Shown piece after piece: positions 1 through 64,000 of a DNA stretch of 64,000 nucleotides. The first letter of the stretch is position 1, and each line of letters starts with the position of its first letter. The translations under genes were made by a program, and so were the position numbers. Location: assembly GCF_030769565.1 (NCBI RefSeq), contig NZ_JAVCAP010000031.1, positions 1 through 64,000 on the forward strand. The letters run 5' to 3'. Origin of the DNA: Methylophilus aquaticus. GTDB taxonomy: Bacteria > Pseudomonadota > Gammaproteobacteria > Burkholderiales > Methylophilaceae. The notes under the pieces were generated by a model. It saw only the letters and a list, made by a program, of their open reading frames with translations, was not told the DNA's origin and did not search any database.

Positions 1-27
1 TGCGTGGGTTCTTCGGGTACGTTTCAT
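1..27 (-). CDS. IS3-family transposase OrfA, first nine codons only
   Basis: This partial gene runs off the left edge. The ATG at 27 begins the peptide MKRTRRTHA, which matches the start of many IS3-group OrfA proteins, the helix-turn-helix subunit that is fused to OrfB by frameshifting to make active transposase. Nothing can be said about whether the copy is intact. Confidence 0.6.
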
Positions 28-114
28 TGCTTTCTTTCTCTGCTTTCTGCCGCCTATCGGCTGCAAGGTTAAGCAAGAATATCACTTAAAACACTGTCCA
101 GTTTTCCGGGTCCA
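1..114 (-). mobile_element. End of an IS3-family insertion sequence, cut by the window edge
   Basis: Read on the minus strand, positions 27 to 1 open a frame starting MKRTRRTHA, the usual N-terminus of IS3-family OrfA proteins. Upstream of it, positions 94-114 resemble an IS3-type terminal inverted repeat (on the minus strand TGGACC, then an A-rich core, then ACTGGACAG), and the outermost TG gives the element's edge at about 114. Only the first nine codons of orfA are visible; orfB and the other end lie outside. Family assignment rests on the OrfA start and the terminus. The exact IS name cannot be given. Confidence 0.72.
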
Positions 115-221
115 CCTCTCAATAAGCACATAACTATTGTAAGTACGCATTAGACCCTCTCTTCTTAACTTGTTGCTAAATATTCCTCATGTTGAATCTT
201 AAAACCAGTGGATTGCGGTAT

Positions 222-599
222 CTAAATAACAATAGTCGCAGCGCGCTCATTATCTATAAATACGATACACCTTATTTCAGCAAGGTTATTTGATAATGAT
301 TTGGAGCTGCACGAGGCACTCGTTTTCTTACCATTAAATGGTTTGCCTTCTAGCTCACCAGTTAATTCATCATCGAGATAGCCAACAATTTGCTCAATGC
401 CGTCAAAGTAAATTGTGATTTTATCCACTGATATGGTATTCAATAAATTGATTTTGCGTGACTGCTCAATCTTACCTGTGATTTTAGTCTGATCGTCTTG
501 TCCCTTTGCCCTATAAAACTGTGGAGAAGATTCATAGACGTAGTGTTTTGCACATGCTGAAAGTAAAGCAGCAGCGAAGATAATAATTACCTTTTTCAT
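222..599 (-). CDS. Small putative lipoprotein of unknown function
   Basis: A 125-residue protein with a classic lipoprotein signal: MKK, a hydrophobic stretch, then the lipobox LSAC with the acylated Cys at residue 16, so it should sit in a membrane facing the periplasm. The mature part is polar and rich in Ser, Lys and Asp. It contains two further Cys pairs near residues 97 and 110 that could form a disulfide. I recognise no domain. The start is fixed by the signal peptide. It lies 22 bp downstream of the RNase H-like membrane protein gene on the same strand, so the two may be cotranscribed. Both sit in a patch bounded by insertion-sequence debris, which suggests acquired DNA. Function unknown. 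Confidence 0.7.
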   Translation of the reverse strand: MKKVIIIFAAALLSACAKHYVYESSPQFYRAKGQDDQTKITGKIEQSRKINLLNTISVDKITIYFDGIEQIVGYLDDELTGELEGKPFNGKKTSASCSSKSLSNNLAEIRCIVFIDNERAATIVI

Positions 600-621
600 A
601 TTCTTAGTTCTCCCTCTGCAT

Positions 622-1422
622 TTATCCTAAGAGATTCGTAAATTTGAATATAATGCCTGTAATCGATAAGAGAAGGCCTAGTAAACTTATAATCCAATGT
701 TCTTTCAAAAACTCGATACATGCTTTAACAGAGCGGCCATTTTTTTCCCACCAAGTTCCTAAAGTAATTAGCGTATTATTATTCGCACGGCCTGCGATGT
801 TAGCGAATACGTCAACTTTTCGAAGTGTAGATTGGTGCAATCTAACGAATTGCTTAGCATCAAATGCATCTGCCTCTTGTTGTCCTGTTAAAAAGTCTTT
901 TGCAGCTACGTGATTCAACTCCATTAATTTTTCAATTCTGGGGTGGCCTACATATCCTACCCCATAAATGCTAATCAGCATTCTTGATAAATCAAAGCGA
1001 TTCCGTTCATCAATTTCATATGGAGAGCCGCCTAATGCAAGTAATCTGTTCTTTAAGGCTTCAAAACCAAAATTTGCATCTCTCATATTCCAATGCAACC
1101 ATTTACAATGCTGTTTAGTTCTAGCTTCTTGGAAGAATGCTTCAAGCATCATTTTCTCTAATTGATCGTAGTGATTATCAATGCTTTTTAATAAGCCTTG
1201 TTGTTCTGCAAAAATATGTATTGAATAGGATTTGGTTTGTCCGGAATCTAGGTTCCTTAATGCTATTGACGTGACTCTGGGTGAGTTTGGATTGTCTCCG
1301 CGATCATAAAAACTTTCACATGAGTAATGCACTACAATAGTATGTTCTGGAGATTGAAATATTTCTTCTAATTGCTGCTTTGCTTTTTTCCATCTGCGAT
1401 ATAAATCTATTTCCTTCCCCAT
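622..1422 (-). CDS. RNase H-fold/exonuclease-like protein with C-terminal membrane anchor
   Basis: A 266-residue protein preceded by a good ribosome binding site (AGGAAGC). The body has the rhythm of a DEDD 3'-5' exonuclease domain: a beta strand ending in YSCESFYD (33-40), HWNMRD (110-115) followed by a helix, FDLSRML (143-149), and EADAFDAKQF (183-192), where family members carry the last Asp. The first catalytic Asp-x-Glu appears altered (C-E), so activity is uncertain. Residues about 242-265 form one hydrophobic helix, placing the domain in the cytoplasm at the membrane. The lipoprotein gene follows 22 bp later. The assignment is by eye on fold-like motifs, and it may instead be an uncharacterised family without nuclease activity. 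Confidence 0.5.
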   Translation of the reverse strand: MGKEIDLYRRWKKAKQQLEEIFQSPEHTIVVHYSCESFYDRGDNPNSPRVTSIALRNLDSGQTKSYSIHIFAEQQGLLKSIDNHYDQLEKMMLEAFFQEARTKQHCKWLHWNMRDANFGFEALKNRLLALGGSPYEIDERNRFDLSRMLISIYGVGYVGHPRIEKLMELNHVAAKDFLTGQQEADAFDAKQFVRLHQSTLRKVDVFANIAGRANNNTLITLGTWWEKNGRSVKACIEFLKEHWIISLLGLLLSITGIIFKFTNLLG

Positions 1423-1504
1423 GCTTCCTGCCTTTTTTATATGCTCTTTTAATTAGCCCAATTATAACGGCTTAAGATTTAAGCTCAATAAGGTATGCAG
1501 TAGT

Positions 1505-1537
1505 TCACGTGTCTTTTATCCGACTTAGGTTGACATC
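1505..1537. repeat. Probable terminal sequence of the IS481-type element
   Basis: Downstream of the transposase fragment the sequence between about 1509 and 1534 starts TGTC and ends GACA, the general shape of an insertion-sequence end, and it lies just past the transposase stop codon. No matching second end is seen because the other side of the element is lost at about 1849. Low-confidence boundary. Confidence 0.3.
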
Positions 1538-1543
1538 GCAATG

Positions 1544-1848
1544 TTACCCCAGCATGCGTAGTTTTAACATTTCATAAGGTGTTTTTCCAGCATGTGCAGA
1601 ATGAGGCCTCAGGTAGTTGTAATAATCCTCCCATTGGCCAAGTTTTTGTCTTAAGTCCACATCGCCGTTGTAATCCAGCATTTGGTAAAACTCCCGCTGG
1701 TCGGTCAGATGAGATCGTTCAACTTTGCCGTTGAGTCTTGGGGTGGCGGGTTTGATATAAACATGCAACATTCCCAGATCTGATACATGCCAATGAAACT
1801 TGGTTTGAAATTCATGCCCGTTATCTGTGCGAATGGTTTTAATTCGGA
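1544..1848 (-). pseudogene. IS481/IS3-like transposase, C-terminal integrase-core fragment
   Basis: Reading on the minus strand from about 1848, the frame includes RTDNGHEFQTKF, then PATPRLNGKVERSH, then WEDYYNYLRPHSA, which are the second catalytic Asp and the Glu region of the rve integrase core with the C-terminal tail of IS481-type transposases. The N-terminal half, including the first catalytic Asp, is missing. Homology stops abruptly near 1849, where a plus-strand coding remnant begins. This is a broken copy and cannot be active. Confidence 0.8.
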
Positions 1849-2004
1849 ATAATAACTCGCTTTATTACAGTAGGGAAACAGGATAAAGCCACTGACACAC
1901 CCAGCAAAGATGGTTATACAGTGTGGAAGTGGAAAAGCAATCAAGAGGTGCCAGTTCCCTGCGATACTATTGATGAAGCTGTGAAAGTTTCTACCACACT
2001 TTAA
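1849..2004 (+). pseudogene. 3' remnant of an unidentified gene truncated by the IS fragment
   Basis: From the junction at about 1849 a plus-strand frame stays open without a start codon and ends at the TAA at 2002-2004. It encodes about 50 residues, including GKQDKATDTPSKDGYTVW and a C-terminus DEAVKVSTTL. Its balanced composition looks like real coding sequence rather than chance. The upstream part has been lost where the transposase remnant abuts. I do not recognise the family. Confidence 0.4.
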
Positions 2005-2116
2005 CCAGCATGAAACTTGATGGGCAAGCAACTATGAAAAATCAAAGGGGTCAGACTCGATTGATTTTAAGCGTTACGTTTGCTATTCTCTATGCTTTAC
2101 CCTTGACTGTTTACCG

Positions 2117-2260
2117 ATGGCCCGCCTTCCTCGCTTTGTATTACCTGGACATCCGCAGCATGTGATTATTCGTGGCAATAACCGTGATCCTGTATTTATT
2201 GCCGATGAAGATTATCGCTATTTTCTTGAGAAACTGTCAGATGGCGCCAAAAGGCACCAG
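2117..2260 (+). pseudogene. REP-associated tyrosine transposase (TnpA_REP/RAYT), N-terminal fragment
   Basis: The frame begins MARLPRFVLPGHPQHV and continues through IIRGNNRDPVF and DEDYRYFLEKL. This is the hallmark N-terminus of RAYT (Y1_Tnp, IS200-like) proteins, which include the HPQHV/RGNNR region. Similarity ends near residue 48, well before the HUH and catalytic Tyr regions, so the gene is broken. The stretch just upstream, around 2044-2060, begins with AGGGGTCAG, which is common next to these genes. Confidence 0.75.
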
Positions 2261-2282
2261 CGCGCACGCAAGGGGTCTTGCA

Positions 2283-2360
2283 TTACGACATTTTCCCTTC
2301 AAATTTTCGGACAACACGACGCACAGTCGCATAATGCACCTTAAATGCAATCTCTATCTT
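2283..2360 (-). pseudogene. Opposed C-terminal fragment of a second RAYT-type transposase
   Basis: On the minus strand, 26 codons ending at the stop at 2283-2285 encode a peptide with the core KVHYATVRRVVRKFEG. It matches the short helix-turn-helix tail of RAYT proteins: the transposase at the right end of this window ends with YFEIHFTTVGRVVRQAM. An in-frame stop lies just upstream. It faces the plus-strand N-terminal fragment, so the locus combines two partial copies in opposite orientation. Confidence 0.55.
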
Positions 2361-2425
2361 TTACGTTATTTAAGAAATTAAAGTTCGCCAATGTTTAATA
2401 AATCGGTGAATTATTAATTTTGCAT

Positions 2426-3211
2426 CTAGTTTACTGGTTGTAACAACACCAGTTTAAGCTGTTCCTGCTCAACAGGGCGTAAAGTTACTTGCTGGTAGTG
2501 CACAAGGCCTCGGCTAGGATGTGTAAACTCGCGCTGGCCGCCTTGGCGCTCCAGGACGTCGTGCTGTTTCCAGTAGATCTCGAATTCCGGACTGGCTGCT
2601 GTCAGTTCGGCCACTATTTTCTTGAGTTCCGGTTCTTCAAGTCGTGTGCGGCAGTCTGCCCTGAATTCGGCAACCAGTCGCCTCGCACGCATTTCCCAGT
2701 TCACGACAAATTGTTTTGCATTTGGCTGCTGAAATACAAAGCGTAGCAGGTTGGGACGTGTCTCAGCAGGTGCGTTGATCAGCCAGTCTCCAAACAGTGC
2801 TGTTGCTGCAGCATTCCAGGCCAGAATATCCCAGGTGCGACCCATGATATACGCCGGGATATGAATACTCTCCAGCATGGCCACCAGGGTTTCTGGTGCC
2901 GTATCCGCTTCAGACAAGTGTGCCTGCGGATCGCGGCGGTCTGTCATGTCAAACAGATAGCTGCGTTCGGATTTGCTGAGTTTGAGGGCATTGGCCAGCC
3001 TGGCCAGCGCATCGGTAGAAACATTGACCTCACGCCCTTGCTCAATCCAGGTATACCAGGTGGCACTGATGCCAGCCAGTTGCGCGACTTCCTCACGGCG
3101 CAAGCCTTGCGTTCGTCGTCTCACGCCATTCGGAAAGCCAAAGGCCTCGGGCGAACCTCGCTGGCGCATGGCTTGTAGAAATTCGCCCAGTTCTTTACGT
3201 TTGCTGTCCAT
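2426..3211 (-). CDS. XRE-family regulator with MmyB-like ligand-binding domain
   Basis: A 261-residue transcription factor. Residues about 30-90 form the helix-turn-helix: TQGLRREEVAQLAGIS, then WYTWIEQGR, then STDALARLANAL, the signature of the MmyB-type XRE subfamily. The rest is the MmyB-like PAS-type ligand domain, with HIPAYIMGRTWDILAWN near 117-133 and FQQPNAKQFVVNWE further on. Members often regulate a neighbouring oxidoreductase in response to a small ligand. Here the divergent neighbour is leuC, about 210 bp away, and no dehydrogenase gene is adjacent. A near-perfect inverted repeat lies 42-60 bp upstream of the start. Family assignment is firm; ligand and targets are unknown. Confidence 0.87.
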   Translation of the reverse strand: MDSKRKELGEFLQAMRQRGSPEAFGFPNGVRRRTQGLRREEVAQLAGISATWYTWIEQGREVNVSTDALARLANALKLSKSERSYLFDMTDRRDPQAHLSEADTAPETLVAMLESIHIPAYIMGRTWDILAWNAAATALFGDWLINAPAETRPNLLRFVFQQPNAKQFVVNWEMRARRLVAEFRADCRTRLEEPELKKIVAELTAASPEFEIYWKQHDVLERQGGQREFTHPSRGLVHYQQVTLRPVEQEQLKLVLLQPVN

Positions 3212-3252
3212 GTTGTATGTGTGTGGCTAGTAATGTGTAATTGTGTTGAAAA

Positions 3253-3271
3253 GTATTCTGTGACAGAACAC
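3253..3271. promoter_or_regulatory. Inverted repeat, candidate operator of the MmyB-like regulator
   Basis: The sequence GTATTCTG-TGA-CAGAACAC is an inverted repeat with arms matching at 7 of 8 positions, 42 bp upstream of the regulator's start codon and on the side facing leuC. Placement and symmetry suit a dimeric autoregulator. No second copy was found near leuC. Function is inferred. Confidence 0.35.
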
Positions 3272-3422
3272 CTTGATGCGCGATGTCTTCAAAAAATGTC
3301 ATCAGCATCCTGTTACTGTTAATACTAGTATAACTTGTATTCTTGTAAGGGTATTGCAATTTAGGTATGCTCTCAGCTTATTAAAAATCTGTTTTAATTA
3401 CAATTGCTTAAAAGGAGCTGTC

Positions 3423-4832
3423 ATGGCGGAAAAAACGCTTTATGACAAACTGTTCGACAGTCATGTGGTGCGTGAAGAAAACGGTGCGGCTTTGCTGTAT
3501 ATCGACCGTCATCTGGTCCATGAAGTGACCAGTCCGCAAGCCTTTGAGGGCCTGAAGCTGGCGGGTCGCAAGTTATGGCGTATCCATTCAGTCCTGGCGG
3601 TGCCTGACCATAACGTACCCACCACTGGCCGCAGTGCGGGCGTGGCTGGCATTGAGGACCCGATTTCGCGTTTGCAAGTGCAGACGCTGGATGCCAACTG
3701 TAAAGAGTTTGGCGTGACTGAATTTACCATGGATGACGAGCGTCAGGGCATCGTGCATGTAATCGGGCCTGAGCAGGGCGCAACGCTGCCTGGCATGACC
3801 GTGGTCTGCGGTGATTCGCACACCAGTACGCATGGCGCTTTTGGGGCGCTGGCACATGGCATTGGTACTTCTGAAGTCGAGCATGTCATGGCGACGCAGT
3901 GCCTGGTGCAGAAAAAATCCAAAGCCATGCTGGTGAAGGTCGAAGGTGATTTGGGACTGGGCGTGACTGCCAAGGATGTGGCACTGGCGATTATTGGTAA
4001 AATTGGCACCGCAGGCGGTACCGGCTATGCGATTGAGTTTGCAGGCTCTGCGATACGTGGCCTCACCATGGAAGGCCGCATGACCTTGTGTAATATGGCG
4101 ATTGAGGCGGGTGCCCGTGCCGGAATGGTCGCCGTGGATGACACGACGATCAATTACGTGAAAGGTCGCCCGTTTGCACCTAAAGCCGAGCAATGGGAGG
4201 CCGCAGTAGCATACTGGCGTACGCTGCATAGTGACGAAGGCGCGATATTCGATGCGACCGTTGAATTGCAAGCTGCAGAGATTCAGCCACAAGTAACCTG
4301 GGGCACTTCCCCCGAGATGGTGGTGGGGGTGGATGGTCTGGTGCCAGATCCAAACAATGCGAAAAGTGATGTGCAAAAAAGTGATTGGGAACGTGCATTG
4401 CACTATATGGGCCTGCAAGCCAATACGCCGATTAATCAGATCGCCATTGATAAGGTGTTTATTGGCTCATGCACCAACTCCCGTATTGAGGATTTACGAG
4501 CTGCCGCTGCAGTCGCCAAGGGTCGTCGCGTAGCTGGCAATGTAAAGCTGGCGATGGTGGTGCCAGGCTCTGGCCTGGTCAAGGCGCAAGCCGAGCAAGA
4601 GGGGCTGGACAAGATTTTCAAGGCGGCTGGGTTTGAGTGGCGAGAGCCAGGATGCTCGATGTGCCTTGCAATGAATGCCGATCGTCTGGAGCCGGGTGAG
4701 CGCTGCGCTTCGACCTCCAACCGTAATTTTGAGGGGCGTCAGGGGCAGGGGGGGCGTACGCATCTGGTGAGCCCGCAAATGGCGGCTGCAGCTGCGGTCA
4801 CAGGTCATTTTGTCGATGTTAGAACACTTTAA
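3423..4832 (+). CDS. leuC: 3-isopropylmalate dehydratase large subunit
   Basis: LeuC with LeuD isomerises 2-isopropylmalate to 3-isopropylmalate in leucine synthesis. The 469 residues match the usual length. The three [4Fe-4S] ligands are visible as Cys350 in IGSCTNSR and Cys411/Cys414 in PGCSMC, and the aconitase-like [11 protein letters not shown] lies at 131-141. The start is the ATG at 3423 behind AAAAGGAG; a longer frame from 3273 lacks a binding site and adds an atypical N-terminus. It heads leuC-entericidin-leuD-leuB-asd. A weak promoter may lie at TTGCAA (3354-3359) with TTATTA about 18 bp later. Confidence 0.97.
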
Positions 4833-4846
4833 GGAAAAGCTTGGCT

Positions 4847-4966
4847 ATGAAAAAAATCGTTACTTTAATCGCACTCGCATTGGTGCTCTCGGCTTGTAAT
4901 ACCATTAATGGCATGGGCAAGGATATTGAGCAAGCTGGCGAAGCTGTCCAGAAGTCGTCCAAATAA
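4847..4966 (+). CDS. Entericidin A/B-family small lipoprotein
   Basis: A 39-residue lipoprotein too short for most gene callers. The start MKKIVTLIALALVLSAC gives a signal peptide with Cys17 as the lipidated residue; the tail NTINGMGKDIEQAGEAVQ is the conserved entericidin pattern (G.GkDi..aGe.i). In E. coli entericidins A and B form an antidote/toxin-like pair linked to stationary-phase lysis. In betaproteobacteria a single copy is commonly found between leuC and leuD, as here, and its role is unclear. It starts 14 bp after leuC (AAGGAA as binding site) and ends 12 bp before leuD, so it must be cotranscribed. Confidence 0.88.
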   Translation: MKKIVTLIALALVLSACNTINGMGKDIEQAGEAVQKSSK

Positions 4967-4978
4967 ACTGGAATTTTT

Positions 4979-5617
4979 ATGAAACCTTTTACCATACACC
5001 AGGGTTTGGTGGCACCATTGGATCGCGCCAATGTGGATACCGATGCCATTATTCCCAAGCAGTTTTTAAAGTCGATCAAGCGCAGCGGCTTTGGTCCGAA
5101 TGCGTTTGATGAGTGGCGTTATCTGGACCATGGCGAGCCCGGCATGGATAACAGCAAGCGTCCGCTCAACCCTGACTTTGTGCTGAATCAAACACGGTAT
5201 CAGGACGCCAGTATTTTGCTGACACGTGAGAATTTTGGGTGTGGATCCAGCCGTGAGCATGCGCCGTGGGCACTGGAGGACTTCGGTTTTCGTACCGTGA
5301 TTGCGCCCAGTTTTGCAGATATTTTCTTCAATAACTGCTTTAAAAATGGTATGTTACCCATTGTTTTAAATGAAAATATTGTAGAAATACTATTTAAGGC
5401 TGTTGATGCACATCCGGGTTACCAGTTAACGGTTGATTTGCAACAGCAAACCGTGAACACGCCTGAGGGGCAGTCTTATGCGTTTGAGGTGGACAGTTTT
5501 CGCAAACACTGTTTGCTGAACGGGCTGGATGATATCGGGCTGACGTTGCAACAGGTGGATGCCATCAGGGCATTTGAGGCCAAGCATAAAGTCACGCAGC
5601 CTTGGCTTTTTAACTAG
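4979..5617 (+). CDS. leuD: 3-isopropylmalate dehydratase small subunit
   Basis: The swivelling small subunit that completes the LeuCD isomerase. At 212 residues it has the expected length. Recognisable pieces are [14 protein letters not shown] near 19-32, the substrate-loop motif [13 protein letters not shown] near 90-102, and [16 protein letters not shown]. The N-terminus [15 protein letters not shown] fixes the start at 4979. It follows the entericidin gene by 12 bp and precedes leuB by about 70 bp. Confidence 0.96.
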
Positions 5618-5688
5618 TGGCTTTTTAATTAGCAAGCCCGCACGCGCGTTTGGCATAGATCACAACATTTATTAAACAAGGGTTTTTC

Positions 5689-6750
5689 ATGAAAATAGCA
5701 GTATTGCCCGGTGATGGTATCGGGCCTGAAATTGTGGCGCAAGCCGTAAAAGTTTTACACGCGTTAAACCTCGATTTGACGCTGGAAGAGGCGCCGATTG
5801 GCGGGGCTGGCTATGAAGCCGCCGGAGATCCATTGCCAGAGGCAACCCTCCAGCTGGCCAAAGAGGCCGATGCCGTATTGCTGGGCGCGGTCGGTGACTG
5901 GAAATATGATAGCCTGCCGCGTGACAAACGGCCCGAACGTGGCTTGTTGCGCATACGCAAGGAACTAAATCTGTTTGCCAATCTGCGTCCGGCATTGCTT
6001 TATCCGGAGCTGGCTGCGGCCTCAACCCTGAAGCCGGAGGTGGTGTCTGGTCTGGATATCATGATTGTGCGTGAACTGACCGGGGATATTTACTTCGGTC
6101 AACCGCGCGGTATCAGTACACTGGAAAACGGCGAGCGTGAAGGCATTAACACCATGCGCTACAGTGAGTCTGAAATCAGACGCATTGGACGTGTGGCGTT
6201 TGATATCGCGATGAAGCGTAACAAAAAAGTCTGCTCGGTCGATAAAGCCAATGTGCTGGAAACCACCGAACTATGGCGCCAGGTGATGATCGAACTTGCC
6301 AAAGACTATCCTGAAGTCGAACTCAGCCATATGTACGTCGATAATGCTGCCATGCAGCTGATTCGCGCTCCCAAGCAGTTTGACGTCATGGTGACAGGCA
6401 ATATTTTTGGTGACATTCTGTCAGATGAGGCCTCCATGCTGACGGGGTCGATCGGCATGTTGCCTTCGGCTTCGCTGGACGCGAATAATAAAGGCATGTA
6501 TGAGCCTAGCCATGGTTCAGCGCCTGATATTGCCGGTAAAAACATCGCCAATCCATTGGCGACTATTTTGTCTGTCGCCATGATGTTGCGTTATACCTTC
6601 AATGACGAGGTCAGTGCAGTGCGCGTTGAAAACGCTGTGAAAAAGGCCCTTGCGCAAGGCTATCGTACGGCCGATATTTATACCGAGGGGTCGCAAAAAG
6701 TCAGCTGTTCAGACATGGGCGATGCTGTCGTGGCCGCGCTCTCACTTTAA
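5689..6750 (+). CDS. leuB: 3-isopropylmalate dehydrogenase
   Basis: LeuB oxidatively decarboxylates 3-isopropylmalate with NAD+ to 2-ketoisocaproate, the third leucine-specific step. At 353 residues it is full length. The N-terminal [16 protein letters not shown], the substrate-binding [15 protein letters not shown], and the cofactor region [12 protein letters not shown] followed by [14 protein letters not shown] are all present. It is the last leu gene and runs into asd after 18 bp, joining leucine and aspartate-family synthesis in one transcript, an arrangement usual in betaproteobacteria. Confidence 0.97.
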
Positions 6751-6768
6751 AAAAGAACTGGATACAAC

Positions 6769-7881
6769 ATGTTAAGAGTTGGGTTTGTAGGATGGCGCGG
6801 CATGGTCGGTTCCGTGCTCATGCAGCGGATGATGCAGGAAAATGACTTTTCTGACATCGAGCCACAATTTTTCACCACCTCGCAAACAGGGGGCGCAGCC
6901 CCCAACGTAGGCAAGGATTCGCCGGCACTCAAAGATGCCAGGGATATTCAGGCACTGCGTCAAATGGACGTGATTGTGTCCTGCCAGGGCGGTGATTACA
7001 CCAGCGAAATATTTCCGCAATTGCGCAACAGTGGCTGGAGTGGCCACTGGATTGATGCTGCCTCGACCTTGCGTATGGAAAAAGATGCGGTGGTCATCCT
7101 TGATCCGGTCAATATGCACGTGATTCAGGATGCCCTCGCGCATGGCGGCAACAACTGGATTGGTGGTAATTGTACTGTTTCCTTGATGCTGATGGCGTTG
7201 AACGGGCTGTTTAAAGCTGACTTGGTTGAGTGGGCGACTTCGATGACGTATCAGGCGGCTTCTGGTGCAGGTGCCCAGAACATGCGGGAGCTGATCACGC
7301 AAATGGGCGTAATCCATGCTTCTGTGGCTGATTTGCTGGCTGATCCGGCCTCGGCAATTCTTGAGATCGATAAAACTGTGGCAGAGACCATCTGCAGTGA
7401 TGTATTGCCGCAGTCACACTTTGGTGTGCCGTTGGCGGGTAGCCTGATTCCCTGGATTGATAAAGATCTGGGTAACGGCCAAAGCAAGGAAGAGTGGAAA
7501 GGCGGCGTGGAAACCAACAAGATTCTGGGGCGCGAAACGAACCCCATTATCATCGATGGCCTATGCGTGCGAATCGGCGCCATGCGTTGCCATTCCCAGG
7601 CGCTGACTTTAAAGCTGCGTAAGGATGTGCCGTTGGATGAAATCGAGCAGATGCTGGCTGAGGCCAACCCCTGGGCAAAAGTCATTCCCAACGCGCGCGA
7701 AATCAGTATGCGCGAATTGACCCCAGCAGCGATTACCGGCACGCTCAATACCCCGGTAGGCCGTTTGCGTAAACTGGCCATGGGCGGAGAATACCTGTCG
7801 GCATTTACTGTGGGTGACCAGTTGTTATGGGGCGCTGCAGAGCCATTGCGCCGAATGTTGCGTATTTTGGTCCAAGCTTAA
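6769..7881 (+). CDS. asd: Aspartate-semialdehyde dehydrogenase
   Basis: Asd reduces aspartyl phosphate to aspartate semialdehyde with NADPH, the branch point to lysine/diaminopimelate, threonine and methionine. The 370 residues belong to the proteobacterial long form. The nucleotide-binding start [14 protein letters not shown], the catalytic Cys135 in [10 protein letters not shown] (same number as E. coli) and the acyl-binding [10 protein letters not shown]-like segment ([13 protein letters not shown]) are seen. It is the last gene of the leu transcript, ending in a strong hairpin. Confidence 0.96.
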
Positions 7882-7890
7882 AGTTATAGC

Positions 7891-7972
7891 TTAACAACAA
7901 GCCCGTAAAGTCTTGATTTATCATATAAATCAAGGTCTTTTCGGGCTTTTGTTCTATGCAACTTGTTGTTAA
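7891..7972. repeat. Nested palindrome: 11-bp inverted repeat enclosing the asd terminator
   Basis: TTAACAACAAG at 7891-7901 is perfectly repeated in inverted form as CTTGTTGTTAA at 7962-7972, on both sides of the terminator hairpin. The whole unit could fold as one long interrupted cruciform. Confidence 0.7.
7899..7951 (+). terminator. Rho-independent terminator after asd
   Basis: A long hairpin: AAGCCCG, AAAG and CTTGATTTA on the left pair with TAAATCAAG, CTTT and CGGGCTT on the right around a short CATA loop, followed by TTTTG. It closes the leu-asd transcript. It sits inside a wider inverted repeat (7891-7972). Confidence 0.85.
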
Positions 7973-8093
7973 ATAAGAAATAGTGGCTTAAACAGCGAGT
8001 CGAAAAGCAGCGTAAAGCACGATTACATGCGCTTGCGTGGCTTACTGTTTGATGCTATGTTGGCAATCGCCATGTATTGATAAGGGTGAATCG

Positions 8094-11054
8094 GTGACCG
8101 CATTCCAATTAAAAAAAATAGCCTTTACCTTAAGTTTGAGCGCAGCCTTGACAGCGCATGCCGCCGGCTTGGGGACAATGACATCCAGTTCGAAGCTGGG
8201 CGAGCCGCTTGTAGCTGAAATTGAACTGCTGGCAGTGACACCCAATGAGCTGAACAGTATTCAGGCGGCATTAGCCAGCGAGCAAGTGTATCAAGATCAG
8301 CTACTCGAAAAGCCTGCTTCTTACCCCTATATCAAAATTGAGGTGGCTAATAGCAATAAAGGCTTGCCAGTTCTCAAACTATCCAGCTCTCAACCAATTA
8401 CAGAAGCATTTCTGGATATGCTGATTCAAGTGGATTGGCCCACTGGACGATTGGTAAAAGAATACACCTTGTTGCTCGATCCTCCTGGATTGCAATCTAA
8501 TTATGTGTCTGAACCGCTTGCATTACCCACCGCACCTGCAAATAACACAGTGGTGCCAACGAGTAATCAGACAGAATCATCTGCAAAACAGGCAAATGAT
8601 CGCAAAGCCTCCGAACCTGTTCTATCGCAAGCCGAGAAAAAAACTGCTGCTGCAAGCGCTGAACTTGCAAAAGGGACTGAAAGTACAATCGCGGATCATG
8701 AAACCGAGCAGGGGGATACTTTGTACGCGATTGCACGGCAGATGCGTCCTGACAATGTAAGTGTAGAGCAAATGCTGGCTGGTCTGTATCAGGCTAATCC
8801 ACAGGCCTTTGCTGGCAAAAATATGAATCGTTTGAAAGTTGGCAAGATTCTGCGCATGCCAGATCAAGCAACGTTGGAGCACATGAGTCAGCAACAGGCC
8901 AAGGGCTTGGTCGCTGCACAGACTGCGGATTGGTTGAGTTATAAAAATAGTCTGGCAAAAGTGGTGCAGCAATCACCTGAAACCAATTCGGCAACGAATA
9001 GCCAGCAATCCTCCGGGAAAATTGGATCTGCGCAAGCCAAGCCTTTGCCACCCAAGACTGCGGCCAAAGATATACTTAAACTTTCAGCAGGTGATGAGAA
9101 GTCTTCTGCACAAGCTGACAAGTCAGCGCAAAAGGCCATGCAGGACAAGGTCAATGCTATGCAGGAGGATTTGACTGCCAAAGATCATGCTATTAAAGAA
9201 GAAAAGTCACGCACCGCTGATCTGGAAAAACAAATCGCAGACATGAAAAAATTGCTGGCGATGAAGAGCGATGCCATGGCCAAAATACAGCAAGATGCCG
9301 CGCAGGTGCAAAAATCTGCAGCGCCAGCTGAGGCTATGCCACAGGCTGAAGCACCCGCTTCAGCGCCGCAAAAGGTCTTGCCCGAGCAACCTGCTGTTAT
9401 CGATGCCACTAAATCAATCCCCGAGGCTGCAGAAGCAACTCCAGAACAGCCAGTAGAGCAGCCGTCATTTATTTTATCCTTGATTCAGCGCCTCAAGCAG
9501 ATGAATCCGGCATTGCCGTTTGCATTGGTGGCTTTGCCACTGCTTGGGTGTGCATGGTTGATCATGCGTGTGCGTCGCAAAAAACAGATGCATACCTTTG
9601 AAGAGGCGATTGTGACCTCTCCGGCAACGGAATTTCAGAATAATACGGTGTTTGGCAATACCCAGATGGCTTCCGGTGACACCTCTTTCCTGACTGACTT
9701 TTCACAAAGTGCGGTGGGAGGTATGATTGATGCGCATGATGTGGATCCGATTGCCGAAGCCGAGGTGTATATGGCTTATGGTCGCGATGCCCAGGCAGAA
9801 GAAATTCTGAGAGACGCGATTCAAAAAGACCCTAACCGTCAGGAGCTCAAGCTTAAGTTGCTTGAGATTTATCATGGCGCTGGCAATATGGCTGCATTTG
9901 AAACATTGGCCAGCGATATGTATGCAAAAGCTGGACCGAATGACCTCGCTTGGACGAAAGTTGTAGCTATGGGTCAACAGCTGGATCCTAATAATCCGCT
10001 TTATCGTGCCACAGCTCAGGCGACATCAGTGAACGGTGATGAAATTCTGGCAGACAACGCGGATGTGGCTACAAAAGAAGAGGGGTATCATCTTAATTTT
10101 GAGGCCCCATCACTTGAGTTTGCATCGTCAGCGAATGAGGTGGTGGACAGCATAACAGCGACTCCTTTTGTCTTGGCCGAAGAAACAACTCTGCAAGGTG
10201 CTGCAGAGGGTGCATTAAAGGACGATGATCTTGCAACAGTCACCTCAGAAATGGTTGACGCTGAACTTCCACTGATGGGGAGTGGCAGTTTGCCACAAGC
10301 AGAAAAGCCTTTGGAGACTATTGTCACCGAGACTTCAGTGGTCAATACCAGTAATACAATGTCTGATATCGTTTCCTTACAGGAAGAGGCAATTGGTTCA
10401 ATAGAATCATCCTTACAGCCAGATAGCCCTAATGAAGGTGCAAAAGCGAGTACGCAACCAGAGGTTTGGGGGGATGGTTTGGCCGGAGGCTTGGAAACTT
10501 TAGAGTTAAATACTGAGTCCTCAAGTAATCCTGAGAACGAGTTGACGCCTAAGTCATTGGATTTGCCTACTTTGGACTTTGATGTAGTCGATGGTCAGGA
10601 AAAAAATGATGCTTTAAATGTTGTTGGCGAAAACAATTTGTCTCCAGCTGATGCTGTATTTGAATCCTTGCCAGACTTGTCATTTGAGTTGGGAACAGCC
10701 CCTAAATCTTCCGAGTCACCTAGCCAGGACTCGTCTGCAAGCAATGGAATGACATTTGAGGAAATTAGTCTAGAAGCTGCGGAACTGCAGCTGGAGGAAG
10801 CATCCGCTGCTGGTCTCAATGAGATTGAATCCTTCCCTGAAATCTCTCTGGACGTTGCGCCAGTCGCAACGTTTGCCGAAACAGCTGTTGTTGAGGCTGA
10901 ATCTGAAGAAGTCGATACCAAGCTTGATTTGATAAAAGCATATATTGATATGGAAGATGTGATTGGAGCCAAAGAGTTGATTGAGGAAGTGCTACAAGAG
11001 GGGGGCGAGAAACAGCGCAAACGTGCCAGTGAATTGCTGACACAACTTGCATAA
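8094..11054 (+). CDS. fimV: FimV/HubP-family polar scaffold protein
   Basis: A 986-residue, acidic, single-pass inner membrane protein. The GTG at 8094 behind AAGGGTGA is preferred because it places a signal peptide directly at the start (TAFQLKKIAFTL..., cleavage after AHA). Then come the FimV N-terminal domain (GLGTMTSSSKLGEPL), a LysM-like domain around GDTLYAIARQM, a coiled coil near 370-400, a transmembrane helix (ALPFALVALPLLGCAWLIM), and a TPR-like cytoplasmic part that ends in the conserved FimV C-terminal motif (DLIKAYIDMEDVIGAKELIEE). FimV/HubP organises pilus, flagellar or chemotaxis components at the pole in other species. No pilus genes are near; the asd-fimV-truA order is conserved in betaproteobacteria. 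Confidence 0.88.
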   Translation: MTAFQLKKIAFTLSLSAALTAHAAGLGTMTSSSKLGEPLVAEIELLAVTPNELNSIQAALASEQVYQDQLLEKPASYPYIKIEVANSNKGLPVLKLSSSQPITEAFLDMLIQVDWPTGRLVKEYTLLLDPPGLQSNYVSEPLALPTAPANNTVVPTSNQTESSAKQANDRKASEPVLSQAEKKTAAASAELAKGTESTIADHETEQGDTLYAIARQMRPDNVSVEQMLAGLYQANPQAFAGKNMNRLKVGKILRMPDQATLEHMSQQQAKGLVAAQTADWLSYKNSLAKVVQQSPETNSATNSQQSSGKIGSAQAKPLPPKTAAKDILKLSAGDEKSSAQADKSAQKAMQDKVNAMQEDLTAKDHAIKEEKSRTADLEKQIADMKKLLAMKSDAMAKIQQDAAQVQKSAAPAEAMPQAEAPASAPQKVLPEQPAVIDATKSIPEAAEATPEQPVEQPSFILSLIQRLKQMNPALPFALVALPLLGCAWLIMRVRRKKQMHTFEEAIVTSPATEFQNNTVFGNTQMASGDTSFLTDFSQSAVGGMIDAHDVDPIAEAEVYMAYGRDAQAEEILRDAIQKDPNRQELKLKLLEIYHGAGNMAAFETLASDMYAKAGPNDLAWTKVVAMGQQLDPNNPLYRATAQATSVNGDEILADNADVATKEEGYHLNFEAPSLEFASSANEVVDSITATPFVLAEETTLQGAAEGALKDDDLATVTSEMVDAELPLMGSGSLPQAEKPLETIVTETSVVNTSNTMSDIVSLQEEAIGSIESSLQPDSPNEGAKASTQPEVWGDGLAGGLETLELNTESSSNPENELTPKSLDLPTLDFDVVDGQEKNDALNVVGENNLSPADAVFESLPDLSFELGTAPKSSESPSQDSSASNGMTFEEISLEAAELQLEEASAAGLNEIESFPEISLDVAPVATFAETAVVEAESEEVDTKLDLIKAYIDMEDVIGAKELIEEVLQEGGEKQRKRASELLTQLA

Positions 11055-11074
11055 TCAGCACCATGCTTTCATAC

Positions 11075-11099
11075 AAGGCCGGGAATCCCGGCCTTTTTC
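11075..11099 (+). terminator. Rho-independent terminator after fimV
   Basis: AAGGCCGGGA pairs with TCCCGGCC and is followed by TTTTT. The compact GC-rich stem 20 bp after fimV is a textbook terminator. The next gene starts only 19 bp later, so read-through or an internal promoter must supply it. Confidence 0.88.
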
Positions 11100-11117
11100 T
11101 TGTATCATACTGCCTCT

Positions 11118-11738
11118 ATGCATGTACTTGTTCCCTTGACCTTGATTCCGCAGTTGGCGATGCTGCTATCCCGGCTTCCGGCGCAGTGGGCTGCCATTAT
11201 TTGCCTGGTGGTCATTGGCTGGTTTGGTATGCAGGCATCCAATACGTTTGCACAACTTACCCGTCGTCTGCGTTGGATATGGATTTCTTTACTGCTGATC
11301 TACAGCACATTAACGCCTGGTGAGTATGTCTTTCATGATGCCGCTATATTGGGTGCGCTGACCTATGAAGGCTTGTCTGGCGGTGCGCATCAGGCATTAC
11401 ATTTATTAGCAATGCTGTCTCTTGTTGCTTTTATTTTGGCAAAATATAGTGCGGCTGAGTTGATGAGCGGATTGTATCAATGGTTGACTGCCTGGCGATT
11501 TCCCCGAAAATGGCTGGAATCTGGTGTGGTACGCACCTGTCTGGTATTACAGGCCCAAACCACTACGATCACACTGGATCCGCGTTTATGGCGCCAGTGC
11601 TTTGAGCAACCCGCAACGTTGGTCGCCTCGCAAGCACAATTACCTTTCGTGACTATGGCGCTCAGGCCATTGGGCAAAGCAGAGCAAGCCTTATTGATCA
11701 TGCAACTTTTTTTCATATGCGTGCTCCTGTTGGTCTGA
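11118..11738 (+). CDS. CbiQ/EcfT-like integral membrane protein
   Basis: A 206-residue hydrophobic protein with about five membrane segments. Its layout resembles EcfT/CbiQ transmembrane components of energy-coupling factor transporters: an early hydrophobic pair, RRLRWIWISLLLIYSTLTPGE, then LTYEGLSGGAHQALHLLAMLS, then a cytoplasmic stretch ending WRFPRKWLESGVVRT. The Ala-Arg-Gly coupling motifs of true EcfT are not obvious, and no ATPase or substrate-binding partner lies nearby. The ATG at 11118 is chosen over the TTG at 11100. Its stop overlaps the truA start (ATGA), so the two are translationally coupled. Family call is tentative; cargo unknown. Confidence 0.55.
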   Translation: MHVLVPLTLIPQLAMLLSRLPAQWAAIICLVVIGWFGMQASNTFAQLTRRLRWIWISLLLIYSTLTPGEYVFHDAAILGALTYEGLSGGAHQALHLLAMLSLVAFILAKYSAAELMSGLYQWLTAWRFPRKWLESGVVRTCLVLQAQTTTITLDPRLWRQCFEQPATLVASQAQLPFVTMALRPLGKAEQALLIMQLFFICVLLLV

Positions 11739-12514
11739 TGAAGATAGCGATTGGCGTGGAATATCATGGTGGCTGGTTTCAGGGTTGGCAAAGCCAGCCC
11801 AATCGCCAGGGCGTACAAGATCACCTGGAAGCCGCACTTGCGCAAATTGCCGGTACACAGGTGCGTTTGCATGCGGCGGGCCGCACCGACGCTGGTGTGC
11901 ATGCCTTGATGCAAGTGGCTCACTTTGAAACAACGGCCGCTCGGCCGCTCCAAGCCTGGGTGCGTGGCACAAATGCGCATTTGCCTCCCTGGGTGCGTGT
12001 GCGCTGGGCGCATCCGGTTGCGGATGATTTTCATGCAAGGTTCAGTGCGCGTGCCCGCAGTTACCAGTATGTGCTATATAACCATGCAGTGGCGCCAGCG
12101 ACGCAGCATGGCAGGGTAGGCTGGTATCATCGGCCACTGTTACTCCCTTTCATGCAGCAAGCCGCTGCCTGCTTGCTTGGCGAGCATGATTTCAGTGCTT
12201 TTCGTGCCAGTGAGTGCCAGGCAAAAACACCGGTGCGCACCATGGTCACTGCCGATGTAAGTCAGCAGGGGCTCTTTTTTATATTCAGCTTTAAGGCAAA
12301 TGCTTTTTTGCAGCATCAAATCCGCAACATGGTCGGCGCCTTGGTGTATGTCGGACAGGAAAAGCTGAGCGTGGAGGGCTTTGCTGACTTGTTGCAGCAA
12401 CAGAATCGCACGCTGTCGCCCCCCACCTTTATGCCGGATGGCTTATACTTTACTGGTGTGCAATACGATGCGCATTGGCAATTGCCGGATTGTGATCAAT
12501 CCTGGCAAGGCTGA
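11738..12514 (+). CDS. truA: tRNA pseudouridine(38-40) synthase
   Basis: TruA converts uridines 38-40 of the tRNA anticodon arm to pseudouridine. The start MKIAIGVEYHGGWFQGWQ, the catalytic segment AAGRTDAGVHALMQVAHF with its essential Asp, and FLQHQIRNMVGALV near the C-terminus identify it. Taking the ATG at 11738, which overlaps the stop codon of the upstream membrane gene, gives 258 residues, a normal length. A start at 11717 would add seven atypical residues. It leads into trpF. Confidence 0.95.
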   Translation: MKIAIGVEYHGGWFQGWQSQPNRQGVQDHLEAALAQIAGTQVRLHAAGRTDAGVHALMQVAHFETTAARPLQAWVRGTNAHLPPWVRVRWAHPVADDFHARFSARARSYQYVLYNHAVAPATQHGRVGWYHRPLLLPFMQQAAACLLGEHDFSAFRASECQAKTPVRTMVTADVSQQGLFFIFSFKANAFLQHQIRNMVGALVYVGQEKLSVEGFADLLQQQNRTLSPPTFMPDGLYFTGVQYDAHWQLPDCDQSWQG

Positions 12515-12556
12515 CGGTGTTGTATGGAGACATTTTTTACTTTGAATCAGAGGATT

Positions 12557-13201
12557 ATGCAGAGAACCCGCGTCAAAATTTGTGGCATTACCCGCAAGGA
12601 GGATGCATGGGCCGCTGTGACTGCTGGTGCAGACGCACTTGGCTTCGTTTTTTATTCGGCCAGTCCGCGGGCAGTGCAGCCACAACAGGTTCAGGGTATC
12701 GTGCAACAACTTCCGCCATTTGTTGGTAAGGTGGGCTTATTTGTCGATGCCGAAGCCGATACCGTTAAAGAGGCGATTATTACCGCTGGTCTGGATTGCT
12801 TGCAGTTTCATGGTGAAGAGTCAGCAGACTATTGTGCGCAATTTAATCTGCCTTATTACAAAGCGATCCGCGTCAAACCCGGGGCAAATTTGATACAATG
12901 CGAGTCTGAATTTGCCTCTGCAGCTGCATTGCTGCTGGATACGTGGTCAGACACGGCAGTGGGTGGTACTGGCCAAACCTTTGACTGGTCCCTGATCCCC
13001 GCAGGTTTGCAAAAACCCGTGATATTGGCAGGTGGGCTGGAGCCTGGCAATGTGCTGCAAGCAATTAAAAGGGTGCGTCCCTATGCTGTTGATGTCAGTG
13101 GTGGTGTCGAGGTGCAAAAAGGCATCAAGTCTCAACAAAAAATAGCTGCATTTATGCAGCAGGTGATGCAGTGTGATGCTGCGCGTAGCGTCGTGGTTTG
13201 A
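12557..13201 (+). CDS. trpF: Phosphoribosylanthranilate isomerase
   Basis: TrpF isomerises N-(5-phosphoribosyl)anthranilate to CdRP in tryptophan synthesis. The (beta/alpha)8 barrel is seen from the start TRVKICGITRKEDA (general base Cys) through GADALGFVFYSASPR to the catalytic Asp in LLDTW and the phosphate loops GGTGQTFDW, LAGGLEPGNV and DVSGGVE. The ATG at 12557 behind AGAGGA gives 214 residues; a start at 12524 would add eleven. It begins trpF-trpB-trpA, the usual split of the trp pathway in betaproteobacteria, with trpE/G/D/C elsewhere. Confidence 0.95.
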   Translation: MQRTRVKICGITRKEDAWAAVTAGADALGFVFYSASPRAVQPQQVQGIVQQLPPFVGKVGLFVDAEADTVKEAIITAGLDCLQFHGEESADYCAQFNLPYYKAIRVKPGANLIQCESEFASAAALLLDTWSDTAVGGTGQTFDWSLIPAGLQKPVILAGGLEPGNVLQAIKRVRPYAVDVSGGVEVQKGIKSQQKIAAFMQQVMQCDAARSVVV

Positions 13202-13227
13202 GTGATAGAGAGATAACGGAGTAAAGC

Positions 13228-14430
13228 ATGCAAGTTTATGACATGCCAGATGAGCGTGGCCACTTTGGCCCCTTTGGCGGAATTTTTGTAGCAGAGACTT
13301 TGGTAGAAGCACTGGAAGAACTGCGTGTGATGTATGAAAAATACCGTCACGACCCCGAGTTTCTTGCCGAGTTTGCTTATGATCTCAAGCACTTTGTTGG
13401 CCGCCCCAGCCCGATTTATCATGCGAAGCGCTTGTCTGACAAAATTGGAGGGGCGCAAATTTATCTCAAGCGTGAAGATCTCAATCATACTGGCGCACAC
13501 AAAGTCAATAATACGATTGGTCAGGCGCTACTGGCCAAGCGTATGGGTAAGCCTCGTGTGATTGCCGAGACCGGTGCCGGGCAACATGGTGTGGCCACTG
13601 CAACGATTGCTGCCCGCCTGGGTTTGGAGTGTGTGGTTTACATGGGGGCGGAAGATGTTAAACGCCAAGCACCAAATGTGTTCCGTATGAAGTTGCTTGG
13701 TGCCACCGTGGTGCCGGTTGAGAGTGGCTCCAAAACCCTGAAAGACGCATTGAATGAAGCCATGCGTGACTGGGTCACCAATATTTCCAATACTTTTTAC
13801 ATTATCGGCACCGTCGCCGGTCCGCATCCCTATCCGATGATGGTCCGTGATTTTCAGGCAGTGATCGGTGTGGAAGCCAAGCTGCAAATGCAGGAAATGA
13901 TCGGGCGCCAGCCGGATGCAGTCGTGGCCTGTGTGGGTGGCGGTTCCAATGCTATGGGGATTTTCTACCCTTACATTGACGTAGAAGGGGTGCGCCTTAT
14001 TGGGGTCGAAGCTGCTGGACATGGCCTTGAAACAGGTCAGCATGCAGCACCATTAACGGCCAATAGCCCCATCGGTGTGTTGCATGGCAACCGAACCTAC
14101 CTGATGCAGGATGAAGACGGCAATATCGTTGAAACCCATTCGGTGTCAGCAGGGTTGGACTATCCTGGCGTTGGCCCCGAGCATGCATGGTTAAAAGATA
14201 TCCACCGCGCTGAATACGTGGCCATTACCGATGACGAAGCGATGGCAGCTTTCCATAATCTGTGTCGTACTGAAGGCATTATTCCTGCGCTGGAATCTAG
14301 CCACGCGCTGGCACACGCTGAAAAAATGGCTAAAACCATGCCGCCTGATCAGGTGATTCTGGTCAATTTGTCCGGTCGAGGCGACAAAGACATTAACACA
14401 GTGGCCAAGTTGGCTAACATTACCCTGTAA
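13228..14430 (+). CDS. trpB: Tryptophan synthase beta chain
   Basis: TrpB condenses indole with serine using pyridoxal phosphate. The PLP lysine is Lys92 in HTGAHKVNN, the phosphate-binding loop is [10 protein letters not shown], and the family landmark [13 protein letters not shown] lies near 58-70. The 400-residue length is typical. It starts 26 bp after trpF and ends 30 bp before trpA, so the alpha2beta2 complex is made from one transcript. Confidence 0.98.
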
Positions 14431-14460
14431 TCCGCAAAACCAGAAAAAGAATTGTTGTTT

Positions 14461-15261
14461 ATGTCTCGTATAAAAACCGTTTTTACGCAATTGAAAGCGC
14501 AAGGCAAAAAAGCGCTGATTCCCTATATTACAGCAGGCGACCCGCATCCAGACCAGACCGTGCCATTGTTGCATGCACTGGTGGCCTCTGGCGCCGATAT
14601 GATTGAACTGGGCGTACCATTTTCTGACCCGATGGCAGATGGCCCCGTTATTCAGCGTGCCAGTGAACGTGCCCTGGTGCACAAGATGGGGTTGCGTAAA
14701 GTGCTGGCGATGGTGAAATTGTTTAGAGAGACCAACCAGCAGACGCCGGTCATCTTGATGGGATATGCCAATCCGATTGAAGCGATGGGCAGTGACCAGT
14801 TTGTGGCCTTGGCCAAGGAATCTGGCGTGGATGGTGTATTGACCGTGGATTATCCACCAGAGGAGTGCTCAGCATTTAATACGCGCTTGGCAGAAGCCGG
14901 AATGGACAGTATCTTTTTACTTTCGCCCACGACCGAACCTGAACGTACCAGTCTGATTGTGAAGCAGGCAACTGGCTTTTTGTATTATGTCTCGCTCAAA
15001 GGCGTGACCGGTGCTGGTAACCTTGACATCGTAGAGGTGAAAAGGCGTGTTACCGAAATCCGTAAAGATACAGACTTGCCAATCGGTGTTGGATTTGGCG
15101 TGAAAGACGCAGCAACCGCACGTGAGGTGGCTGCTATTGCCGACGCAGTCGTTGTGGGAAGTCGCATGGTGTTGGCAATCGAGCAATCAGACGCGCATAG
15201 CCTGATTGCCAATGTACAGTCATTAATGACAGAGTTGCGTACTGCGATTGATCAGCATTAA
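14461..15261 (+). CDS. trpA: Tryptophan synthase alpha chain
   Basis: TrpA cleaves indole-3-glycerol phosphate to indole and glyceraldehyde 3-phosphate and channels indole to TrpB. The catalytic Glu49 (in DMIELGVPFSDP) and Asp60 (in MADGPVIQRA) fall at the E. coli numbers, and the phosphate site VGFGVKD is present. The ATG at 14461 is preferred to a TTG nine bases earlier, giving 266 residues. accD follows after 36 bp. Confidence 0.97.
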   Translation: MSRIKTVFTQLKAQGKKALIPYITAGDPHPDQTVPLLHALVASGADMIELGVPFSDPMADGPVIQRASERALVHKMGLRKVLAMVKLFRETNQQTPVILMGYANPIEAMGSDQFVALAKESGVDGVLTVDYPPEECSAFNTRLAEAGMDSIFLLSPTTEPERTSLIVKQATGFLYYVSLKGVTGAGNLDIVEVKRRVTEIRKDTDLPIGVGFGVKDAATAREVAAIADAVVVGSRMVLAIEQSDAHSLIANVQSLMTELRTAIDQH

Positions 15262-15297
15262 CGATCAACCAGAACCGCATAATCCGCAGGAGTAGAA

Positions 15298-16164
15298 ATG
15301 AGTTGGTTAGATAAAATCCCCCAAAAAATCAAGCGAGCAGTGGATTCTGCTCAACGACGGAACATGCCTGAAGGCTTGTGGCATAAGTGTGATGCTTGCC
15401 AGACCGTACTCTATAGAACGGATCTCGATGAAAATCTGGAAGTATGTCCACGCTGTGGACATCATCATCGCTTGGGGGCTCGTGATCGCCTGAATGTGTT
15501 GCTTGACGAAGCAGGTCGCGTTGAAATTGGTTCAGATGTAACGCCAGTGGATGCCCTGAAGTTCAAGGACAGCAAAACTTATGCAGAGCGCATGAAAGCT
15601 GCACAGCGCGACGTAAAAGAAAAAGATGCGCTGATTGTCATGCGCGGTACTGTAGAAGCCGTCCCAGTGGTTGCCGCAGTATTCGAATTTAAATTTATGG
15701 GCGGTTCAATGGGCTCGGTGGTTGGTGAACGTTTTGTCCGTGGCGTGCAAGATGCCATTAATAATAAATCTGCATTTATCTGTATTTCTGCCAGTGGTGG
15801 TGCTCGGATGCAGGAAGGCTTGCTTTCGTTGATGCAAATGGCGAAAACCAGTGCGGCACTGACTAAGCTTTCTGAGGCTGGGTTGCCTTACATTTCAGTA
15901 TTGACTGATCCAACCATGGGGGGCGTTTCCGCCAGTTTTGCCATGCTGGGGGATGTGATTGTGGCCGAACCGAATGCCTTGATCGGGTTTGCAGGTCCGC
16001 GCGTGATTGAGCAGACTGTGCGCGAAACATTGCCAGAGGGTTTTCAGCGCGCAGAGTTTTTGTTAACGCATGGTGCCATTGACATGATTGTCGATCGGCG
16101 CGAAATGCGTACCAGATTAAGTCAGTTACTATCCAGTTTGATGAATATTAGCAAAGCGGCTTAA
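15298..16164 (+). CDS. accD: Acetyl-CoA carboxylase carboxyltransferase beta subunit
   Basis: AccD with AccA transfers the carboxyl group from biotin to acetyl-CoA, the first committed step of fatty acid synthesis. The N-terminal zinc ribbon is visible as Cys31-x2-Cys34 and Cys50-x2-Cys53, followed by the carboxyltransferase core with [11 protein letters not shown] and [12 protein letters not shown]. 288 residues is standard. The stop overlaps the folC start (TAATG). The order trpA-accD-folC-dedD-cvpA-purF resembles the E. coli accD-folC-dedD-cvpA-purF string. Confidence 0.97.
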
Positions 16165-17459
16165 TGCAGTCGTTAATGCCCGTGCTTCCTGCAACTGTTG
16201 AGGCTTGGCTAAGCTATATTGAGTCACTGCACCCAAAAGCCATTGAAATGGGCTTGTCCCGCGTATGTGAAGTGGCGCAGCGCCTGTACTTGCGCTACCC
16301 GTTTATGGTGGTCACCGTCGGCGGTACAAACGGTAAAGGCTCTACATGTGCCATGCTTGAGCGCATTTATATGGCCGCCGGCTACCGTGTAGGTTGTTAT
16401 ACTTCACCGCATTTAATGCACTATCAGGAGCGAGTGCGGTTTAATGGCGTTGAAATTTCTGATGCCTTGTTGTGCGAGGCCTTCAGTGCTGTTGAGCATG
16501 CGCGGGGCGATGTTGCGCTTACCTATTTTGAAATGGGCACCTTGGCGGCCTTGTGGGCCTTTGAGCAGTCGCCACTGGATGTTGTTGTTCTTGAAGTAGG
16601 ATTGGGTGGTCGGCTGGACGCGGTCAACATTGTTGACGCTGACTGCGCGATCGTGACCAATGTTGACCTTGACCATATGGAGTTTCTGGGCGATACCCGG
16701 GAAGCGATTGGTCGCGAAAAGGCCGGTATTTACCGCCAGCAGCAGGTAAGTATTTGCGGTGATCAGAATCCGCCTGCAACGCTGCTGGAATATGCTAAGC
16801 AGTTAGGAACTTCTTTGGCCAGATTTATGGTGGATTACCGGGTTGAACTGTTTGATGATCATGCACTCTATGAGGATTCTTCAGGACAATTAACGGTAGG
16901 TGCACTTAAGTTGGTGGGTGAATATCAGTGGCAAAATGTTGCAAACGTGATTTATTCAGTGCGGGCATTATCTGACCGTTTGCCTGTCAGCACTGAATCC
17001 GTACTGACTGCAATTAGTCAAACTGAAGTGACTGGCCGTTTTCAATATTGGAATCATCAACCGGATATTATTCTGGATGTTGCACACAATCCACATGCAG
17101 CACGCGCATTACTTTCGAATTTAAAGCAGTTGCGCGCGCATGGTGTTTTTATTCGTGCAGTGTTCTCTATGCTTTCTGACAAAGATATCACTAGTGTTGT
17201 GAAGGTGCTGGCTGAGGTAATCGATAGTTGGGATGTGGCAGCAATTAAGCACCCGCGGGCGGCAAGCGCAGATTTCCTTTGTGAATCCATTCGACGCGCG
17301 GTTCCCTTAGAGCGGATACAGACACATCCTGATTTGAAATCAGCATTACAGTCTGCTTATAAAAAAGCGGCAAAGAATGATAAAATTATCGTGTTTGGTT
17401 CTTTCTTTACCGTGGCAACCATTCTGGACATGAGTCATCAGGATTTGACGCAGGGGTAA
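16164..17459 (+). CDS. folC: Bifunctional folylpolyglutamate/dihydrofolate synthase
   Basis: FolC adds glutamate to dihydropteroate to make dihydrofolate and extends polyglutamate tails. The Mur-ligase-like ATP loop VGGTNGKGST (53-61 region), TSPHLMHYQERVRFNG, LEVGLGGRLDAVN and DVAHNPHA are all diagnostic. The ATG shares its A with the accD stop, showing translational coupling. 431 residues is typical. Folate-linked C1 transfer coexists here with the separate H4MPT system encoded at 38121-44389. Confidence 0.96.
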   Translation: MQSLMPVLPATVEAWLSYIESLHPKAIEMGLSRVCEVAQRLYLRYPFMVVTVGGTNGKGSTCAMLERIYMAAGYRVGCYTSPHLMHYQERVRFNGVEISDALLCEAFSAVEHARGDVALTYFEMGTLAALWAFEQSPLDVVVLEVGLGGRLDAVNIVDADCAIVTNVDLDHMEFLGDTREAIGREKAGIYRQQQVSICGDQNPPATLLEYAKQLGTSLARFMVDYRVELFDDHALYEDSSGQLTVGALKLVGEYQWQNVANVIYSVRALSDRLPVSTESVLTAISQTEVTGRFQYWNHQPDIILDVAHNPHAARALLSNLKQLRAHGVFIRAVFSMLSDKDITSVVKVLAEVIDSWDVAAIKHPRAASADFLCESIRRAVPLERIQTHPDLKSALQSAYKKAAKNDKIIVFGSFFTVATILDMSHQDLTQG

Positions 17460-17502
17460 CCTGCCTGAGACTCGGTAGAAACGAATAAAACGACACACGA
17501 TT

Positions 17503-18270
17503 ATGGCGAGAGATGCTTTGACCGACAAGGAACTATTACTCAAGAAAACCGCCCGCAGAAGGTTGGTGGGGGCGATTACCCTTGTAATTCTGATGTTGAT
17601 CATCCTGCCCTTTGTGCTTAAAGACCGAGCGGTAAATTCATCAGCTGATACGGTAAAAATAACTGTTGTCAACCGCGAGACTAATCATGAGCCCATTTTA
17701 GAGTTGCCTGAAGATGAAGTCTCGCTTGAGGCTGATGCCCCCGATTTATCACAACCCTCCAGCGCTGTCGCTGTGTCTGACGCAGAATCAGCTTCTGCTA
17801 CAAAAGAACCCTTAATCGAGCCGCTTGTGGCTAAGGCTGAACCCAAGGCTGAACCCAAGGCTGAACCCAAGGCTGAACCCAAGGCTGAACCCAAGGCTGA
17901 ACCCAAGGCTGAACCCAAGGCTGAACCCAAGGCTGAACCCAAGGCTGAACCCAAGGCTGAACCCAAGGCTGAACCCAAGGCTGAACCCAAGGCTGAAAAG
18001 CTTGGTATTAAAGAAGATAAACCTGTCTCCGATAAACAGTCAGGCAAGTTTTATGTGCAGTATGGCGTATTTTCTGACCCTAAAAATCTTGAAAGCCTCC
18101 GGACCAAGCTAAAACAGGCTGGATTTGATGCGAATACCGAACATGTGGATGGTGCTGGATTGAAATTACGCTTGCGCTCAAAAACTTATGCAACGCGTGC
18201 AGATGCTGCAAATGCTTTGAAAAAAATCCAGGCAGCTGGATTTAGTGGCATTGTTGCAGCCAAATCCTGA
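17503..18270 (+). CDS. dedD: DedD-like SPOR-domain cell division protein with repetitive linker
   Basis: A 255-residue bitopic protein: short cytoplasmic start, one membrane helix near 26-44 (LVGAITLVILMLIILPFVL), a long periplasmic linker, and a C-terminal SPOR domain (about 178-255, from GKFYVQYGVFSDPKNLESL to AAGFSGIVAAK) that binds denuded peptidoglycan at the septum. The linker holds 13 perfect copies of the four-residue unit KAEP, an extended positively and negatively charged spacer. The position between folC and cvpA matches E. coli dedD. The repeat is the odd feature: units are identical in DNA, implying recent expansion. Confidence 0.85.
   Translation: MARDALTDKELLLKKTARRRLVGAITLVILMLIILPFVLKDRAVNSSADTVKITVVNRETNHEPILELPEDEVSLEADAPDLSQPSSAVAVSDAESASATKEPLIEPLVAKAEPKAEPKAEPKAEPKAEPKAEPKAEPKAEPKAEPKAEPKAEPKAEPKAEPKAEKLGIKEDKPVSDKQSGKFYVQYGVFSDPKNLESLRTKLKQAGFDANTEHVDGAGLKLRLRSKTYATRADAANALKKIQAAGFSGIVAAKS
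17833..17988 (+). repeat. Coding minisatellite, 13 perfect copies of a 12-bp unit
   Basis: AAGGCTGAACCC is repeated 13 times without a single mismatch, then a degenerate unit AAGGCTGAAAAG closes the array. The unit length is a multiple of three, so copy changes keep the frame and only alter linker length. Confidence 0.97.
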
Positions 18271-18278
18271 AGTGATTG

Positions 18279-18800
18279 ATGACCATTTTTGACTACATAG
18301 TGCTTGGTATTATTGGTTTCACTATTCTGCTAGGTCTGATGCGTGGTGCCGTACGCGAGATACTCTCAATGTTAGGCTGGATGTTGGCTTTCTATCTTGC
18401 TAACAAATTTAATGCGGATGTCATTCGGTACTTGCCTGATGAAGTACCTACTGAGTCAATTAAAGTGATGGCCGCTTTTGTATTGATTTTTTTAGCAGTG
18501 CTACTTTTGAGCAGTTTGCTCGCGCTACTGCTCACTGGCTTGCTTAAAGCGGTTGGTCTGGGTGGGTTGAATCGTTTGTTAGGCGCTTTTACGGGTGCTT
18601 TGCGAGGACTGTTATTTGTATGTGTGTTGGTTATGCTGACAGGAATGACTGACATTCCAAGAGATGCTCGCTGGACCAATGCAATGTTGAGTGCACCACT
18701 CGAGGCATTGGTGATACGGTTGTTGCCGTTACTGCCTTCAAATATCGCTGCGCATGTGCATTTGGAGCACCAGCCAGTTGAGTCTGAGTTAATTTTGTAA
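18279..18800 (+). CDS. cvpA: CvpA-family membrane protein
   Basis: A 173-residue protein with four hydrophobic segments. The N-terminal [22 protein letters not shown] followed by [11 protein letters not shown] is the CvpA signature. The E. coli homologue is needed for colicin V production and for envelope integrity; its exact function is unsettled. The ATG at 18279 is taken rather than a TTG one codon earlier. It lies 8 bp after the dedD-like gene and 22 bp before purF, as in E. coli. Confidence 0.9.
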
Positions 18801-18822
18801 TGCAATTGATAGGAATAACACT

Positions 18823-20358
18823 ATGTGTGGAATTATCGGTATTGTAGGTAAGAATCCGGTTAACCAGTTGTTGTATGACGGCTTGCTGGTGTTACAACAT
18901 CGCGGGCAAGATGCCGCTGGCATCGTGACTTGCGATGGTAATACTTTCCACATGCATAAAAATAATGGACTGGTGAAAGATGTTTTCCATACCCGCCATA
19001 TGCGTAATCTGGTTGGCAATGTCGGTATTGCACATGTGCGTTACCCGACTGCCGGTTCTTCCAGTGCAGCTGAAGCGCAGCCGTTTTATGTAAACTCGCC
19101 GTTTGGCATCGTGCTGGGCCACAATGGCAATCTCACCAACTCTGAGCAGTTGAAGTCCGAAATGTTCCGGCAGGATCTACGTCACATCAATACCAGTTCT
19201 GACTCAGAAGTGCTGCTCAATGTGCTGGCACATGAAATTGAGCATACTTCCAAAAATGCATTGCTCAATAGCGATGTGGTGTTTGATGCCGTTGCCGCGG
19301 TGCACAAGCGCTGTAAAGGTGCTTATGCCGTGGTGGCGATGATTGCCAACTTTGGTATGCTGGCATTCCGTGACCCGCACGGCATTCGTCCATTGGTGAT
19401 TGGCAAGCAGGAAACGAATAAAGGCACTGAATACATTGTGGCCTCTGAGAGTGTGGCGCTGGATGTGTTGGGGTTTACCCTGTTGCGTGATGTAGAGCCT
19501 GGTGAAGCTGTCTTTATCGATATGGATGGTAATTTGTTCAGCCGCCAGTGTTCCGATAAATCCAAGCTCACTTCCTGTATTTTTGAATATGTCTACCTGG
19601 CGCGCCCTGACTCGGTGATTGATGGGGTGTCTGTTTACCAGACGCGCCTGGATATGGGCAGCTTGCTGGCAGAAAAAATCAAGCGCGAATGGGCAGACAA
19701 GCACATTGACGTGGTGATCCCGATTCCCGACACCAGTCGACCGAGTGCTTTGCAGTTGGGTATCGCACTGGGACTGGATTACCGAGAAGGCTTTATTAAA
19801 AACCGTTATATTGGCCGCACGTTTATCATGCCGGGCCAGGCTTTGCGTAAAAAATCTGTCCGTCAGAAGCTGAACCCGATTGGGATTGAGTTCAAAGGCA
19901 AAAATGTTTTGCTGGTCGATGATTCCATTGTGCGCGGAACGACTTCACAACAAATCGTCCAAATGGCCAGGGATGCAGGTGCCAATAAAGTCTATTTTGC
20001 CTCCGCGGCACCACCCGTGCGCTATCCAAATGTGTATGGCATTGATATGCCTAGTCGTGATGAGTTGCTGGCAACCAACCGCACGGATGAAGAAATCTGT
20101 GCTGAAATTGGTGCGGATGCGCTGATCTATCAGGATCTGGACGCATTGCGCGAAAGTATTGCCAAATCCAACCCGCACCTCACCGAGTTTGATTGCAGTT
20201 GTTTTGATGGTAAATATGTCACCGGGGATATCGACGCGGCTTATCTGAATCGCATTGAAACGGCGCGCAGCGATGCCAATAAAAAAGAGGTGCCGCCTAA
20301 CTCCACCACACAGCTGGATTTGAATTTGCTGTCGACGGATTTGGTGGGTATAGAGTAA
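18823..20358 (+). CDS. purF: Amidophosphoribosyltransferase
   Basis: PurF makes 5-phosphoribosylamine from PRPP and glutamine, the first step of purine synthesis. Cys2 (MCGIIGIVG) is the glutaminase nucleophile exposed after Met removal. The glutaminase landmark HRGQDAAGI and the PRPP-binding loop [16 protein letters not shown] are clear. 511 residues is full length. It is the last gene of the accD-folC-dedD-cvpA-purF run. A new promoter for metZ starts right after its stop. Confidence 0.97.
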
Positions 20359-20361
20359 GGC

Positions 20362-20390
20362 TTGACAGCGCTCAGTAAAAGGCGTTAAAT
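20362..20390 (+). promoter_or_regulatory. Sigma-70 promoter for the metZ leader
   Basis: A perfect -35 box TTGACA (20362-20367) is followed after 17 bp by TTAAAT (20385-20390, four of six consensus positions). Transcription would start near 20397, exactly where the riboswitch begins. It lies four bases after the purF stop codon. Confidence 0.65.
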
Positions 20391-20394
20391 CAAA

Positions 20395-20470
20395 TTGCGC
20401 TGATTTGAGTGGCCAAATTTAAACAAAGCCAAACTCAGCTTGCGGGCGCATAATAAATTCTGCTAAAGCG
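20395..20470 (+). ncRNA. SAM-II riboswitch aptamer upstream of metZ
   Basis: The conserved blocks of the SAM-II (metA motif) aptamer appear in order: UGCGC and UGAUUUGA at 20396-20408, CUUGC then the returning P1 arm GCGCA at 20446-20450, AUAAAU at 20453-20458, and GCUAAAG at 20462-20468. P1 pairs UGCGC with GCGCA. A variable hairpin (GAGTGGC with GCC-AA-ACTC, 20407-20436) fills the loop. SAM-II senses S-adenosylmethionine through an H-type pseudoknot and represses methionine genes. The downstream gene is metZ, the expected kind of target. Recognition is by motif, not by covariance search. Confidence 0.88.
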
Positions 20471-20477
20471 AGAGCCC

Positions 20478-20515
20478 AAAAACCCGTTTTAGCTTCGCGC
20501 TTAAACGGGTTTTTC
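20478..20515 (+). terminator. Intrinsic terminator, expression platform of the SAM-II riboswitch
   Basis: AAACCCGTTT-T-AGC pairs with GC...TT-A-AAACGGGTTT (one mismatch) and is followed by TTTTT. The left arm segment CGTTTTAGC (20485-20493) is complementary over 9 bp, with one G-U pair, to GCTAAAGCG (20462-20470) of the aptamer, so formation of terminator and aptamer-strand pairing are mutually exclusive. It may also end the purF transcript. Confidence 0.82.
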
Positions 20516-20555
20516 ATTATGGGCACCACAACGATATACGGGACATTGAAGATTT

Positions 20556-21743
20556 ATGGACAAGCAATACCATCTGGAAACATTGGCAGTGCGGGCGGGT
20601 ACGCTCACCACTGAATTTGGCGAAAACTCTGAGGCGCTGTTTCTCAACTCCAGTTTTCGCTTTAAAAATGCAGCGCAGGCAGCCGCCCGTTTTGGCGGGT
20701 CAGAGCCAGGCAATATTTATTCACGCTTTACCAATCCAACGGTCACCATGTTTCAGGCCAAACTGGCGGCGCTGGAAGGGGCCGAGCAATGCGTGGCGAC
20801 GGCCAGTGGTATGGCAGCTATTCTGGCTTGTGTGATGGGATTGTGCAGTGCTGGTGATCATGTGCTGGCTTCGCGCAGTATATTTGGTACCAGTGTGCAG
20901 CTGTTCAGTAATATTCTCAAGCGCTGGGGGCTCGAAGTGACGTTTGTCTCGCTTACCGATGTCAACGCCTGGCGGGCGGCGGTCAAAGCCAATACCAAGC
21001 TGTTTTTTGCTGAAACCCCTTCTAATCCACTGACCGAAGTTGGCGATATTGCCAAGCTGGCAGAGATTGCGCATGCCAACGGCGCACATCTGGCCATTGA
21101 TAACTGTTTTTGCACCCCGGCGCTGCAACAGCCCTTAAAGCTGGGCGCAGATATTATCATTCATTCGGCCACCAAATATATTGATGGCCAAGGCAGGGTG
21201 CTTGGCGGCGCAGTGTTAGGCAGCAAAACACTGATGGAGCCTGTGTATGGCTTTTTGCGGACAGCGGGCGTTACCATGAGTGCATTTAACGCCTGGGTGT
21301 TCGTGAAAGGGTTAGAAACCCTGCAGGTGCGCATGGAAGCGCATGCGGCGCGCGCCCTGGCACTTGCGCAGTGGCTGGAGCAGCAGCCACGTGTTGCGCG
21401 GGTGTATTACCCGGGGCTGGTGTCTCATCCGCAATATGCCCTGGCGCAACAGCAGCAACGCCTGGGCGGCGGCATTGTCACCTTTGAAGTCAGGCCGCAT
21501 GAGGGGCAAACCGGGCAGGAGGCTGCCTGGGAGCTGATTGATGCGACCCGTTTGATTTCGATTACGGCCAATCTGGGGGATGCCAAGTCCACCATCACCC
21601 ATCCGGCGACTACGACACATAGTCGCGTCACGCCTGAAGCGCGGGCTGAGGCGGGGATTAAAGATAATCTGGTACGCATTGCGGTTGGTCTGGAGCATGT
21701 GGAGGATTTGCAGGCCGATTTGGCCTTGTTGTCACGTGCATAG
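20556..21743 (+). CDS. metZ: O-succinylhomoserine sulfhydrylase
   Basis: MetZ is a PLP enzyme of the Cys/Met metabolism family that makes homocysteine from O-succinylhomoserine and sulfide. Residues PGNIYSRFTNPTV near 51-63, the PLP lysine Lys207 in HSATKYIDGQGR, and VRIAVGLEHVEDL near the end identify it. At 395 residues it has the usual length. It is a single gene behind its own promoter, SAM-II riboswitch and terminator, so SAM should shut it off. Other gamma-family enzymes (MetB, MetC, MetY) are less likely given the RVLGGAVLG and THSRVTPEARAEAGI segments typical of MetZ. Confidence 0.93.
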   Translation: MDKQYHLETLAVRAGTLTTEFGENSEALFLNSSFRFKNAAQAAARFGGSEPGNIYSRFTNPTVTMFQAKLAALEGAEQCVATASGMAAILACVMGLCSAGDHVLASRSIFGTSVQLFSNILKRWGLEVTFVSLTDVNAWRAAVKANTKLFFAETPSNPLTEVGDIAKLAEIAHANGAHLAIDNCFCTPALQQPLKLGADIIIHSATKYIDGQGRVLGGAVLGSKTLMEPVYGFLRTAGVTMSAFNAWVFVKGLETLQVRMEAHAARALALAQWLEQQPRVARVYYPGLVSHPQYALAQQQQRLGGGIVTFEVRPHEGQTGQEAAWELIDATRLISITANLGDAKSTITHPATTTHSRVTPEARAEAGIKDNLVRIAVGLEHVEDLQADLALLSRA

Positions 21744-21758
21744 ACATGGTTAAAGCAG

Positions 21759-21790
21759 CTGAGTGCAGATATGCACTCAGTTGTAGTCTT
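21759..21790 (+). terminator. Probable terminator after metZ
   Basis: CTGAGTGCA pairs perfectly with TGCACTCAG around a GATA loop (21759-21780), 15 bp after the metZ stop. The following run TTGTAGTCTTTT is only moderately T-rich, so termination may be partial. Confidence 0.55.
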
Positions 21791-21968
21791 TTGGATGGCA
21801 CTTCTTGCCTTGTATTCCCGCTTGGAATACTTAGGTCATGTCCGACTTCAGTCATTCTTCATTCCTTTTGCCCGCACACAAGCCATTTTGCTGGTGATTT
21901 GGCAAGCGAGTTAGCGTCAAACATGTTAAAATCGCGAGATAACTTTTAACTATAAATGTGGGTTAAGA

Positions 21969-24542
21969 ATGAGTCAGTCTCCAGATCAGTTTGCCAAAGA
22001 AACCTTGCCGATAAGCCTCGAAGACGAGATGCGCCGCAGTTATCTCGACTACGCGATGAGCGTGATTGTCGGTCGCGCCTTGCCGGATGTACGGGATGGT
22101 TTAAAGCCGGTACACAGACGTGTATTGTTTGCCATGCACGAGTTGTCAAACGATTACAACAAGCCTTATAAAAAGTCTGCACGTATTGTCGGGGATGTGA
22201 TCGGTAAGTATCACCCGCACGGTGATACCGCGGTGTATGACACGATTGTTCGTATGGCGCAGGATTTCTCCTTGCGCTACATGCTGGTCGATGGCCAGGG
22301 TAACTTCGGCTCTGTCGATGGCGACAACGCGGCGGCCATGCGGTATACGGAAATCCGTATGTCCAAGATTGCGCATGAGTTGCTGGCGGATATTGATAAA
22401 GACACGGTAGACTTTGGCCCCAACTATGATGGCAGCGAGCAAGAGCCATTGATCATGCCAACCCGTATTCCCAATCTGCTGATTAACGGCAGTTCGGGGA
22501 TTGCCGTGGGGATGGCGACCAATATTCCGCCACACAACCTCAATGAAGTGCTAAATGCCTGTTTTGCGCTGCTCAAAAATCCTGAAATCACCATCGATGA
22601 GCTGATTGATCTGATTCCAGCGCCAGACTTTCCAACAGCTGGCATTATTTACGGTACTGTGGGCGTGAAGGAAGGCTATCGCACCGGCCGTGGCCGTGTC
22701 GTCATGCGTGGTCGCACCCATTTTGAAGACCTGGAAAGAGGCGGGCGTCAGTCGATCATCATTGATGAGTTGCCATATCAGGTCAATAAAAAGACGCTGA
22801 TTGAGAAAATTGCCGAGCTGGTCAACGAAAAGAAAATCGAAGGTATTTCTGATTTGCGCGATGAGTCTGACAAGTCAGGCATGCGTGTCGTCATCGAACT
22901 AAAACGCGGTGAAGTGCCAGAGGTGATTTTAAATAACCTCTACAAGCAAACCCAGTTGCAAGATACCTTTGGTATGAACATGGTGGCCCTGATGGATGGT
23001 CAGCCACGTTTGCTCAACCTGAAACAAATGCTAGAGGCTTTCCTGCGCCACCGTCGAGAAGTGGTGACACGTCGTACCGTGTTTGAATTGCGCAAGGCGC
23101 GTGATCGTGGCCATGTACTGGAAGGCCTTGCTGTGGCACTGGCGAACGTGGATGAGATGATCGCTATCATCAAAGCAGCGCCAACGCCGCCAGAGGCTAA
23201 AAAAGAATTGATGGCCCGCAGCTGGAATTCCCCTGTGGTGGAGGAAATGCTCAAGCGTGCAGCGATGGAAGCTTCCCGTCCTGAAGGTTTGTCGGTGGAC
23301 TTTGGCATGACGCCAAATGGCTATCGCCTGTCTGATGTGCAGGCACAAGAAATCCTGCAAATGCGTTTGCAACGCCTGACTGGCCTGGAACAGGACAAGA
23401 TTGTCAGCGAATACAAAGAAGTGATGGATATCATTGCTGACTTGCTGGATATCCTGGCCAAGCCTGAGCGTGTGACTGCCATTATTGTGGACGAACTCAA
23501 CGAAATTCAACGGCAGTTTGGTGACAAGCGCCGCTCAGAGATCGAGCAGAATACGCAGGATTTGTCACTGGAAGATCTGATTACACCACAGGATGTCGTG
23601 GTGACCTTATCACATACTGGCTATGTCAAATCGCAGCCGCTCGATGAATACCGTGCCCAAAAACGCGGCGGTCGTGGCAAGCAGGCGGCCGCCACCAAAG
23701 AAGATGACTTTATCGACAAAATGTTTGTCGCCAATACCCACGATTACATCTTGTGCTTCAGCAGCCGTGGCCGTGTGTACTGGTTGAAGGTCTACGAAGT
23801 GCCGCAAGGCAGCCGTGTCAGCCGTGGCAAACCGATTGTGAATCTGTTCCCGCTCGAAGAGGGTGAAAAAATCAACGCTATTCTGCCGGTGAAAGAGTTT
23901 GACGAAAATCATTTTGTGTTTATGGCCACTGCCATGGGCACCGTCAAGAAAACCGCTCTGGTAGAATTCTCCAACCCGCGCAAGTCCGGCATTATTGCCA
24001 TTAATCTGGACGACGGTGATTACCTGATTGGGGCTGAAGTGACCAATGGCCAGAACGACATTGTGCTGGTATCCAATGGCGGTAAAGCGGTCTGGTTTAC
24101 CGAAGATGATGTGCGCCCGATGGGACGTGCCACGCGCGGTGTTCGCGGCATGAAGCTGGCAGCCAAACAACAGGTGCTTTCCCTGTTAATTGCCGAAAAT
24201 GATCAGCAGTCTGTACTGGTTGCGACTGAAAACGGCTATGGTAAACGTACCGTACTCTCAGAATTCCGCCATTCAGGCCGTGGCACACAAGGCGTCAAAG
24301 CGATTGCCATCAGCGAGCGTAACGGTCTGGCCATTGCTGCCAAACTGGTGACTGCCGAAGATGAAATCATGCTGATTACGACTGGCGGTGTCCTGATTCG
24401 TACCCGCGTCAAGGAAATCCGTGATATGGGCCGTGCGGCACAAGGTGTGACACTGATTAACTTGGGTGAAGGTGAAAAGCTGTCTGGCCTGGAAAAAATT
24501 GTCGAAACTGACGACGATGCCGACACCGATACTGAAGAATGA
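21969..24542 (+). CDS. gyrA: DNA gyrase subunit A
   Basis: GyrA forms the DNA-cleaving core of gyrase and introduces negative supercoils with GyrB. The catalytic Tyr is in [10 protein letters not shown] (residue 126). The quinolone-determining region reads [14 protein letters not shown], with Thr87 where E. coli has Ser83 and Asp91 where it has Asp87. The C-terminal beta-pinwheel carries the GyrA box QKRGGRGK near 550, required for DNA wrapping. 857 residues is full length, and the Asp/Glu-rich tail is normal. It leads the gyrA-serC-pheA-hisC string common in betaproteobacteria. Confidence 0.98.
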
Positions 24543-24566
24543 CCTTATTCAAGAATATTTAGTCAC

Positions 24567-25637
24567 ATGAAACAGATTTTTAACTTTTCTGCCGGCCCTG
24601 CAGTCTTGCCAAAACCAGTGCTGGAACGTGCACAAGCTGAAATGCTGGATTGGCATGGTTCTGGCATGAGCGTGATGGAGATGTCGCACCGCGGTAAGGA
24701 ATTCACCAGTATTCTGGAGAAAACCGAAGCTGACTTCCGCCAGCTACTGCGTATTCCGGCAAATTACAAAGTGCTGTTCTTGCAAGGTGGTGCCATTGCA
24801 GAAAACGCCATGATCCCGCTGAATCTGCTCAATGGAAAAACAGCAGATTATGTGGTGACGGGCGCATGGAGCAAACGCAGCGTTGAAGATGCCAGGGCCT
24901 ACGGCAATATCCATGTGGCTGCCGATGCTGAACAAACAGGATTTACGACTGTACCTGATTTTGCCAGCTGGCAGCTTACACCTGATGCGGCTTACGTGCA
25001 TTACTGCACCAACGAGACCATCAACGGTGTTGAGTTTTTACAGGTGCCTGAAACCCATGGTGTGCCGATTGTGGCAGACATGTCTTCGCACATTCTGTCA
25101 CGCCCGATAGACGTGTCCAAATACGGTGTGATCTATGGCGGCGCGCAAAAAAATATCGGTCCGGCCGGCTTGTGCCTGGTCATTGTGCGCGAAGATCTGC
25201 TGGCGCAGGCTTCCCCGCTGACACCGGCAGTCTTCCACTGGAAGACACAAGCGGATAACCAGAGCATGATCAATACGCCGCCCACCTATAGTATTTATAT
25301 TGCAGGCCTGGTGTTTGAATGGTTGCTGGCGCAGGGCGGGGTAGAGGCGATGGAGCAAATCAATATTGCCAAAGCCAACCTGTTGTATGATTACCTGGAT
25401 CAGACCGACTTTTATTACAATCCGATCCAGCCGGCCTATCGTTCACGCATGAATATTCCCTTCCGCCTGCGCGATGAAACGCTGAATGATGCGTTTTTGA
25501 AAGCTGCTGATCTGCACGGTTTGTTACAACTCAAAGGGCATCGTACTGTCGGTGGCATGCGTGCCAGCATTTACAATGCGATGCCGATTGAAGGCGTACA
25601 GGCATTGGTCGCATTCATGCAGACGTTTGAAAAATAA
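24567..25637 (+). CDS. serC: Phosphoserine aminotransferase
   Basis: SerC transaminates 3-phosphohydroxypyruvate to phosphoserine, and also serves PLP synthesis in many bacteria. The start [25 protein letters not shown], and the PLP lysine in [12 protein letters not shown] are family signatures. At 356 residues it is complete. It lies 24 bp after gyrA and 32 bp before pheA, so it is probably in one transcript with them. In methylotrophs lacking the serine cycle, this phosphorylated pathway is the main route to serine. Confidence 0.97.
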
Positions 25638-25669
25638 AACTCTTAAAACACTTTAAAAATATACTTTAA

Positions 25670-26752
25670 ATGTCTGATTTATTAAAACAATTTAGAGATG
25701 AAATCGATGCGATTGACGCACAGGTATTGGCCTTGGTCAATGCACGCGCCAAGCTGGCACGTGAAATCGGGCATTTGAAAGAAGACGGAGTGATTTACCG
25801 TCCCGAACGTGAGGCCCAGGTCATCCGTCGCCTGCAAGCTGAAAATCAGGGGCCATTGTCACCTGAAGCTGTCAGCAATATTTTTCGCGCTGTCATGTCG
25901 AATTGTCGAGCACTCGAAAAAGAGCTGTCGATTGCGTTTCTCGGCCCCTTGGGCACCTACAGTGAAGAAGCCGCGCTCAAACAATTTGGCGAAGGGCGTC
26001 AGGCCGTGGTGTGTAGCAGCATTGATGAGGTGTTCAGAACAGTAGAGGCGGGTCAGGCTGACTATGGCGTGGTCCCGGTTGAAAACTCTACTGAAGGCGC
26101 TGTGGGCATCACGCTGGATCTGCTGTTGGCCAGCCCTTTGCAAGTCATTGGTGAAGTCACCATGCCGGTGCATCACTGTTTGTTGTCTGCACAACAGGAT
26201 CTTTCGCAAATCACCCATGTGTTTTCACATGCGCAGTCACTGTCGCAATGCCATGAATGGTTAAACCGGCATTTGCCTGCTTCTGCGCGCGAAGCGGTGA
26301 CCAGCAACGCACGTGCGGCACAGATGATACATGAGCTCGTCGCCAGCCAGGGTACGTTTGCTGCAGCCATTGCCAGTCGGCGTGCGGCTGAATTGTTTGA
26401 TTTGCATGTGCTTGCCGAAAACATTGAAGACGATCCGAAAAACACCACCCGTTTTCTGGTGTTAGGTGCGCATGGCGTGGCGCCTTCCGGTAAAGATAAA
26501 ACTTCATTGGTGATGAGTGCGCCTAATAAACCCGGGGCCGTATTAGAACTGCTGGAGCCATTCTCCAGGCACGGCGTCAGCATGACCAAGCTGGAATCAC
26601 GTCCCTCACGCCAGAACCTCTGGAACTATGTATTTTTTGTTGATATTGAAGGGCATCAGCAGGAGCCAACCGTGCAGGCGGCGCTCAAAGCACTTGCTGG
26701 GCGTGCAACTTTACTCAAGGTCCTGGGTTCATACCCGACGGCTATTCTTTAA
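25670..26752 (+). CDS. pheA: Bifunctional chorismate mutase/prephenate dehydratase
   Basis: PheA turns chorismate into prephenate and then phenylpyruvate. Residues 1-85 form an AroQ-type chorismate mutase (FRDEIDAIDAQVLALVNARA). The dehydratase follows, with FLGPLGTYSEEAALK, ENSTEGAVG and the catalytic TTRFLVLG at 259-266. An ACT domain from about 278 carries ESRPSRQNLW (309 onward), the phenylalanine feedback site. 360 residues. hisC follows after 7 bp. Confidence 0.96.
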   Translation: MSDLLKQFRDEIDAIDAQVLALVNARAKLAREIGHLKEDGVIYRPEREAQVIRRLQAENQGPLSPEAVSNIFRAVMSNCRALEKELSIAFLGPLGTYSEEAALKQFGEGRQAVVCSSIDEVFRTVEAGQADYGVVPVENSTEGAVGITLDLLLASPLQVIGEVTMPVHHCLLSAQQDLSQITHVFSHAQSLSQCHEWLNRHLPASAREAVTSNARAAQMIHELVASQGTFAAAIASRRAAELFDLHVLAENIEDDPKNTTRFLVLGAHGVAPSGKDKTSLVMSAPNKPGAVLELLEPFSRHGVSMTKLESRPSRQNLWNYVFFVDIEGHQQEPTVQAALKALAGRATLLKVLGSYPTAIL

Positions 26753-26759
26753 AAATTGA

Positions 26760-27869
26760 ATGATTATGTCTGATTTATCTACTTTAGCACCTGCTAACAT
26801 CCGCGCCATTGCCCCTTATCAGGGTGGCAAACCTATCAGTGAACTTGCCCGTGAAATGGGGTTAAACGAAGCTGAGATCGTCAAGCTCGCTTCCAATGAA
26901 AACCCTTTGGGCATGAGCCCCAAAGCGCAAATGGCGGTTGAAGAAGCGATTTACGACATTGCCCGTTACCCGGATGGCAACAGTTTTGCACTGCGTGATG
27001 CCGTCAGTCACAAATGCGGTGTTGCGCCTCAGCAAATTGTGTTTGGCAATGGTTCCAATGATATTCTTGAACTGGCTGCACGCGCTTTTCTGACCACAGG
27101 GGATGAGGCTATTTACTCACAGCATGCATTTGCGGTGTATCCACTGGTCACACAGGCTGTGGGTGCAAAAGGTATCGTCGTGCCAGCGATCGACTATGGC
27201 CATGATTTGCAGGGTTTTCTGGCAGTTATCACGCCCAAAACAAAACTGATTTTTGTCGCCAATCCAAATAACCCTACCGGAACGCTGATTGCCAAAGATA
27301 CGCTCAAAGCTTTTCTGGCACAGGTGCCCAAGCATGTCCTGGTGGTGCTGGACGAAGCCTACGATGAGTATTTGTCTGTCGTTGATAAATCTGAAGCCAT
27401 TTCCTGGCTGGCTGAATTCGAAAATTTGATGATTTCACGCACCTTTTCCAAAGCCTATGGTCTGGCAGGGCTGCGTGTGGGGTTTGGCCTGATGCATGCT
27501 GCATTGGCTGACTTGATGAATCGTGTGCGCCAACCGTTTAATGTCAACAGTATTGCGCAGGTCGCAGCGGCGGTGTCTTTGCAGGATGAGGATTTTGTTG
27601 CTCGCAGTTACGCCGCTAACCAGGCTGGCATGGCACAAATTACTCAGGGATTGCAAGCGTTGGGCCTGGATTATATTCCGTCATATGGTAATTTTGTCAG
27701 CTTTAAGGTGCCCAATGCGGCAGCGGTTAACCAGGCACTGCTCAAAAACGGGGTGATTGTCCGTCCGGTAGCCAATTATGACATGCCAGACTATTTGCGC
27801 GTCAGTATTGGATTATTCAGTGAGAACGCACGTTTTATTGAAGTGCTGGAAAAGATTTTGAAGTCATGA
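26760..27869 (+). CDS. hisC: Histidinol-phosphate aminotransferase
   Basis: HisC is a class II PLP aminotransferase acting on imidazole acetol phosphate in histidine synthesis; copies in this gene context (between pheA and an aromatic gene) often also transaminate aromatic keto acids. KLASNENPLG, NPNNPTGT, VVLDEAYDEY and the PLP lysine in SRTFSKAYGLAGLRVG are clear. Two ATGs, at 26760 and 26766, are equally possible; neither has a strong binding site. The stop overlaps the next start (ATGA). Confidence 0.93.
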   Translation: MIMSDLSTLAPANIRAIAPYQGGKPISELAREMGLNEAEIVKLASNENPLGMSPKAQMAVEEAIYDIARYPDGNSFALRDAVSHKCGVAPQQIVFGNGSNDILELAARAFLTTGDEAIYSQHAFAVYPLVTQAVGAKGIVVPAIDYGHDLQGFLAVITPKTKLIFVANPNNPTGTLIAKDTLKAFLAQVPKHVLVVLDEAYDEYLSVVDKSEAISWLAEFENLMISRTFSKAYGLAGLRVGFGLMHAALADLMNRVRQPFNVNSIAQVAAAVSLQDEDFVARSYAANQAGMAQITQGLQALGLDYIPSYGNFVSFKVPNAAAVNQALLKNGVIVRPVANYDMPDYLRVSIGLFSENARFIEVLEKILKS

Positions 27870-28951
27870 CCACTTATGAAAAACTAGCCACCGATGATGT
27901 TCGGGTGCTCGAAATCAAGCCGCTGATCAAACCAGCGGAGCTGCTGTCTCGTTTGCAGGAAAGCGCGATCAGTACACAGAACATCGTTACCACCCGCAAC
28001 GCCATCCACCAGATTCTGCATCAGGGGGATGATCGCTTGCTGGTCATTGTCGGCCCGTGCTCAATTCATGATACCGAGGCGGGCCTGGAATATGCCAAAA
28101 AACTGCTTGAGATACGCCAGCGTTTATCCAGTGAGTTGCTGATTGTCATGCGTGTGTACTTTGAAAAGCCACGCACCACGGTGGGTTGGAAAGGCCTGAT
28201 CAACGATCCGCATCTCGATGGCACCTATGACATTAATTTCGGGCTGGAAAAAGCACGTCGCTTCCTGCTGGATGTGAATGAAATCGGCATGCCTGCCGGT
28301 ACCGAGTTTCTGGATATGATCACGCCACAGTACACTGCCGATCTGGTGAGCTGGGGCGCCATCGGTGCGCGGACGACGGAGTCGCAAGTGCATCGTGAGT
28401 TGGCTTCCGGTTTATCGTGCCCTGTGGGCTTTAAAAATGGCACGGATGGTGGCGCAAAGGTGGCGATCGATGCCATTAAAACGGCGGCCAGCCCGCATCA
28501 CTTTTTATCCGTGACCAAAGAAGGCGAGTCCGCCATTATCGCGACCAAAGGCAATGATGACTGCCATGTCATATTGCGCGGTGGCAAGACGCCCAATTAC
28601 GACGCACACAGTATTGCCGATGTGTGTAATCAATTGGCCGATGCTGGCCTGGCGCCCGTGTTGATGGTAGATTGCAGTCACGGTAACAGCCAGAAACAAT
28701 TTAAAAACCAAATGCGGGTGGTACAAGATGTTTCTAACCAGATTGCTGCCGGTGACAGCCGGATTATCGGCGTGATGCTGGAATCCCATTTGAGTGAGGG
28801 GCGTCAGGATCACAGCCCCGGCTGTTCACTCAACTATGGCCAGTCTATCACCGATGCCTGTCTGGGCTGGGAAGACTCTGTCACTGTGCTGGAAACGCTG
28901 GCAGCCGCAGTCAAAACCAGACGCGAGAAACATTCAGCCGACGATTGCTGA
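27866..28951 (+). CDS. 3-deoxy-7-phosphoheptulonate (DAHP) synthase, class I
   Basis: This enzyme condenses PEP and erythrose 4-phosphate, the entry to the shikimate pathway. VIVGPCSIHD, MRVYFEKPRTTVGWKGLINDP and GARTTESQVHRELASG mark it as the AroFGH type; the feedback specificity (Phe, Tyr or Trp) cannot be read by eye. It overlaps hisC by four bases (ATGA). In many betaproteobacteria tyrA/aroA follow hisC, so the DAHP synthase with a terminator here marks a break in that string. Confidence 0.93.
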   Translation: MTTYEKLATDDVRVLEIKPLIKPAELLSRLQESAISTQNIVTTRNAIHQILHQGDDRLLVIVGPCSIHDTEAGLEYAKKLLEIRQRLSSELLIVMRVYFEKPRTTVGWKGLINDPHLDGTYDINFGLEKARRFLLDVNEIGMPAGTEFLDMITPQYTADLVSWGAIGARTTESQVHRELASGLSCPVGFKNGTDGGAKVAIDAIKTAASPHHFLSVTKEGESAIIATKGNDDCHVILRGGKTPNYDAHSIADVCNQLADAGLAPVLMVDCSHGNSQKQFKNQMRVVQDVSNQIAAGDSRIIGVMLESHLSEGRQDHSPGCSLNYGQSITDACLGWEDSVTVLETLAAAVKTRREKHSADDC

Positions 28952-28975
28952 ATAGACGCTACAAACGTAATGACC

Positions 28976-29007
28976 AAGCCGCATTCATGACTGAGTGCGG
29001 CTTTTTT
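28976..29007 (+). terminator. Rho-independent terminator after the DAHP synthase gene
   Basis: AAGCCGCA (28976-28983) pairs with TGCGGCTT (28995-29002), followed by TTTTTG. It closes the gyrA-to-DAHP-synthase transcription unit. Confidence 0.85.
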
Positions 29008-29290
29008 GTTGCGTTGGCGCAAGTCTGGCGTGTGCTCATGAAAATCACTAGCAGGTAATCATTGAGACTTGCAGGGCTTCCATGCAACGCATGCGTATGA
29101 TGCGAGTCTTACTCAGTAATAAGCAGGCTTAGCAATAGACAGGCATGGTTTGTGTTCGGCAGTGCCGGAACGCCATGCAGTATTGAAGTGGCAGTGGTCG
29201 CTGGCAATAGAAACTGGTAATTGTTGTATGATGAAAATTGATCAAAGTCTGTGTGTTTTTTAACGAACATTTAAAATAAGAAATTTGACT
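29008..29290 (+). other. Leader region of the pqq operon without a visible pqqA
   Basis: Together with the terminator this is a gene-free stretch of about 340 bp. Several short ATG frames exist, but none encodes a peptide with the PqqA Glu-x-x-x-Tyr core. An A/T-rich segment at about 29225-29285 precedes pqqB and probably holds its promoter; no clear -35/-10 pair could be chosen. Confidence 0.5.
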
Positions 29291-30232
29291 ATGTATATAC
29301 ATGTATTGGGTGCAGGGGCCGGTGGTGGTTTTCCGCAGTGGAATTGCAACTGTTTTAACTGTGACGGTTTGCGCAAGGGTACTATCAAAGCCACGCGTCG
29401 TACGCAATCTTCCATCTGCGTGTCTAGCAATGGTGTGGACTGGGTACTGTTTAATGCCTCTCCCGATGTATTACAGCAAATCCAGGAGTTTCCACCCTTG
29501 CAACCGGGACGTGCAGTCCGTGATACCGGCATCAAGGCGATTATGCTGATAGATGCGCAGATTGACCACACCACCGGCTTGTTTATGCTGCGTGAAGGGC
29601 AGGTGAAGCGTGAGATCTACTGTACCCAAATGGTGTATGAGGATTTGACCACTGGCAATCAGGTGTTAAATATTCTTGGACATTACTGTGGAATCAATCA
29701 TCATGAAATCCCTATTGATGGCAATGATGTGAGCAGGGCTGAACCCTTTGAGATTCCGGGTGTGCCTGATCTGCGATTTACTGCGGTGGCATTGAAGAGT
29801 GCAGCCCCTCCATATTCGCCACACCGCAATGACCCGCACCCTGGGGATACGATAGGGGTGTTAATTGAAGAAATCAGCACCGGTAAAAAGTGCTGGTACT
29901 CACCGGGCCTGGCTGAAATTGAGCCGCATCTGCCACCCTTGATGCAGCAGGCAGATTGCATCATGGTGGATGGCACGTTCTGGACCAATACTGAGATGCT
30001 CGATATGGGATTGATGACCAAAACGGCGCGCAGTATCGGCCACAATCCGCAATCCGGCCCGGCTGGCATGATAGAAGAGTTGGACAAGTTTGGTGTGGAC
30101 AAGCCTGTACGTAAAGTGCTGATTCATATCAACAATACCAACCCGATTTTAAGGGAAGATTCCGCCGAGCGCGCATGCCTCAATGATCACAAGATCGAGG
30201 TGGCGTACGATGGCATGGATATCATTCTATAG
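29291..30232 (+). CDS. pqqB: Pyrroloquinoline quinone biosynthesis protein PqqB
   Basis: PqqB is a metallo-beta-lactamase-fold protein that hydroxylates or otherwise processes the PqqA-derived Glu-Tyr intermediate. The start MYIHVLGAGAGGGFPQWNC, followed by the paired Cys (CNCFNCDG) and the metal-site region IDAQIDHTTGLFMLREG, is typical. The ATG at 29291 gives 313 residues. It heads pqqBCDE, spaced 9, 67 and 34 bp. PQQ serves methanol dehydrogenases in this type of organism. Confidence 0.95.
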   Translation: MYIHVLGAGAGGGFPQWNCNCFNCDGLRKGTIKATRRTQSSICVSSNGVDWVLFNASPDVLQQIQEFPPLQPGRAVRDTGIKAIMLIDAQIDHTTGLFMLREGQVKREIYCTQMVYEDLTTGNQVLNILGHYCGINHHEIPIDGNDVSRAEPFEIPGVPDLRFTAVALKSAAPPYSPHRNDPHPGDTIGVLIEEISTGKKCWYSPGLAEIEPHLPPLMQQADCIMVDGTFWTNTEMLDMGLMTKTARSIGHNPQSGPAGMIEELDKFGVDKPVRKVLIHINNTNPILREDSAERACLNDHKIEVAYDGMDIIL

Positions 30233-30241
30233 GAGAGATGT

Positions 30242-31003
30242 ATGAACGCAGTGTCGCAAGCACAATTACCCTGGTCACGTGAAGAATTCGAAGCAAAATT
30301 GCGTGAGAAGGGACAGGGCTACCATATTCACCACCCGATTCATGTGTTGATGTATGAGGGTAAACTGAGCAAAGAGCAATTACAATGCTGGGTGGCCAAC
30401 CGCTATTACTACCAGATCATGATTCCTCAGAAAGATGCGGCCATCATGTCTAATTGTCCGGATAAAGATGTGCGTAAAGAGTGGATACACCGTATTACGG
30501 ACCATGATGGATATGACGGTGTTGAGGGGGGCATTATTGCCTGGGAAAATCTGGGTGAGGCCGTGGGTTTAACCCGCGAGCAAGTGATTTCATTGGAGTT
30601 GGTGACCCCTGGTGTACGTTTTGCTGTGGATGCCTATGTCAACTTTGCTCGCCAGCGCCCCTGGCAGGAGAGCGTGTGTTCCAGCCTGACAGAGTTATTT
30701 GCACCGCACATTCACCAGCAACGCATCAGTTCCTGGCCGGCCATGTATCCATGGGTAAAAGAAGAAGGCTTTATTTACTTTAAAAAACGGCTGACTGAAG
30801 CGCGTCGTGATGTTGAGCAAGGCTTGGGCATCACTCTGGATTATTTTAGCGTGAGTCGCGAAATGCAATTGCGCGCACTGGATATCCTGCAATTCAAACT
30901 GGATGTGTTGTGGGTAATGGCCGATGCCATCATGCTCGCCTGTACGCAGATCAAGGTCGAAGACCGTGATTATTTACGCCAGCCTGTGATTAAATTCAGA
31001 TAA
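30242..31003 (+). CDS. pqqC: Pyrroloquinoline-quinone synthase PqqC
   Basis: PqqC is the cofactor-less oxidase that carries out ring closure and the eight-electron oxidation in the last step of PQQ formation. It is an all-helical TenA/PqqC-fold protein: [16 protein letters not shown] near 29-44, [23 protein letters not shown], and [16 protein letters not shown] carry the active-site His, Tyr and Arg residues of the family. 253 residues; preceded by a GGAGAG binding site and 9 bp after pqqB. Confidence 0.97.
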
Positions 31004-31070
31004 AAGTCTGGGTGAGGTGAGGCATACTCACCTCAAGGCTGCTTTAACTGGTGAAAGAAAAAGACTAAAG

Positions 31071-31355
31071 ATGGAAAAAAATATTCAACATTCGGATATC
31101 TATGCAATTGCTTTGCATCACCGCTTTCAATGGGAAGAGGTACAGCAAAGCCATGTTATTTTATTCCCTGAAGGCATGGTGAAATTGCATGGTGGCGCCG
31201 GAGAAATTTTGAAACGGGTGGATGGCAAAACCAGTGTTGGCGATATTGTGGAAGAGCTTAAGGCCTTGTTTCCGGAGGTTGCGGATATTGAGGCAGATAT
31301 TGTGGGCATGTTCGACCTTGCCGTAGGTAAGGCTTGGCTGCGCAAGGTTAACTAG
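31071..31355 (+). CDS. pqqD: PQQ biosynthesis peptide chaperone PqqD
   Basis: PqqD binds the PqqA precursor peptide and presents it to the radical SAM enzyme PqqE (RiPP recognition element fold). The 94 residues from the ATG at 31071 contain FQWEEVQQSHVILFPEGMVKL and LKRVDGKTSVGDIVEEL, the PqqD pattern. An upstream start at 31017 would add 18 unrelated residues. It lies between pqqC and pqqE as in most pqq operons. Confidence 0.93.
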   Translation: MEKNIQHSDIYAIALHHRFQWEEVQQSHVILFPEGMVKLHGGAGEILKRVDGKTSVGDIVEELKALFPEVADIEADIVGMFDLAVGKAWLRKVN

Positions 31356-31389
31356 GGTTTGATACAGGGTTTGATAATCGGGAAAAACT

Positions 31390-32571
31390 ATGGCACAACT
31401 GAATAACGGCGTCGCAGCCAACATTACGCAAAAACAACCCTTGTGGTTGCTGGCAGAGGTCACCTATCGCTGTCCCTTGCATTGTGCTTTCTGCTACAAC
31501 CCGACGGACTATGATAAGCACACTAAAAATGAACTCACTACCGAACAGTGGATCAACGCTTTGCGCGACGCGCGCAAAATGGGCGCGATTCAATTGGGCA
31601 TCTCGGGCGGTGAGCCATTGTTGCGTGACGATATTGAAGAAATTGTTGCCGAAGCGCACAAGCTTGGGTATTACAGCAACTTGATTACCTCAGGTGTTGG
31701 CCTGACTGAAAAGCGCATACAGGCATTTAAAGAGGGCGGCTTGGACCATATCCAGTTGTCCATGCACGACATCACCGAAGAGATTAATAACTTTATTACC
31801 AATACAAAAACTTTCGAGCTCAAGAAGAAAGTCGCGGCCATGATTAAAGGCCACGGTTACCCGATGGTGCTCAATGTGGTGATTCATCGTTACAACATTG
31901 GCCATGTCGACAAAATTCTGGAAATGGCAGAAGCACTGGGTGCAGATTATGTAGAACTTGCCAATACGCAATACTATGGCTGGAGCCTGGTGAATCGTAG
32001 CCAATTGATGCCAACCCGTGAGCAACTGGCAGAGGCCGAGCGCATGACGAATGCTTTCCGTGAGCGCGTGGGCAATAAAATGAAGGTATTTTTTGTGGTG
32101 CCAGATTACTTTGCCGAGCGTCCGAAGAAGTGCATGAATGGCTGGGGTGAAGTGTTCATGATTGTGACTGCCAATGGCGATGTATTGCCATGTCACTCGG
32201 CGCGTTCATTACCAGGGCTTACTTTTCCCAACGTGCGTGAAAATGGCCTCGAATGGGCGTGGAAGGAATCTCCTGCCTTTAACAAGTATCGCGGCATGGA
32301 CTGGTTGAAAGAACCATGTCGCAGTTGTGATGAAAAGGAAAAAGATCTGGGCGGCTGCCGTTGCCAGGCTTATTTGCTCAGTGGTGACGCAGAGGCAGCA
32401 GATCCGGTCTGTACCAAATCCCCCCACCGCCATTTGATTGATGCGGCGATTAAAGACTCGGAGAATCCTCTGTTACGAGAACAACCGATTATTTTTCGTA
32501 CCGATAAAAACTCGAAAAAATATGCCGAGGGTGACCGTGAACGTGTAGATCAGTTTCACTCCCTGCCATAA
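31390..32571 (+). CDS. pqqE: PqqA peptide cyclase PqqE (radical SAM)
   Basis: PqqE forms the Glu-Tyr carbon-carbon crosslink in PqqA. The radical SAM cluster is Cys28-x3-Cys32-x2-Cys35 (in CPLHCAFCYNP). GISGGEPLLRDD follows, and the C-terminal SPASM domain carries additional Cys residues (LPCHSA, EPCRSCDEKE, GGCRCQAY, DPVC) for auxiliary iron-sulfur clusters. 393 residues. It ends the operon before a strong terminator. Its peptide substrate gene, pqqA, is not in this window. Confidence 0.97.
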   Translation: MAQLNNGVAANITQKQPLWLLAEVTYRCPLHCAFCYNPTDYDKHTKNELTTEQWINALRDARKMGAIQLGISGGEPLLRDDIEEIVAEAHKLGYYSNLITSGVGLTEKRIQAFKEGGLDHIQLSMHDITEEINNFITNTKTFELKKKVAAMIKGHGYPMVLNVVIHRYNIGHVDKILEMAEALGADYVELANTQYYGWSLVNRSQLMPTREQLAEAERMTNAFRERVGNKMKVFFVVPDYFAERPKKCMNGWGEVFMIVTANGDVLPCHSARSLPGLTFPNVRENGLEWAWKESPAFNKYRGMDWLKEPCRSCDEKEKDLGGCRCQAYLLSGDAEAADPVCTKSPHRHLIDAAIKDSENPLLREQPIIFRTDKNSKKYAEGDRERVDQFHSLP

Positions 32572-32599
32572 TGGCCCGATCGTTTTACTTTATAATGCA

Positions 32600-32629
32600 C
32601 AGGTGCTCTCGGGCACCTGTGTTTTTTTG
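32600..32629 (+). terminator. Rho-independent terminator after pqqE
   Basis: CAGGTGC pairs with GCACCTG around a short loop and is followed by TGTTTTTTT. Only 8 bp separate it from the next gene, whose ribosome binding region overlaps the tail. Confidence 0.87.
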
Positions 32630-32636
32630 AGGCTTA

Positions 32637-33839
32637 GTGTTGAAAACCCACTCATCCATACTGGTATTTGTGCTGGCAGCGTTGGCAGCGCTGGCACCTT
32701 TCGCAATCGATACCTATTTACCTGCATTCCACGCCATTGCCGGGGAGTTGGGCACCACCGAACTGGCCATTCAGCAAAGCCTGACTTTTTATTTATTGCC
32801 CTATGCAGTGATGACGCTCTGTCATGGTGCCATTTCAGATGCCATCGGCAGAATAACGACGATCAAATGGGGGCTGGGTGTTTTTGTGCTTGCCAGTATT
32901 GGCTGCGTGCTGGCACCCAATATACAGACCTTGTGGTTATTTCGCGCCTTGCAAGGCATGAGTGGCGGTGCCGGTAACACAGTTGCGCGCGCCATGGTGC
33001 GCGACCTGTTTGAAGGCGCACAAGCGCAACGTGTGATGGCGACGGTGCAAATGCTGTTTGGCATCGCGCCCGCTGTGGCGCCCATTTTAGGCGGTATTCT
33101 GCTAGGTATACACTGGCAGGCCATTTTCATGTTTCTGGCACTGTATGCGGCTGTCACCTTGTGGGCTGCAATACGCTATTTGCCCGAAACCATGCCAGTC
33201 GGAAAAAGAGTTAAATTCTCGGTGGGCCAGGTTGCCAGCACGTATAGCCGCATGCTGGCTAATCGTCGCTTTCTGGTGTTAATCGCCAGTCTGGGACTGA
33301 ATTTTTCGGCCTTTTTTATCTATGTACTGGCCAGCCCTGTGTTTCTGGTCAAGCATTTGCATTTAAACAGCCAGCAATTCGGCTATCTGTTTATTCCTAC
33401 TGTCACCGGCATGATGCTGGGGTCATGGATTGCACGACGCACTGCAGGCAAGTTATCCGCTGAAGATATCTTACGCTGGGCGTTTATCTGGATGTTACTG
33501 ATTGCTAGTTGTAATGTTGTGATCCAGTATGTCAATCTGGGCAGTGACGTGTGGTGGCTGGCTATCCTGCCAATCGCCCTGTTTAATATCGGCATGGCGA
33601 TGGCGATGCCGGTATTGTCGATTGCTGCGCTAGATTGTTATGTGAAGGTGCGAGGTACTGCAGCTTCGGCACAGGCGTTTATGCAGATGCTGTGCTCTAC
33701 CTTGAGCTCTGCCTTGATTGTTCCCTTGGTTTGGCACTCCATGCTGATGCTATCACTCGCCATGCTATTGATGACAGTATTGAGCGCTTGTTTGATGTGG
33801 TTTAGTGCCCATCAGGATAGCCGTGCTTCCGACAGTTAA
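32637..33839 (+). CDS. Bcr/CflA-type MFS drug exporter
   Basis: A 400-residue, 12-helix major facilitator. The start FVLAALAALAPFAIDTYLPAFHAIAGELG and the motif-A segment CHGAISDAIGRITTIKWG, followed by LFRALQGMSGGAGNTVARAMVRDLF, are typical of the Bcr/CflA (DHA1) subfamily that exports bicyclomycin, chloramphenicol or other amphipathic molecules by proton antiport. The start is GTG at 32637 or TTG one codon later. It stands alone between the pqq terminator and an orphan gene. The substrate is unknown. Confidence 0.85.
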   Translation: MLKTHSSILVFVLAALAALAPFAIDTYLPAFHAIAGELGTTELAIQQSLTFYLLPYAVMTLCHGAISDAIGRITTIKWGLGVFVLASIGCVLAPNIQTLWLFRALQGMSGGAGNTVARAMVRDLFEGAQAQRVMATVQMLFGIAPAVAPILGGILLGIHWQAIFMFLALYAAVTLWAAIRYLPETMPVGKRVKFSVGQVASTYSRMLANRRFLVLIASLGLNFSAFFIYVLASPVFLVKHLHLNSQQFGYLFIPTVTGMMLGSWIARRTAGKLSAEDILRWAFIWMLLIASCNVVIQYVNLGSDVWWLAILPIALFNIGMAMAMPVLSIAALDCYVKVRGTAASAQAFMQMLCSTLSSALIVPLVWHSMLMLSLAMLLMTVLSACLMWFSAHQDSRASDS

Positions 33840-33998
33840 TCAACCTTCCGGATCTCCAATTGCATTAAATATGCCAACTTTCCTTTTCTCATTCGTCATT
33901 TGATCTCTGCCTCGTCGATTTAATATGAAATCGTAGCAACTGTCCGCAAGCAAGTGACAGTGGTGAAAATAAAACTAAATCGCAAGCGGGAGTCACCT

Positions 33999-34676
33999 AT
34001 GAATATCACCAGAGAGCAGGAAGCATTGAAAGCGTACGTCAAGTTGCTTTCCAATCAGGGTGTCAGTCAACGCGTTCTGGTTCAACGTGAATTTATCATT
34101 ATTCGATTAGCGACATTTCTGGATAAAATTCCAGGAGAGGGCAGCCATTATCGGCATGCGGTAGACCGATTTATTGCGAGTATCGATCCGGCAGAAATAC
34201 CTGCCGTGTTACCTGTGATTCGAGAGTTTTTCTCTTTTTGGGTCAAAGATATCAAAGCGATTGCCGCCATGAGCCAGGCCAAAGTATTTAATGGTGCTAC
34301 ACCTGTTGTCATGGCAACGCAGGATGAATTATTTAAGCATTGGTATGATTTGGATAAGACAGTGTTGAGTAAACCTGAGGAGCAGATGCTGGTAGCATTT
34401 CATCGTGTTTCTTTGGCACACGGTTTAGATCCGCTTATTTTCAAGGAACGTATGCGGATGGCAAAATTTTTGTTGCTTTCTTTGCGCAGAGTGCCACATA
34501 AGCAGTCACATAGTTACCGCCAGATGGTAGATAGTAATTTACCGTTGTTTAGTGCGCTGGGTACTCAGCATGCCTTTTTAAGTGTTTCCCGTGAGTTTTA
34601 TTATTTCTGGCGCGGCGATATGATCATGAAGTCGATGACAGAAGAGCGTAATCGTGATTTAGCAATGGCTGCCTAA
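33999..34676 (+). CDS. Uncharacterised two-repeat helical protein
   Basis: A 225-residue cytoplasmic protein I do not recognise. It consists of two copies of one domain: residues about 29-85 (REFIIIRLATFLDKIPGEG, then SHYRHAVD, then VIREFFSFWVKD) and about 149-208 (KERMRMAKFLLLSLRRVP, then SHSYRQMVD, then VSREFYYFWRGD), offset by about 122 residues. The copies share the pattern basic helix, Pro, Ser-His-Tyr-Arg, Val-Asp and Arg-Glu-Phe-x-x-Phe-Trp. No signal, membrane helix or metal motif is seen. The ATG at 33999 behind GGGAGTCACC is used; a GTG at 33960 would add 13 atypical residues. It is monocistronic, with a bidirectional terminator shared with ppsR. Confidence 0.75.
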   Translation: MNITREQEALKAYVKLLSNQGVSQRVLVQREFIIIRLATFLDKIPGEGSHYRHAVDRFIASIDPAEIPAVLPVIREFFSFWVKDIKAIAAMSQAKVFNGATPVVMATQDELFKHWYDLDKTVLSKPEEQMLVAFHRVSLAHGLDPLIFKERMRMAKFLLLSLRRVPHKQSHSYRQMVDSNLPLFSALGTQHAFLSVSREFYYFWRGDMIMKSMTEERNRDLAMAA

Positions 34677-34701
34677 GTCTGCCATCTGAACTCGTTAAAA
34701 A

Positions 34702-34728
34702 CCGCCAGCTTTAGCGCTGGCGAATTTT
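34702..34728. terminator. Bidirectional terminator containing the ppsR stop codon
   Basis: CGCCAGC (34703-34709) pairs with GCTGGCG (34715-34721). T-runs follow on both strands (AATTTTTT on plus; GGTTTTTAACG on minus). The ppsR stop codon (34711-34713 on the minus strand) lies inside the loop, so its last codons form one arm. Confidence 0.85.
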
Positions 34729-35514
34729 TTGCAGAATGATGGCTGAGAGCTCTTCAATAGAGCGGCTGGTAGAGTCGGCCCACGGAATGTGATAGCGACG
34801 CATCATTTCTTCAGCAGTGGCTATTTCTTTGCGGCAGTTATCCAATGAAGCATAAAAACTGTCTGGCCGACGTTCGCTACGTACAGAATGCAAGCGATCA
34901 GGTTTAATAGTCAATCCAAAAATCTTATCGATGTTTTTTTCCAGTGCAGCAGGAAAAGCACCACGTTCAAAATCTTCAGGGATCAGGGGGTAGTTGGCTG
35001 CTTTCATGCCAAATTGCATGGCGAGATAAATGCTGGTCGGGGTTTTTCCGCAACGTGAAACACCAATCAGAATCACTTCCGCTTCATCTAATCCTGAGTT
35101 GGTCATGCCATCGTCATGATTTAATGTGAAATTAATTGCTTCCATCCGCTCGTGGTAACTGTTACCCATCGCACTGTAAGCAATGCTGGCACCCGTCAAT
35201 GGCTCCTGATTGAGTTCAGAACCCAGCGGATAAATAAAACGATGGAACAGGTCGATAAAATAGGCGTTGGCCTGTTTCAGATGATTGCGATGTTCGCCAT
35301 TTCCCACCGACATAATCACAATCGGACGAATCCCGTCTTGTTCGGCGACTTTTTGAATATGCTCAAACGCAGCTTGCACCTTTTCATCATTATCGGTGAA
35401 AGGCAGGCGGGTTTGCGTGAACTGTGTCTTGGGGAAGTGCTCAAGCAGCTTGCTCAAGGCACCTGCTGTGATCCCCGTGCCATCAGAAATAATAAAAACA
35501 GAACGGTGATTCAT
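34711..35514 (-). CDS. ppsR: PEP synthase regulatory kinase/pyrophosphorylase (PSRP)
   Basis: PSRP (DUF299) is a bifunctional enzyme: an ADP-dependent kinase that phosphorylates a Thr of PEP synthase to switch it off, and a Pi-dependent pyrophosphorylase that switches it back on. The N-terminus SVFIISDGTGITAGALSKLLE and the P-loop VSRCGKTPTSIYLA (about 153-166) are diagnostic. 267 residues. It is transcribed behind ppsA with 28 bp between, on the same strand, so regulator and target are coexpressed. Confidence 0.95.
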   Translation of the reverse strand: MNHRSVFIISDGTGITAGALSKLLEHFPKTQFTQTRLPFTDNDEKVQAAFEHIQKVAEQDGIRPIVIMSVGNGEHRNHLKQANAYFIDLFHRFIYPLGSELNQEPLTGASIAYSAMGNSYHERMEAINFTLNHDDGMTNSGLDEAEVILIGVSRCGKTPTSIYLAMQFGMKAANYPLIPEDFERGAFPAALEKNIDKIFGLTIKPDRLHSVRSERRPDSFYASLDNCRKEIATAEEMMRRYHIPWADSTSRSIEELSAIILQKIRQR

Positions 35515-35542
35515 TCAGGTGCCTTGATAGTTGCGATGCGAG

Positions 35543-37915
35543 TTATTTTTTGGTCAGACGTTGCCAGGTCGCAACCACGGTATCCGGGTTCAGCGAGACT
35601 GACTGAATCCCTTCGGCGACTAGCCATTCGGCAAAGTCCTCGTGGTCAGAAGGTCCTTGACCGCAAATGCCCACGTATTTACCCAAGCGGTTACAAGTGT
35701 TGATTGCCATTTTCAGCAATACCTTCACCGCATCATTACGTTCATCAAAACCATCAGCCAGAATGCCGGAGTCACGGTCCATGCCCAAGGTCAGTTGCGT
35801 CAAATCGTTAGAGCCGATTGAGAAGCCATCAAAGTACTCAAGGAACTGCTCTGCCAGCAATGCGTTTGCCGGAATTTCACACATCATGATCAGGCGTAAA
35901 CCATTGTCACCCCGTTTCAAGCCGTTGGCTGCCATGATTTCGGTCACGGCACGCGCTTCATCCAGTGTACGCACAAATGGAATCATCAGTTCGACATTGG
36001 TCAGTCCCATCACATCGCGGACTTTTTTCATGGCCTGACATTCCATGGCAAAACACTCTTTAAAGTCTTCAGCCATGTAACGCGCTGCACCACGGAAACC
36101 AATCATCGGGTTTTCTTCATCTGGCTCGTAAATCTCGCCACCGACCAGTTTTTTGTATTCATTAGACTTAAAGTCTGAGGTCCGTACAATCACCGGTTTT
36201 GGATAGAATGCTGCAGCAATGGTCGCAACGCCTTCCGCGACTTTGTCAATGTAGAACTGTTTGGGGCTGTCATAGCCGCGGGCGCGGTTCTTGATCGTTG
36301 CCTGTATTGTGGCCGGCATCGCATCTACGTTCAAAATCGCTTTCGGGTGAATACCAACCATGTTGTTAATCACGAATTCCAGTCGCGCCAAACCAACACC
36401 GTCATTCGGTGTCTGGGCAAAGGTAAACGCCATGTCCGGGTTACCCACGTTCATCATGATTTTGCAAGGCGGCTTGCTTAGTGCACTGTTGGCCTGAGTC
36501 GACACTTCGTAGTCCAGTGCGCCGTGATAGACAAACCCGGTTTCACCTTCCGCACATGAAACAGTAACGATTTCACCATCACGCAGCAAATCAGTGGCGT
36601 TCACAGAACCCACAATGGCAGGGATGCCTAATTCACGTGCAATAATCGCCGCGTGGCAGGTACGGCCACCACGGTTGGTAACCAAGGCACTGGCGCGCTT
36701 CATGACGGGTTCCCAGTTAGGGTCAGTCATATCGGCCACCAGCACGTCACCAGGTTGAACTTCGTGCATTTCAGCCGGATCTAGCACAATACGTACTGGC
36801 CCCACACCTACTTTTTGTGTCACTGCACGACCAGCCACCACAGGCACAGAGGCATGTTTTTGCAGCTTAAATGTCTCGGTGACATTATTGGCCGCTTCTT
36901 GCGACTTCACGGTTTCCGGACGAGCTTGTAAAATATACAGTTTGTTATCCAGACCGTTTTTTCCCCATTCAATATCCATTGGACAGCCATAGTGCTGTTC
37001 GATGGTCATGGCATAGCCAGCCAGCTCCAGGATATCCGCATCGGTCAGCGAGTAACGGTTGCTTTCTGCCGGGTCTACTTCGACAGTATGCGTGGATTTA
37101 CCGGCTTGGGTGGCATCTGAAAATACCATTTTGATCAGCTTGGAACCCATGGTGCGGCGCACGATGGCAGGTTTGCCTTGCGCCAGCAAAGGTTTGTGCA
37201 CATAGAACTCGTCCGGGTTCACTGCACCTTGTACCACAGTCTCACCCAGACCATAGGAGGCGGTAATAAACGCCATGTCACGGTGACCGGATTCGGTATC
37301 AATGGTAAACATCACACCGGCACAGCCAATATCAGAACGTACCATTTGTTGTACACCAGCAGACAGCGCCACGTCGGCATGTACAAACCCTTTGTGAACA
37401 CGGTAAGAAATGGCACGATCGTTATATAAAGAAGCAAACACTTCTTTAATAGCGTGTTTGATATTTTCCAAACCATGAATATTCAAAAAGCTTTCTTGTT
37501 GTCCGGCGAATGAAGCATCCGGCAAGTCTTCTGCAGTCGCGGAGGAGCGTACTGCAAACGTAGTTCCTGGTGCTGACTTTTCTATCAGTTTGCTGTAGTT
37601 TTCAGCGATAGCAATTTGTAATGTCTGTGGAAACTCTGTTTCCATAATCCACTGGCGGATTTGTGCGCCGCATTTCGCAAGGGCTTGTGTGTCATCAGCA
37701 TTGAGCTTGTCCAGCAAATCATTGATTCTTTTGTTTAATCCGCCTTGTTCCAAAAACTCACGATAAGCATCTGCGGTGGTGGCAAAGCCGGTGGGTACAC
37801 GTACACCCTTAGCCGTGAGTTGAGAAATCATTTCACCAAGAGAAGCGTTTTTGCCACCAACAGAAGGCACATCGCTATTTCTTAGATTCTCAAATGGAAT
37901 AACATGACTTACCAT
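35543..37915 (-). CDS. ppsA: Phosphoenolpyruvate synthase
   Basis: PpsA makes PEP from pyruvate with ATP, yielding AMP and Pi. It has an N-terminal ATP-grasp domain ([31 protein letters not shown]), a swivelling phosphohistidine domain with His421 in [17 protein letters not shown], and a C-terminal PEP/pyruvate barrel ending with [13 protein letters not shown]. Thr419, two residues before the His, is the site modified by PSRP, whose gene follows. 790 residues is full length. For a methylotroph assimilating through the RuMP cycle this provides PEP when pyruvate is the product. Divergent from the H4MPT island. Confidence 0.97.
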
Positions 37916-38120
37916 ATAAAACCCTTAATTGTTTTGAACCTGATGATAATCTATTGCGGATGCAATCGATTCAATTCGATAAATAGAGGCCATTTGCGGG
38001 GCGCAACCAGTTTTATAGAATTACTTTTATAACATGCATTATGCCAAAATCATGTTTTAATGTCACGTCAGCTTCACCTCACTGTTTAAATTTTTTTAAC
38101 GTACTTGTAACGAATGGCCC

Positions 38121-39080
38121 ATGATTTCCGGATTGTTTTCTGATCGCTCTGTTTCCGTCACTACTTTTGGCAGATTGCATTTGGGATTTTTTGACCTTAG
38201 TCAGCAGTCTATACGGCGTTTCGGGAGTATGGGTGTCTCGATTGATGCATTTCAAACCAGCCTGACTGCAAGCTTTGGCACGCTTGGTAATGAGCTGCCT
38301 TGGCTGAATGCATTGCTGCAACGACATCTGCAAGGGCTGACCACCCCAGCCGAGGTGCGCTTGCAGCTACACCAGGCGATTCCGCGACATGGTGGATTGG
38401 GCTCTGGCACACAAATGGCTCTGGCTGTGGGAGCGGCTGTAAACAGCCTGCTTGGCTACTCTGTGAATCCTGCAGAGATTGCTGCGCGTCATGATCGTGG
38501 TGGTCGATCCGGTATAGGCATTGCGACATTTGCACATGGCGGGCTGATATTGGATGGTGGCAAAGGCCCTGCAACCGTTGTTCCACCTATGTTGGCACGT
38601 TATGCATTTCCTGATAAGTGGTGTTTTTTGCTGATGATGCAAACTGGTTTGGTCGGTGTGCACGGTCTTCAGGAAAAAACAGCCTTTCAACAATTAAAGC
38701 CTCACACGCTGGCTGAAACACAGGCGCTTGCACATCAAGTATTGATGCATGGCTTGCCTGCCTTGCAAGAGCAAGATTTTGAGGTTTTTGCTGCAGTTGT
38801 CGGGGCCTTGCAAGATTACAACGGTACTTATTTTGCATCGGCCCAAGGTGGTCGGTATGCCAGCCCTGCTGTTACACAAGTTATTACCTATTTAAAGCAA
38901 CAGGGACATGTCGGTTTGGGGCAAACGTCCTGGGGGCCAACTGGTTTTGTGATGATGCCTACGCGCGCCTCTGCGCATGCGCTTAAAGAGCAGCTATTGA
39001 TTCGTTTTTCCTCGCTTGATTTGGACTATCATATTGTGCATGCAGTCAATCATGGCGCTTTGCTGAGTATTCATGATTGA
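38121..39080 (+). CDS. mptG: Beta-ribofuranosylaminobenzene 5'-phosphate synthase
   Basis: Beta-RFAP synthase condenses p-hydroxy- or p-aminobenzoate with PRPP and releases CO2 and PPi, the first committed step to the H4MPT side arm. It is a GHMP-superfamily protein; PRHGGLGSGTQMALAVGAAV near 89-108 is the GHMP loop and HDRGGRSGIGIATFAHGG is characteristic of beta-RFAP synthases. 319 residues from the ATG at 38121. Almost exclusive to methanogens and bacteria with H4MPT. It starts the island, divergent from ppsA, about 205 bp apart. Confidence 0.93.
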   Translation: MISGLFSDRSVSVTTFGRLHLGFFDLSQQSIRRFGSMGVSIDAFQTSLTASFGTLGNELPWLNALLQRHLQGLTTPAEVRLQLHQAIPRHGGLGSGTQMALAVGAAVNSLLGYSVNPAEIAARHDRGGRSGIGIATFAHGGLILDGGKGPATVVPPMLARYAFPDKWCFLLMMQTGLVGVHGLQEKTAFQQLKPHTLAETQALAHQVLMHGLPALQEQDFEVFAAVVGALQDYNGTYFASAQGGRYASPAVTQVITYLKQQGHVGLGQTSWGPTGFVMMPTRASAHALKEQLLIRFSSLDLDYHIVHAVNHGALLSIHD

Positions 39081-39194
39081 AAAGCCGGATTTTTTATCGC
39101 TTTATCATAGTTTTGAAATGCTGAAGTCTTGCGTATAGTGTGGCATAGTAAAGACAGGGGTTTGAATACTCATTAAAACTAAAACGAGGTGACC

Positions 39195-40088
39195 ATGAAA
39201 AAAACAAGCATTATGCATTTATTCACAGCCGCAAAAAATGCCAGTCCGTTTGATGTCAATATGGCATTCGATGCAGGCTATGAAAAAATCATTTCCTATA
39301 CCAATGTCACCCTGAATGAAATCATTCCCTTGACGCAAGATGCTATTTTTTCACGTAGCCCGAGTGGCCTAAAGCAACAAGCCTTGTTTTTTGGCGGACG
39401 GGATATTCAGGTCGCACTCGAAATGCAAAAACAGGCGCGGAGTGCCATGTTCAAGCCATTTGAGTGCCATACCTTTTCTGATCCATCAGGCGCTTTTACA
39501 ACTGCAGCAGCCATGCTGGCCAAAGTAGATTTTTATCTGCAAAAGTCCGGCAGCGGCCTTGGTAAGGAAAAAATTGCCATTTTTGGTGCCAGTGGTACGG
39601 TGGGCTCCACAGCCGCGCTGATTGCGGCGCGCCAAGGATCAACAGTGTTAATGGTTGCGCATGCTGGAGTCGACAGCATGCAGGCTTATGTGGATAAACT
39701 CTCCGAAAGTTATGATGTGAAGCTGGAGGTGGTCGATGGCAGTACAGAGTCGGCTAAAATCGCCGTTCTTAACGAAGCGACTGTGGCCTTGTGTGCAACG
39801 CCTGCGGGTGTTCGCGTACTGGAAGTGCGTCAGTTTGCCGGTTCAAAAACACTCAAAGTAGTTGCCGATGTCAATGCCGTGCCTCCTTCCGGAATTGAAG
39901 GGGTGGATACTTTTTCTAATGGCGGCTTGATTGAAGGTACGCAAGTTGCGGGTTTCGGTGCTTTGGCCATCGGGCAACTGAAGTATGTGACGCAAAACAA
40001 GTTACTGGAGCAAATGTTGCAAAGCGAAAGTCCCATGCACATTGACTATCATCAGGCGTACGAATATGCCTGTGCACACGTTGAATAA
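39195..40088 (+). CDS. mtdB: NAD(P)-dependent methylene-H4MPT dehydrogenase
   Basis: MtdB oxidises methylene-H4MPT, the product of formaldehyde capture, to methenyl-H4MPT with NAD(P)+. The start MKKTSIMHLFTAAKNASPFDVNM is MtdB-like, and the Rossmann loop FGASGTVGSTAALIAARQG near 135-152 binds the nucleotide. 297 residues from the ATG at 39195 behind GAGGTGA. A weak promoter (TATAGT at 39134-39139) may lie in the 114-bp gap before it. MtdA, its paralogue, lacks the same N-terminus; the neighbouring mch supports MtdB. Confidence 0.93.
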   Translation: MKKTSIMHLFTAAKNASPFDVNMAFDAGYEKIISYTNVTLNEIIPLTQDAIFSRSPSGLKQQALFFGGRDIQVALEMQKQARSAMFKPFECHTFSDPSGAFTTAAAMLAKVDFYLQKSGSGLGKEKIAIFGASGTVGSTAALIAARQGSTVLMVAHAGVDSMQAYVDKLSESYDVKLEVVDGSTESAKIAVLNEATVALCATPAGVRVLEVRQFAGSKTLKVVADVNAVPPSGIEGVDTFSNGGLIEGTQVAGFGALAIGQLKYVTQNKLLEQMLQSESPMHIDYHQAYEYACAHVE

Positions 40089-40098
40089 GTCTGGCTGA

Positions 40099-41196
40099 AT
40101 GCAGTTAGCAGTGGTTTCTCAAAGTGCGCGAATTTATGCGAACTTTGCACATGAGGCGGGGCTAGCTCCTGATGTGATTGATGCATTTGCTGATATCGAC
40201 ACGCGTGCATGCGCCAATCGCTGGTTGCAGTGCAAGGCACTTGTTTCCGGCTGGAATCCATCCGATTTCAGGATCTTGATTGATAGACTGGATGCCTGGC
40301 AGACAGATACTCTGGTCATAGGATCAGGCTTTGAGCAGGCATTGCCACAATATGCATGGCTCTACCAGCACTACACGCTGGCTGGCAATACGCCGCAGGT
40401 GATGGATCAGTTGAAAGATCCCTTCTGGCTGGCGCCCATCTGTACAAATCTGGGGATTGCTTCTCCCGAGGTGCGGCAAACGGCACCTGTCTCAGGCCGC
40501 TGGCTGGTCAAACAGCGGGGCGGTTGTGGCGGCGGCCATATCAAAGACTGGCAAGCAGGCATGATGGTGGCACAGCATGAATATTATCAGGCATGGCAAG
40601 CGGGCATCAGTGTAGGCGCCTTGTTTGTCGGCAACGGTGAACACTGTCGCCTGGTGGGCGTGCATCAACTACACGAGGCGCTTGACAGTTATGCCTATGC
40701 TGGCGCAAGCCGTCTGCTGGATGCCTCGCTGGATCAGGCCATGCAAGCACTGGCAGACTGTTTGATGCAGGCCGTTGCGCTCAAGGGGATTTTCAGTATA
40801 GATGCGCGCTGGCATGCAGGCCGTTTATATTTGCTGGAAGTCAATCCGCGGCTGAGCGCCAGCATGCGCCTGTATGTTGGTTTGCCTTTGATGCAGGCGC
40901 ATCTGGCGGGTTGCCGGCAGCAAGCGTTGCCAATATTGAATGTGTCCATTTACAGTGCCAGTCATCGCATCTTGTATGCTGGCCAATCCGTGGATGTGTC
41001 CGGACTGCGCATGCCGGACTGGCTGGAAGATCGGCCGAATGGCGGAATGATTGAAGCAGGGCAGCCAGTGTGCAGTCTGTATGCGCAGGGCGAGAATATG
41101 TTTGAAGTGCAGCAACAGTTGCTGCAACAGCAGGAATTTTTAAAGAAACTATGGGGGACTTATGTCAGCGAGCGCATCCAATTCTTCAACGATTAG
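40099..41196 (+). CDS. ATP-grasp protein of the H4MPT/methylofuran C1 pathway
   Basis: A 365-residue ATP-grasp ligase. The N-terminal preATP domain is followed by WLVKQRGGCGGGHIKDW (nucleotide loop, about 135-151), and by the metal-binding SIDARWHAGRLYLLEVNPRLSASM (Glu/Asn pair of the grasp fold). Homologues occur only in H4MPT gene islands of methylotrophs (often called OrfY-like) and are thought to ligate amino acids, probably glutamate, during cofactor synthesis; the substrate is not established from sequence. It starts 10 bp after mtdB and overlaps mch by 35 bp, so expression is tightly coupled to both. Confidence 0.8.
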   Translation: MQLAVVSQSARIYANFAHEAGLAPDVIDAFADIDTRACANRWLQCKALVSGWNPSDFRILIDRLDAWQTDTLVIGSGFEQALPQYAWLYQHYTLAGNTPQVMDQLKDPFWLAPICTNLGIASPEVRQTAPVSGRWLVKQRGGCGGGHIKDWQAGMMVAQHEYYQAWQAGISVGALFVGNGEHCRLVGVHQLHEALDSYAYAGASRLLDASLDQAMQALADCLMQAVALKGIFSIDARWHAGRLYLLEVNPRLSASMRLYVGLPLMQAHLAGCRQQALPILNVSIYSASHRILYAGQSVDVSGLRMPDWLEDRPNGGMIEAGQPVCSLYAQGENMFEVQQQLLQQQEFLKKLWGTYVSERIQFFND

Positions 41197-42136
41197 CGTA
41201 CAACAATACAGCGCACCACTGGTCGCGCAACTTATCACGCACGCAGCCGCACTGGGGTGTCAAGTCAGCACACATGAAAGTGGTGCCACGATTGTCGATG
41301 CCGGTATTCAAGCCTCAGGGGGCCTCGAAGCAGGGCGTTTGATCGGAGAAATCTGCATGGGGGGCTTAGGGAGTGTGGCTTTGCGCCATGTGCCCCAGTT
41401 TGCGCGCTGGCCATTGAGTGTGGTGGTCACGGCTAAACAGCCGGTGATTGCCTGTCTGGGCAGTCAATATGCTGGCTGGGCGCTTTCGCATGAGAAATTC
41501 TTTTCACTTGGCAGTGGACCGGCACGCGCGATTGCCCAGCGCGAGGAAGTCTTCAAAGACATTGATTACCGTGACAGTGGCGAACAAACGGTACTGGTAC
41601 TGGAAACAGATAAAGTGCCGCCCGTGCAGGTGATTGAAAAAGTGGCGAAAGATACTGGATTGCCCGCCAATAAACTGACCTTTATTTTAACGCCCACGCG
41701 TAGTATCGCAGGCACCGTGCAAGTGACCGCGCGCGTGCTCGAAGTGGCCCTGCATAAATGCCATACCCTGCATTTTGATTTGAGTGCCGTGGTGGATGGC
41801 TATGGCGTGGCGCCGGTGCCTGCACCATCGCCTGACTTTATCACTGGCATGGGGCGTACCAATGATGCCATTTTGTTTGGCGGATTTGTACAATTGTTCG
41901 TCAACACCGACGACGCGGCAGCCGAAGCCTTGACCAAACAATTGCCTTCTTCATCCTCTAAAGATTATGGCCGTCCATTCGCTGAAGTGTTTAAAGCAGT
42001 GAATATGGATTTTTACCAGATTGATCCCATGCTGTTTTCCCCTGCCAAAGTCAGCGTCACCAACCTGAAATCCGGCCGCACTTTCTTTGCCGGTAAGTTT
42101 AATGAAGATCTTTTAAATCAATCATTTGGCGGTTAA
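41162..42136 (+). CDS. mch: Methenyl-H4MPT cyclohydrolase
   Basis: Mch hydrolyses methenyl-H4MPT to 5-formyl-H4MPT, the step after MtdB. The sequence has the family pieces AGIQASGGLEAGRLIGEICMGGLG (near 47-70), AGWALSHEKFFSLGSGPARA, and DYGRPFAEVFKAVNMDFYQIDPMLFSPA. 324 residues. Its start lies 35 bp inside the upstream ATP-grasp gene, in another frame. The next step enzyme, formyltransferase/hydrolase (Fhc), is not in this window. Confidence 0.96.
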   Translation: MSASASNSSTISVQQYSAPLVAQLITHAAALGCQVSTHESGATIVDAGIQASGGLEAGRLIGEICMGGLGSVALRHVPQFARWPLSVVVTAKQPVIACLGSQYAGWALSHEKFFSLGSGPARAIAQREEVFKDIDYRDSGEQTVLVLETDKVPPVQVIEKVAKDTGLPANKLTFILTPTRSIAGTVQVTARVLEVALHKCHTLHFDLSAVVDGYGVAPVPAPSPDFITGMGRTNDAILFGGFVQLFVNTDDAAAEALTKQLPSSSSKDYGRPFAEVFKAVNMDFYQIDPMLFSPAKVSVTNLKSGRTFFAGKFNEDLLNQSFGG

Positions 42137-42209
42137 TTGTAAAGTTAAACAATAGAGCAGCGGGTCGCATTGCACAGGCATTGTGCCCGCGTCGCTATTT
42201 CAGGACAGC

Positions 42210-43100
42210 ATGCAAGTCGTTCCAATATTTACCGATGAAGTGGCCCAGGCCGGTGGCTGGCATGGGCAGGCGCTGGCGCAGGCATTTGCCCGTCGTGGCT
42301 GGCAAGCGCTGATGGTGTCGCTCGACAGTTGTCATGTCAGCATTGTTGACCAGCACGTGCGCGTCCACGTGCCGGGTCTGATGCAGGCTTCACCCATTGC
42401 TTTTGTACGTGGTGTGGCGGCAGGCACCACGCAGCAGATTATTACTCGCCTCAATATATTGCATACCCTGAAGCGTCAGGGTATGTATCTCTACAATAAT
42501 GCGACTGCGATTGAAACCACAGTCGATAAATCGATGACCAGCCAGTTATTGGCTGAGCACGGGATCGCGACCCCCAATACCTGGGTATGTGAATATCGGC
42601 AGATTGCACATCCTTTAATGCAGCAGGCGCTGGACCATGGTAAAACGCTGGTCATCAAGCCGTTGTTTGGATCGCAGGGCAAGGGTGTGCGTCTGATACA
42701 AACCCCCCAGCAATTTGCGCTACCGCAAGAGATGTTTGTGGATGGTGTGTATTATTTACAGGAAAAAATTGAAACCGGTGTACATCAGCACGACTATCGC
42801 GTATTTGTGGTACGTGGTCAGGTGCTGGCCGTGATGAAACGCAAAGGCAGCGACTGGTTGCATAATGTGGCACGTGGCGCACGTTGCGAGGCATGTGATG
42901 AGGACGATGTCGCTGCACTCGGTTTGCAGGCGGCCAACGTTATTGGGCTGGATTATGCCGGGGTCGATATTATTCGGGACAAGGAGGGTAAATGTTGGGT
43001 GATCGAAGTCAACAGTATTCCAGCCTGGCGCGGGCTGCAAAGTATTACTGCTTTCGACATTGCGCAATCGCTGGTCGACGACCTGCTGCAGTTTGCCTGA
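42210..43100 (+). CDS. RimK-like ATP-grasp ligase of the H4MPT island
   Basis: A 296-residue RimK-type ligase. NATAIETTVDKSMTSQLLAEHGIATPNTWV, then VIKPLFGSQGKGVRLIQ (ATP loop), then YRVFVVRGQVLAVMKRKG, and finally GVDIIRD and VIEVNSIPAWRGL are seen. It matches the RimK-like protein found in methylotroph H4MPT islands (Orf17 type), related to archaeal MptN, which adds glutamate to H4MPT. That role is an inference. The ATG at 42210 behind AGGACAGC is preferred to a GTG at 42183. It lies 73 bp after mch and 7 bp before the CitG-like gene. Confidence 0.82.
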   Translation: MQVVPIFTDEVAQAGGWHGQALAQAFARRGWQALMVSLDSCHVSIVDQHVRVHVPGLMQASPIAFVRGVAAGTTQQIITRLNILHTLKRQGMYLYNNATAIETTVDKSMTSQLLAEHGIATPNTWVCEYRQIAHPLMQQALDHGKTLVIKPLFGSQGKGVRLIQTPQQFALPQEMFVDGVYYLQEKIETGVHQHDYRVFVVRGQVLAVMKRKGSDWLHNVARGARCEACDEDDVAALGLQAANVIGLDYAGVDIIRDKEGKCWVIEVNSIPAWRGLQSITAFDIAQSLVDDLLQFA

Positions 43101-43107
43101 GTCTGTG

Positions 43108-43944
43108 ATGGATATTCAGTCAGCCTATCTGAAAGCCTGTTTGTCCGAGCTGGAAGCGCTCAAGCCCGGGAATGTGCATTTGTTTGCCGATGGTCATGGC
43201 ATGCAGGTGCAGGACTTTATTGACAGTGCCGAGGTCTCGGCACCGGCCTTGTGTGAAGATCTCAGTCTGGGTGTGCGTCCATTGGGGCAGCGCATGGTGG
43301 ATGCTTTGCAGGCGACTTATGCCAAAGTGGCGTGCAATACCAATCTGGGCATCGTGCTGCTGGCAGGTCCTGTAGTGCAGGCGGTGTTGCAGTATCCGCA
43401 GCTTTCACTCAGGCAGGGGCTGGTCGCGGTGCTAGACAATACCACTGTGGCGGATGCCGAGGCTGTTTATCAGGGCATTCGTCTGGTCAAGCCTGCCGGC
43501 ATGGGCCAGCAAGTGGACCATGATGTCAGTCAGCAAGCCGACATCACTTTGTTACATGCCATGCAAATTGCAAGTGTCTATGACAAGGTGGCGGGTCAGT
43601 ACACCAGCCACTATGCTGAAATATTTGACCATGCGTTGCCGCTTTATCAGCGATGCTGCACCCGCTGGGAACGCCCGGCCTGGGCCTTGACCGCCGTCTA
43701 TCTGTATTGGCTGGCGCACTGGCCCGACAGTCATATCGCCCGTAAGTATGGCATGGCGCAGGCTGTTACCATCCAGCAGCAGGCCAAAAATCATTTTCAG
43801 CACTTTACAGACTTGCAGAACCCAAAGCTTTACATGGCGCCGTTACTTGCTTGGGATGCTGAACTCAAACAAGCCGGCATCAATCCCGGTACCAGTGCCG
43901 ATTTGACAGTCACCACTGCCTTGCTCGCCAATCTCTTGGTCTGA
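43108..43944 (+). CDS. CitG/MdcB-like triphosphoribosyl-dephospho-CoA synthase family protein
   Basis: A 278-residue protein with the CitG pattern: EALKPGNVHLFADGHGMQVQDF, then CNTNLGIVLLAGPVVQA, then NPGTSADLTVTTALLANLL. True CitG makes 2'-(5''-triphosphoribosyl)-3'-dephospho-CoA for citrate or malonate lyase; no lyase genes are here. Homologues are a regular part of H4MPT islands, so it probably transfers a (phospho)ribosyl group from a nucleotide during H4MPT or methylofuran synthesis. That substrate is not proven. The ATG at 43108 follows the RimK-like gene after 7 bp. Confidence 0.8.
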   Translation: MDIQSAYLKACLSELEALKPGNVHLFADGHGMQVQDFIDSAEVSAPALCEDLSLGVRPLGQRMVDALQATYAKVACNTNLGIVLLAGPVVQAVLQYPQLSLRQGLVAVLDNTTVADAEAVYQGIRLVKPAGMGQQVDHDVSQQADITLLHAMQIASVYDKVAGQYTSHYAEIFDHALPLYQRCCTRWERPAWALTAVYLYWLAHWPDSHIARKYGMAQAVTIQQQAKNHFQHFTDLQNPKLYMAPLLAWDAELKQAGINPGTSADLTVTTALLANLLV

Positions 43945-43959
43945 TTTCTGAAAAAGCAC

Positions 43960-43988
43960 GTTCTGCCAGCATGGCTCTAAGGTATACT
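43960..43988 (+). promoter_or_regulatory. Weak candidate promoter for the PCD-like gene and miaA
   Basis: TATACT (43983-43988) is a good -10 box 29 bp before the next start codon; the best -35, TTCTGC (43961-43966), is poor. It could supply the PCD-like gene and miaA independently of the island. Confidence 0.3.
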
Positions 43989-44017
43989 TTTAGTTTCAAC
44001 GCAAGCAGGAGTCTCTT

Positions 44018-44389
44018 ATGAGCGAACAGGTACTCAGCGAACAGGCATTGCAGCAGCAACTCAGTGAACATTTACCCCACTGGTTTTTTGAAGAGGGCTG
44101 GATACGCCGTAAATACAAAACCAGCGGCTGGAAGGGCACGCTGATGGTGGTCAACACTGTTGGCCATCTGGCCGAAGCGGCCTGGCATCATCCCGACTTA
44201 ACCGTCTCCTATGCCTTTGTCATCGTCAAATTGTGTACGCACAGTGCCAAGGGCATCACCATGAAAGACATTGAGCTGGCGCGTAAAATTGAAGAGGTCG
44301 TGCAATGGCAGCCTGCCCTGATCGCAGGCACTGCGCTGGAAGGGACGCCACAGGATGATCAGCGTTTCAAATACATAAAATACGATTAA
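44018..44389 (+). CDS. Pterin-4a-carbinolamine dehydratase family protein
   Basis: A 123-residue PCD/DCoH-fold protein. The catalytic triad region reads AEAAWHHPDLTVSYAFVIVKLCTHSAKGIT, with the paired His-His-Pro and the later His expected for dehydration of 4a-hydroxy-tetrahydropterins. No aromatic amino acid hydroxylase is nearby. Its place at the end of an H4MPT island suggests work on a pterin intermediate of that cofactor, or repair of oxidised H4MPT, instead of the usual phenylalanine hydroxylase recycling. It follows a strong binding site (GCAGGAG) and ends 2 bp before miaA. Confidence 0.85.
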   Translation: MSEQVLSEQALQQQLSEHLPHWFFEEGWIRRKYKTSGWKGTLMVVNTVGHLAEAAWHHPDLTVSYAFVIVKLCTHSAKGITMKDIELARKIEEVVQWQPALIAGTALEGTPQDDQRFKYIKYD

Positions 44390-44391
44390 GC

Positions 44392-45357
44392 ATGACCCAG
44401 ACACACGCAAGGCCTCCGGCTATATTTTTGATGGGGCCGACCGCCAGTGGCAAAACCGCTGCAACCATCACGCTTTATCAGCAGTTTCCAGTTGAAATTA
44501 TCAGTGTAGACTCTGCGCTGGTCTATCAGGGCATGGATATCGGTACAGCCAAGCCGGATGCAGAGACTTTGCGGCAGGCGCCCCATCATTTGATAGACCT
44601 GATCACCCCGCTGGAACAATATTCGGCGGCCCAGTTTGCAAAAGACGCTCTGGCGCTCATGCACCAGGCCACACAACAAGGGCGGATTCCGTTACTCGTC
44701 GGGGGGACTATGCTGTATTTCAATGCCTTGCAGCATGGCTTGAGCGCGCTGCCGCAGGCTGATCCAGCCATTCGCGCAGAGATTGAAGCTGAAGCAGAGC
44801 GTATTGGTTGGCCGGCATTGCATGCGCAACTGACGGAAATTGATCCGGCAGTCGCCGCCAATATCCAGATCAACGATATGCAACGCATAGAGCGAGCGTT
44901 GGAGGTGTACCGCATCAGTGGACAATCAATGAGTGATTTACGTGCGCAATCCACCAAAACAGAATTGCCATTTGATGTCCTCAAGATCGCGCTGGTGCCG
45001 AGTGATCGCGCCATATTGCATCAACGTATTGCCGAACGGTTTGCGCTCATGCTAGCGCATGGCTTGGTCGACGAGGTACAACGTCTGCTGGCACAATATC
45101 CACAGCTCACCGCCGAAACGCCCAGTATGCGTTGTGTAGGTTATCGTCAAACACTGGATTATCTTAAGGGCGAGATTGACTTGAAAACCTTGGGCGAGCA
45201 TGGTGTATATGCCACGCGACAATTGGCAAAACGTCAGTTGACGTGGCTGCGCGGTATGGATGATTTGTTGGTATTAGATGCGTTGAATGCGACTTGCTTA
45301 AACCAGTTGTCGACCCGGATTGCCAAGTTGCAGACTGTTGGGCGCTCTTCTGTCTGA
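44392..45357 (+). CDS. miaA: tRNA dimethylallyltransferase
   Basis: MiaA adds an isopentenyl group to A37 of tRNAs reading codons starting with U. The P-loop GPTASGKTAA near 12-21, the substrate loop SVDSALVYQGMDIGTAKP, and RCVGYRQTLDYL are diagnostic. 321 residues. It begins 2 bp after the PCD-like gene, which is unusual company: miaA in many proteobacteria is with mutL or hfq. It converges with glnD; the 51-bp gap shows no clear terminator. Confidence 0.96.
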   Translation: MTQTHARPPAIFLMGPTASGKTAATITLYQQFPVEIISVDSALVYQGMDIGTAKPDAETLRQAPHHLIDLITPLEQYSAAQFAKDALALMHQATQQGRIPLLVGGTMLYFNALQHGLSALPQADPAIRAEIEAEAERIGWPALHAQLTEIDPAVAANIQINDMQRIERALEVYRISGQSMSDLRAQSTKTELPFDVLKIALVPSDRAILHQRIAERFALMLAHGLVDEVQRLLAQYPQLTAETPSMRCVGYRQTLDYLKGEIDLKTLGEHGVYATRQLAKRQLTWLRGMDDLLVLDALNATCLNQLSTRIAKLQTVGRSSV

Positions 45358-45408
45358 TCAATTGAATAGCTCAGCATGGCCCAACTAAAGACAACAGATG
45401 CTGCTACT

Positions 45409-47985
45409 TCAAAGTTCAGCCAGTGAGGATTTGAGTGCCAGCAGTTGTGCTTCATTCAATGGTTGGCCATCAGCATTTGAAATAAGAAAGCTGTCTTCAA
45501 CCCGATTACCCAAAGTATTGATTTTTGCATTATGTAAGGCGATATGGTGGGTCAGCATGGCGATAGCCATCGAGGCAAGCAATCCCGGTCGGTCATTGGC
45601 GATCACATCGAGTTGCTGAAAATGCTGGTCATGGTCTTGATGGCTATGTACTGAGCGAAAGCTGATCTGGGTGGGGATCGGCATGTGTTTGACTTGTCGG
45701 CTGACCCTGCCGCGAATAGGGGGGGGCATCGGTGTCTGACTGGTAAGTTGTTCAGTTAAACCCTGCTCGATATGTTTTAGCAAGCCGTTGTAGCTGACCT
45801 GACGCGTTTCCGGTTCCAGCACAATAAAGTTGTCCAACGCATAGCCATGTGCTGTGGTATAGATTTTGGCCTGCGCAATGTTGTATTGCAGGCTCTCGAA
45901 AAAATGGCAGATACGTGCAAAAATTTCTTTGTGGTCACGGCTATATATCATGACCTGTATGCCATCGCCCTTGGGGCTCAAACGGGCGCGCACAATGGCT
46001 TTTTCCGAGTCCTGATGAGGCATCAGTAAGCGGCTTTGCCAGGCGATTTCATCACTATCAAAACGACTGAAATAACTTTCACCAAAAGCTTGCCAAAGCG
46101 GTGTGACAGAAGGTTCTGACAGGGCAAAGCTTTGAAGTTTTTGAAGGGCTTCCTGTTTGCGTAGAGCCAGTTGCGCTTCGGTATTGAGCGATTGCTGTAA
46201 TACACGCCTGGTTTGCAAGAATAGGCTTTCGAGTAATTTTGCTTTCCAGGCATTCCAGACATTAGGGCTGGTGCCACGAATATCAGCCACTGTCAGCAGG
46301 TAAAGTGCGATCAGTCGATATTCTGTGCCGACCAGCTGCGCAAAGGTTTCAATGACATCAGGATCCGAGAGATCACATTTTTGCGCGGTGCTCGACATTT
46401 TCAGGTGTGCTGCTACCAGCCAGGCGACCAGTTCGGTCTCCTGTTTCTCCAGACCATGTTTCTGGCAAAAGCGTCTGGCATCCACGGTTCCCAACACTGA
46501 GTGATCGCCCCCGCGGCCCTTGGCAATGTCGTGAAAAATCGCTGCGAGATACAGCAAATAAGGTTGACTGAATTCAGCAAACAACTGGCTACAGAGCGGA
46601 AACTCATGGCGTAACTCTGGTTTGGCAAACCGGCGTAGATTGCGCAGCACGTTTAGCGTGTGCTCATCCACCGTGTATACGTGAAACAGATCATGCTGCA
46701 TTTGGGCAATCACGCGCCCGAATACCGGAATGTAGCGGCCAAGGATGCCGTAGCGGTTCATGCGACGCAAGCAGCGGTGTACGCCTTCCGGACTGCGCAG
46801 TATTTGCAGAAACAGCGCTTTGTGTAGAGGTTCCTTGCGAAACTGGCTATTAATCATCGGGTGCGCGGATTGCAGTGCTCTGATTAGAGGTGCACTGAAT
46901 CCGGCAATTGTGCTGTATTTTTGAAGTAGTTTGAAGCAGCGTAAAATTGCATCAGGTTTACGCTGAAACAAGTCGTCTGTTCTGAGGCTTAACAGCCCTT
47001 GTGAAAGCGTAAAGTCTTCATCAATGATTTGCGGTGGACCGAGTGGCGGGTTGACGCGCGCATGCAGCAATTTTAGTAACACTTCATTTTCAATAATGAC
47101 AGCTTTTACTGTGCGATAGTAACCCTGCATCAACTGCTCACTCGCACGCTTTTTTTCATTGGTGCGGTAGTGCATTTGTTCTGCCAGTGCATTTTGATAG
47201 TCAAATAACAGGCGATCTTCACGTCTTTTGGCCAGCAGGTGGAGTCGAATGCGCAGACTTTGTAACAGGCGCTCATGCCGTCTGAGCTGGCGTGCTTGTG
47301 CTTGATCCAGCAGACCTGCATGAACCAGTCCTTGCCAGTCTTTGCCTAGTCCCTGACTTTGAGCGACCCACAAAATCATATGCAGATCCCGGAGTCCACC
47401 GGGACTTTCTTTGATATTTGGCTCCAGGTTATAGGCTGTATCATTGAATTTTGCATGGCGAATTTGCTGCTCGCGCAGCTTTTCAGCAAAAAAGCGAGAA
47501 GCATCCAGTTGCAATCGCAGCTTCGTTTGCAGGGTGTCAAAGCCGCGATGATTGCCTGTCAGCCATCTGGCTTCGAGCAGATTGGTCATGACTGTGACAT
47601 CCAGTGTGGCCTCGTTGAGACATTCCGGCAGCGTACGTACACTGTGCCCGATATTGAGGCCAATATCCCACAGGACACCGATCAGGCTTTCAATGCCTGC
47701 TTGCAATTCAGGTGTGTGATCTTCTGGCATTAACACCAGTAAATCGATGTCCGAATAGGGAAACAAATCTCCGCGGCCATAACCACCCACTGCTATGAGG
47801 CTCACAGAGGCTGGAACCTGATGCTGCTGCCATATTGACTTTAGTAATGCATCGAGTTGGCGGGCATTTTGCAGCAATAGGCGTTTGCCTTGAGGATTGG
47901 CTAGATACTGCTCGGCGTGGAGTGCATAGGCCTGATGCAGTGACTCACGCCATGCTTTTAGTTGCTCTTTACTTGTGGCCGTCAT
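45409..47985 (-). CDS. glnD: Bifunctional PII uridylyltransferase/uridylyl-removing enzyme
   Basis: GlnD senses glutamine and uridylylates or deuridylylates PII proteins to control nitrogen metabolism. Its order is the nucleotidyltransferase domain with GGYGRGDLFPYSDIDLL (near 67-83), the HD domain with LAAIFHDIAKGRGGDHS (near 485-500), and two C-terminal ACT domains, the last ending RPGLLASMAIAML and VEDSFLISNADGQPL, which bind glutamine. 858 residues is normal. It lies 21 bp behind map on the minus strand, a common pairing. Confidence 0.97.
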   Translation of the reverse strand: MTATSKEQLKAWRESLHQAYALHAEQYLANPQGKRLLLQNARQLDALLKSIWQQHQVPASVSLIAVGGYGRGDLFPYSDIDLLVLMPEDHTPELQAGIESLIGVLWDIGLNIGHSVRTLPECLNEATLDVTVMTNLLEARWLTGNHRGFDTLQTKLRLQLDASRFFAEKLREQQIRHAKFNDTAYNLEPNIKESPGGLRDLHMILWVAQSQGLGKDWQGLVHAGLLDQAQARQLRRHERLLQSLRIRLHLLAKRREDRLLFDYQNALAEQMHYRTNEKKRASEQLMQGYYRTVKAVIIENEVLLKLLHARVNPPLGPPQIIDEDFTLSQGLLSLRTDDLFQRKPDAILRCFKLLQKYSTIAGFSAPLIRALQSAHPMINSQFRKEPLHKALFLQILRSPEGVHRCLRRMNRYGILGRYIPVFGRVIAQMQHDLFHVYTVDEHTLNVLRNLRRFAKPELRHEFPLCSQLFAEFSQPYLLYLAAIFHDIAKGRGGDHSVLGTVDARRFCQKHGLEKQETELVAWLVAAHLKMSSTAQKCDLSDPDVIETFAQLVGTEYRLIALYLLTVADIRGTSPNVWNAWKAKLLESLFLQTRRVLQQSLNTEAQLALRKQEALQKLQSFALSEPSVTPLWQAFGESYFSRFDSDEIAWQSRLLMPHQDSEKAIVRARLSPKGDGIQVMIYSRDHKEIFARICHFFESLQYNIAQAKIYTTAHGYALDNFIVLEPETRQVSYNGLLKHIEQGLTEQLTSQTPMPPPIRGRVSRQVKHMPIPTQISFRSVHSHQDHDQHFQQLDVIANDRPGLLASMAIAMLTHHIALHNAKINTLGNRVEDSFLISNADGQPLNEAQLLALKSSLAEL

Positions 47986-48006
47986 GCATTGTTCCAGAGT
48001 GCCACC

Positions 48007-48801
48007 TTAATGTGATGGTCTGGCAGGAGTGCCGGCTGAAACTGTCATGATTTCAAAGCCGTCTTCAGTGACCAGCACGGTATGCTCCCATTGCGCAGAA
48101 AGGCTGCGATCTTTGGTAACGACTGTCCAGCCATCAGGCATAAACTTGATGTCACGTTTGCCCGCGTTGATCATAGGTTCAATGGTGAAAATCATGCCGG
48201 CTTTCAGCTTGATGCCTGCGCCCGGTTTGCCATAGTGCAATACCTGCGGCTCGCAATGGAATTTTTTGCCGATGCCATGTCCGCAAAATTCGCGCACAAT
48301 GCTGTAGCCATTTTTTTCGGCAAACGATTGAATGGCATAGCCAATATCGCCCAGAGTATTACCCGGTTTGACTTTTTCAATGCCGCGCCACATCGCTTGA
48401 TAAGTGATTTCAGACAGGCGTTTTGCCTGAATCGAAACCTCACCTACACTGAACATGCGGGAAGTGTCGCCGTGATAACCGTCTTTGATGACGGTGATGT
48501 CAAGATTTACAATGTCGCCATTTTTCAGTTCTTTTTCGCTGGGCACGCCATGGCAAATCTGCTGATTAATCGAGGTGCATATCGACTTTGGATAGGGCTT
48601 GTGGCCATCAGGCGCATAATTCAAAGGTGCCGGAATGGCTTGTTGCTGATTGACGATATAGTCATGGCACAGTTTGTCCAGGGTATTGGTGGTCACGCCG
48701 GCAACGACGTAAGGCGTGATGTAGTCCAGGACTTCGGAAGCCAGACGGCCTGCGACACGCATTTTCTCTATTTCTTCAGGGGTATGCAGAATAATGGCCA
48801 T
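48007..48801 (-). CDS. map: Methionine aminopeptidase, type I
   Basis: Map removes the initiator Met from nascent proteins. A short type Ia enzyme of 264 residues. HGVPSEKELKNGDIVNLDITVIKDGYHGDTSRMF holds the first His and the metal Asp pair, then FCGHGIGKKFHCEP with the metal His, and FTIEPMINAGK and WEHTVLVTEDGFEI with the metal Glu. It is the promoter-proximal gene of map-glnD. In many relatives rpsB-tsf lies divergently next to map; here an HDOD gene takes that place. Confidence 0.96.
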   Translation of the reverse strand: MAIILHTPEEIEKMRVAGRLASEVLDYITPYVVAGVTTNTLDKLCHDYIVNQQQAIPAPLNYAPDGHKPYPKSICTSINQQICHGVPSEKELKNGDIVNLDITVIKDGYHGDTSRMFSVGEVSIQAKRLSEITYQAMWRGIEKVKPGNTLGDIGYAIQSFAEKNGYSIVREFCGHGIGKKFHCEPQVLHYGKPGAGIKLKAGMIFTIEPMINAGKRDIKFMPDGWTVVTKDRSLSAQWEHTVLVTEDGFEIMTVSAGTPARPSH

Positions 48802-49035
48802 ATATTTATATGCTTTGGGTTATTGCGCATGCAGCGTGAGTGCCGCACAAACTAAACCTTTGATAAAAATCGCATTCTAACATAGGCAATGCGTGCTCAG
48901 GGCTAAAGCTCCAGCGCTTTTGTGCCGTTAAACAGGATGTGGAAAAGTGTAAACAGGTCGTCAATTACGCCACTCATTTGGCAATCGGGTTGACGGCCAC
49001 TGTTCTACACTCTAATGGATTAGAGGAGTCAAACC

Positions 49036-49866
49036 ATGGTGACATTAGCCGAAGCCAGAGACAGCAAGACGATTGCCCGCTGGGTTTCTTTTTTTCAAGC
49101 GGCAGAAATACCTGTATTGCGACAGACGGCTGAAGGGCTTGCGTTGCTGCGCGAGAATGAAGATGAGACCAGTGCACGCGATATTACCCGGGTGGTGATT
49201 AACGACCCCTTGATGATGTTTAAAGTCATTGCATATGCCAACAACCATCGCAGTCGCCACCAGTTGCAGGATCTGCTACAGATAGAGCAGGCCATTATGA
49301 TGATGGGCACAGGCACTTTCTTTGCCCAGATTCCTACATTGCCGCATGTGGAGGATGTACTGAATCAGCATGTGTCCGCTTTGATGGATTTGCTCAAACT
49401 GATGGTACGCGCACATCGGGCAGGCTATTTTGCCGCCGAGTTTGCCTCCCACTTGAAAGATCTACATCCGGAAGAGGTGAGGGTAGCGGCTTCTTTGCAT
49501 GATTTTGCCGAAATGCTGATGTGGTGCTTTAACCCTGACCAAATGAATGAAATCACCGAAAGGCAGGAAGCAGACAAAACATTGCGCAGCAAAACCGTGC
49601 AGCAAGAAGTGCTGGGATTCAAGCTGGTTGACCTGCAGGCCGAGCTGGTGCGGGTATTTAATTTACCTTCGTTGCTGTCTGATTTGATGGACGAAAAGCA
49701 GGCCCACCTGACCAGAGTGAAGAACGTACATCTGGCGGTTAATCTGGCTAGGCACTCTGCAGATGGGTGGGATAATGCCGCCCTACCAGACGATTACAGG
49801 GATCTTTCACAATTGCTGCATGTAGATATCGCCAGGGTGATGCACATTATTGGCGTGCCGCACTAA
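49036..49866 (+). CDS. HDOD-domain protein
   Basis: A 276-residue, single-domain HDOD protein. HDOD is a degenerate HD hydrolase fold found in signalling proteins tied to c-di-GMP, chemotaxis or motility. TRVVINDPLMMFKVIAYANN near 52-71 and IEQAIMMMGTGTFFAQIPTL near 81-100 are typical, and ASLHDFAEMLMWCFNP holds the HD-like pair. No kinase, GGDEF or EAL partner is adjacent, so the output is unknown. The ATG at 49036 follows GAGGAG. A candidate promoter has TTGACG at 48990-48995. Confidence 0.85.
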   Translation: MVTLAEARDSKTIARWVSFFQAAEIPVLRQTAEGLALLRENEDETSARDITRVVINDPLMMFKVIAYANNHRSRHQLQDLLQIEQAIMMMGTGTFFAQIPTLPHVEDVLNQHVSALMDLLKLMVRAHRAGYFAAEFASHLKDLHPEEVRVAASLHDFAEMLMWCFNPDQMNEITERQEADKTLRSKTVQQEVLGFKLVDLQAELVRVFNLPSLLSDLMDEKQAHLTRVKNVHLAVNLARHSADGWDNAALPDDYRDLSQLLHVDIARVMHIIGVPH

Positions 49867-49881
49867 GTCAGAAGTATTGCA

Positions 49882-51711
49882 TCACTCACGATGCGTGGGA
49901 TGTGCCAGCAACAGTGTAATGGCTTGATGCACCTCATCGACCATGGCTTCCCACGGTTGCCTGGCAGGCACTCTGAACAGCCGGATGCCCGGATACCATG
50001 GGCTGTCTTCCCGATGTAATAACCAGCGGAAATGCGCATGCTGCGGCAGCAGTAGCCACACAGGTTTACCCAAGGCAGCCGCCAGGTGTGCGACGGCCGT
50101 ATCCACGGTAATCACTAGTTCCATTTGCATAATCAGGCCCGCAGTATCCGTGAAGTCGGTCAGGGCCGGGTGATGGCATTCCAGCATGGGAAAGCGTTTG
50201 AGCATGATTGGGTCTTCCCGCCGGAACTCCTTTTGCAGGCTATGCCATTCCACTTCCATTTTTAACAGGTCTGCGAGCATAAATAACGGAATACTGCGGT
50301 GGTGGTCATGTTTGTTGTTCACATCTCCACACCAGTTCAGGCCAATCCGCAGTCTGCGCGCGGGCCCCAGCAATTGTTGCCAGGGCTGCGTATGGCGCTC
50401 GGCTATTTTCAGGTACGGCAGGCTGGCTGGAATTGTGTCCATTTGCGTGTGAAAGGCCAGCGGTAAACTCAGCATCGGGCAAAAAACATCAACATGCGGC
50501 AAGCGCGCGCCCTGCGGAATCACTTGAATAAAGGCGTCCTGTGACCAATGCTCATTGAGTAGCTGAAACAGCGGCTCCTGCACCTGTACGATGATCTGGT
50601 TAGGTTTGTATTGCTTGAGCATGACAATATAACGGCAGTATTGCAGGGTATCGCTTAAGGTTTGCTCCGCCACAATCAGGATGGATTTGCCAAGGAGCGA
50701 CGATTGCCCTTGCCAGCGCATGCGCTCAGGCAGCGTTGAGTGGCCAGGCAATACCTGCAAGCGCGATTCGTAGAGTGTCCAGCCTTCATCAAACTCACCG
50801 TTCGCCAGTTTGAGCATGCCCAGATAATATTGGGCCTGCGCGTAAGAGGGCTGATATTTAAGCGCCACTTCCAGACTGCCGTAGGCGGCATCTGGCTCGC
50901 CATTTTCATGCAATGCCAGACCCAGATTGCAATACGCTGAAGCGTAGCTGGGGTTGAGTTGTATGGCCTGCTTGAAGTCAGCAATGGCTGCCGGGTATTT
51001 GGTTTGCTGGCAAAAAATAACACCGCGGTTGTTATAGGCAGAGGGTAATTCTGGCTGATGGCTGATGGCTGCGCTAAAGCTCTCGATGGCCTGCTCCAGC
51101 TGGCCGCTAGCGTGCAGCAACAAGCCTCTCTGGTGATGCGCTTCAGCAAAGTCTGGCTGAATCTGGATGGCTTGGGTAAAGTTCTCCAGCGCTTGCGTGG
51201 CTTGCCCCGACTGTTGCGAAATAATGCCCAGCCGGTAATAAAAACGCGCATGTTCCGGGTGCGCGGCAATCGCCTGTTTGAGCATATCCGCCGCCTGCTC
51301 GGGCTGCGCTTGTTGCAACAGCAAATCCACGCACTCTGAAAAAGCCTGCAAGTGTGCAGGGGAGAGTTTGACTGTGGTGCGTAATCTTAAAATGGCTTCC
51401 TGCATCCGCCCCAGATTTTTCAATGCCTGCGCATCCAGGTAATAGCTTTGTGCGTGCCTGGCATCGAGTGCAATCGCCTGTCGGTAGCATGCATGCGCCG
51501 CCTTGAATTGATGCGTGCGCATATGCAAATCTGCCAGTTGCAAATGCAGTGACTGTTGCTGAGGTGCCAGCTGTATTGCCTGCAAGTAGTATTGCTCGGC
51601 AGCGTCAAACTCACCATTATGCTGCATCAGGCGTGCAAGCTGCTGATACGCATCCCAGCGCTGCGGGTCTGCGGTGATCAGTTTGAGCAATTTGGCAATG
51701 GCATCATTCAT
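49882..51711 (-). CDS. TPR-repeat protein with glycosyltransferase-like C-terminal domain
   Basis: A 609-residue protein. Residues about 5-340 are some nine tetratricopeptide repeats, for example YYRLGIISQQSGQATQALEN, AYNNRGVIFCQQTKYPAAIA and AYCNLGLALHENGEPDAAYG. The C-terminal 250 residues resemble the nucleotide-sugar domain of GT-B glycosyltransferases (RIGLNWCGDVNNKHDHHRS, then TAGLIMQMELVITVDTAVAHLA, then GKPVWLLLP), as in GT9/GT41-like proteins. This layout recalls bacterial O-GlcNAc-transferase-like proteins and flagellin-modification proteins. Acceptor and sugar are unknown. It converges with the HDOD gene. Confidence 0.8.
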   Translation of the reverse strand: MNDAIAKLLKLITADPQRWDAYQQLARLMQHNGEFDAAEQYYLQAIQLAPQQQSLHLQLADLHMRTHQFKAAHACYRQAIALDARHAQSYYLDAQALKNLGRMQEAILRLRTTVKLSPAHLQAFSECVDLLLQQAQPEQAADMLKQAIAAHPEHARFYYRLGIISQQSGQATQALENFTQAIQIQPDFAEAHHQRGLLLHASGQLEQAIESFSAAISHQPELPSAYNNRGVIFCQQTKYPAAIADFKQAIQLNPSYASAYCNLGLALHENGEPDAAYGSLEVALKYQPSYAQAQYYLGMLKLANGEFDEGWTLYESRLQVLPGHSTLPERMRWQGQSSLLGKSILIVAEQTLSDTLQYCRYIVMLKQYKPNQIIVQVQEPLFQLLNEHWSQDAFIQVIPQGARLPHVDVFCPMLSLPLAFHTQMDTIPASLPYLKIAERHTQPWQQLLGPARRLRIGLNWCGDVNNKHDHHRSIPLFMLADLLKMEVEWHSLQKEFRREDPIMLKRFPMLECHHPALTDFTDTAGLIMQMELVITVDTAVAHLAAALGKPVWLLLPQHAHFRWLLHREDSPWYPGIRLFRVPARQPWEAMVDEVHQAITLLLAHPTHRE

Positions 51712-51834
51712 GGCGGGAGTGTTGCAGGAGCGAAAAATGCAGCAGCGATTAACCTTTAAAAGTGGGTTGGCGGATTAAGGTACAATATCGGGCTCTGAGC
51801 GTCAACGTCTCACTTGGGTCAGGAAAGGAAATTC

Positions 51835-52374
51835 ATGCTGGTAAAAGTAATCATGATCGGAATTTTATGCTGGATTGTATTGTGGTGTATCAGACAGTAT
51901 CAGCAACCTGCATTTAGCCTGCAAATTGGCACGCAAGCCCCCGAATTCAAGTTGCCAGACGCTCAGGGAGCGATTCGCAACCTGTCTGACTGGCAGGGTC
52001 AATGGCTGGTACTTTATTTTTATCCCAAAGACGATACCCCGGGATGTACGCGTGAAGCCTGTCATTTTCGTGATGATACGCAGCAACTCACTGCACTGGG
52101 TGCGCAAGTCGTGGGGGTAAGCGTGGATACGGTTGCCAGTCATGCCGATTTCGTTAAAAAACATCGATTACCATTTCCTTTACTGGCGGATACCACCGGA
52201 AAAGTGGCTGCCGCTTACGGCGCATTATTTGATCTGGTCGTGTTCAAAGCGGCTCGCCGCATGACTTTCATTATTGATCCGCAAGGTAAAGTGGCGCAAG
52301 TGTACAGTCAGGTTGACCCTGATGGGCACAGCCAGATGATCGTAGAAGAGTTAAAAAAATTGTCAGCATTTTAA
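51835..52374 (+). CDS. Membrane-anchored peroxiredoxin (BCP/PrxQ type)
   Basis: A thiol peroxidase that reduces hydroperoxides. The peroxidatic Cys and the resolving Cys five residues later lie in DDTPGCTREACHFRDD (about 70-85), the BCP arrangement. Unlike cytoplasmic BCP, the protein starts with one hydrophobic helix (VIMIGILCWIVLWCIRQYQ), so the domain should be anchored on the periplasmic side. 179 residues from the ATG at 51835 behind AGGAAAGGAA. It is followed 12 bp later by folA. Confidence 0.9.
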   Translation: MLVKVIMIGILCWIVLWCIRQYQQPAFSLQIGTQAPEFKLPDAQGAIRNLSDWQGQWLVLYFYPKDDTPGCTREACHFRDDTQQLTALGAQVVGVSVDTVASHADFVKKHRLPFPLLADTTGKVAAAYGALFDLVVFKAARRMTFIIDPQGKVAQVYSQVDPDGHSQMIVEELKKLSAF

Positions 52375-52386
52375 TGCGAGAACACC

Positions 52387-52875
52387 ATGCAAGCACTTTC
52401 TCTTATTGTGGCCCACGCCGATGACCGCGTGATCGGTTTAAACAATCAGTTGCCTTGGCATTTGCCGGAGGATCTGAAGCGTTTTAAACAACTGACCATG
52501 GGTCACCATATCATCATGGGTCGCAAAACCTATGTGTCTCTGGGCAGGCTGTTGCCTGGCCGCACCACCGTGATTGTCACGCGTGATGTGCATTTCAGCG
52601 TTGAGGGTGCCAAAATTGCACATTCACTGCCGCAAGCACTGGCTGAGTGCGCCGGTGATGAAGAGCCGTTTCTGATTGGCGGCGCAGAAATGTATGCGCA
52701 GGGATTGCCTTATGTGACCAGGCTTTACCTCACACGTGTACATACACAGGTTGCGGGCGATGCTTTTTTTCCTGAACTCGATAAGGCACAGTGGCAGCTG
52801 GTTGAAGCACACGAAAAAACATCTGCCAACGGTTTGCGTTACAGCGATTGCGTGTTTCAGCGCCAGCCTGCTTGA
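52387..52875 (+). CDS. folA: Dihydrofolate reductase
   Basis: FolA reduces dihydrofolate to tetrahydrofolate with NADPH. LIVAHADDRVIGLNNQLPWHLPEDLKRFK holds the substrate-binding Asp, and HHIIMGRKTYVSLGRLLPGR the NADPH loop. 162 residues is standard. It follows the peroxiredoxin gene and ends at a terminator shared with the convergent decarboxylase gene. Confidence 0.96.
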   Translation: MQALSLIVAHADDRVIGLNNQLPWHLPEDLKRFKQLTMGHHIIMGRKTYVSLGRLLPGRTTVIVTRDVHFSVEGAKIAHSLPQALAECAGDEEPFLIGGAEMYAQGLPYVTRLYLTRVHTQVAGDAFFPELDKAQWQLVEAHEKTSANGLRYSDCVFQRQPA

Positions 52876-52897
52876 ACCTGCATGTGAAAAAATAAAA

Positions 52898-52923
52898 AAC
52901 GGACGTGGATAACGTCCGTTTTT
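52898..52923. terminator. Bidirectional terminator between folA and the decarboxylase gene
   Basis: AACGGACGT pairs with ACGTCCGTT around GGATA, with A-runs before and T-runs after, so it works for both convergent transcripts. Confidence 0.87.
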
Positions 52924-52953
52924 GTAGAAATACTGCAGACTTGATACGCTACA

Positions 52954-55200
52954 TCAGCTTTCCTGCAGCACACAATCCACATAGTAGAACGACTTACCAT
53001 CCACGACCTGTTTAACCAGGCCATGGTTATCTGTCTCAAAGCCGGGGAATTTCTCGTTAAATTCGCGCGCAAATTTCAGGTAGTTTACAATCACCTTGTT
53101 AAAGCGCTCCCCTGGAATCAGCAGGGGGATGCCTGGCGGGTAAGGCGTGAGCAATACCGCGGTGACGCGGCCTTCAAGATCATCAATCGCTACACGTTCA
53201 ATTTTACGATGGGCCATCTTGGCGTAGGCGTCAGTCGGTTTCATGGCTGGCACCATGTCAGACAAATACATCTCTGTGGTCAGGCGGGCCACATCATTGG
53301 CTTTGTACACTTCGTGAATTTGCTTGCACAGGTCACGCAAGCCTACACGCTCATAGCGAGGCTGTTTCTGTACAAATTCAGGCAGTACTTTCCACAGTGG
53401 CTGGTTTTTGTCGTAATCATCTTTAAACTGTTGTAATGCCGCCACCATGGTGTTCCAGCGGCCTTTGGTAATGCCGATGGTGAACATGATAAAGAACGAG
53501 TACAAGCCTGTTTTTTCCACAATCACGCCGTGTTCAGCCAGGTATTTGGTCACAATGGCGGCAGGAATGCCAAACGCGTCCGAGAAGTCACCTTCGACAT
53601 CCAGACCGGGGGTAATGATCGTGGCTTTGATCGGGTCGAGCATATTAAAGCCCTCGGCCAGATTGCCAAAGCCATGCCAGCGTTCGTTGGCCTTCAGCAT
53701 CCAGGCATCGCGCTCTTCCAGCCCATCCTCGGACAAATCATTGGGTCCCCAGACCTTAAACCACCAGTCAGCTCCCCATTCTTCGTCCACCTTGCGCATG
53801 GCGCGGCGGAAATCTAGGGCTTCTTTAAGCGATTCTTCGACCAGGGCAGTGCCGCCTGGTGCTTCCATCATGGCGGCAGCCACATCACAGCTGGCAATAA
53901 TCGAATACTGCGGGCTGGTCGAGGTGTGCATCAGGTAAGCTTCGTTAAACACATCGCGGTCGAGCGTGTTATTGACGGCATCCTGCACCAGAATCTGCGA
54001 GGCCTGGCTCAGGCCCGCCAGCAGTTTGTGGGTGGATTGCGTAGAAAACACCATCGACTCTTTACACCGCGGGCGGTCTGCGCCTATGGCGTGGTAATCA
54101 CCGTAAAAATCATGGAAGGTAGCATGCGGCAACCACGCCTCATCAAAGTGCAGGGTATCAATTTTTCCATCCAGCATTTCCTTGATTTCTTCCACGTTGT
54201 ACAACACACCATCGTAAGTCGATTGCGTAATGGTCAGCACGCGTGGTTTGGCCTTTTTATCGGTGGCAAAAGGGTTGCGCTCGATTTTTTTCTGGATGTT
54301 TTCCCAGGCGAATTCGCTTTTCGGAATTGGGCCGATAATGCCAAAGTGATTGCGTGTCGGCATCAGGAATACCGGAATCGCACCGGTCAGGATAATCGAG
54401 TGCAATACGGATTTATGGCAGTTACGATCCACCACGACAATATCCCCTGGCGCTACAGTCGAGTTCCAGACGATTTTGTTGGAGGTTGAGGTGCCATTGG
54501 TCACAAAGTACAGGTGGTCACAGTTGTAAATGCGCGCAGCATTACGCTCGGAAGCCGCGACCGGTCCCGTATGGTCGAGCAACTGGCCCAGTTCATCCAC
54601 GGCATTACACACGTCGGCACGCAGCATGTTTTCACCAAAAAACTGGTGAAACATCTGGCCCACTGGTGATTTCAAAAAAGCGACGCCGCCCGAGTGCCCC
54701 GGGCAGTGCCAGGAGTAAGAACCATCTGCGGCGTAGTGGGTAAGGGCTTTGAAAAACGGCGGGGGCAGGCTATCCAGGTAAGCCTTGGCCTCACGGATAA
54801 TCAAACGCGCTACAAACTCTGGTGTGTCTTCATTCATGTGAATAAAGCCATGCAGTTCACGCAGCACATCGTTTGGAATATGGCGGCTGGTACGCGTTTC
54901 GCCATGCAGGAAAATCGGGATTTCCTCATTACGGTAGCGGATTTCCGCGACGAAGTTACGCAGTTGCTCGATGGCCTCCGGCTTCTCTTCGACGATTTCC
55001 TCATCGTCAATCGACAAAATAAATGCTGAGGCACGGCTTTGCTGCTGGGCAAACGAGGTGAGGTCGCCATAACTGGTAACGCCTAATACTTCGAGGCCTT
55101 CTTCTTCAATTGCTTTGGCCAGCACGCGTATACCTAGCCCTGAAGAGTTTTCTGAGCGAAAGTCTTCGTCGATAATGACGATAGGGAAGCGGAATTTCAT
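52954..55200 (-). CDS. Lysine/ornithine/arginine decarboxylase, PLP fold type I
   Basis: A 748-residue Orn/Lys/Arg decarboxylase. The N-terminal wing/response-regulator-like domain (FPIVIIDEDFRSENSSGLG) is followed by the PLP core: WHCPGHSGGVAFLKSP, FVTNGTSTSNKIV, HFDEAWLPHATFHDFYG and the PLP lysine in STQSTHKLLAGLSQAS. The acid-inducible E. coli enzymes are its relatives; in this setting polyamine synthesis is also possible. The specific amino acid cannot be decided by eye. The ATG at 55200 follows AAGGATGTC and gives the proper N-terminus. Confidence 0.9.
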   Translation of the reverse strand: MKFRFPIVIIDEDFRSENSSGLGIRVLAKAIEEEGLEVLGVTSYGDLTSFAQQQSRASAFILSIDDEEIVEEKPEAIEQLRNFVAEIRYRNEEIPIFLHGETRTSRHIPNDVLRELHGFIHMNEDTPEFVARLIIREAKAYLDSLPPPFFKALTHYAADGSYSWHCPGHSGGVAFLKSPVGQMFHQFFGENMLRADVCNAVDELGQLLDHTGPVAASERNAARIYNCDHLYFVTNGTSTSNKIVWNSTVAPGDIVVVDRNCHKSVLHSIILTGAIPVFLMPTRNHFGIIGPIPKSEFAWENIQKKIERNPFATDKKAKPRVLTITQSTYDGVLYNVEEIKEMLDGKIDTLHFDEAWLPHATFHDFYGDYHAIGADRPRCKESMVFSTQSTHKLLAGLSQASQILVQDAVNNTLDRDVFNEAYLMHTSTSPQYSIIASCDVAAAMMEAPGGTALVEESLKEALDFRRAMRKVDEEWGADWWFKVWGPNDLSEDGLEERDAWMLKANERWHGFGNLAEGFNMLDPIKATIITPGLDVEGDFSDAFGIPAAIVTKYLAEHGVIVEKTGLYSFFIMFTIGITKGRWNTMVAALQQFKDDYDKNQPLWKVLPEFVQKQPRYERVGLRDLCKQIHEVYKANDVARLTTEMYLSDMVPAMKPTDAYAKMAHRKIERVAIDDLEGRVTAVLLTPYPPGIPLLIPGERFNKVIVNYLKFAREFNEKFPGFETDNHGLVKQVVDGKSFYYVDCVLQES

Positions 55201-55304
55201 AATGTGACATCCTTTACCACTGAGACACAGAGGCACACGGAATCAAGAAAGTTGAAACGCGAGGTGCCTCTATGGTGAAATGCATTGAATGAGGATTGAT
55301 GCGA

Positions 55305-55880
55305 TTAAATCTTGGGTAAAGTCACGCCGACTTGCCCCTGGTATTTGCCGCCGCGGTCTTTATAGCTGGTTTCGCATACATCATCTGCATCGGCTTCAAA
55401 AAACAGCACTTGTGCGCAGCCTTCATTGGCGTAAATTTTGGCCGGTAGCGGGGTCGTATTGCTAAATTCGAGTGTGACGTAACCTTCCCACTCGGGTTCA
55501 AACGGGGTGACGTTGACGATGATCCCGCAGCGTGCATAGGTCGATTTGCCCAAGCAAACAGTTAACACATTACGTGGAATACGAAAGTACTCGACCGTGC
55601 GAGCAAGCGCGAACGAGTTAGGTGGAATAATGCAGAAATCTGCATTCACCTCGACAAAGGAGTTAGGGTCAAAGTTTTTTGGGTCAACAATGGTGCTATT
55701 GAGGTTGGTAAATAGCTTGAATTCCCTGGAGCAGCGAATGTCGTAGCCGTAGCTGGACGTACCGTAAGACACCAGGCGCTGTCCCTCAGCGTTGACTTTC
55801 ACTTGCTTCGGCTCAAACGGCTCGATCATGCCGTGTTGTTCAGCCATTTTACGTATCCATTTGTCCGACTTGATGCTCAT
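55305..55880 (-). CDS. dcd: dCTP deaminase
   Basis: Dcd deaminates dCTP to dUTP, the main source of dUMP for thymidylate. [16 protein letters not shown], then [17 protein letters not shown], then the active-site stretch [21 protein letters not shown] and the conserved tail [17 protein letters not shown]. The ATG at 55880 gives 191 residues and the usual start [13 protein letters not shown]; earlier frame residues are not conserved. It sits between zwf and the decarboxylase gene. Confidence 0.95.
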
Positions 55881-55926
55881 TCCGTCTTCCAGTCTGTTGC
55901 GTGGGATCACGCGGTCAATAAAGAGA

Positions 55927-55956
55927 AAAAAGCGGAGTTTAAACTCCGCTTTTAGT
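55927..55956 (-). terminator. Terminator after zwf
   Basis: AAAGCGGAGT pairs with ACTCCGCTTT around TTAA, followed by T on the minus strand. It lies about 95 bp downstream of the zwf stop and upstream of dcd. Confidence 0.78.
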
Positions 55957-56045
55957 AGGTGCAAATAATAACAACAAACGCTAGGTTATTTGCAAATTAT
56001 TTATGAATTTTTAGCGATTAATTAAGACAGGGACCTGCCTCGGTC

Positions 56046-57521
56046 TTATTTGTCGCCGCCCAGTTCAATACTGTAACGCCAGAACTGATCTTCAGCCTCA
56101 AAAATCACTTTAGATGCTTCAGGATCACGGCTGCCTGCAGGGTACTGGTGTACCGGATGCTTGTCTTCTGCCCAGGCTTTGACGACCGGATCAACCAGAC
56201 GCCATTGTGCTTCGGCTTCGGAAATATGCAGGTAGTTGGAGTTGTCGCCCTGCATCAGGTTCAGCAACAGCGCCTCGTAAGCATCAACCGAGTCATCTGA
56301 ATCCCAACGGTTGGCAGCATCCAGTTGGATGGTGCGCGTTTGAATATCCAGGCCAGGAATCTTGGACTGAACTTCCAGTTTGATGCACTCACGTGGCTGA
56401 ATGCCGATAATCAGCCAGTTTTGATCCTGGTCATTGATCTGCAGAGGTGCTTTTTTGAAGCGAATAGAAATACGGGTATCGGCTTCGTGCAGGCGCTTGG
56501 CGGTGCGGATGTAGAACGGTACCCCTTTCCAGCGTGGATTGTCGATAAACAATTTCAGGGCAGCATACGTTTCCACCACGCTGTCCTGGTTACCCAATTC
56601 TTCCAGATAACCCGGTACTTTTTCGCCATTAATTTCACCCGCGGCATATTGTGCGCGGAACGCATGTTTTTCCAGCGCATTTACCGGGATCGGGCGAATT
56701 TCTTCCAGCAGTTTGATTTTCGCATCGCGCACGCCTTCAGGAGACAGGTCTTTTGGCTGTTCCATCGCGGTCAGTGCCAGTGTTTGCAGAATATGGCTCT
56801 GCAACATGTCACGCAACGCACCTGTGCTGTCATAGAACTGCGTACGGTCGCCTACACCCAGCATTTCGGTGTTGGTGATTTGCACGTGATCAATGTACTG
56901 GTTGTTCCAGATCGGCTCGAGCACGGTATTGGTAAAGCGTTGCAGCAAAATGTTTTGCAGTGCAGATTTGCCCAGGTAATGGTCGATACGGTAAATCTGG
57001 CTTTCTTTGAGGTGTTTGGTAATTGCAGCCTGCAACTCTTTGGCAGAGGGCAGATCGGTGCCAAACGGCTTCTCAATCACCACGCGGCGCCAGTATTTGT
57101 CTTCTTGTGTCAGGCCAACATTGGCTAATGATTCGACCACTGGGGCAAAATCAACTGGGCGCACAGACAGGAAATAAGCCAGATTCTGCGGGAAAACGCT
57201 TTCGTCGCTGAGCGTGGTTTTCAGCTTGGCAAAGGCATCCGGGTCGGTCGGTGGGTTGGCATGGTAAAAGTTACGGGCGATAAAACGCTCAAATACCTTT
57301 TGGTCATAGCCTTTTTTAAATTTGGTATCCAGCATGCTTTTGATATCAGCACGCCAGGCTTCCAGATCCACCAGTTGGCGGCCTACACCTACAATTTTCA
57401 TGTCATCAGGCAGGCGGCCCAGCATGTCCAGTCGAAACAAGCCAGGATACAGTTTTACACGTGCCAGATTACCGCTTGCACCAAACAAAACCAGGGTGCA
57501 TGGATCAATTTTATTCGTCAT
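56046..57521 (-). CDS. zwf: Glucose-6-phosphate 1-dehydrogenase
   Basis: Zwf oxidises glucose 6-phosphate to 6-phosphogluconolactone. The Rossmann start LVLFGASGNLARVKLYPGLF and the substrate motif YRIDHYLGKSALQNIL near 179-194 are diagnostic; 491 residues is normal. In Methylophilaceae the enzyme belongs to the dissimilatory RuMP cycle, which oxidises formaldehyde-derived carbon to CO2 and yields NAD(P)H. gnd follows on the same strand 112 bp upstream, and pgl is divergent. Confidence 0.97.
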   Translation of the reverse strand: MTNKIDPCTLVLFGASGNLARVKLYPGLFRLDMLGRLPDDMKIVGVGRQLVDLEAWRADIKSMLDTKFKKGYDQKVFERFIARNFYHANPPTDPDAFAKLKTTLSDESVFPQNLAYFLSVRPVDFAPVVESLANVGLTQEDKYWRRVVIEKPFGTDLPSAKELQAAITKHLKESQIYRIDHYLGKSALQNILLQRFTNTVLEPIWNNQYIDHVQITNTEMLGVGDRTQFYDSTGALRDMLQSHILQTLALTAMEQPKDLSPEGVRDAKIKLLEEIRPIPVNALEKHAFRAQYAAGEINGEKVPGYLEELGNQDSVVETYAALKLFIDNPRWKGVPFYIRTAKRLHEADTRISIRFKKAPLQINDQDQNWLIIGIQPRECIKLEVQSKIPGLDIQTRTIQLDAANRWDSDDSVDAYEALLLNLMQGDNSNYLHISEAEAQWRLVDPVVKAWAEDKHPVHQYPAGSRDPEASKVIFEAEDQFWRYSIELGGDK

Positions 57522-57602
57522 TTCTAACCTTAAGATAAAAATGTAAACGGGAAAGGGCGGGCCTTTCCCATAACTTTGTCGCTATCAGTGCCAGTAATCA
57601 GC

Positions 57603-57628
57603 AAAAAGCCTCTCATCGAGAGAGGCTG
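57603..57628 (-). terminator. Terminator after gnd
   Basis: On the minus strand AGCCTCTC pairs with GAGAGGCT around TCGAT and is followed by TTTTT, six bases after the gnd stop, so gnd and zwf are separate transcripts unless read through. Confidence 0.87.
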
Positions 57629-57633
57629 CTGTA

Positions 57634-58542
57634 TTACTTGGATGATTTTACTGCGTGGCCACCAAAAGCATTACGCATCAGTGACAACAGTTTGTAGCTA
57701 TAACCTTTTGAGTCCTGGCTGCGGAAGCGTGCTTGCAATGCGACTGTCAGCACGGGAGCCGCGACGCCTTGCTCAACCGCTTCAACCACTGTCCAGCGAC
57801 CTTCACCGGAGTCGGCCACGTAAGGGGCAATCGCTTCCAGATTCTGGTCTTGTTTCAGGGCTTCGGCTGTCAGATCAAGCAACCAGCTACGCACAACAGA
57901 ACCATGACGCCACAGCTCAGTAATCTGTGCCAGATCAAGATTGAAATCTTCTTTACCCTTGATCAGGTCCAGGCCTTCAGCAAAGGCTTGCATCATGCCG
58001 TACTCGATACCATTGTGTATCATTTTGGTGAAGTGGCCGGAACCGACTGGACCTACATGCGCCCAACCGCGGTCTTCGTGTGTCAATGCCTTAACAAAAG
58101 GAATCAATACATCTGCATATTGTTTTTCACCGCCATACATCAGGCAGTAGCCGTTATCCAGGCCCCACACGCCACCGGAAGTACCACAGTCGATAAAGCC
58201 GATGCCGTGTTCTGCCAGCATGGCACCACGACGTTGACTGTGTTTGTAGTTGGAGTTGCCGCCGTCGACAATGATGTCGCCTTTGTTCAGCATCGGGATC
58301 AAATCTTTGATTTGTTTTTCGGTGATTTCACCTGCTGGCAGCATCAGCCAGACGATTTTTTGGCCTTCAAGCTTGCTGACTGCGTCAGCGACTGAAGTCG
58401 CTGCTTCCAACCCTTCGGTTTGAACCAGTTTGTTGACAAATTCGGTATTAAAGTCAAAACCAACCACTTTAAGGTTGTTACGAAGCAAACGCGCAGCCAT
58501 GTTGCCGCCCATTTTGCCCAAGCCAATCATTGCTAATTTCAT
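57634..58542 (-). CDS. gnd: 6-phosphogluconate dehydrogenase, short NAD-type
   Basis: It oxidatively decarboxylates 6-phosphogluconate to ribulose 5-phosphate. KLAMIGLGKMGGNMAARLL is the dinucleotide fold, DGGNSNY and GTSGGVWG the substrate region, and HNGIEYGMMQAFAEGLDLI the catalytic helix with its Lys/His. The 302 residues from the ATG at 58542 belong to the short GndA/YqeC class, often NAD-preferring, not the 470-residue class. Ribulose 5-phosphate is the formaldehyde acceptor precursor in the RuMP cycle. Confidence 0.95.
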   Translation of the reverse strand: MKLAMIGLGKMGGNMAARLLRNNLKVVGFDFNTEFVNKLVQTEGLEAATSVADAVSKLEGQKIVWLMLPAGEITEKQIKDLIPMLNKGDIIVDGGNSNYKHSQRRGAMLAEHGIGFIDCGTSGGVWGLDNGYCLMYGGEKQYADVLIPFVKALTHEDRGWAHVGPVGSGHFTKMIHNGIEYGMMQAFAEGLDLIKGKEDFNLDLAQITELWRHGSVVRSWLLDLTAEALKQDQNLEAIAPYVADSGEGRWTVVEAVEQGVAAPVLTVALQARFRSQDSKGYSYKLLSLMRNAFGGHAVKSSK

Positions 58543-58725
58543 TCGGAAATTCCTATGGTGTGAGGACAGTTTAAGAAACACCCATCTTTTGGATGGCATG
58601 AACACGACTAGAGTATTTAGATAATTTTGCAGAATTATCATGTCGAGTCAGTTATAATTATAACAAATGCAGCACAGTACATAAAGGCTGCGTTTTGTTT
58701 TTGTATCGTTTTTTACAGGTTTTCT

Positions 58726-59412
58726 ATGTCTTTGAACTCTCAAACCCGTTGGCATACTTTTCAATCCCAGCATGACATCAATCAAGCGGCACTTCAGCGC
58801 ATCTTGAAAGCCGCTGACGAGGCGATTGCCAAGTACGGCAGTTTTTTAGTGGTACTGGCCGGCGGCGGTACGCCCAAAGCCGTCTATCAATTGCTGGCAA
58901 AAGCCAATGCCGATTGGTTAAAATGGCATGTCTATCACAACGATGACCGCTGTTTGCCAGTGGAACATGCCGAGCGTAACAGCAAAATGGCGCGTGATGC
59001 CTGGTTAAGCCATGTCGCGATTCCTGAAAGTCAAATTCACGACATTCCGGCTGAACTGGGCAATATCGAAGGCGCCAAAGCCTATACCCACACACTGCAA
59101 GGCGTGCGCACCTTTGATCTGGTTATTCTGGGCCTTGGCGAAGACGGACATACCGCCAGCCTGTTCCCTGGACAGTCAGTGGATAACAGTGCCGACGCCG
59201 TGCCCGTATTTAATTCTCCAAAACCACCCGCTGACCGCATTACGATCAGCCAAAACCGTTTGAATAATACGCATGAAGTGATGTTCCTGGTGACTGGCGC
59301 TGGTAAACAGGAAGCGGTAGACAACTGGCGTAATGGTGTCGCCATTCCGGCAACGCTGATTCAATCGCCAAATGGCGTGGATGTTTACTGTTTTGGCGTG
59401 ACATTGGATTAA
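58726..59412 (+). CDS. pgl: 6-phosphogluconolactonase
   Basis: Pgl hydrolyses 6-phosphogluconolactone between the Zwf and Gnd reactions. LVVLAGGGTPKAVYQLLA, then DDRCLPVEHAERNSKMA, then LGLGEDGHTASLFPG are the family signatures. The ATG at 58726 gives 228 residues; a frame from 58627 adds 33 unrelated residues. It is divergent from gnd across about 180 bp, completing the oxidative branch in one locus. Confidence 0.95.
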   Translation: MSLNSQTRWHTFQSQHDINQAALQRILKAADEAIAKYGSFLVVLAGGGTPKAVYQLLAKANADWLKWHVYHNDDRCLPVEHAERNSKMARDAWLSHVAIPESQIHDIPAELGNIEGAKAYTHTLQGVRTFDLVILGLGEDGHTASLFPGQSVDNSADAVPVFNSPKPPADRITISQNRLNNTHEVMFLVTGAGKQEAVDNWRNGVAIPATLIQSPNGVDVYCFGVTLD

Positions 59413-59446
59413 CAAGAAATCAACAAGCCGTTTCAGCATTGAAAAT

Positions 59447-59471
59447 AAAAGCGCCGCAAGGCGCTTTTTTG
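59447..59471. terminator. Terminator between pgl and the DUF1003 gene
   Basis: AAAAGCGCC pairs with GGCGCTTTT around GCAA, then TT. It serves pgl on plus and, with the A-run on the other side, the convergent DUF1003 gene. Confidence 0.87.
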
Positions 59472-59496
59472 ATTTGTAGTTATTTGCTTTGCTTTT

Positions 59497-60051
59497 TTAT
59501 TGGTTTTTCTCGGTCAGCAACTTTTCCAGTAAGGTCATTTGCTGTTGTTGTAACTGAATCAGCTCCTGCCATTGCTGTTCACGCAATGCATCCATTTTTT
59601 CATGCAGCAGCAAAATTTCCAGTTCGGCTTTTAAGTTGACTTCATAGTCATGTTCCGCATGTTTGCGGTCAACCTCGGCCTGACGGTTCTGCGACATCAA
59701 AATAATGGGCGCCTGAATCGAGGCCAGCATCGATAAAAACAGGTTGAGCAGAATATAAGGGTAGGGATCGAATGCACGGTCATAGCGCAACAGAATGAAC
59801 GAGTTGAGAATGACCCAGGCCACCAGCACCAGTCCAAATATAAAGATAAATGACCACGAGCCGCCAAAGCGGGCCACTGCATCGGCCGCGCGCTGTGCCG
59901 CCGTCATGCTGTCTTCGCTGACCTCAGCCGTATTACGCGACACATGCTTGCGTTCGGTCAAATGCCTGGCCACGCGCTGGGTGTGTGCATCCATGGCATC
60001 ATAATGCTTACCGATCAGTGTTTCTGCAATCTGGTGTTTGCGTGTGGTCAT
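59497..60051 (-). CDS. DUF1003 membrane protein
   Basis: A 184-residue DUF1003 protein of unknown function. The pattern is an N-terminal helix, AADAVARFGGSWSFIFIFGLVLVAWVILN (first membrane helix), FDPYPYILLNLFLSMLASIQAPIILMSQNRQ (second helix with the conserved end SQNRQ), and a cytoplasmic coiled coil rich in Gln, Glu and Leu. Such proteins have been described near ion-transport genes, but no transporter is here. It follows apbC with 14 bp. Confidence 0.85.
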   Translation of the reverse strand: MTTRKHQIAETLIGKHYDAMDAHTQRVARHLTERKHVSRNTAEVSEDSMTAAQRAADAVARFGGSWSFIFIFGLVLVAWVILNSFILLRYDRAFDPYPYILLNLFLSMLASIQAPIILMSQNRQAEVDRKHAEHDYEVNLKAELEILLLHEKMDALREQQWQELIQLQQQQMTLLEKLLTEKNQ

Positions 60052-60065
60052 GCGCGTAGCATCAA

Positions 60066-61154
60066 TTATGTGTTTTTAATCACAATATTTGGAAATTTCG
60101 CACTGTGGTCCAGGCTTGCAATCGCAATCTTGCTGGCCGCTTTACGGGCGATTTCCTTATACGTTTTTGAAACTGCACTCTCAGGATCTGCCACCACTGT
60201 CGGCTGGCCGCTATCCGCTTGCATGCGAATATTGATATCCAGTGGCAGGCTGCCTAACAAATCCACATGGTAATCCTGGGCCATGACTGCACCGCCGCCC
60301 GCGCCGAAAATATGTTCTTCGTGACCGCAGTTTGAGCAGATATGGGTGCTCATGTTTTCAACAATGCCCAAAATGGGAATCCCCACTTTTTCGAACATTT
60401 TCAGGCCCTTGCGTGCATCCAGCAGCGCAATATCCTGCGGTGTGGTCACAATAATCGCGCCTGTCACCGGGATTTTTTGTGCCAGCGTCAGTTGAATGTC
60501 ACCCGTACCTGGCGGCAAATCAATCACCAGGTAGTCGAGCGCCTGCCAGCGCGTATCGCGCAGTAATTGCTCCAGTGCGCCGGTGACCATCGGTCCGCGC
60601 CACACCATAGGCGTATCAGTATCCACCAGAAAACCGATACTCATCGCCTGTATGCCATGGGCACGCATAGGCTCTATGCTTTTACCATCCGCGCTATCCG
60701 GGCGGCCGGAAATGCCCAGCATCTGCGGCTGGCTAGGGCCATAAATGTCGGCATCCAGCAGGCCAACGCTCGCACCTTCTGCGGCCAGTGCCAATGCCAG
60801 ATTGACCGAGGTGGTAGATTTGCCAACACCACCTTTGCCTGAAGCCACGGCAATAATATTTTTAACATTGGGCAGCAAATTCACGCCACGCTGCACGCTG
60901 TGCGACACAATGCGGCTACCTGCAGTCACGGTAATGTGACCAATGCCCTCAATCGTCTTCAGTGCATCTGTCACTTGCTGGCGGATACTTTCCAGCTGGG
61001 ATTTAGCCGGATAACCGAGCACCACTTCAAGGCTGACATCATTACCGTTAATCTGGATATTTTTAATTGATTTACCACTGACAAAATCCTTGCCAGTGTT
61101 AGGGTCTATGCTCAGTTTGAGCGTGCTTTGAATCAAAATTTCGCTAATGGCCAT
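60066..61154 (-). CDS. apbC: Iron-sulfur cluster carrier protein Mrp/ApbC
   Basis: ApbC carries [4Fe-4S] clusters for apoprotein maturation. A MIP18-like domain (about 1-85) precedes the P-loop ATPase with the deviant Walker A GKGGVGKSTTS at 106-116, LLDADIYGPSQP, and the cluster-binding CSNC (Cys-x2-Cys, about 280). 362 residues. It may serve cluster enzymes encoded nearby such as LeuC and PqqE. Confidence 0.95.
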   Translation of the reverse strand: MAISEILIQSTLKLSIDPNTGKDFVSGKSIKNIQINGNDVSLEVVLGYPAKSQLESIRQQVTDALKTIEGIGHITVTAGSRIVSHSVQRGVNLLPNVKNIIAVASGKGGVGKSTTSVNLALALAAEGASVGLLDADIYGPSQPQMLGISGRPDSADGKSIEPMRAHGIQAMSIGFLVDTDTPMVWRGPMVTGALEQLLRDTRWQALDYLVIDLPPGTGDIQLTLAQKIPVTGAIIVTTPQDIALLDARKGLKMFEKVGIPILGIVENMSTHICSNCGHEEHIFGAGGGAVMAQDYHVDLLGSLPLDINIRMQADSGQPTVVADPESAVSKTYKEIARKAASKIAIASLDHSAKFPNIVIKNT

Positions 61155-61222
61155 GCCTGAAGTTCCTGCTGAGAATGCCTGACTAAATGAATCAGGTATT
61201 CTACCGCATCAGCCAGGCTTCG

Positions 61223-62314
61223 TCATGTGCTCTCTGCCTGCTGACAAAATGTTCCCGCACCTGTTTTTCCTGAGACATCGGCTGGATTTGGCAAAAATTT
61301 AGAAGGTGAAAGCTTTGATGGCAAAAGGTTTGATGGATAGTATTGTAAAAAAGTCTCAAAGCAGTGCGCCCAACTCCACTGGCTGCGTGCTTGCAGCCGA
61401 ATCGCCTGCCTGTCCAGGCCACGGCACTTTAAAATCGCCTGCTTGAGGTCATGGTGCAACACTCCGGAAAAGCCACGCTCGACCACATCTCTGGGGCCAG
61501 TCACATCAAAAGCCGCCACCGGCAGACCATTACACATGGCCTCAATCATCACAATCCCAAAAGTATCAGTCCGCGAAGGAAAAGCAAACACATCATGCGC
61601 TGCATAAAGCCCTGCCAATGCCTCCCGGTATTGGTAACCAACAAAATTCACGCGTGGGTATTTCTGTTTTAATGCTTTTAAATATGGCCCATCCCCCGCA
61701 ATGGTGATCTCAAAATCATCCTGATACATACAGAGGGCATCCAGATTTTTCTCGCGGCTGACGCGGCCAACGTTCAATACCCGCAGTTTTTGCCCCGGCG
61801 GCTGTTGTCGCGGCAAGCTCATCAATTGTGCTGAAACACCACGCGACCAAATCACAAGGTTGCCAAAGCCGCGTGTCTGCAAGGTTTGGCGCATACTTTC
61901 GGTGCTGACAAACGTCGCCATCGCCCCGCGATGGAACCAGCGCAAATAAGCATACGTCCACGCAGCCGGAATCCGCCACATCAGTTCAAGATACTCAGGA
62001 AAGCGGGTGTGATAAGAGGTGGAGTAGGGAATACGGCGTGAGTTACACCAGCATCGTGCCACCAGCCCCATCAAGCCCTCGGTGGCAATATGCAATTGCT
62101 CGGGCTGTATGCGTTGCAATGTGCGCCAGAGCCGCCAGGGCTGGATAGTGAGTTGTATTTCGGGATAAAAAGGCAGTGGAATCCAGCGGTAAAGGCTGGG
62201 ATGCAATACGCGAAAACGGATATTGCGTGACTTTGCCACCCGTCGCAAATTTTTATAAGTGGTTGAAACCCCGTTGGTTTGCTGAAACGTATCCGTCACA
62301 ATCAACACCGTCAT
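61223..62314 (-). CDS. GT4-family glycosyltransferase
   Basis: A 363-residue GT-B fold enzyme of the GT1/GT4 superfamily. The N-terminal domain has VLIVTDTFQQTNGVSTTYKNL and HIATEGLMGLVARCWC, the C-terminal domain has LRVLNVGRVSREKNLDAL and the nucleotide-sugar motif FPSRTDTFGIVMIEAMCNGLPVAAF. The closest relatives make glycolipids such as mannosyl- or sulfoquinovosyl-diacylglycerol, which fits but is not proven. The ATG at 62314 is used because the codon before it is TTG. The tail (from SNLLPSKLSPSKFLP) is unusual and may be unstructured. Confidence 0.85.
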   Translation of the reverse strand: MTVLIVTDTFQQTNGVSTTYKNLRRVAKSRNIRFRVLHPSLYRWIPLPFYPEIQLTIQPWRLWRTLQRIQPEQLHIATEGLMGLVARCWCNSRRIPYSTSYHTRFPEYLELMWRIPAAWTYAYLRWFHRGAMATFVSTESMRQTLQTRGFGNLVIWSRGVSAQLMSLPRQQPPGQKLRVLNVGRVSREKNLDALCMYQDDFEITIAGDGPYLKALKQKYPRVNFVGYQYREALAGLYAAHDVFAFPSRTDTFGIVMIEAMCNGLPVAAFDVTGPRDVVERGFSGVLHHDLKQAILKCRGLDRQAIRLQARSQWSWAHCFETFLQYYPSNLLPSKLSPSKFLPNPADVSGKTGAGTFCQQAEST

Positions 62315-62547
62315 CAAACTGGCTCCGTCAAGAAGGTGAGGTCATCATGCCAAGCCTGCATGACGGTTTTGTGAAAGTATGCCCGCCTGAGTCAAGCCGG
62401 CACAGCATTATTTCTTTGGTAAGTTGGCTGTAAGCTTCAGGCCAGGCTTGGTAAGTTCAGCGTAAGGTGCTGTTGATAAGGTAGGCACATCGGTTTCAGC
62501 GATACCCCGAATGGAACCAGTGTTTAACATCTATCAGGAGAAACACC

Positions 62548-63006
62548 ATGAAAAAAATCCTCACACTTACTTTTTTAGCCATTAGTTTTTCTGGTGCCGT
62601 CCATGCAGACACTTTGCTGCAAACCGCCCAGCAAGATGGCAGCTTTAAAACCTTTTTAAAAGCGGTCAAAACAGCAGGGCTGGAGAGCACCTTAAACGGC
62701 AGCGGCCCCATCACCGTATTTGCCCCGGATGATGCTGCTTTTGCCAAGTTACCCAAAGCCAAACTCAACGCTTTAATGGGCAATAGCGCTGAACTCAAAA
62801 AGGTACTTTCTTACCATATATACCCCGCTAAAATCACTCAGGCTGACGTGAGCGCAGGAAAAGTCAAATCACTTGAAGGCGCCGATTTGCAGCTCTCGGT
62901 AACCGATGGTGTAAAAGTGAACAACGTGGCGGTGGTAGGGAATGAAATCAATGCGGATAATGGTGTGATTCATACCATGAGTGCGGTGCTGACTCCGAAA
63001 AACTAG
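62548..63006 (+). CDS. Secreted fasciclin (FAS1) domain protein
   Basis: A 152-residue protein with a cleavable signal (MKKILTLTFLAISFSGAVHA) and one FAS1 domain: DGSFKTFLKAVKTAGLESTLNGSGPITVFAPDDAAFAKL (H1 region) and VNNVAVVGNEINADNGVIHTMSAVL (H2 region). FAS1 proteins take part in adhesion or surface interactions; small bacterial versions are often induced by stress. It has a clear binding site (CAGGAG) and its own terminator. No partner gene is adjacent. Confidence 0.93.
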   Translation: MKKILTLTFLAISFSGAVHADTLLQTAQQDGSFKTFLKAVKTAGLESTLNGSGPITVFAPDDAAFAKLPKAKLNALMGNSAELKKVLSYHIYPAKITQADVSAGKVKSLEGADLQLSVTDGVKVNNVAVVGNEINADNGVIHTMSAVLTPKN

Positions 63007-63036
63007 TGTACATCTTTGTAGCTGTTACCTAATTTG

Positions 63037-63066
63037 AAAAGGCCTTGTTTTAATAAGGCTTTTTCT
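63037..63066 (+). terminator. Terminator after the fasciclin gene
   Basis: AAAAGGCCTT pairs (with one G-U) with AAGGCTTTTT around a short T/A loop, ending in T-rich sequence. Confidence 0.8.
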
Positions 63067-63132
63067 AACTTATTGTAGGGTGCAGAAACTATTTCTGCTT
63101 GTTTTTAAGTCATTAAGTTTTTGTTTTAAAAA

Positions 63133-63225
63133 CTAGTCTGGCACAAAGTGCCAGTTCAAGCTAAACCAGACTCTACGCGGTGTACCCGGAGCCACAAAGT
63201 TGGTACTTAACCAATCATCTGTATT
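63133..63225 (-). pseudogene. C-terminal remnant of a TonB-dependent receptor
   Basis: On the minus strand, 30 codons ending at the stop at 63133-63135 read NTDDWLSTNFVAPGTPRRVW followed by FSLNWHFVPD. This is the last strands of an outer membrane beta-barrel of the TonB-dependent siderophore receptor type: a YG/NFVAPG turn, PRRVWFSL and an aromatic-ending final strand. An in-frame stop stands immediately upstream, and no more of the gene is present. It is a decayed fragment beside a transposase. Confidence 0.6.
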
Positions 63226-63261
63226 CTAGGGTGAGGTCTAGCTATATAGCATTCTTGCAAC

Positions 63262-64000
63262 TTACATAGCCTGCCTCACCACCCTCCCCACAGTAGTGAA
63301 ATGGATTTCAAAGTAATCTGCGATGTCCTGGTATGAATACGCACCTGTCGCATAAGCACGCCTGATCGCCGCATTTCTATCAGGTGTTTCATTTTGAATT
63401 TGACGCAATGATGGTGGGAGTGGGCGGCGTTGCACAAAAAGGATCTGCACGTCGTCGCGATGTTCTGCCGTTAAACATTCTTGCATGCGCTGCACAAAAG
63501 CTTCATCGCCCAAAAAAACCTGCCCTTTGATCTGCTGCCACGGTGAGTCAGCTTGCATGCCTTCTGCAACAAATTGCGCATAACGCGATTGAGCGAGGCT
63601 GCGCTGTTCAGCAAATGTTGCTAACAAATCATCCAGCGCCAACCATGCAGTCGGGGCTGTCAAGCCAACAGTTGCACTATAACTGCTCCATGCCCACTCA
63701 GCAGGCGTTTCAACCATACCCGCCCGCACCGGATTGAGCACCACATACCGCGATAACTCCAGCAAATAGGCATCACTATCCACTAAAATAGCTTTAAAAC
63801 GACCCTGAAAAAGATGCCCAACACGGCGATGGCGTCGATTGCTGGCCTGGGTGTAAACACCGTTCAATTGCCGCATTCCCTTTGAAAGGTTTCCATCTGG
63901 CGTTTGAATCAACAAATGATAGTGGTTATCCATCAAACACCATGCATAACACAGCCAGTTAAACTGTCTAATCACCTTCTCCAAGGTTTGCAAAAATACG
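63262..64000 (-). CDS. REP-associated tyrosine transposase (RAYT), cut by the window edge
   Basis: The visible 245 or so residues cover the core and C-terminus of a Y1_Tnp domain: WLCYAWCLMDNHYHLLIQTP holds the HUH motif (His-x-His), GVYTQASNRRHRRVGHLFQGRFKAILVD and YLLELSRYVVLNPVRAG hold the catalytic Tyr region, and the tail YFEIHFTTVGRVVRQAM is a helix-turn-helix. The frame continues past the right edge, so the N-terminus is not seen. RAYTs mobilise REP palindromes. No REP cluster is visible here. Confidence 0.85.
   Translation of the reverse strand, partial: VFLQTLEKVIRQFNWLCYAWCLMDNHYHLLIQTPDGNLSKGMRQLNGVYTQASNRRHRRVGHLFQGRFKAILVDSDAYLLELSRYVVLNPVRAGMVETPAEWAWSSYSATVGLTAPTAWLALDDLLATFAEQRSLAQSRYAQFVAEGMQADSPWQQIKGQVFLGDEAFVQRMQECLTAEHRDDVQILFVQRRPLPPSLRQIQNETPDRNAAIRRAYATGAYSYQDIADYFEIHFTTVGRVVRQAM

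Follow-up and report, generated by a model that had tools for sequence, protein, structure and literature searches.

The gap between purF and metZ in Methylophilus aquaticus (Methylophilaceae), a methanol-consuming bacterium, raises the question of whether metZ is governed by a riboswitch and, if so, whether that switch acts on transcription or on translation. The window that we analyzed (64,000 nucleotides, positions 1 to 64,000 of contig NZ_JAVCAP010000031.1) carries both genes on the forward strand, purF at 18823-20358 and the controlled gene metZ, which encodes O-succinylhomoserine sulfhydrylase, at 20556-21743, and both identities are backed by NCBIfam equivalogs above cut-off (TIGR01134 at 543.6 bits, cut-off 350, for purF; NF006003 at 688.8 bits, cut-off 522, and TIGR01325 at 583.4 bits, cut-off 510, for metZ). 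Between them lie, in order, a TTGACA box, a SAM-II aptamer spanning 20393-20473, and a terminator at 20478-20514. Judging from sequence comparisons, we consider this leader to be, with a probability of roughly 87%, a SAM-II riboswitch that turns metZ off at the level of transcription. Elsewhere in the window, positions 17503-18270 encode a SPOR-like protein with a long (EPKA)n run, itself encoded by a tandem DNA repeat.

The promoter (20362-20390, forward strand) consists of the -35 box TTGACA at 20362-20367, a 17-nucleotide spacer, and a weak -10 box, TTAAAT, at 20385-20390, and the RNA is expected to start at about 20396-20398, which is the first base of the aptamer's P1 helix. This promoter is absent from the output of a simple sigma-70 consensus scan because the scan requires an A at the second position of the -10 box. 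Among relatives, 137 of 140 leaders have TTGAC upstream of P1, and in 111 it stands 34 nucleotides before P1 (shuffled mean of 5.85).

After the promoter, the core blocks UGAUUUGA, CUUGC, the returning P1 arm, AUAAAU, and GCUAAAG follow one another in order, and these blocks, like the TTGACA box and the terminator, are all present at the positions that the original prediction had given them. GAUUUG, CUUGC, AUAAAU, and GCUAAAG fall within 20402-20468, and the core is invariant in an alignment of 21 diverse relatives. P1 comprises six pairs between UGCGCU (20396-20401) and GGCGCA (20445-20450), with pairing in 98% of cells across 27 relatives and compensated changes in others (AGCGC/GCGCU or ACGC/GCGU). 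The GAUUUGA that follows the 5' arm of P1 (20402-20408), invariant in the same 21 relatives, would by homology with SAM-II and SAM-V structures (PMC6061858) form the third strand of the binding-site triplex. The P2 pseudoknot would join CUCAGCUUGC (20434-20443), within which CAGCUUGC is invariant in the alignment, to GCUAAAGCGAG (20462-20472), within which GCUAAAGCG is invariant in diverse relatives; the two strands are complementary except for a bulged A and an unpaired UA and, being almost invariant, are uninformative for covariation. Between P1 and the 3' strand of P2 lies the conserved AUAAAU linker (20453-20458), which in relatives is mostly AAAU or AAAC before GCUAAA.

The standard family model recognizes this aptamer poorly. 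When we searched 19900-20900 against Rfam, RF00521 matched in the right place, at 20387-20483, but its score of 21.2 bits (E 0.03) fell short of the gathering score of 36, such that the first check proposed for the aptamer was borne out in position and not in score. An Rfam scan at gathering level gave no match at the metZ leader, and an RF00521 search of the organism's own genome at E 0.001 found none because Rfam scores the metZ-leader copy low. The likely cause of this deficit is P1b, an accessory hairpin (20409-20434, GU-GGC ... GCC-AC) that sits in the P1 loop and is absent from the Rfam consensus. Across 27 relatives, compensatory changes affect both sides of P1b in 26 cells, compared with 3 to 8 in slid controls, and none of 500 shuffles reaches 26; the insert measures 15 to 20 nucleotides, and loop length ranges from 6 to 43 nucleotides among relatives. 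No match to the SAM-II_long_loops family (RF01726) was obtained in 19900-20900 at E up to 1, and minus-strand matches to RybB and Bp2_287 were rejected, as they do not reach the gathering scores of those families and correspond to the opposite strand of the terminator and aptamer.

A covariance model, R1, was based on 12 relatives, none of them from the window's genus. R1 matches 20393-20473 with 62.7 bits (E 2.8e-14) and finds this one site in the whole genome, in agreement with the predicted SAM-II aptamer upstream of metZ; it also matches elements that are Rfam positive, scoring them similarly to the window's copy. A member of the same family (G177) has the same core upstream of metZ without the long P1b and passes the Rfam cut-off at 36.9 bits, and elements with short loops exceed the RF00521 cut-off upstream of a verified metZ (L213, 43.9 bits) and of metX (L208 and L217, 52.5 and 43.1 bits). 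Weak second family-level matches (e.g., L154-L158 and contigs 14 and 42 of G000) were not recovered by R1 and are taken as chance. Two loci, L001 and L153 (G159), have an extra SAM-II element over the Rfam cut-off on small contigs, with a weaker second aptamer match nearby, for which assembly contamination is possible. By these sequence criteria, 20393-20473 is a SAM-II aptamer; its downstream gene is a methionine gene, and SAM is presumably its ligand.

The intrinsic terminator (20478-20514) is a hairpin ending in UUUUU, with a folding energy of -18.4 kcal/mol (z of -5.1). As had been predicted, GCTAAAGCG (20462-20470), the first nine bases of the P2 3' strand, is complementary at nine positions (one of them G-U) to CGTTTTAGC (20485-20493) at the left-arm tip of the terminator, so that these bases could double as the 5' strand of an antiterminator. 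An automatic rule for a terminator after GCUAAA was satisfied by 125 of 163 metZ leaders, and the full 9-bp antiterminator occurs in 106 of these 125 (relatives that are kin, whose counts do not equal independent events), compared with 2 of 384 control hairpins drawn from 20-kb stretches in the same genera; the other 19 retain only 3 to 6 bp in the same register. The comparison of metZ leaders upheld the antiterminator, whereas the near-invariant P2 strands gave no covariation signal either way. Among 84 distinct terminator hairpins, the tip TTTT(A/G)GC is present in 73 (0 of 143 controls), and its entropy is 0 to 0.9 bits, as opposed to 0.7 to 1.65 bits at the mirror positions of the right arm, where the positions facing the tip pair in just 58 to 75% of cases at positions 2 to 4. 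The sole frequent change in the left arm, A to G, retains pairing with the aptamer strand as G-U. This one-arm conservation fits an aptamer strand that holds the left arm, since a lone terminator would constrain both arms equally, and the capacity of the aptamer strand for a mutually exclusive antiterminator, retained among relatives, is well supported by these comparisons.

In the proposed switch, the RNA would begin roughly where P1 begins. Under SAM scarcity, the free P2 3' strand (GCUAAAGCG, 20462-20470) would pair with CGUUUUAGC (20485-20493) once the latter is made, delaying the terminator and allowing RNA polymerase to read into metZ; with SAM bound, the P2 pseudoknot would hold the GCUAAAGCG strand, the terminator at 20478-20514 would form, and transcription would stop after about 120 nucleotides. 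Step-wise minimum-energy folds give the antiterminator for chain ends 20492-20506 and the terminator from 20508 onward, and the terminator state is favored over the antiterminator state by about 9.5 kcal/mol at equilibrium, from which it follows that antitermination must be kinetic. Aptamer identity, terminator, and conserved alternative pairing are supported by the sequence comparisons; we infer the OFF direction, from the fact that P2 and the antiterminator share one strand, and likewise the kinetic competition. Against this reading, it has been argued that long SAM-II P2a helices may stand even without SAM (PMC6061858), which would leave little antiterminator. Overall, OFF-type terminator control with a 9-bp antiterminator, as originally envisaged, finds support when the leader is compared with those of about 160 relatives.

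The layout of promoter, SAM-II aptamer, and terminator is common to nearly all Methylophilaceae metZ leaders; the SAM-II core pattern was detected in 141 of the 163 that we retrieved. A GTDB-wide pattern combining the aptamer core with an antiterminator-competent terminator recovered 91 stretches, mostly from Methylophilaceae (Methylophilus, Methylotenera, Methylobacillus, and Methylovorus), the remainder belonging to a few other betaproteobacteria and some Desulfuromonadales, and 74 of 80 stretches examined lie within 400 nucleotides upstream of metZ. The same aptamer with a TTTTGGC or TTTTAGC terminator is present at L333, L366, and L368 (Pelovirga and other Desulfuromonadales) and at L373, which are outside the betaproteobacteria or are MAGs named so; at L333, L368, and L373, the first copy is followed by a second SAM-II-like segment.

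Within the family, several leaders depart from this layout. In six genomes (G150, G151, G153, G155, G180, and G035), the stretch preceding metZ yielded no SAM-II core, and the riboswitch appears to have been lost. Some members of g2, a genus of small genomes, are without TTTTAGC and instead have (U)AGCUG(U), which can pair with the (A)CAGCU(A) that adjoins the aptamer core; in six small genomes, one of which the automatic terminator rule missed, the antiterminator pairing appears to have shifted to these two segments. At loci L171-L185, also from small genomes of g2, the terminator is gone and SAM-II has changed to a translational form, with GCTAAACTGAGGA or GCTAAAAAGGA close to the ATG. In terminator-less members of this genus, GCUAAA is followed by a Shine-Dalgarno sequence near the ATG. 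Four loci upstream of metZ (L148-L151, from G019, G016, G017, and G029) appear to have a SAM-II copy with a terminator and then, shortly ahead of the metZ start, another aptamer-like segment, GGTGGATTTATACC..CTTGC..CACC..GCTAAACAGGA, that is apparently translational.

At the level of the order, GCAAGC, which is complementary to the P2 5' strand, occurs in 13 of 56 terminators after SAM-II (2 of 131 controls), and TTTAGC occurs in 10 of 56 (1 of 131 controls). An automated test of helix length for the second type of antiterminator was inflated by U-tract pairing and was dropped in favor of these motif counts, which suggest, less strongly than the family-level result, that two antiterminator designs may exist in the wider order. 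At loci L208-L277, the terminators downstream of SAM-II show enrichment of GCAAGC/AAGCTG, which could pair with the P2 5' strand CAGCTTGC.

SAM-II elements with terminators and OFF logic upstream of methionine genes are known (PMC1273637), and this is reported to be the usual arrangement in alpha- and betaproteobacteria (Corbino 2005, PMC1273637; Barrick and Breaker 2007, PMC2258182); the premise of the original prediction that SAM-II elements are mostly described as translational is mistaken, the majority being described as transcriptional (PMC6061858, PMC2258182, PMC1273637). The metZ leader resembles the terminator switches of RF00521 (SAM_alpha) in its core, in a promoter just before P1, in a terminator after P2, in its methionine gene, and in its presumed OFF logic but differs in its inserted, covarying P1b and in a score below the Rfam cut-off. 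In Sinorhizobium meliloti, the metZ SAM-II riboswitch/sRNA RZ yields a terminated RNA of about 100 nucleotides that is higher in SAM-rich medium (2022, PMC9373788); it too is a SAM-II element upstream of metZ with a terminator, although it belongs to another proteobacterial class, and the likeness considered here is one of arrangement. Tandem SAM-II elements with mixed outputs are also known (PMC9481103). SAM-II_long_loops elements (RF01726), listed for Bacteroidetes and marine samples (Weinberg 2010, PMC2864571), share the long loops but, as noted, do not match the metZ leader.

The closest published counterpart is the "metXZ" RNA element, which Leyn et al. (2014, PMC4239095) place in betaproteobacteria upstream of metXW or metZ, including three metZ genes of Methylophilales. 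There it has six conserved regions that form a pseudoknot and precede a terminator; region 3 has no partner, and an antiterminator is proposed, speculatively from regions 3 and 4, whereas in the present case the antiterminator partner is the P2 3' strand GCUAAAGCG. In that paper, metXZ is treated as new, is not recognized as SAM-II, and has no ligand assigned, the authors' Rfam scan having reported SAM_alpha in alphaproteobacteria only. Going by gene context, taxa, and the order of regions as given there, metXZ is almost certainly the same element as the SAM-II aptamer of the metZ leader. A literature search on SAM-II in Methylophilaceae and on a SAM riboswitch identity of metXZ turned up no further paper.

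An aptamer that controls translation, next to an unrelated and always active purF-metZ terminator, would have precedents: many genomes of genus g2 in the same family have translational SAM-II with GCUAAACUGAGGA or GCUAAAAAGGA near the ATG, and other betaproteobacteria carry GCUAAAGAGGU..AUG upstream of metX. In the window, however, P2 contains no Shine-Dalgarno sequence, and the metZ start codon lies 84 nucleotides downstream; furthermore, the left arm of the terminator is conserved alone and matches the aptamer strand, and an always-on terminator would silence metZ from its own promoter here. Translational control of metZ in this organism is thus very unlikely. That the terminator hairpin insulates metZ from purF, which lies directly upstream on the same strand, is plausible as an accompaniment to the switch. 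As a plain insulator that ends purF read-through, with an incidental 9-bp complementarity, it is extremely improbable, given the frequency of the match (106 of 125 relatives, all kin, against 2 of 384 control hairpins), its strand-asymmetric conservation, and the recurrence of the design in other species (74 of 80 pattern matches no more than 400 nucleotides upstream of metZ).

We also considered a genuine SAM-II-like fold whose ligand is a relative of SAM, because rare SAM riboswitch variants are reported to bind spermidine (PMC10853860) and because metXZ was published with no assigned ligand (PMC4239095). We attach little credence to this possibility: the core GAUUUGA, CUUGC, and GCUAAAG is the same as in elements over the Rfam cut-off and invariant in diverse relatives, and every gene checked is a metX or a metZ and belongs to the homocysteine branch. 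A SAM-responsive OFF switch of transcription is the reading that we retain.

Seen against the relatives, it is fairly probable that metXZ is a SAM-II riboswitch whose expression platform has turned over repeatedly: antitermination would use the P2 3' strand with the terminator left arm (TTTTAGC type) in Methylophilaceae metZ leaders and, seemingly, the P2 5' strand CAGCUUGC with GCAAGC(UG) in other betaproteobacteria, and would have given way to Shine-Dalgarno masking in streamlined relatives, with tandem terminator-plus-translational intermediates. The basic mechanism was already known; what is new is the link between metXZ and SAM-II and the definition of the antiterminator. The locus provides a clean example of how conservation of a single terminator arm exposes the antiterminator, and the recognition of P1b corrects a detection gap, in that the Rfam model misses SAM-II members with this insertion. 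For the family, the analysis supplies a likely ligand for a regulatory element that had been published without one, and the transcriptional, tandem, and translational versions before one gene make up a natural series for change in riboswitch output.
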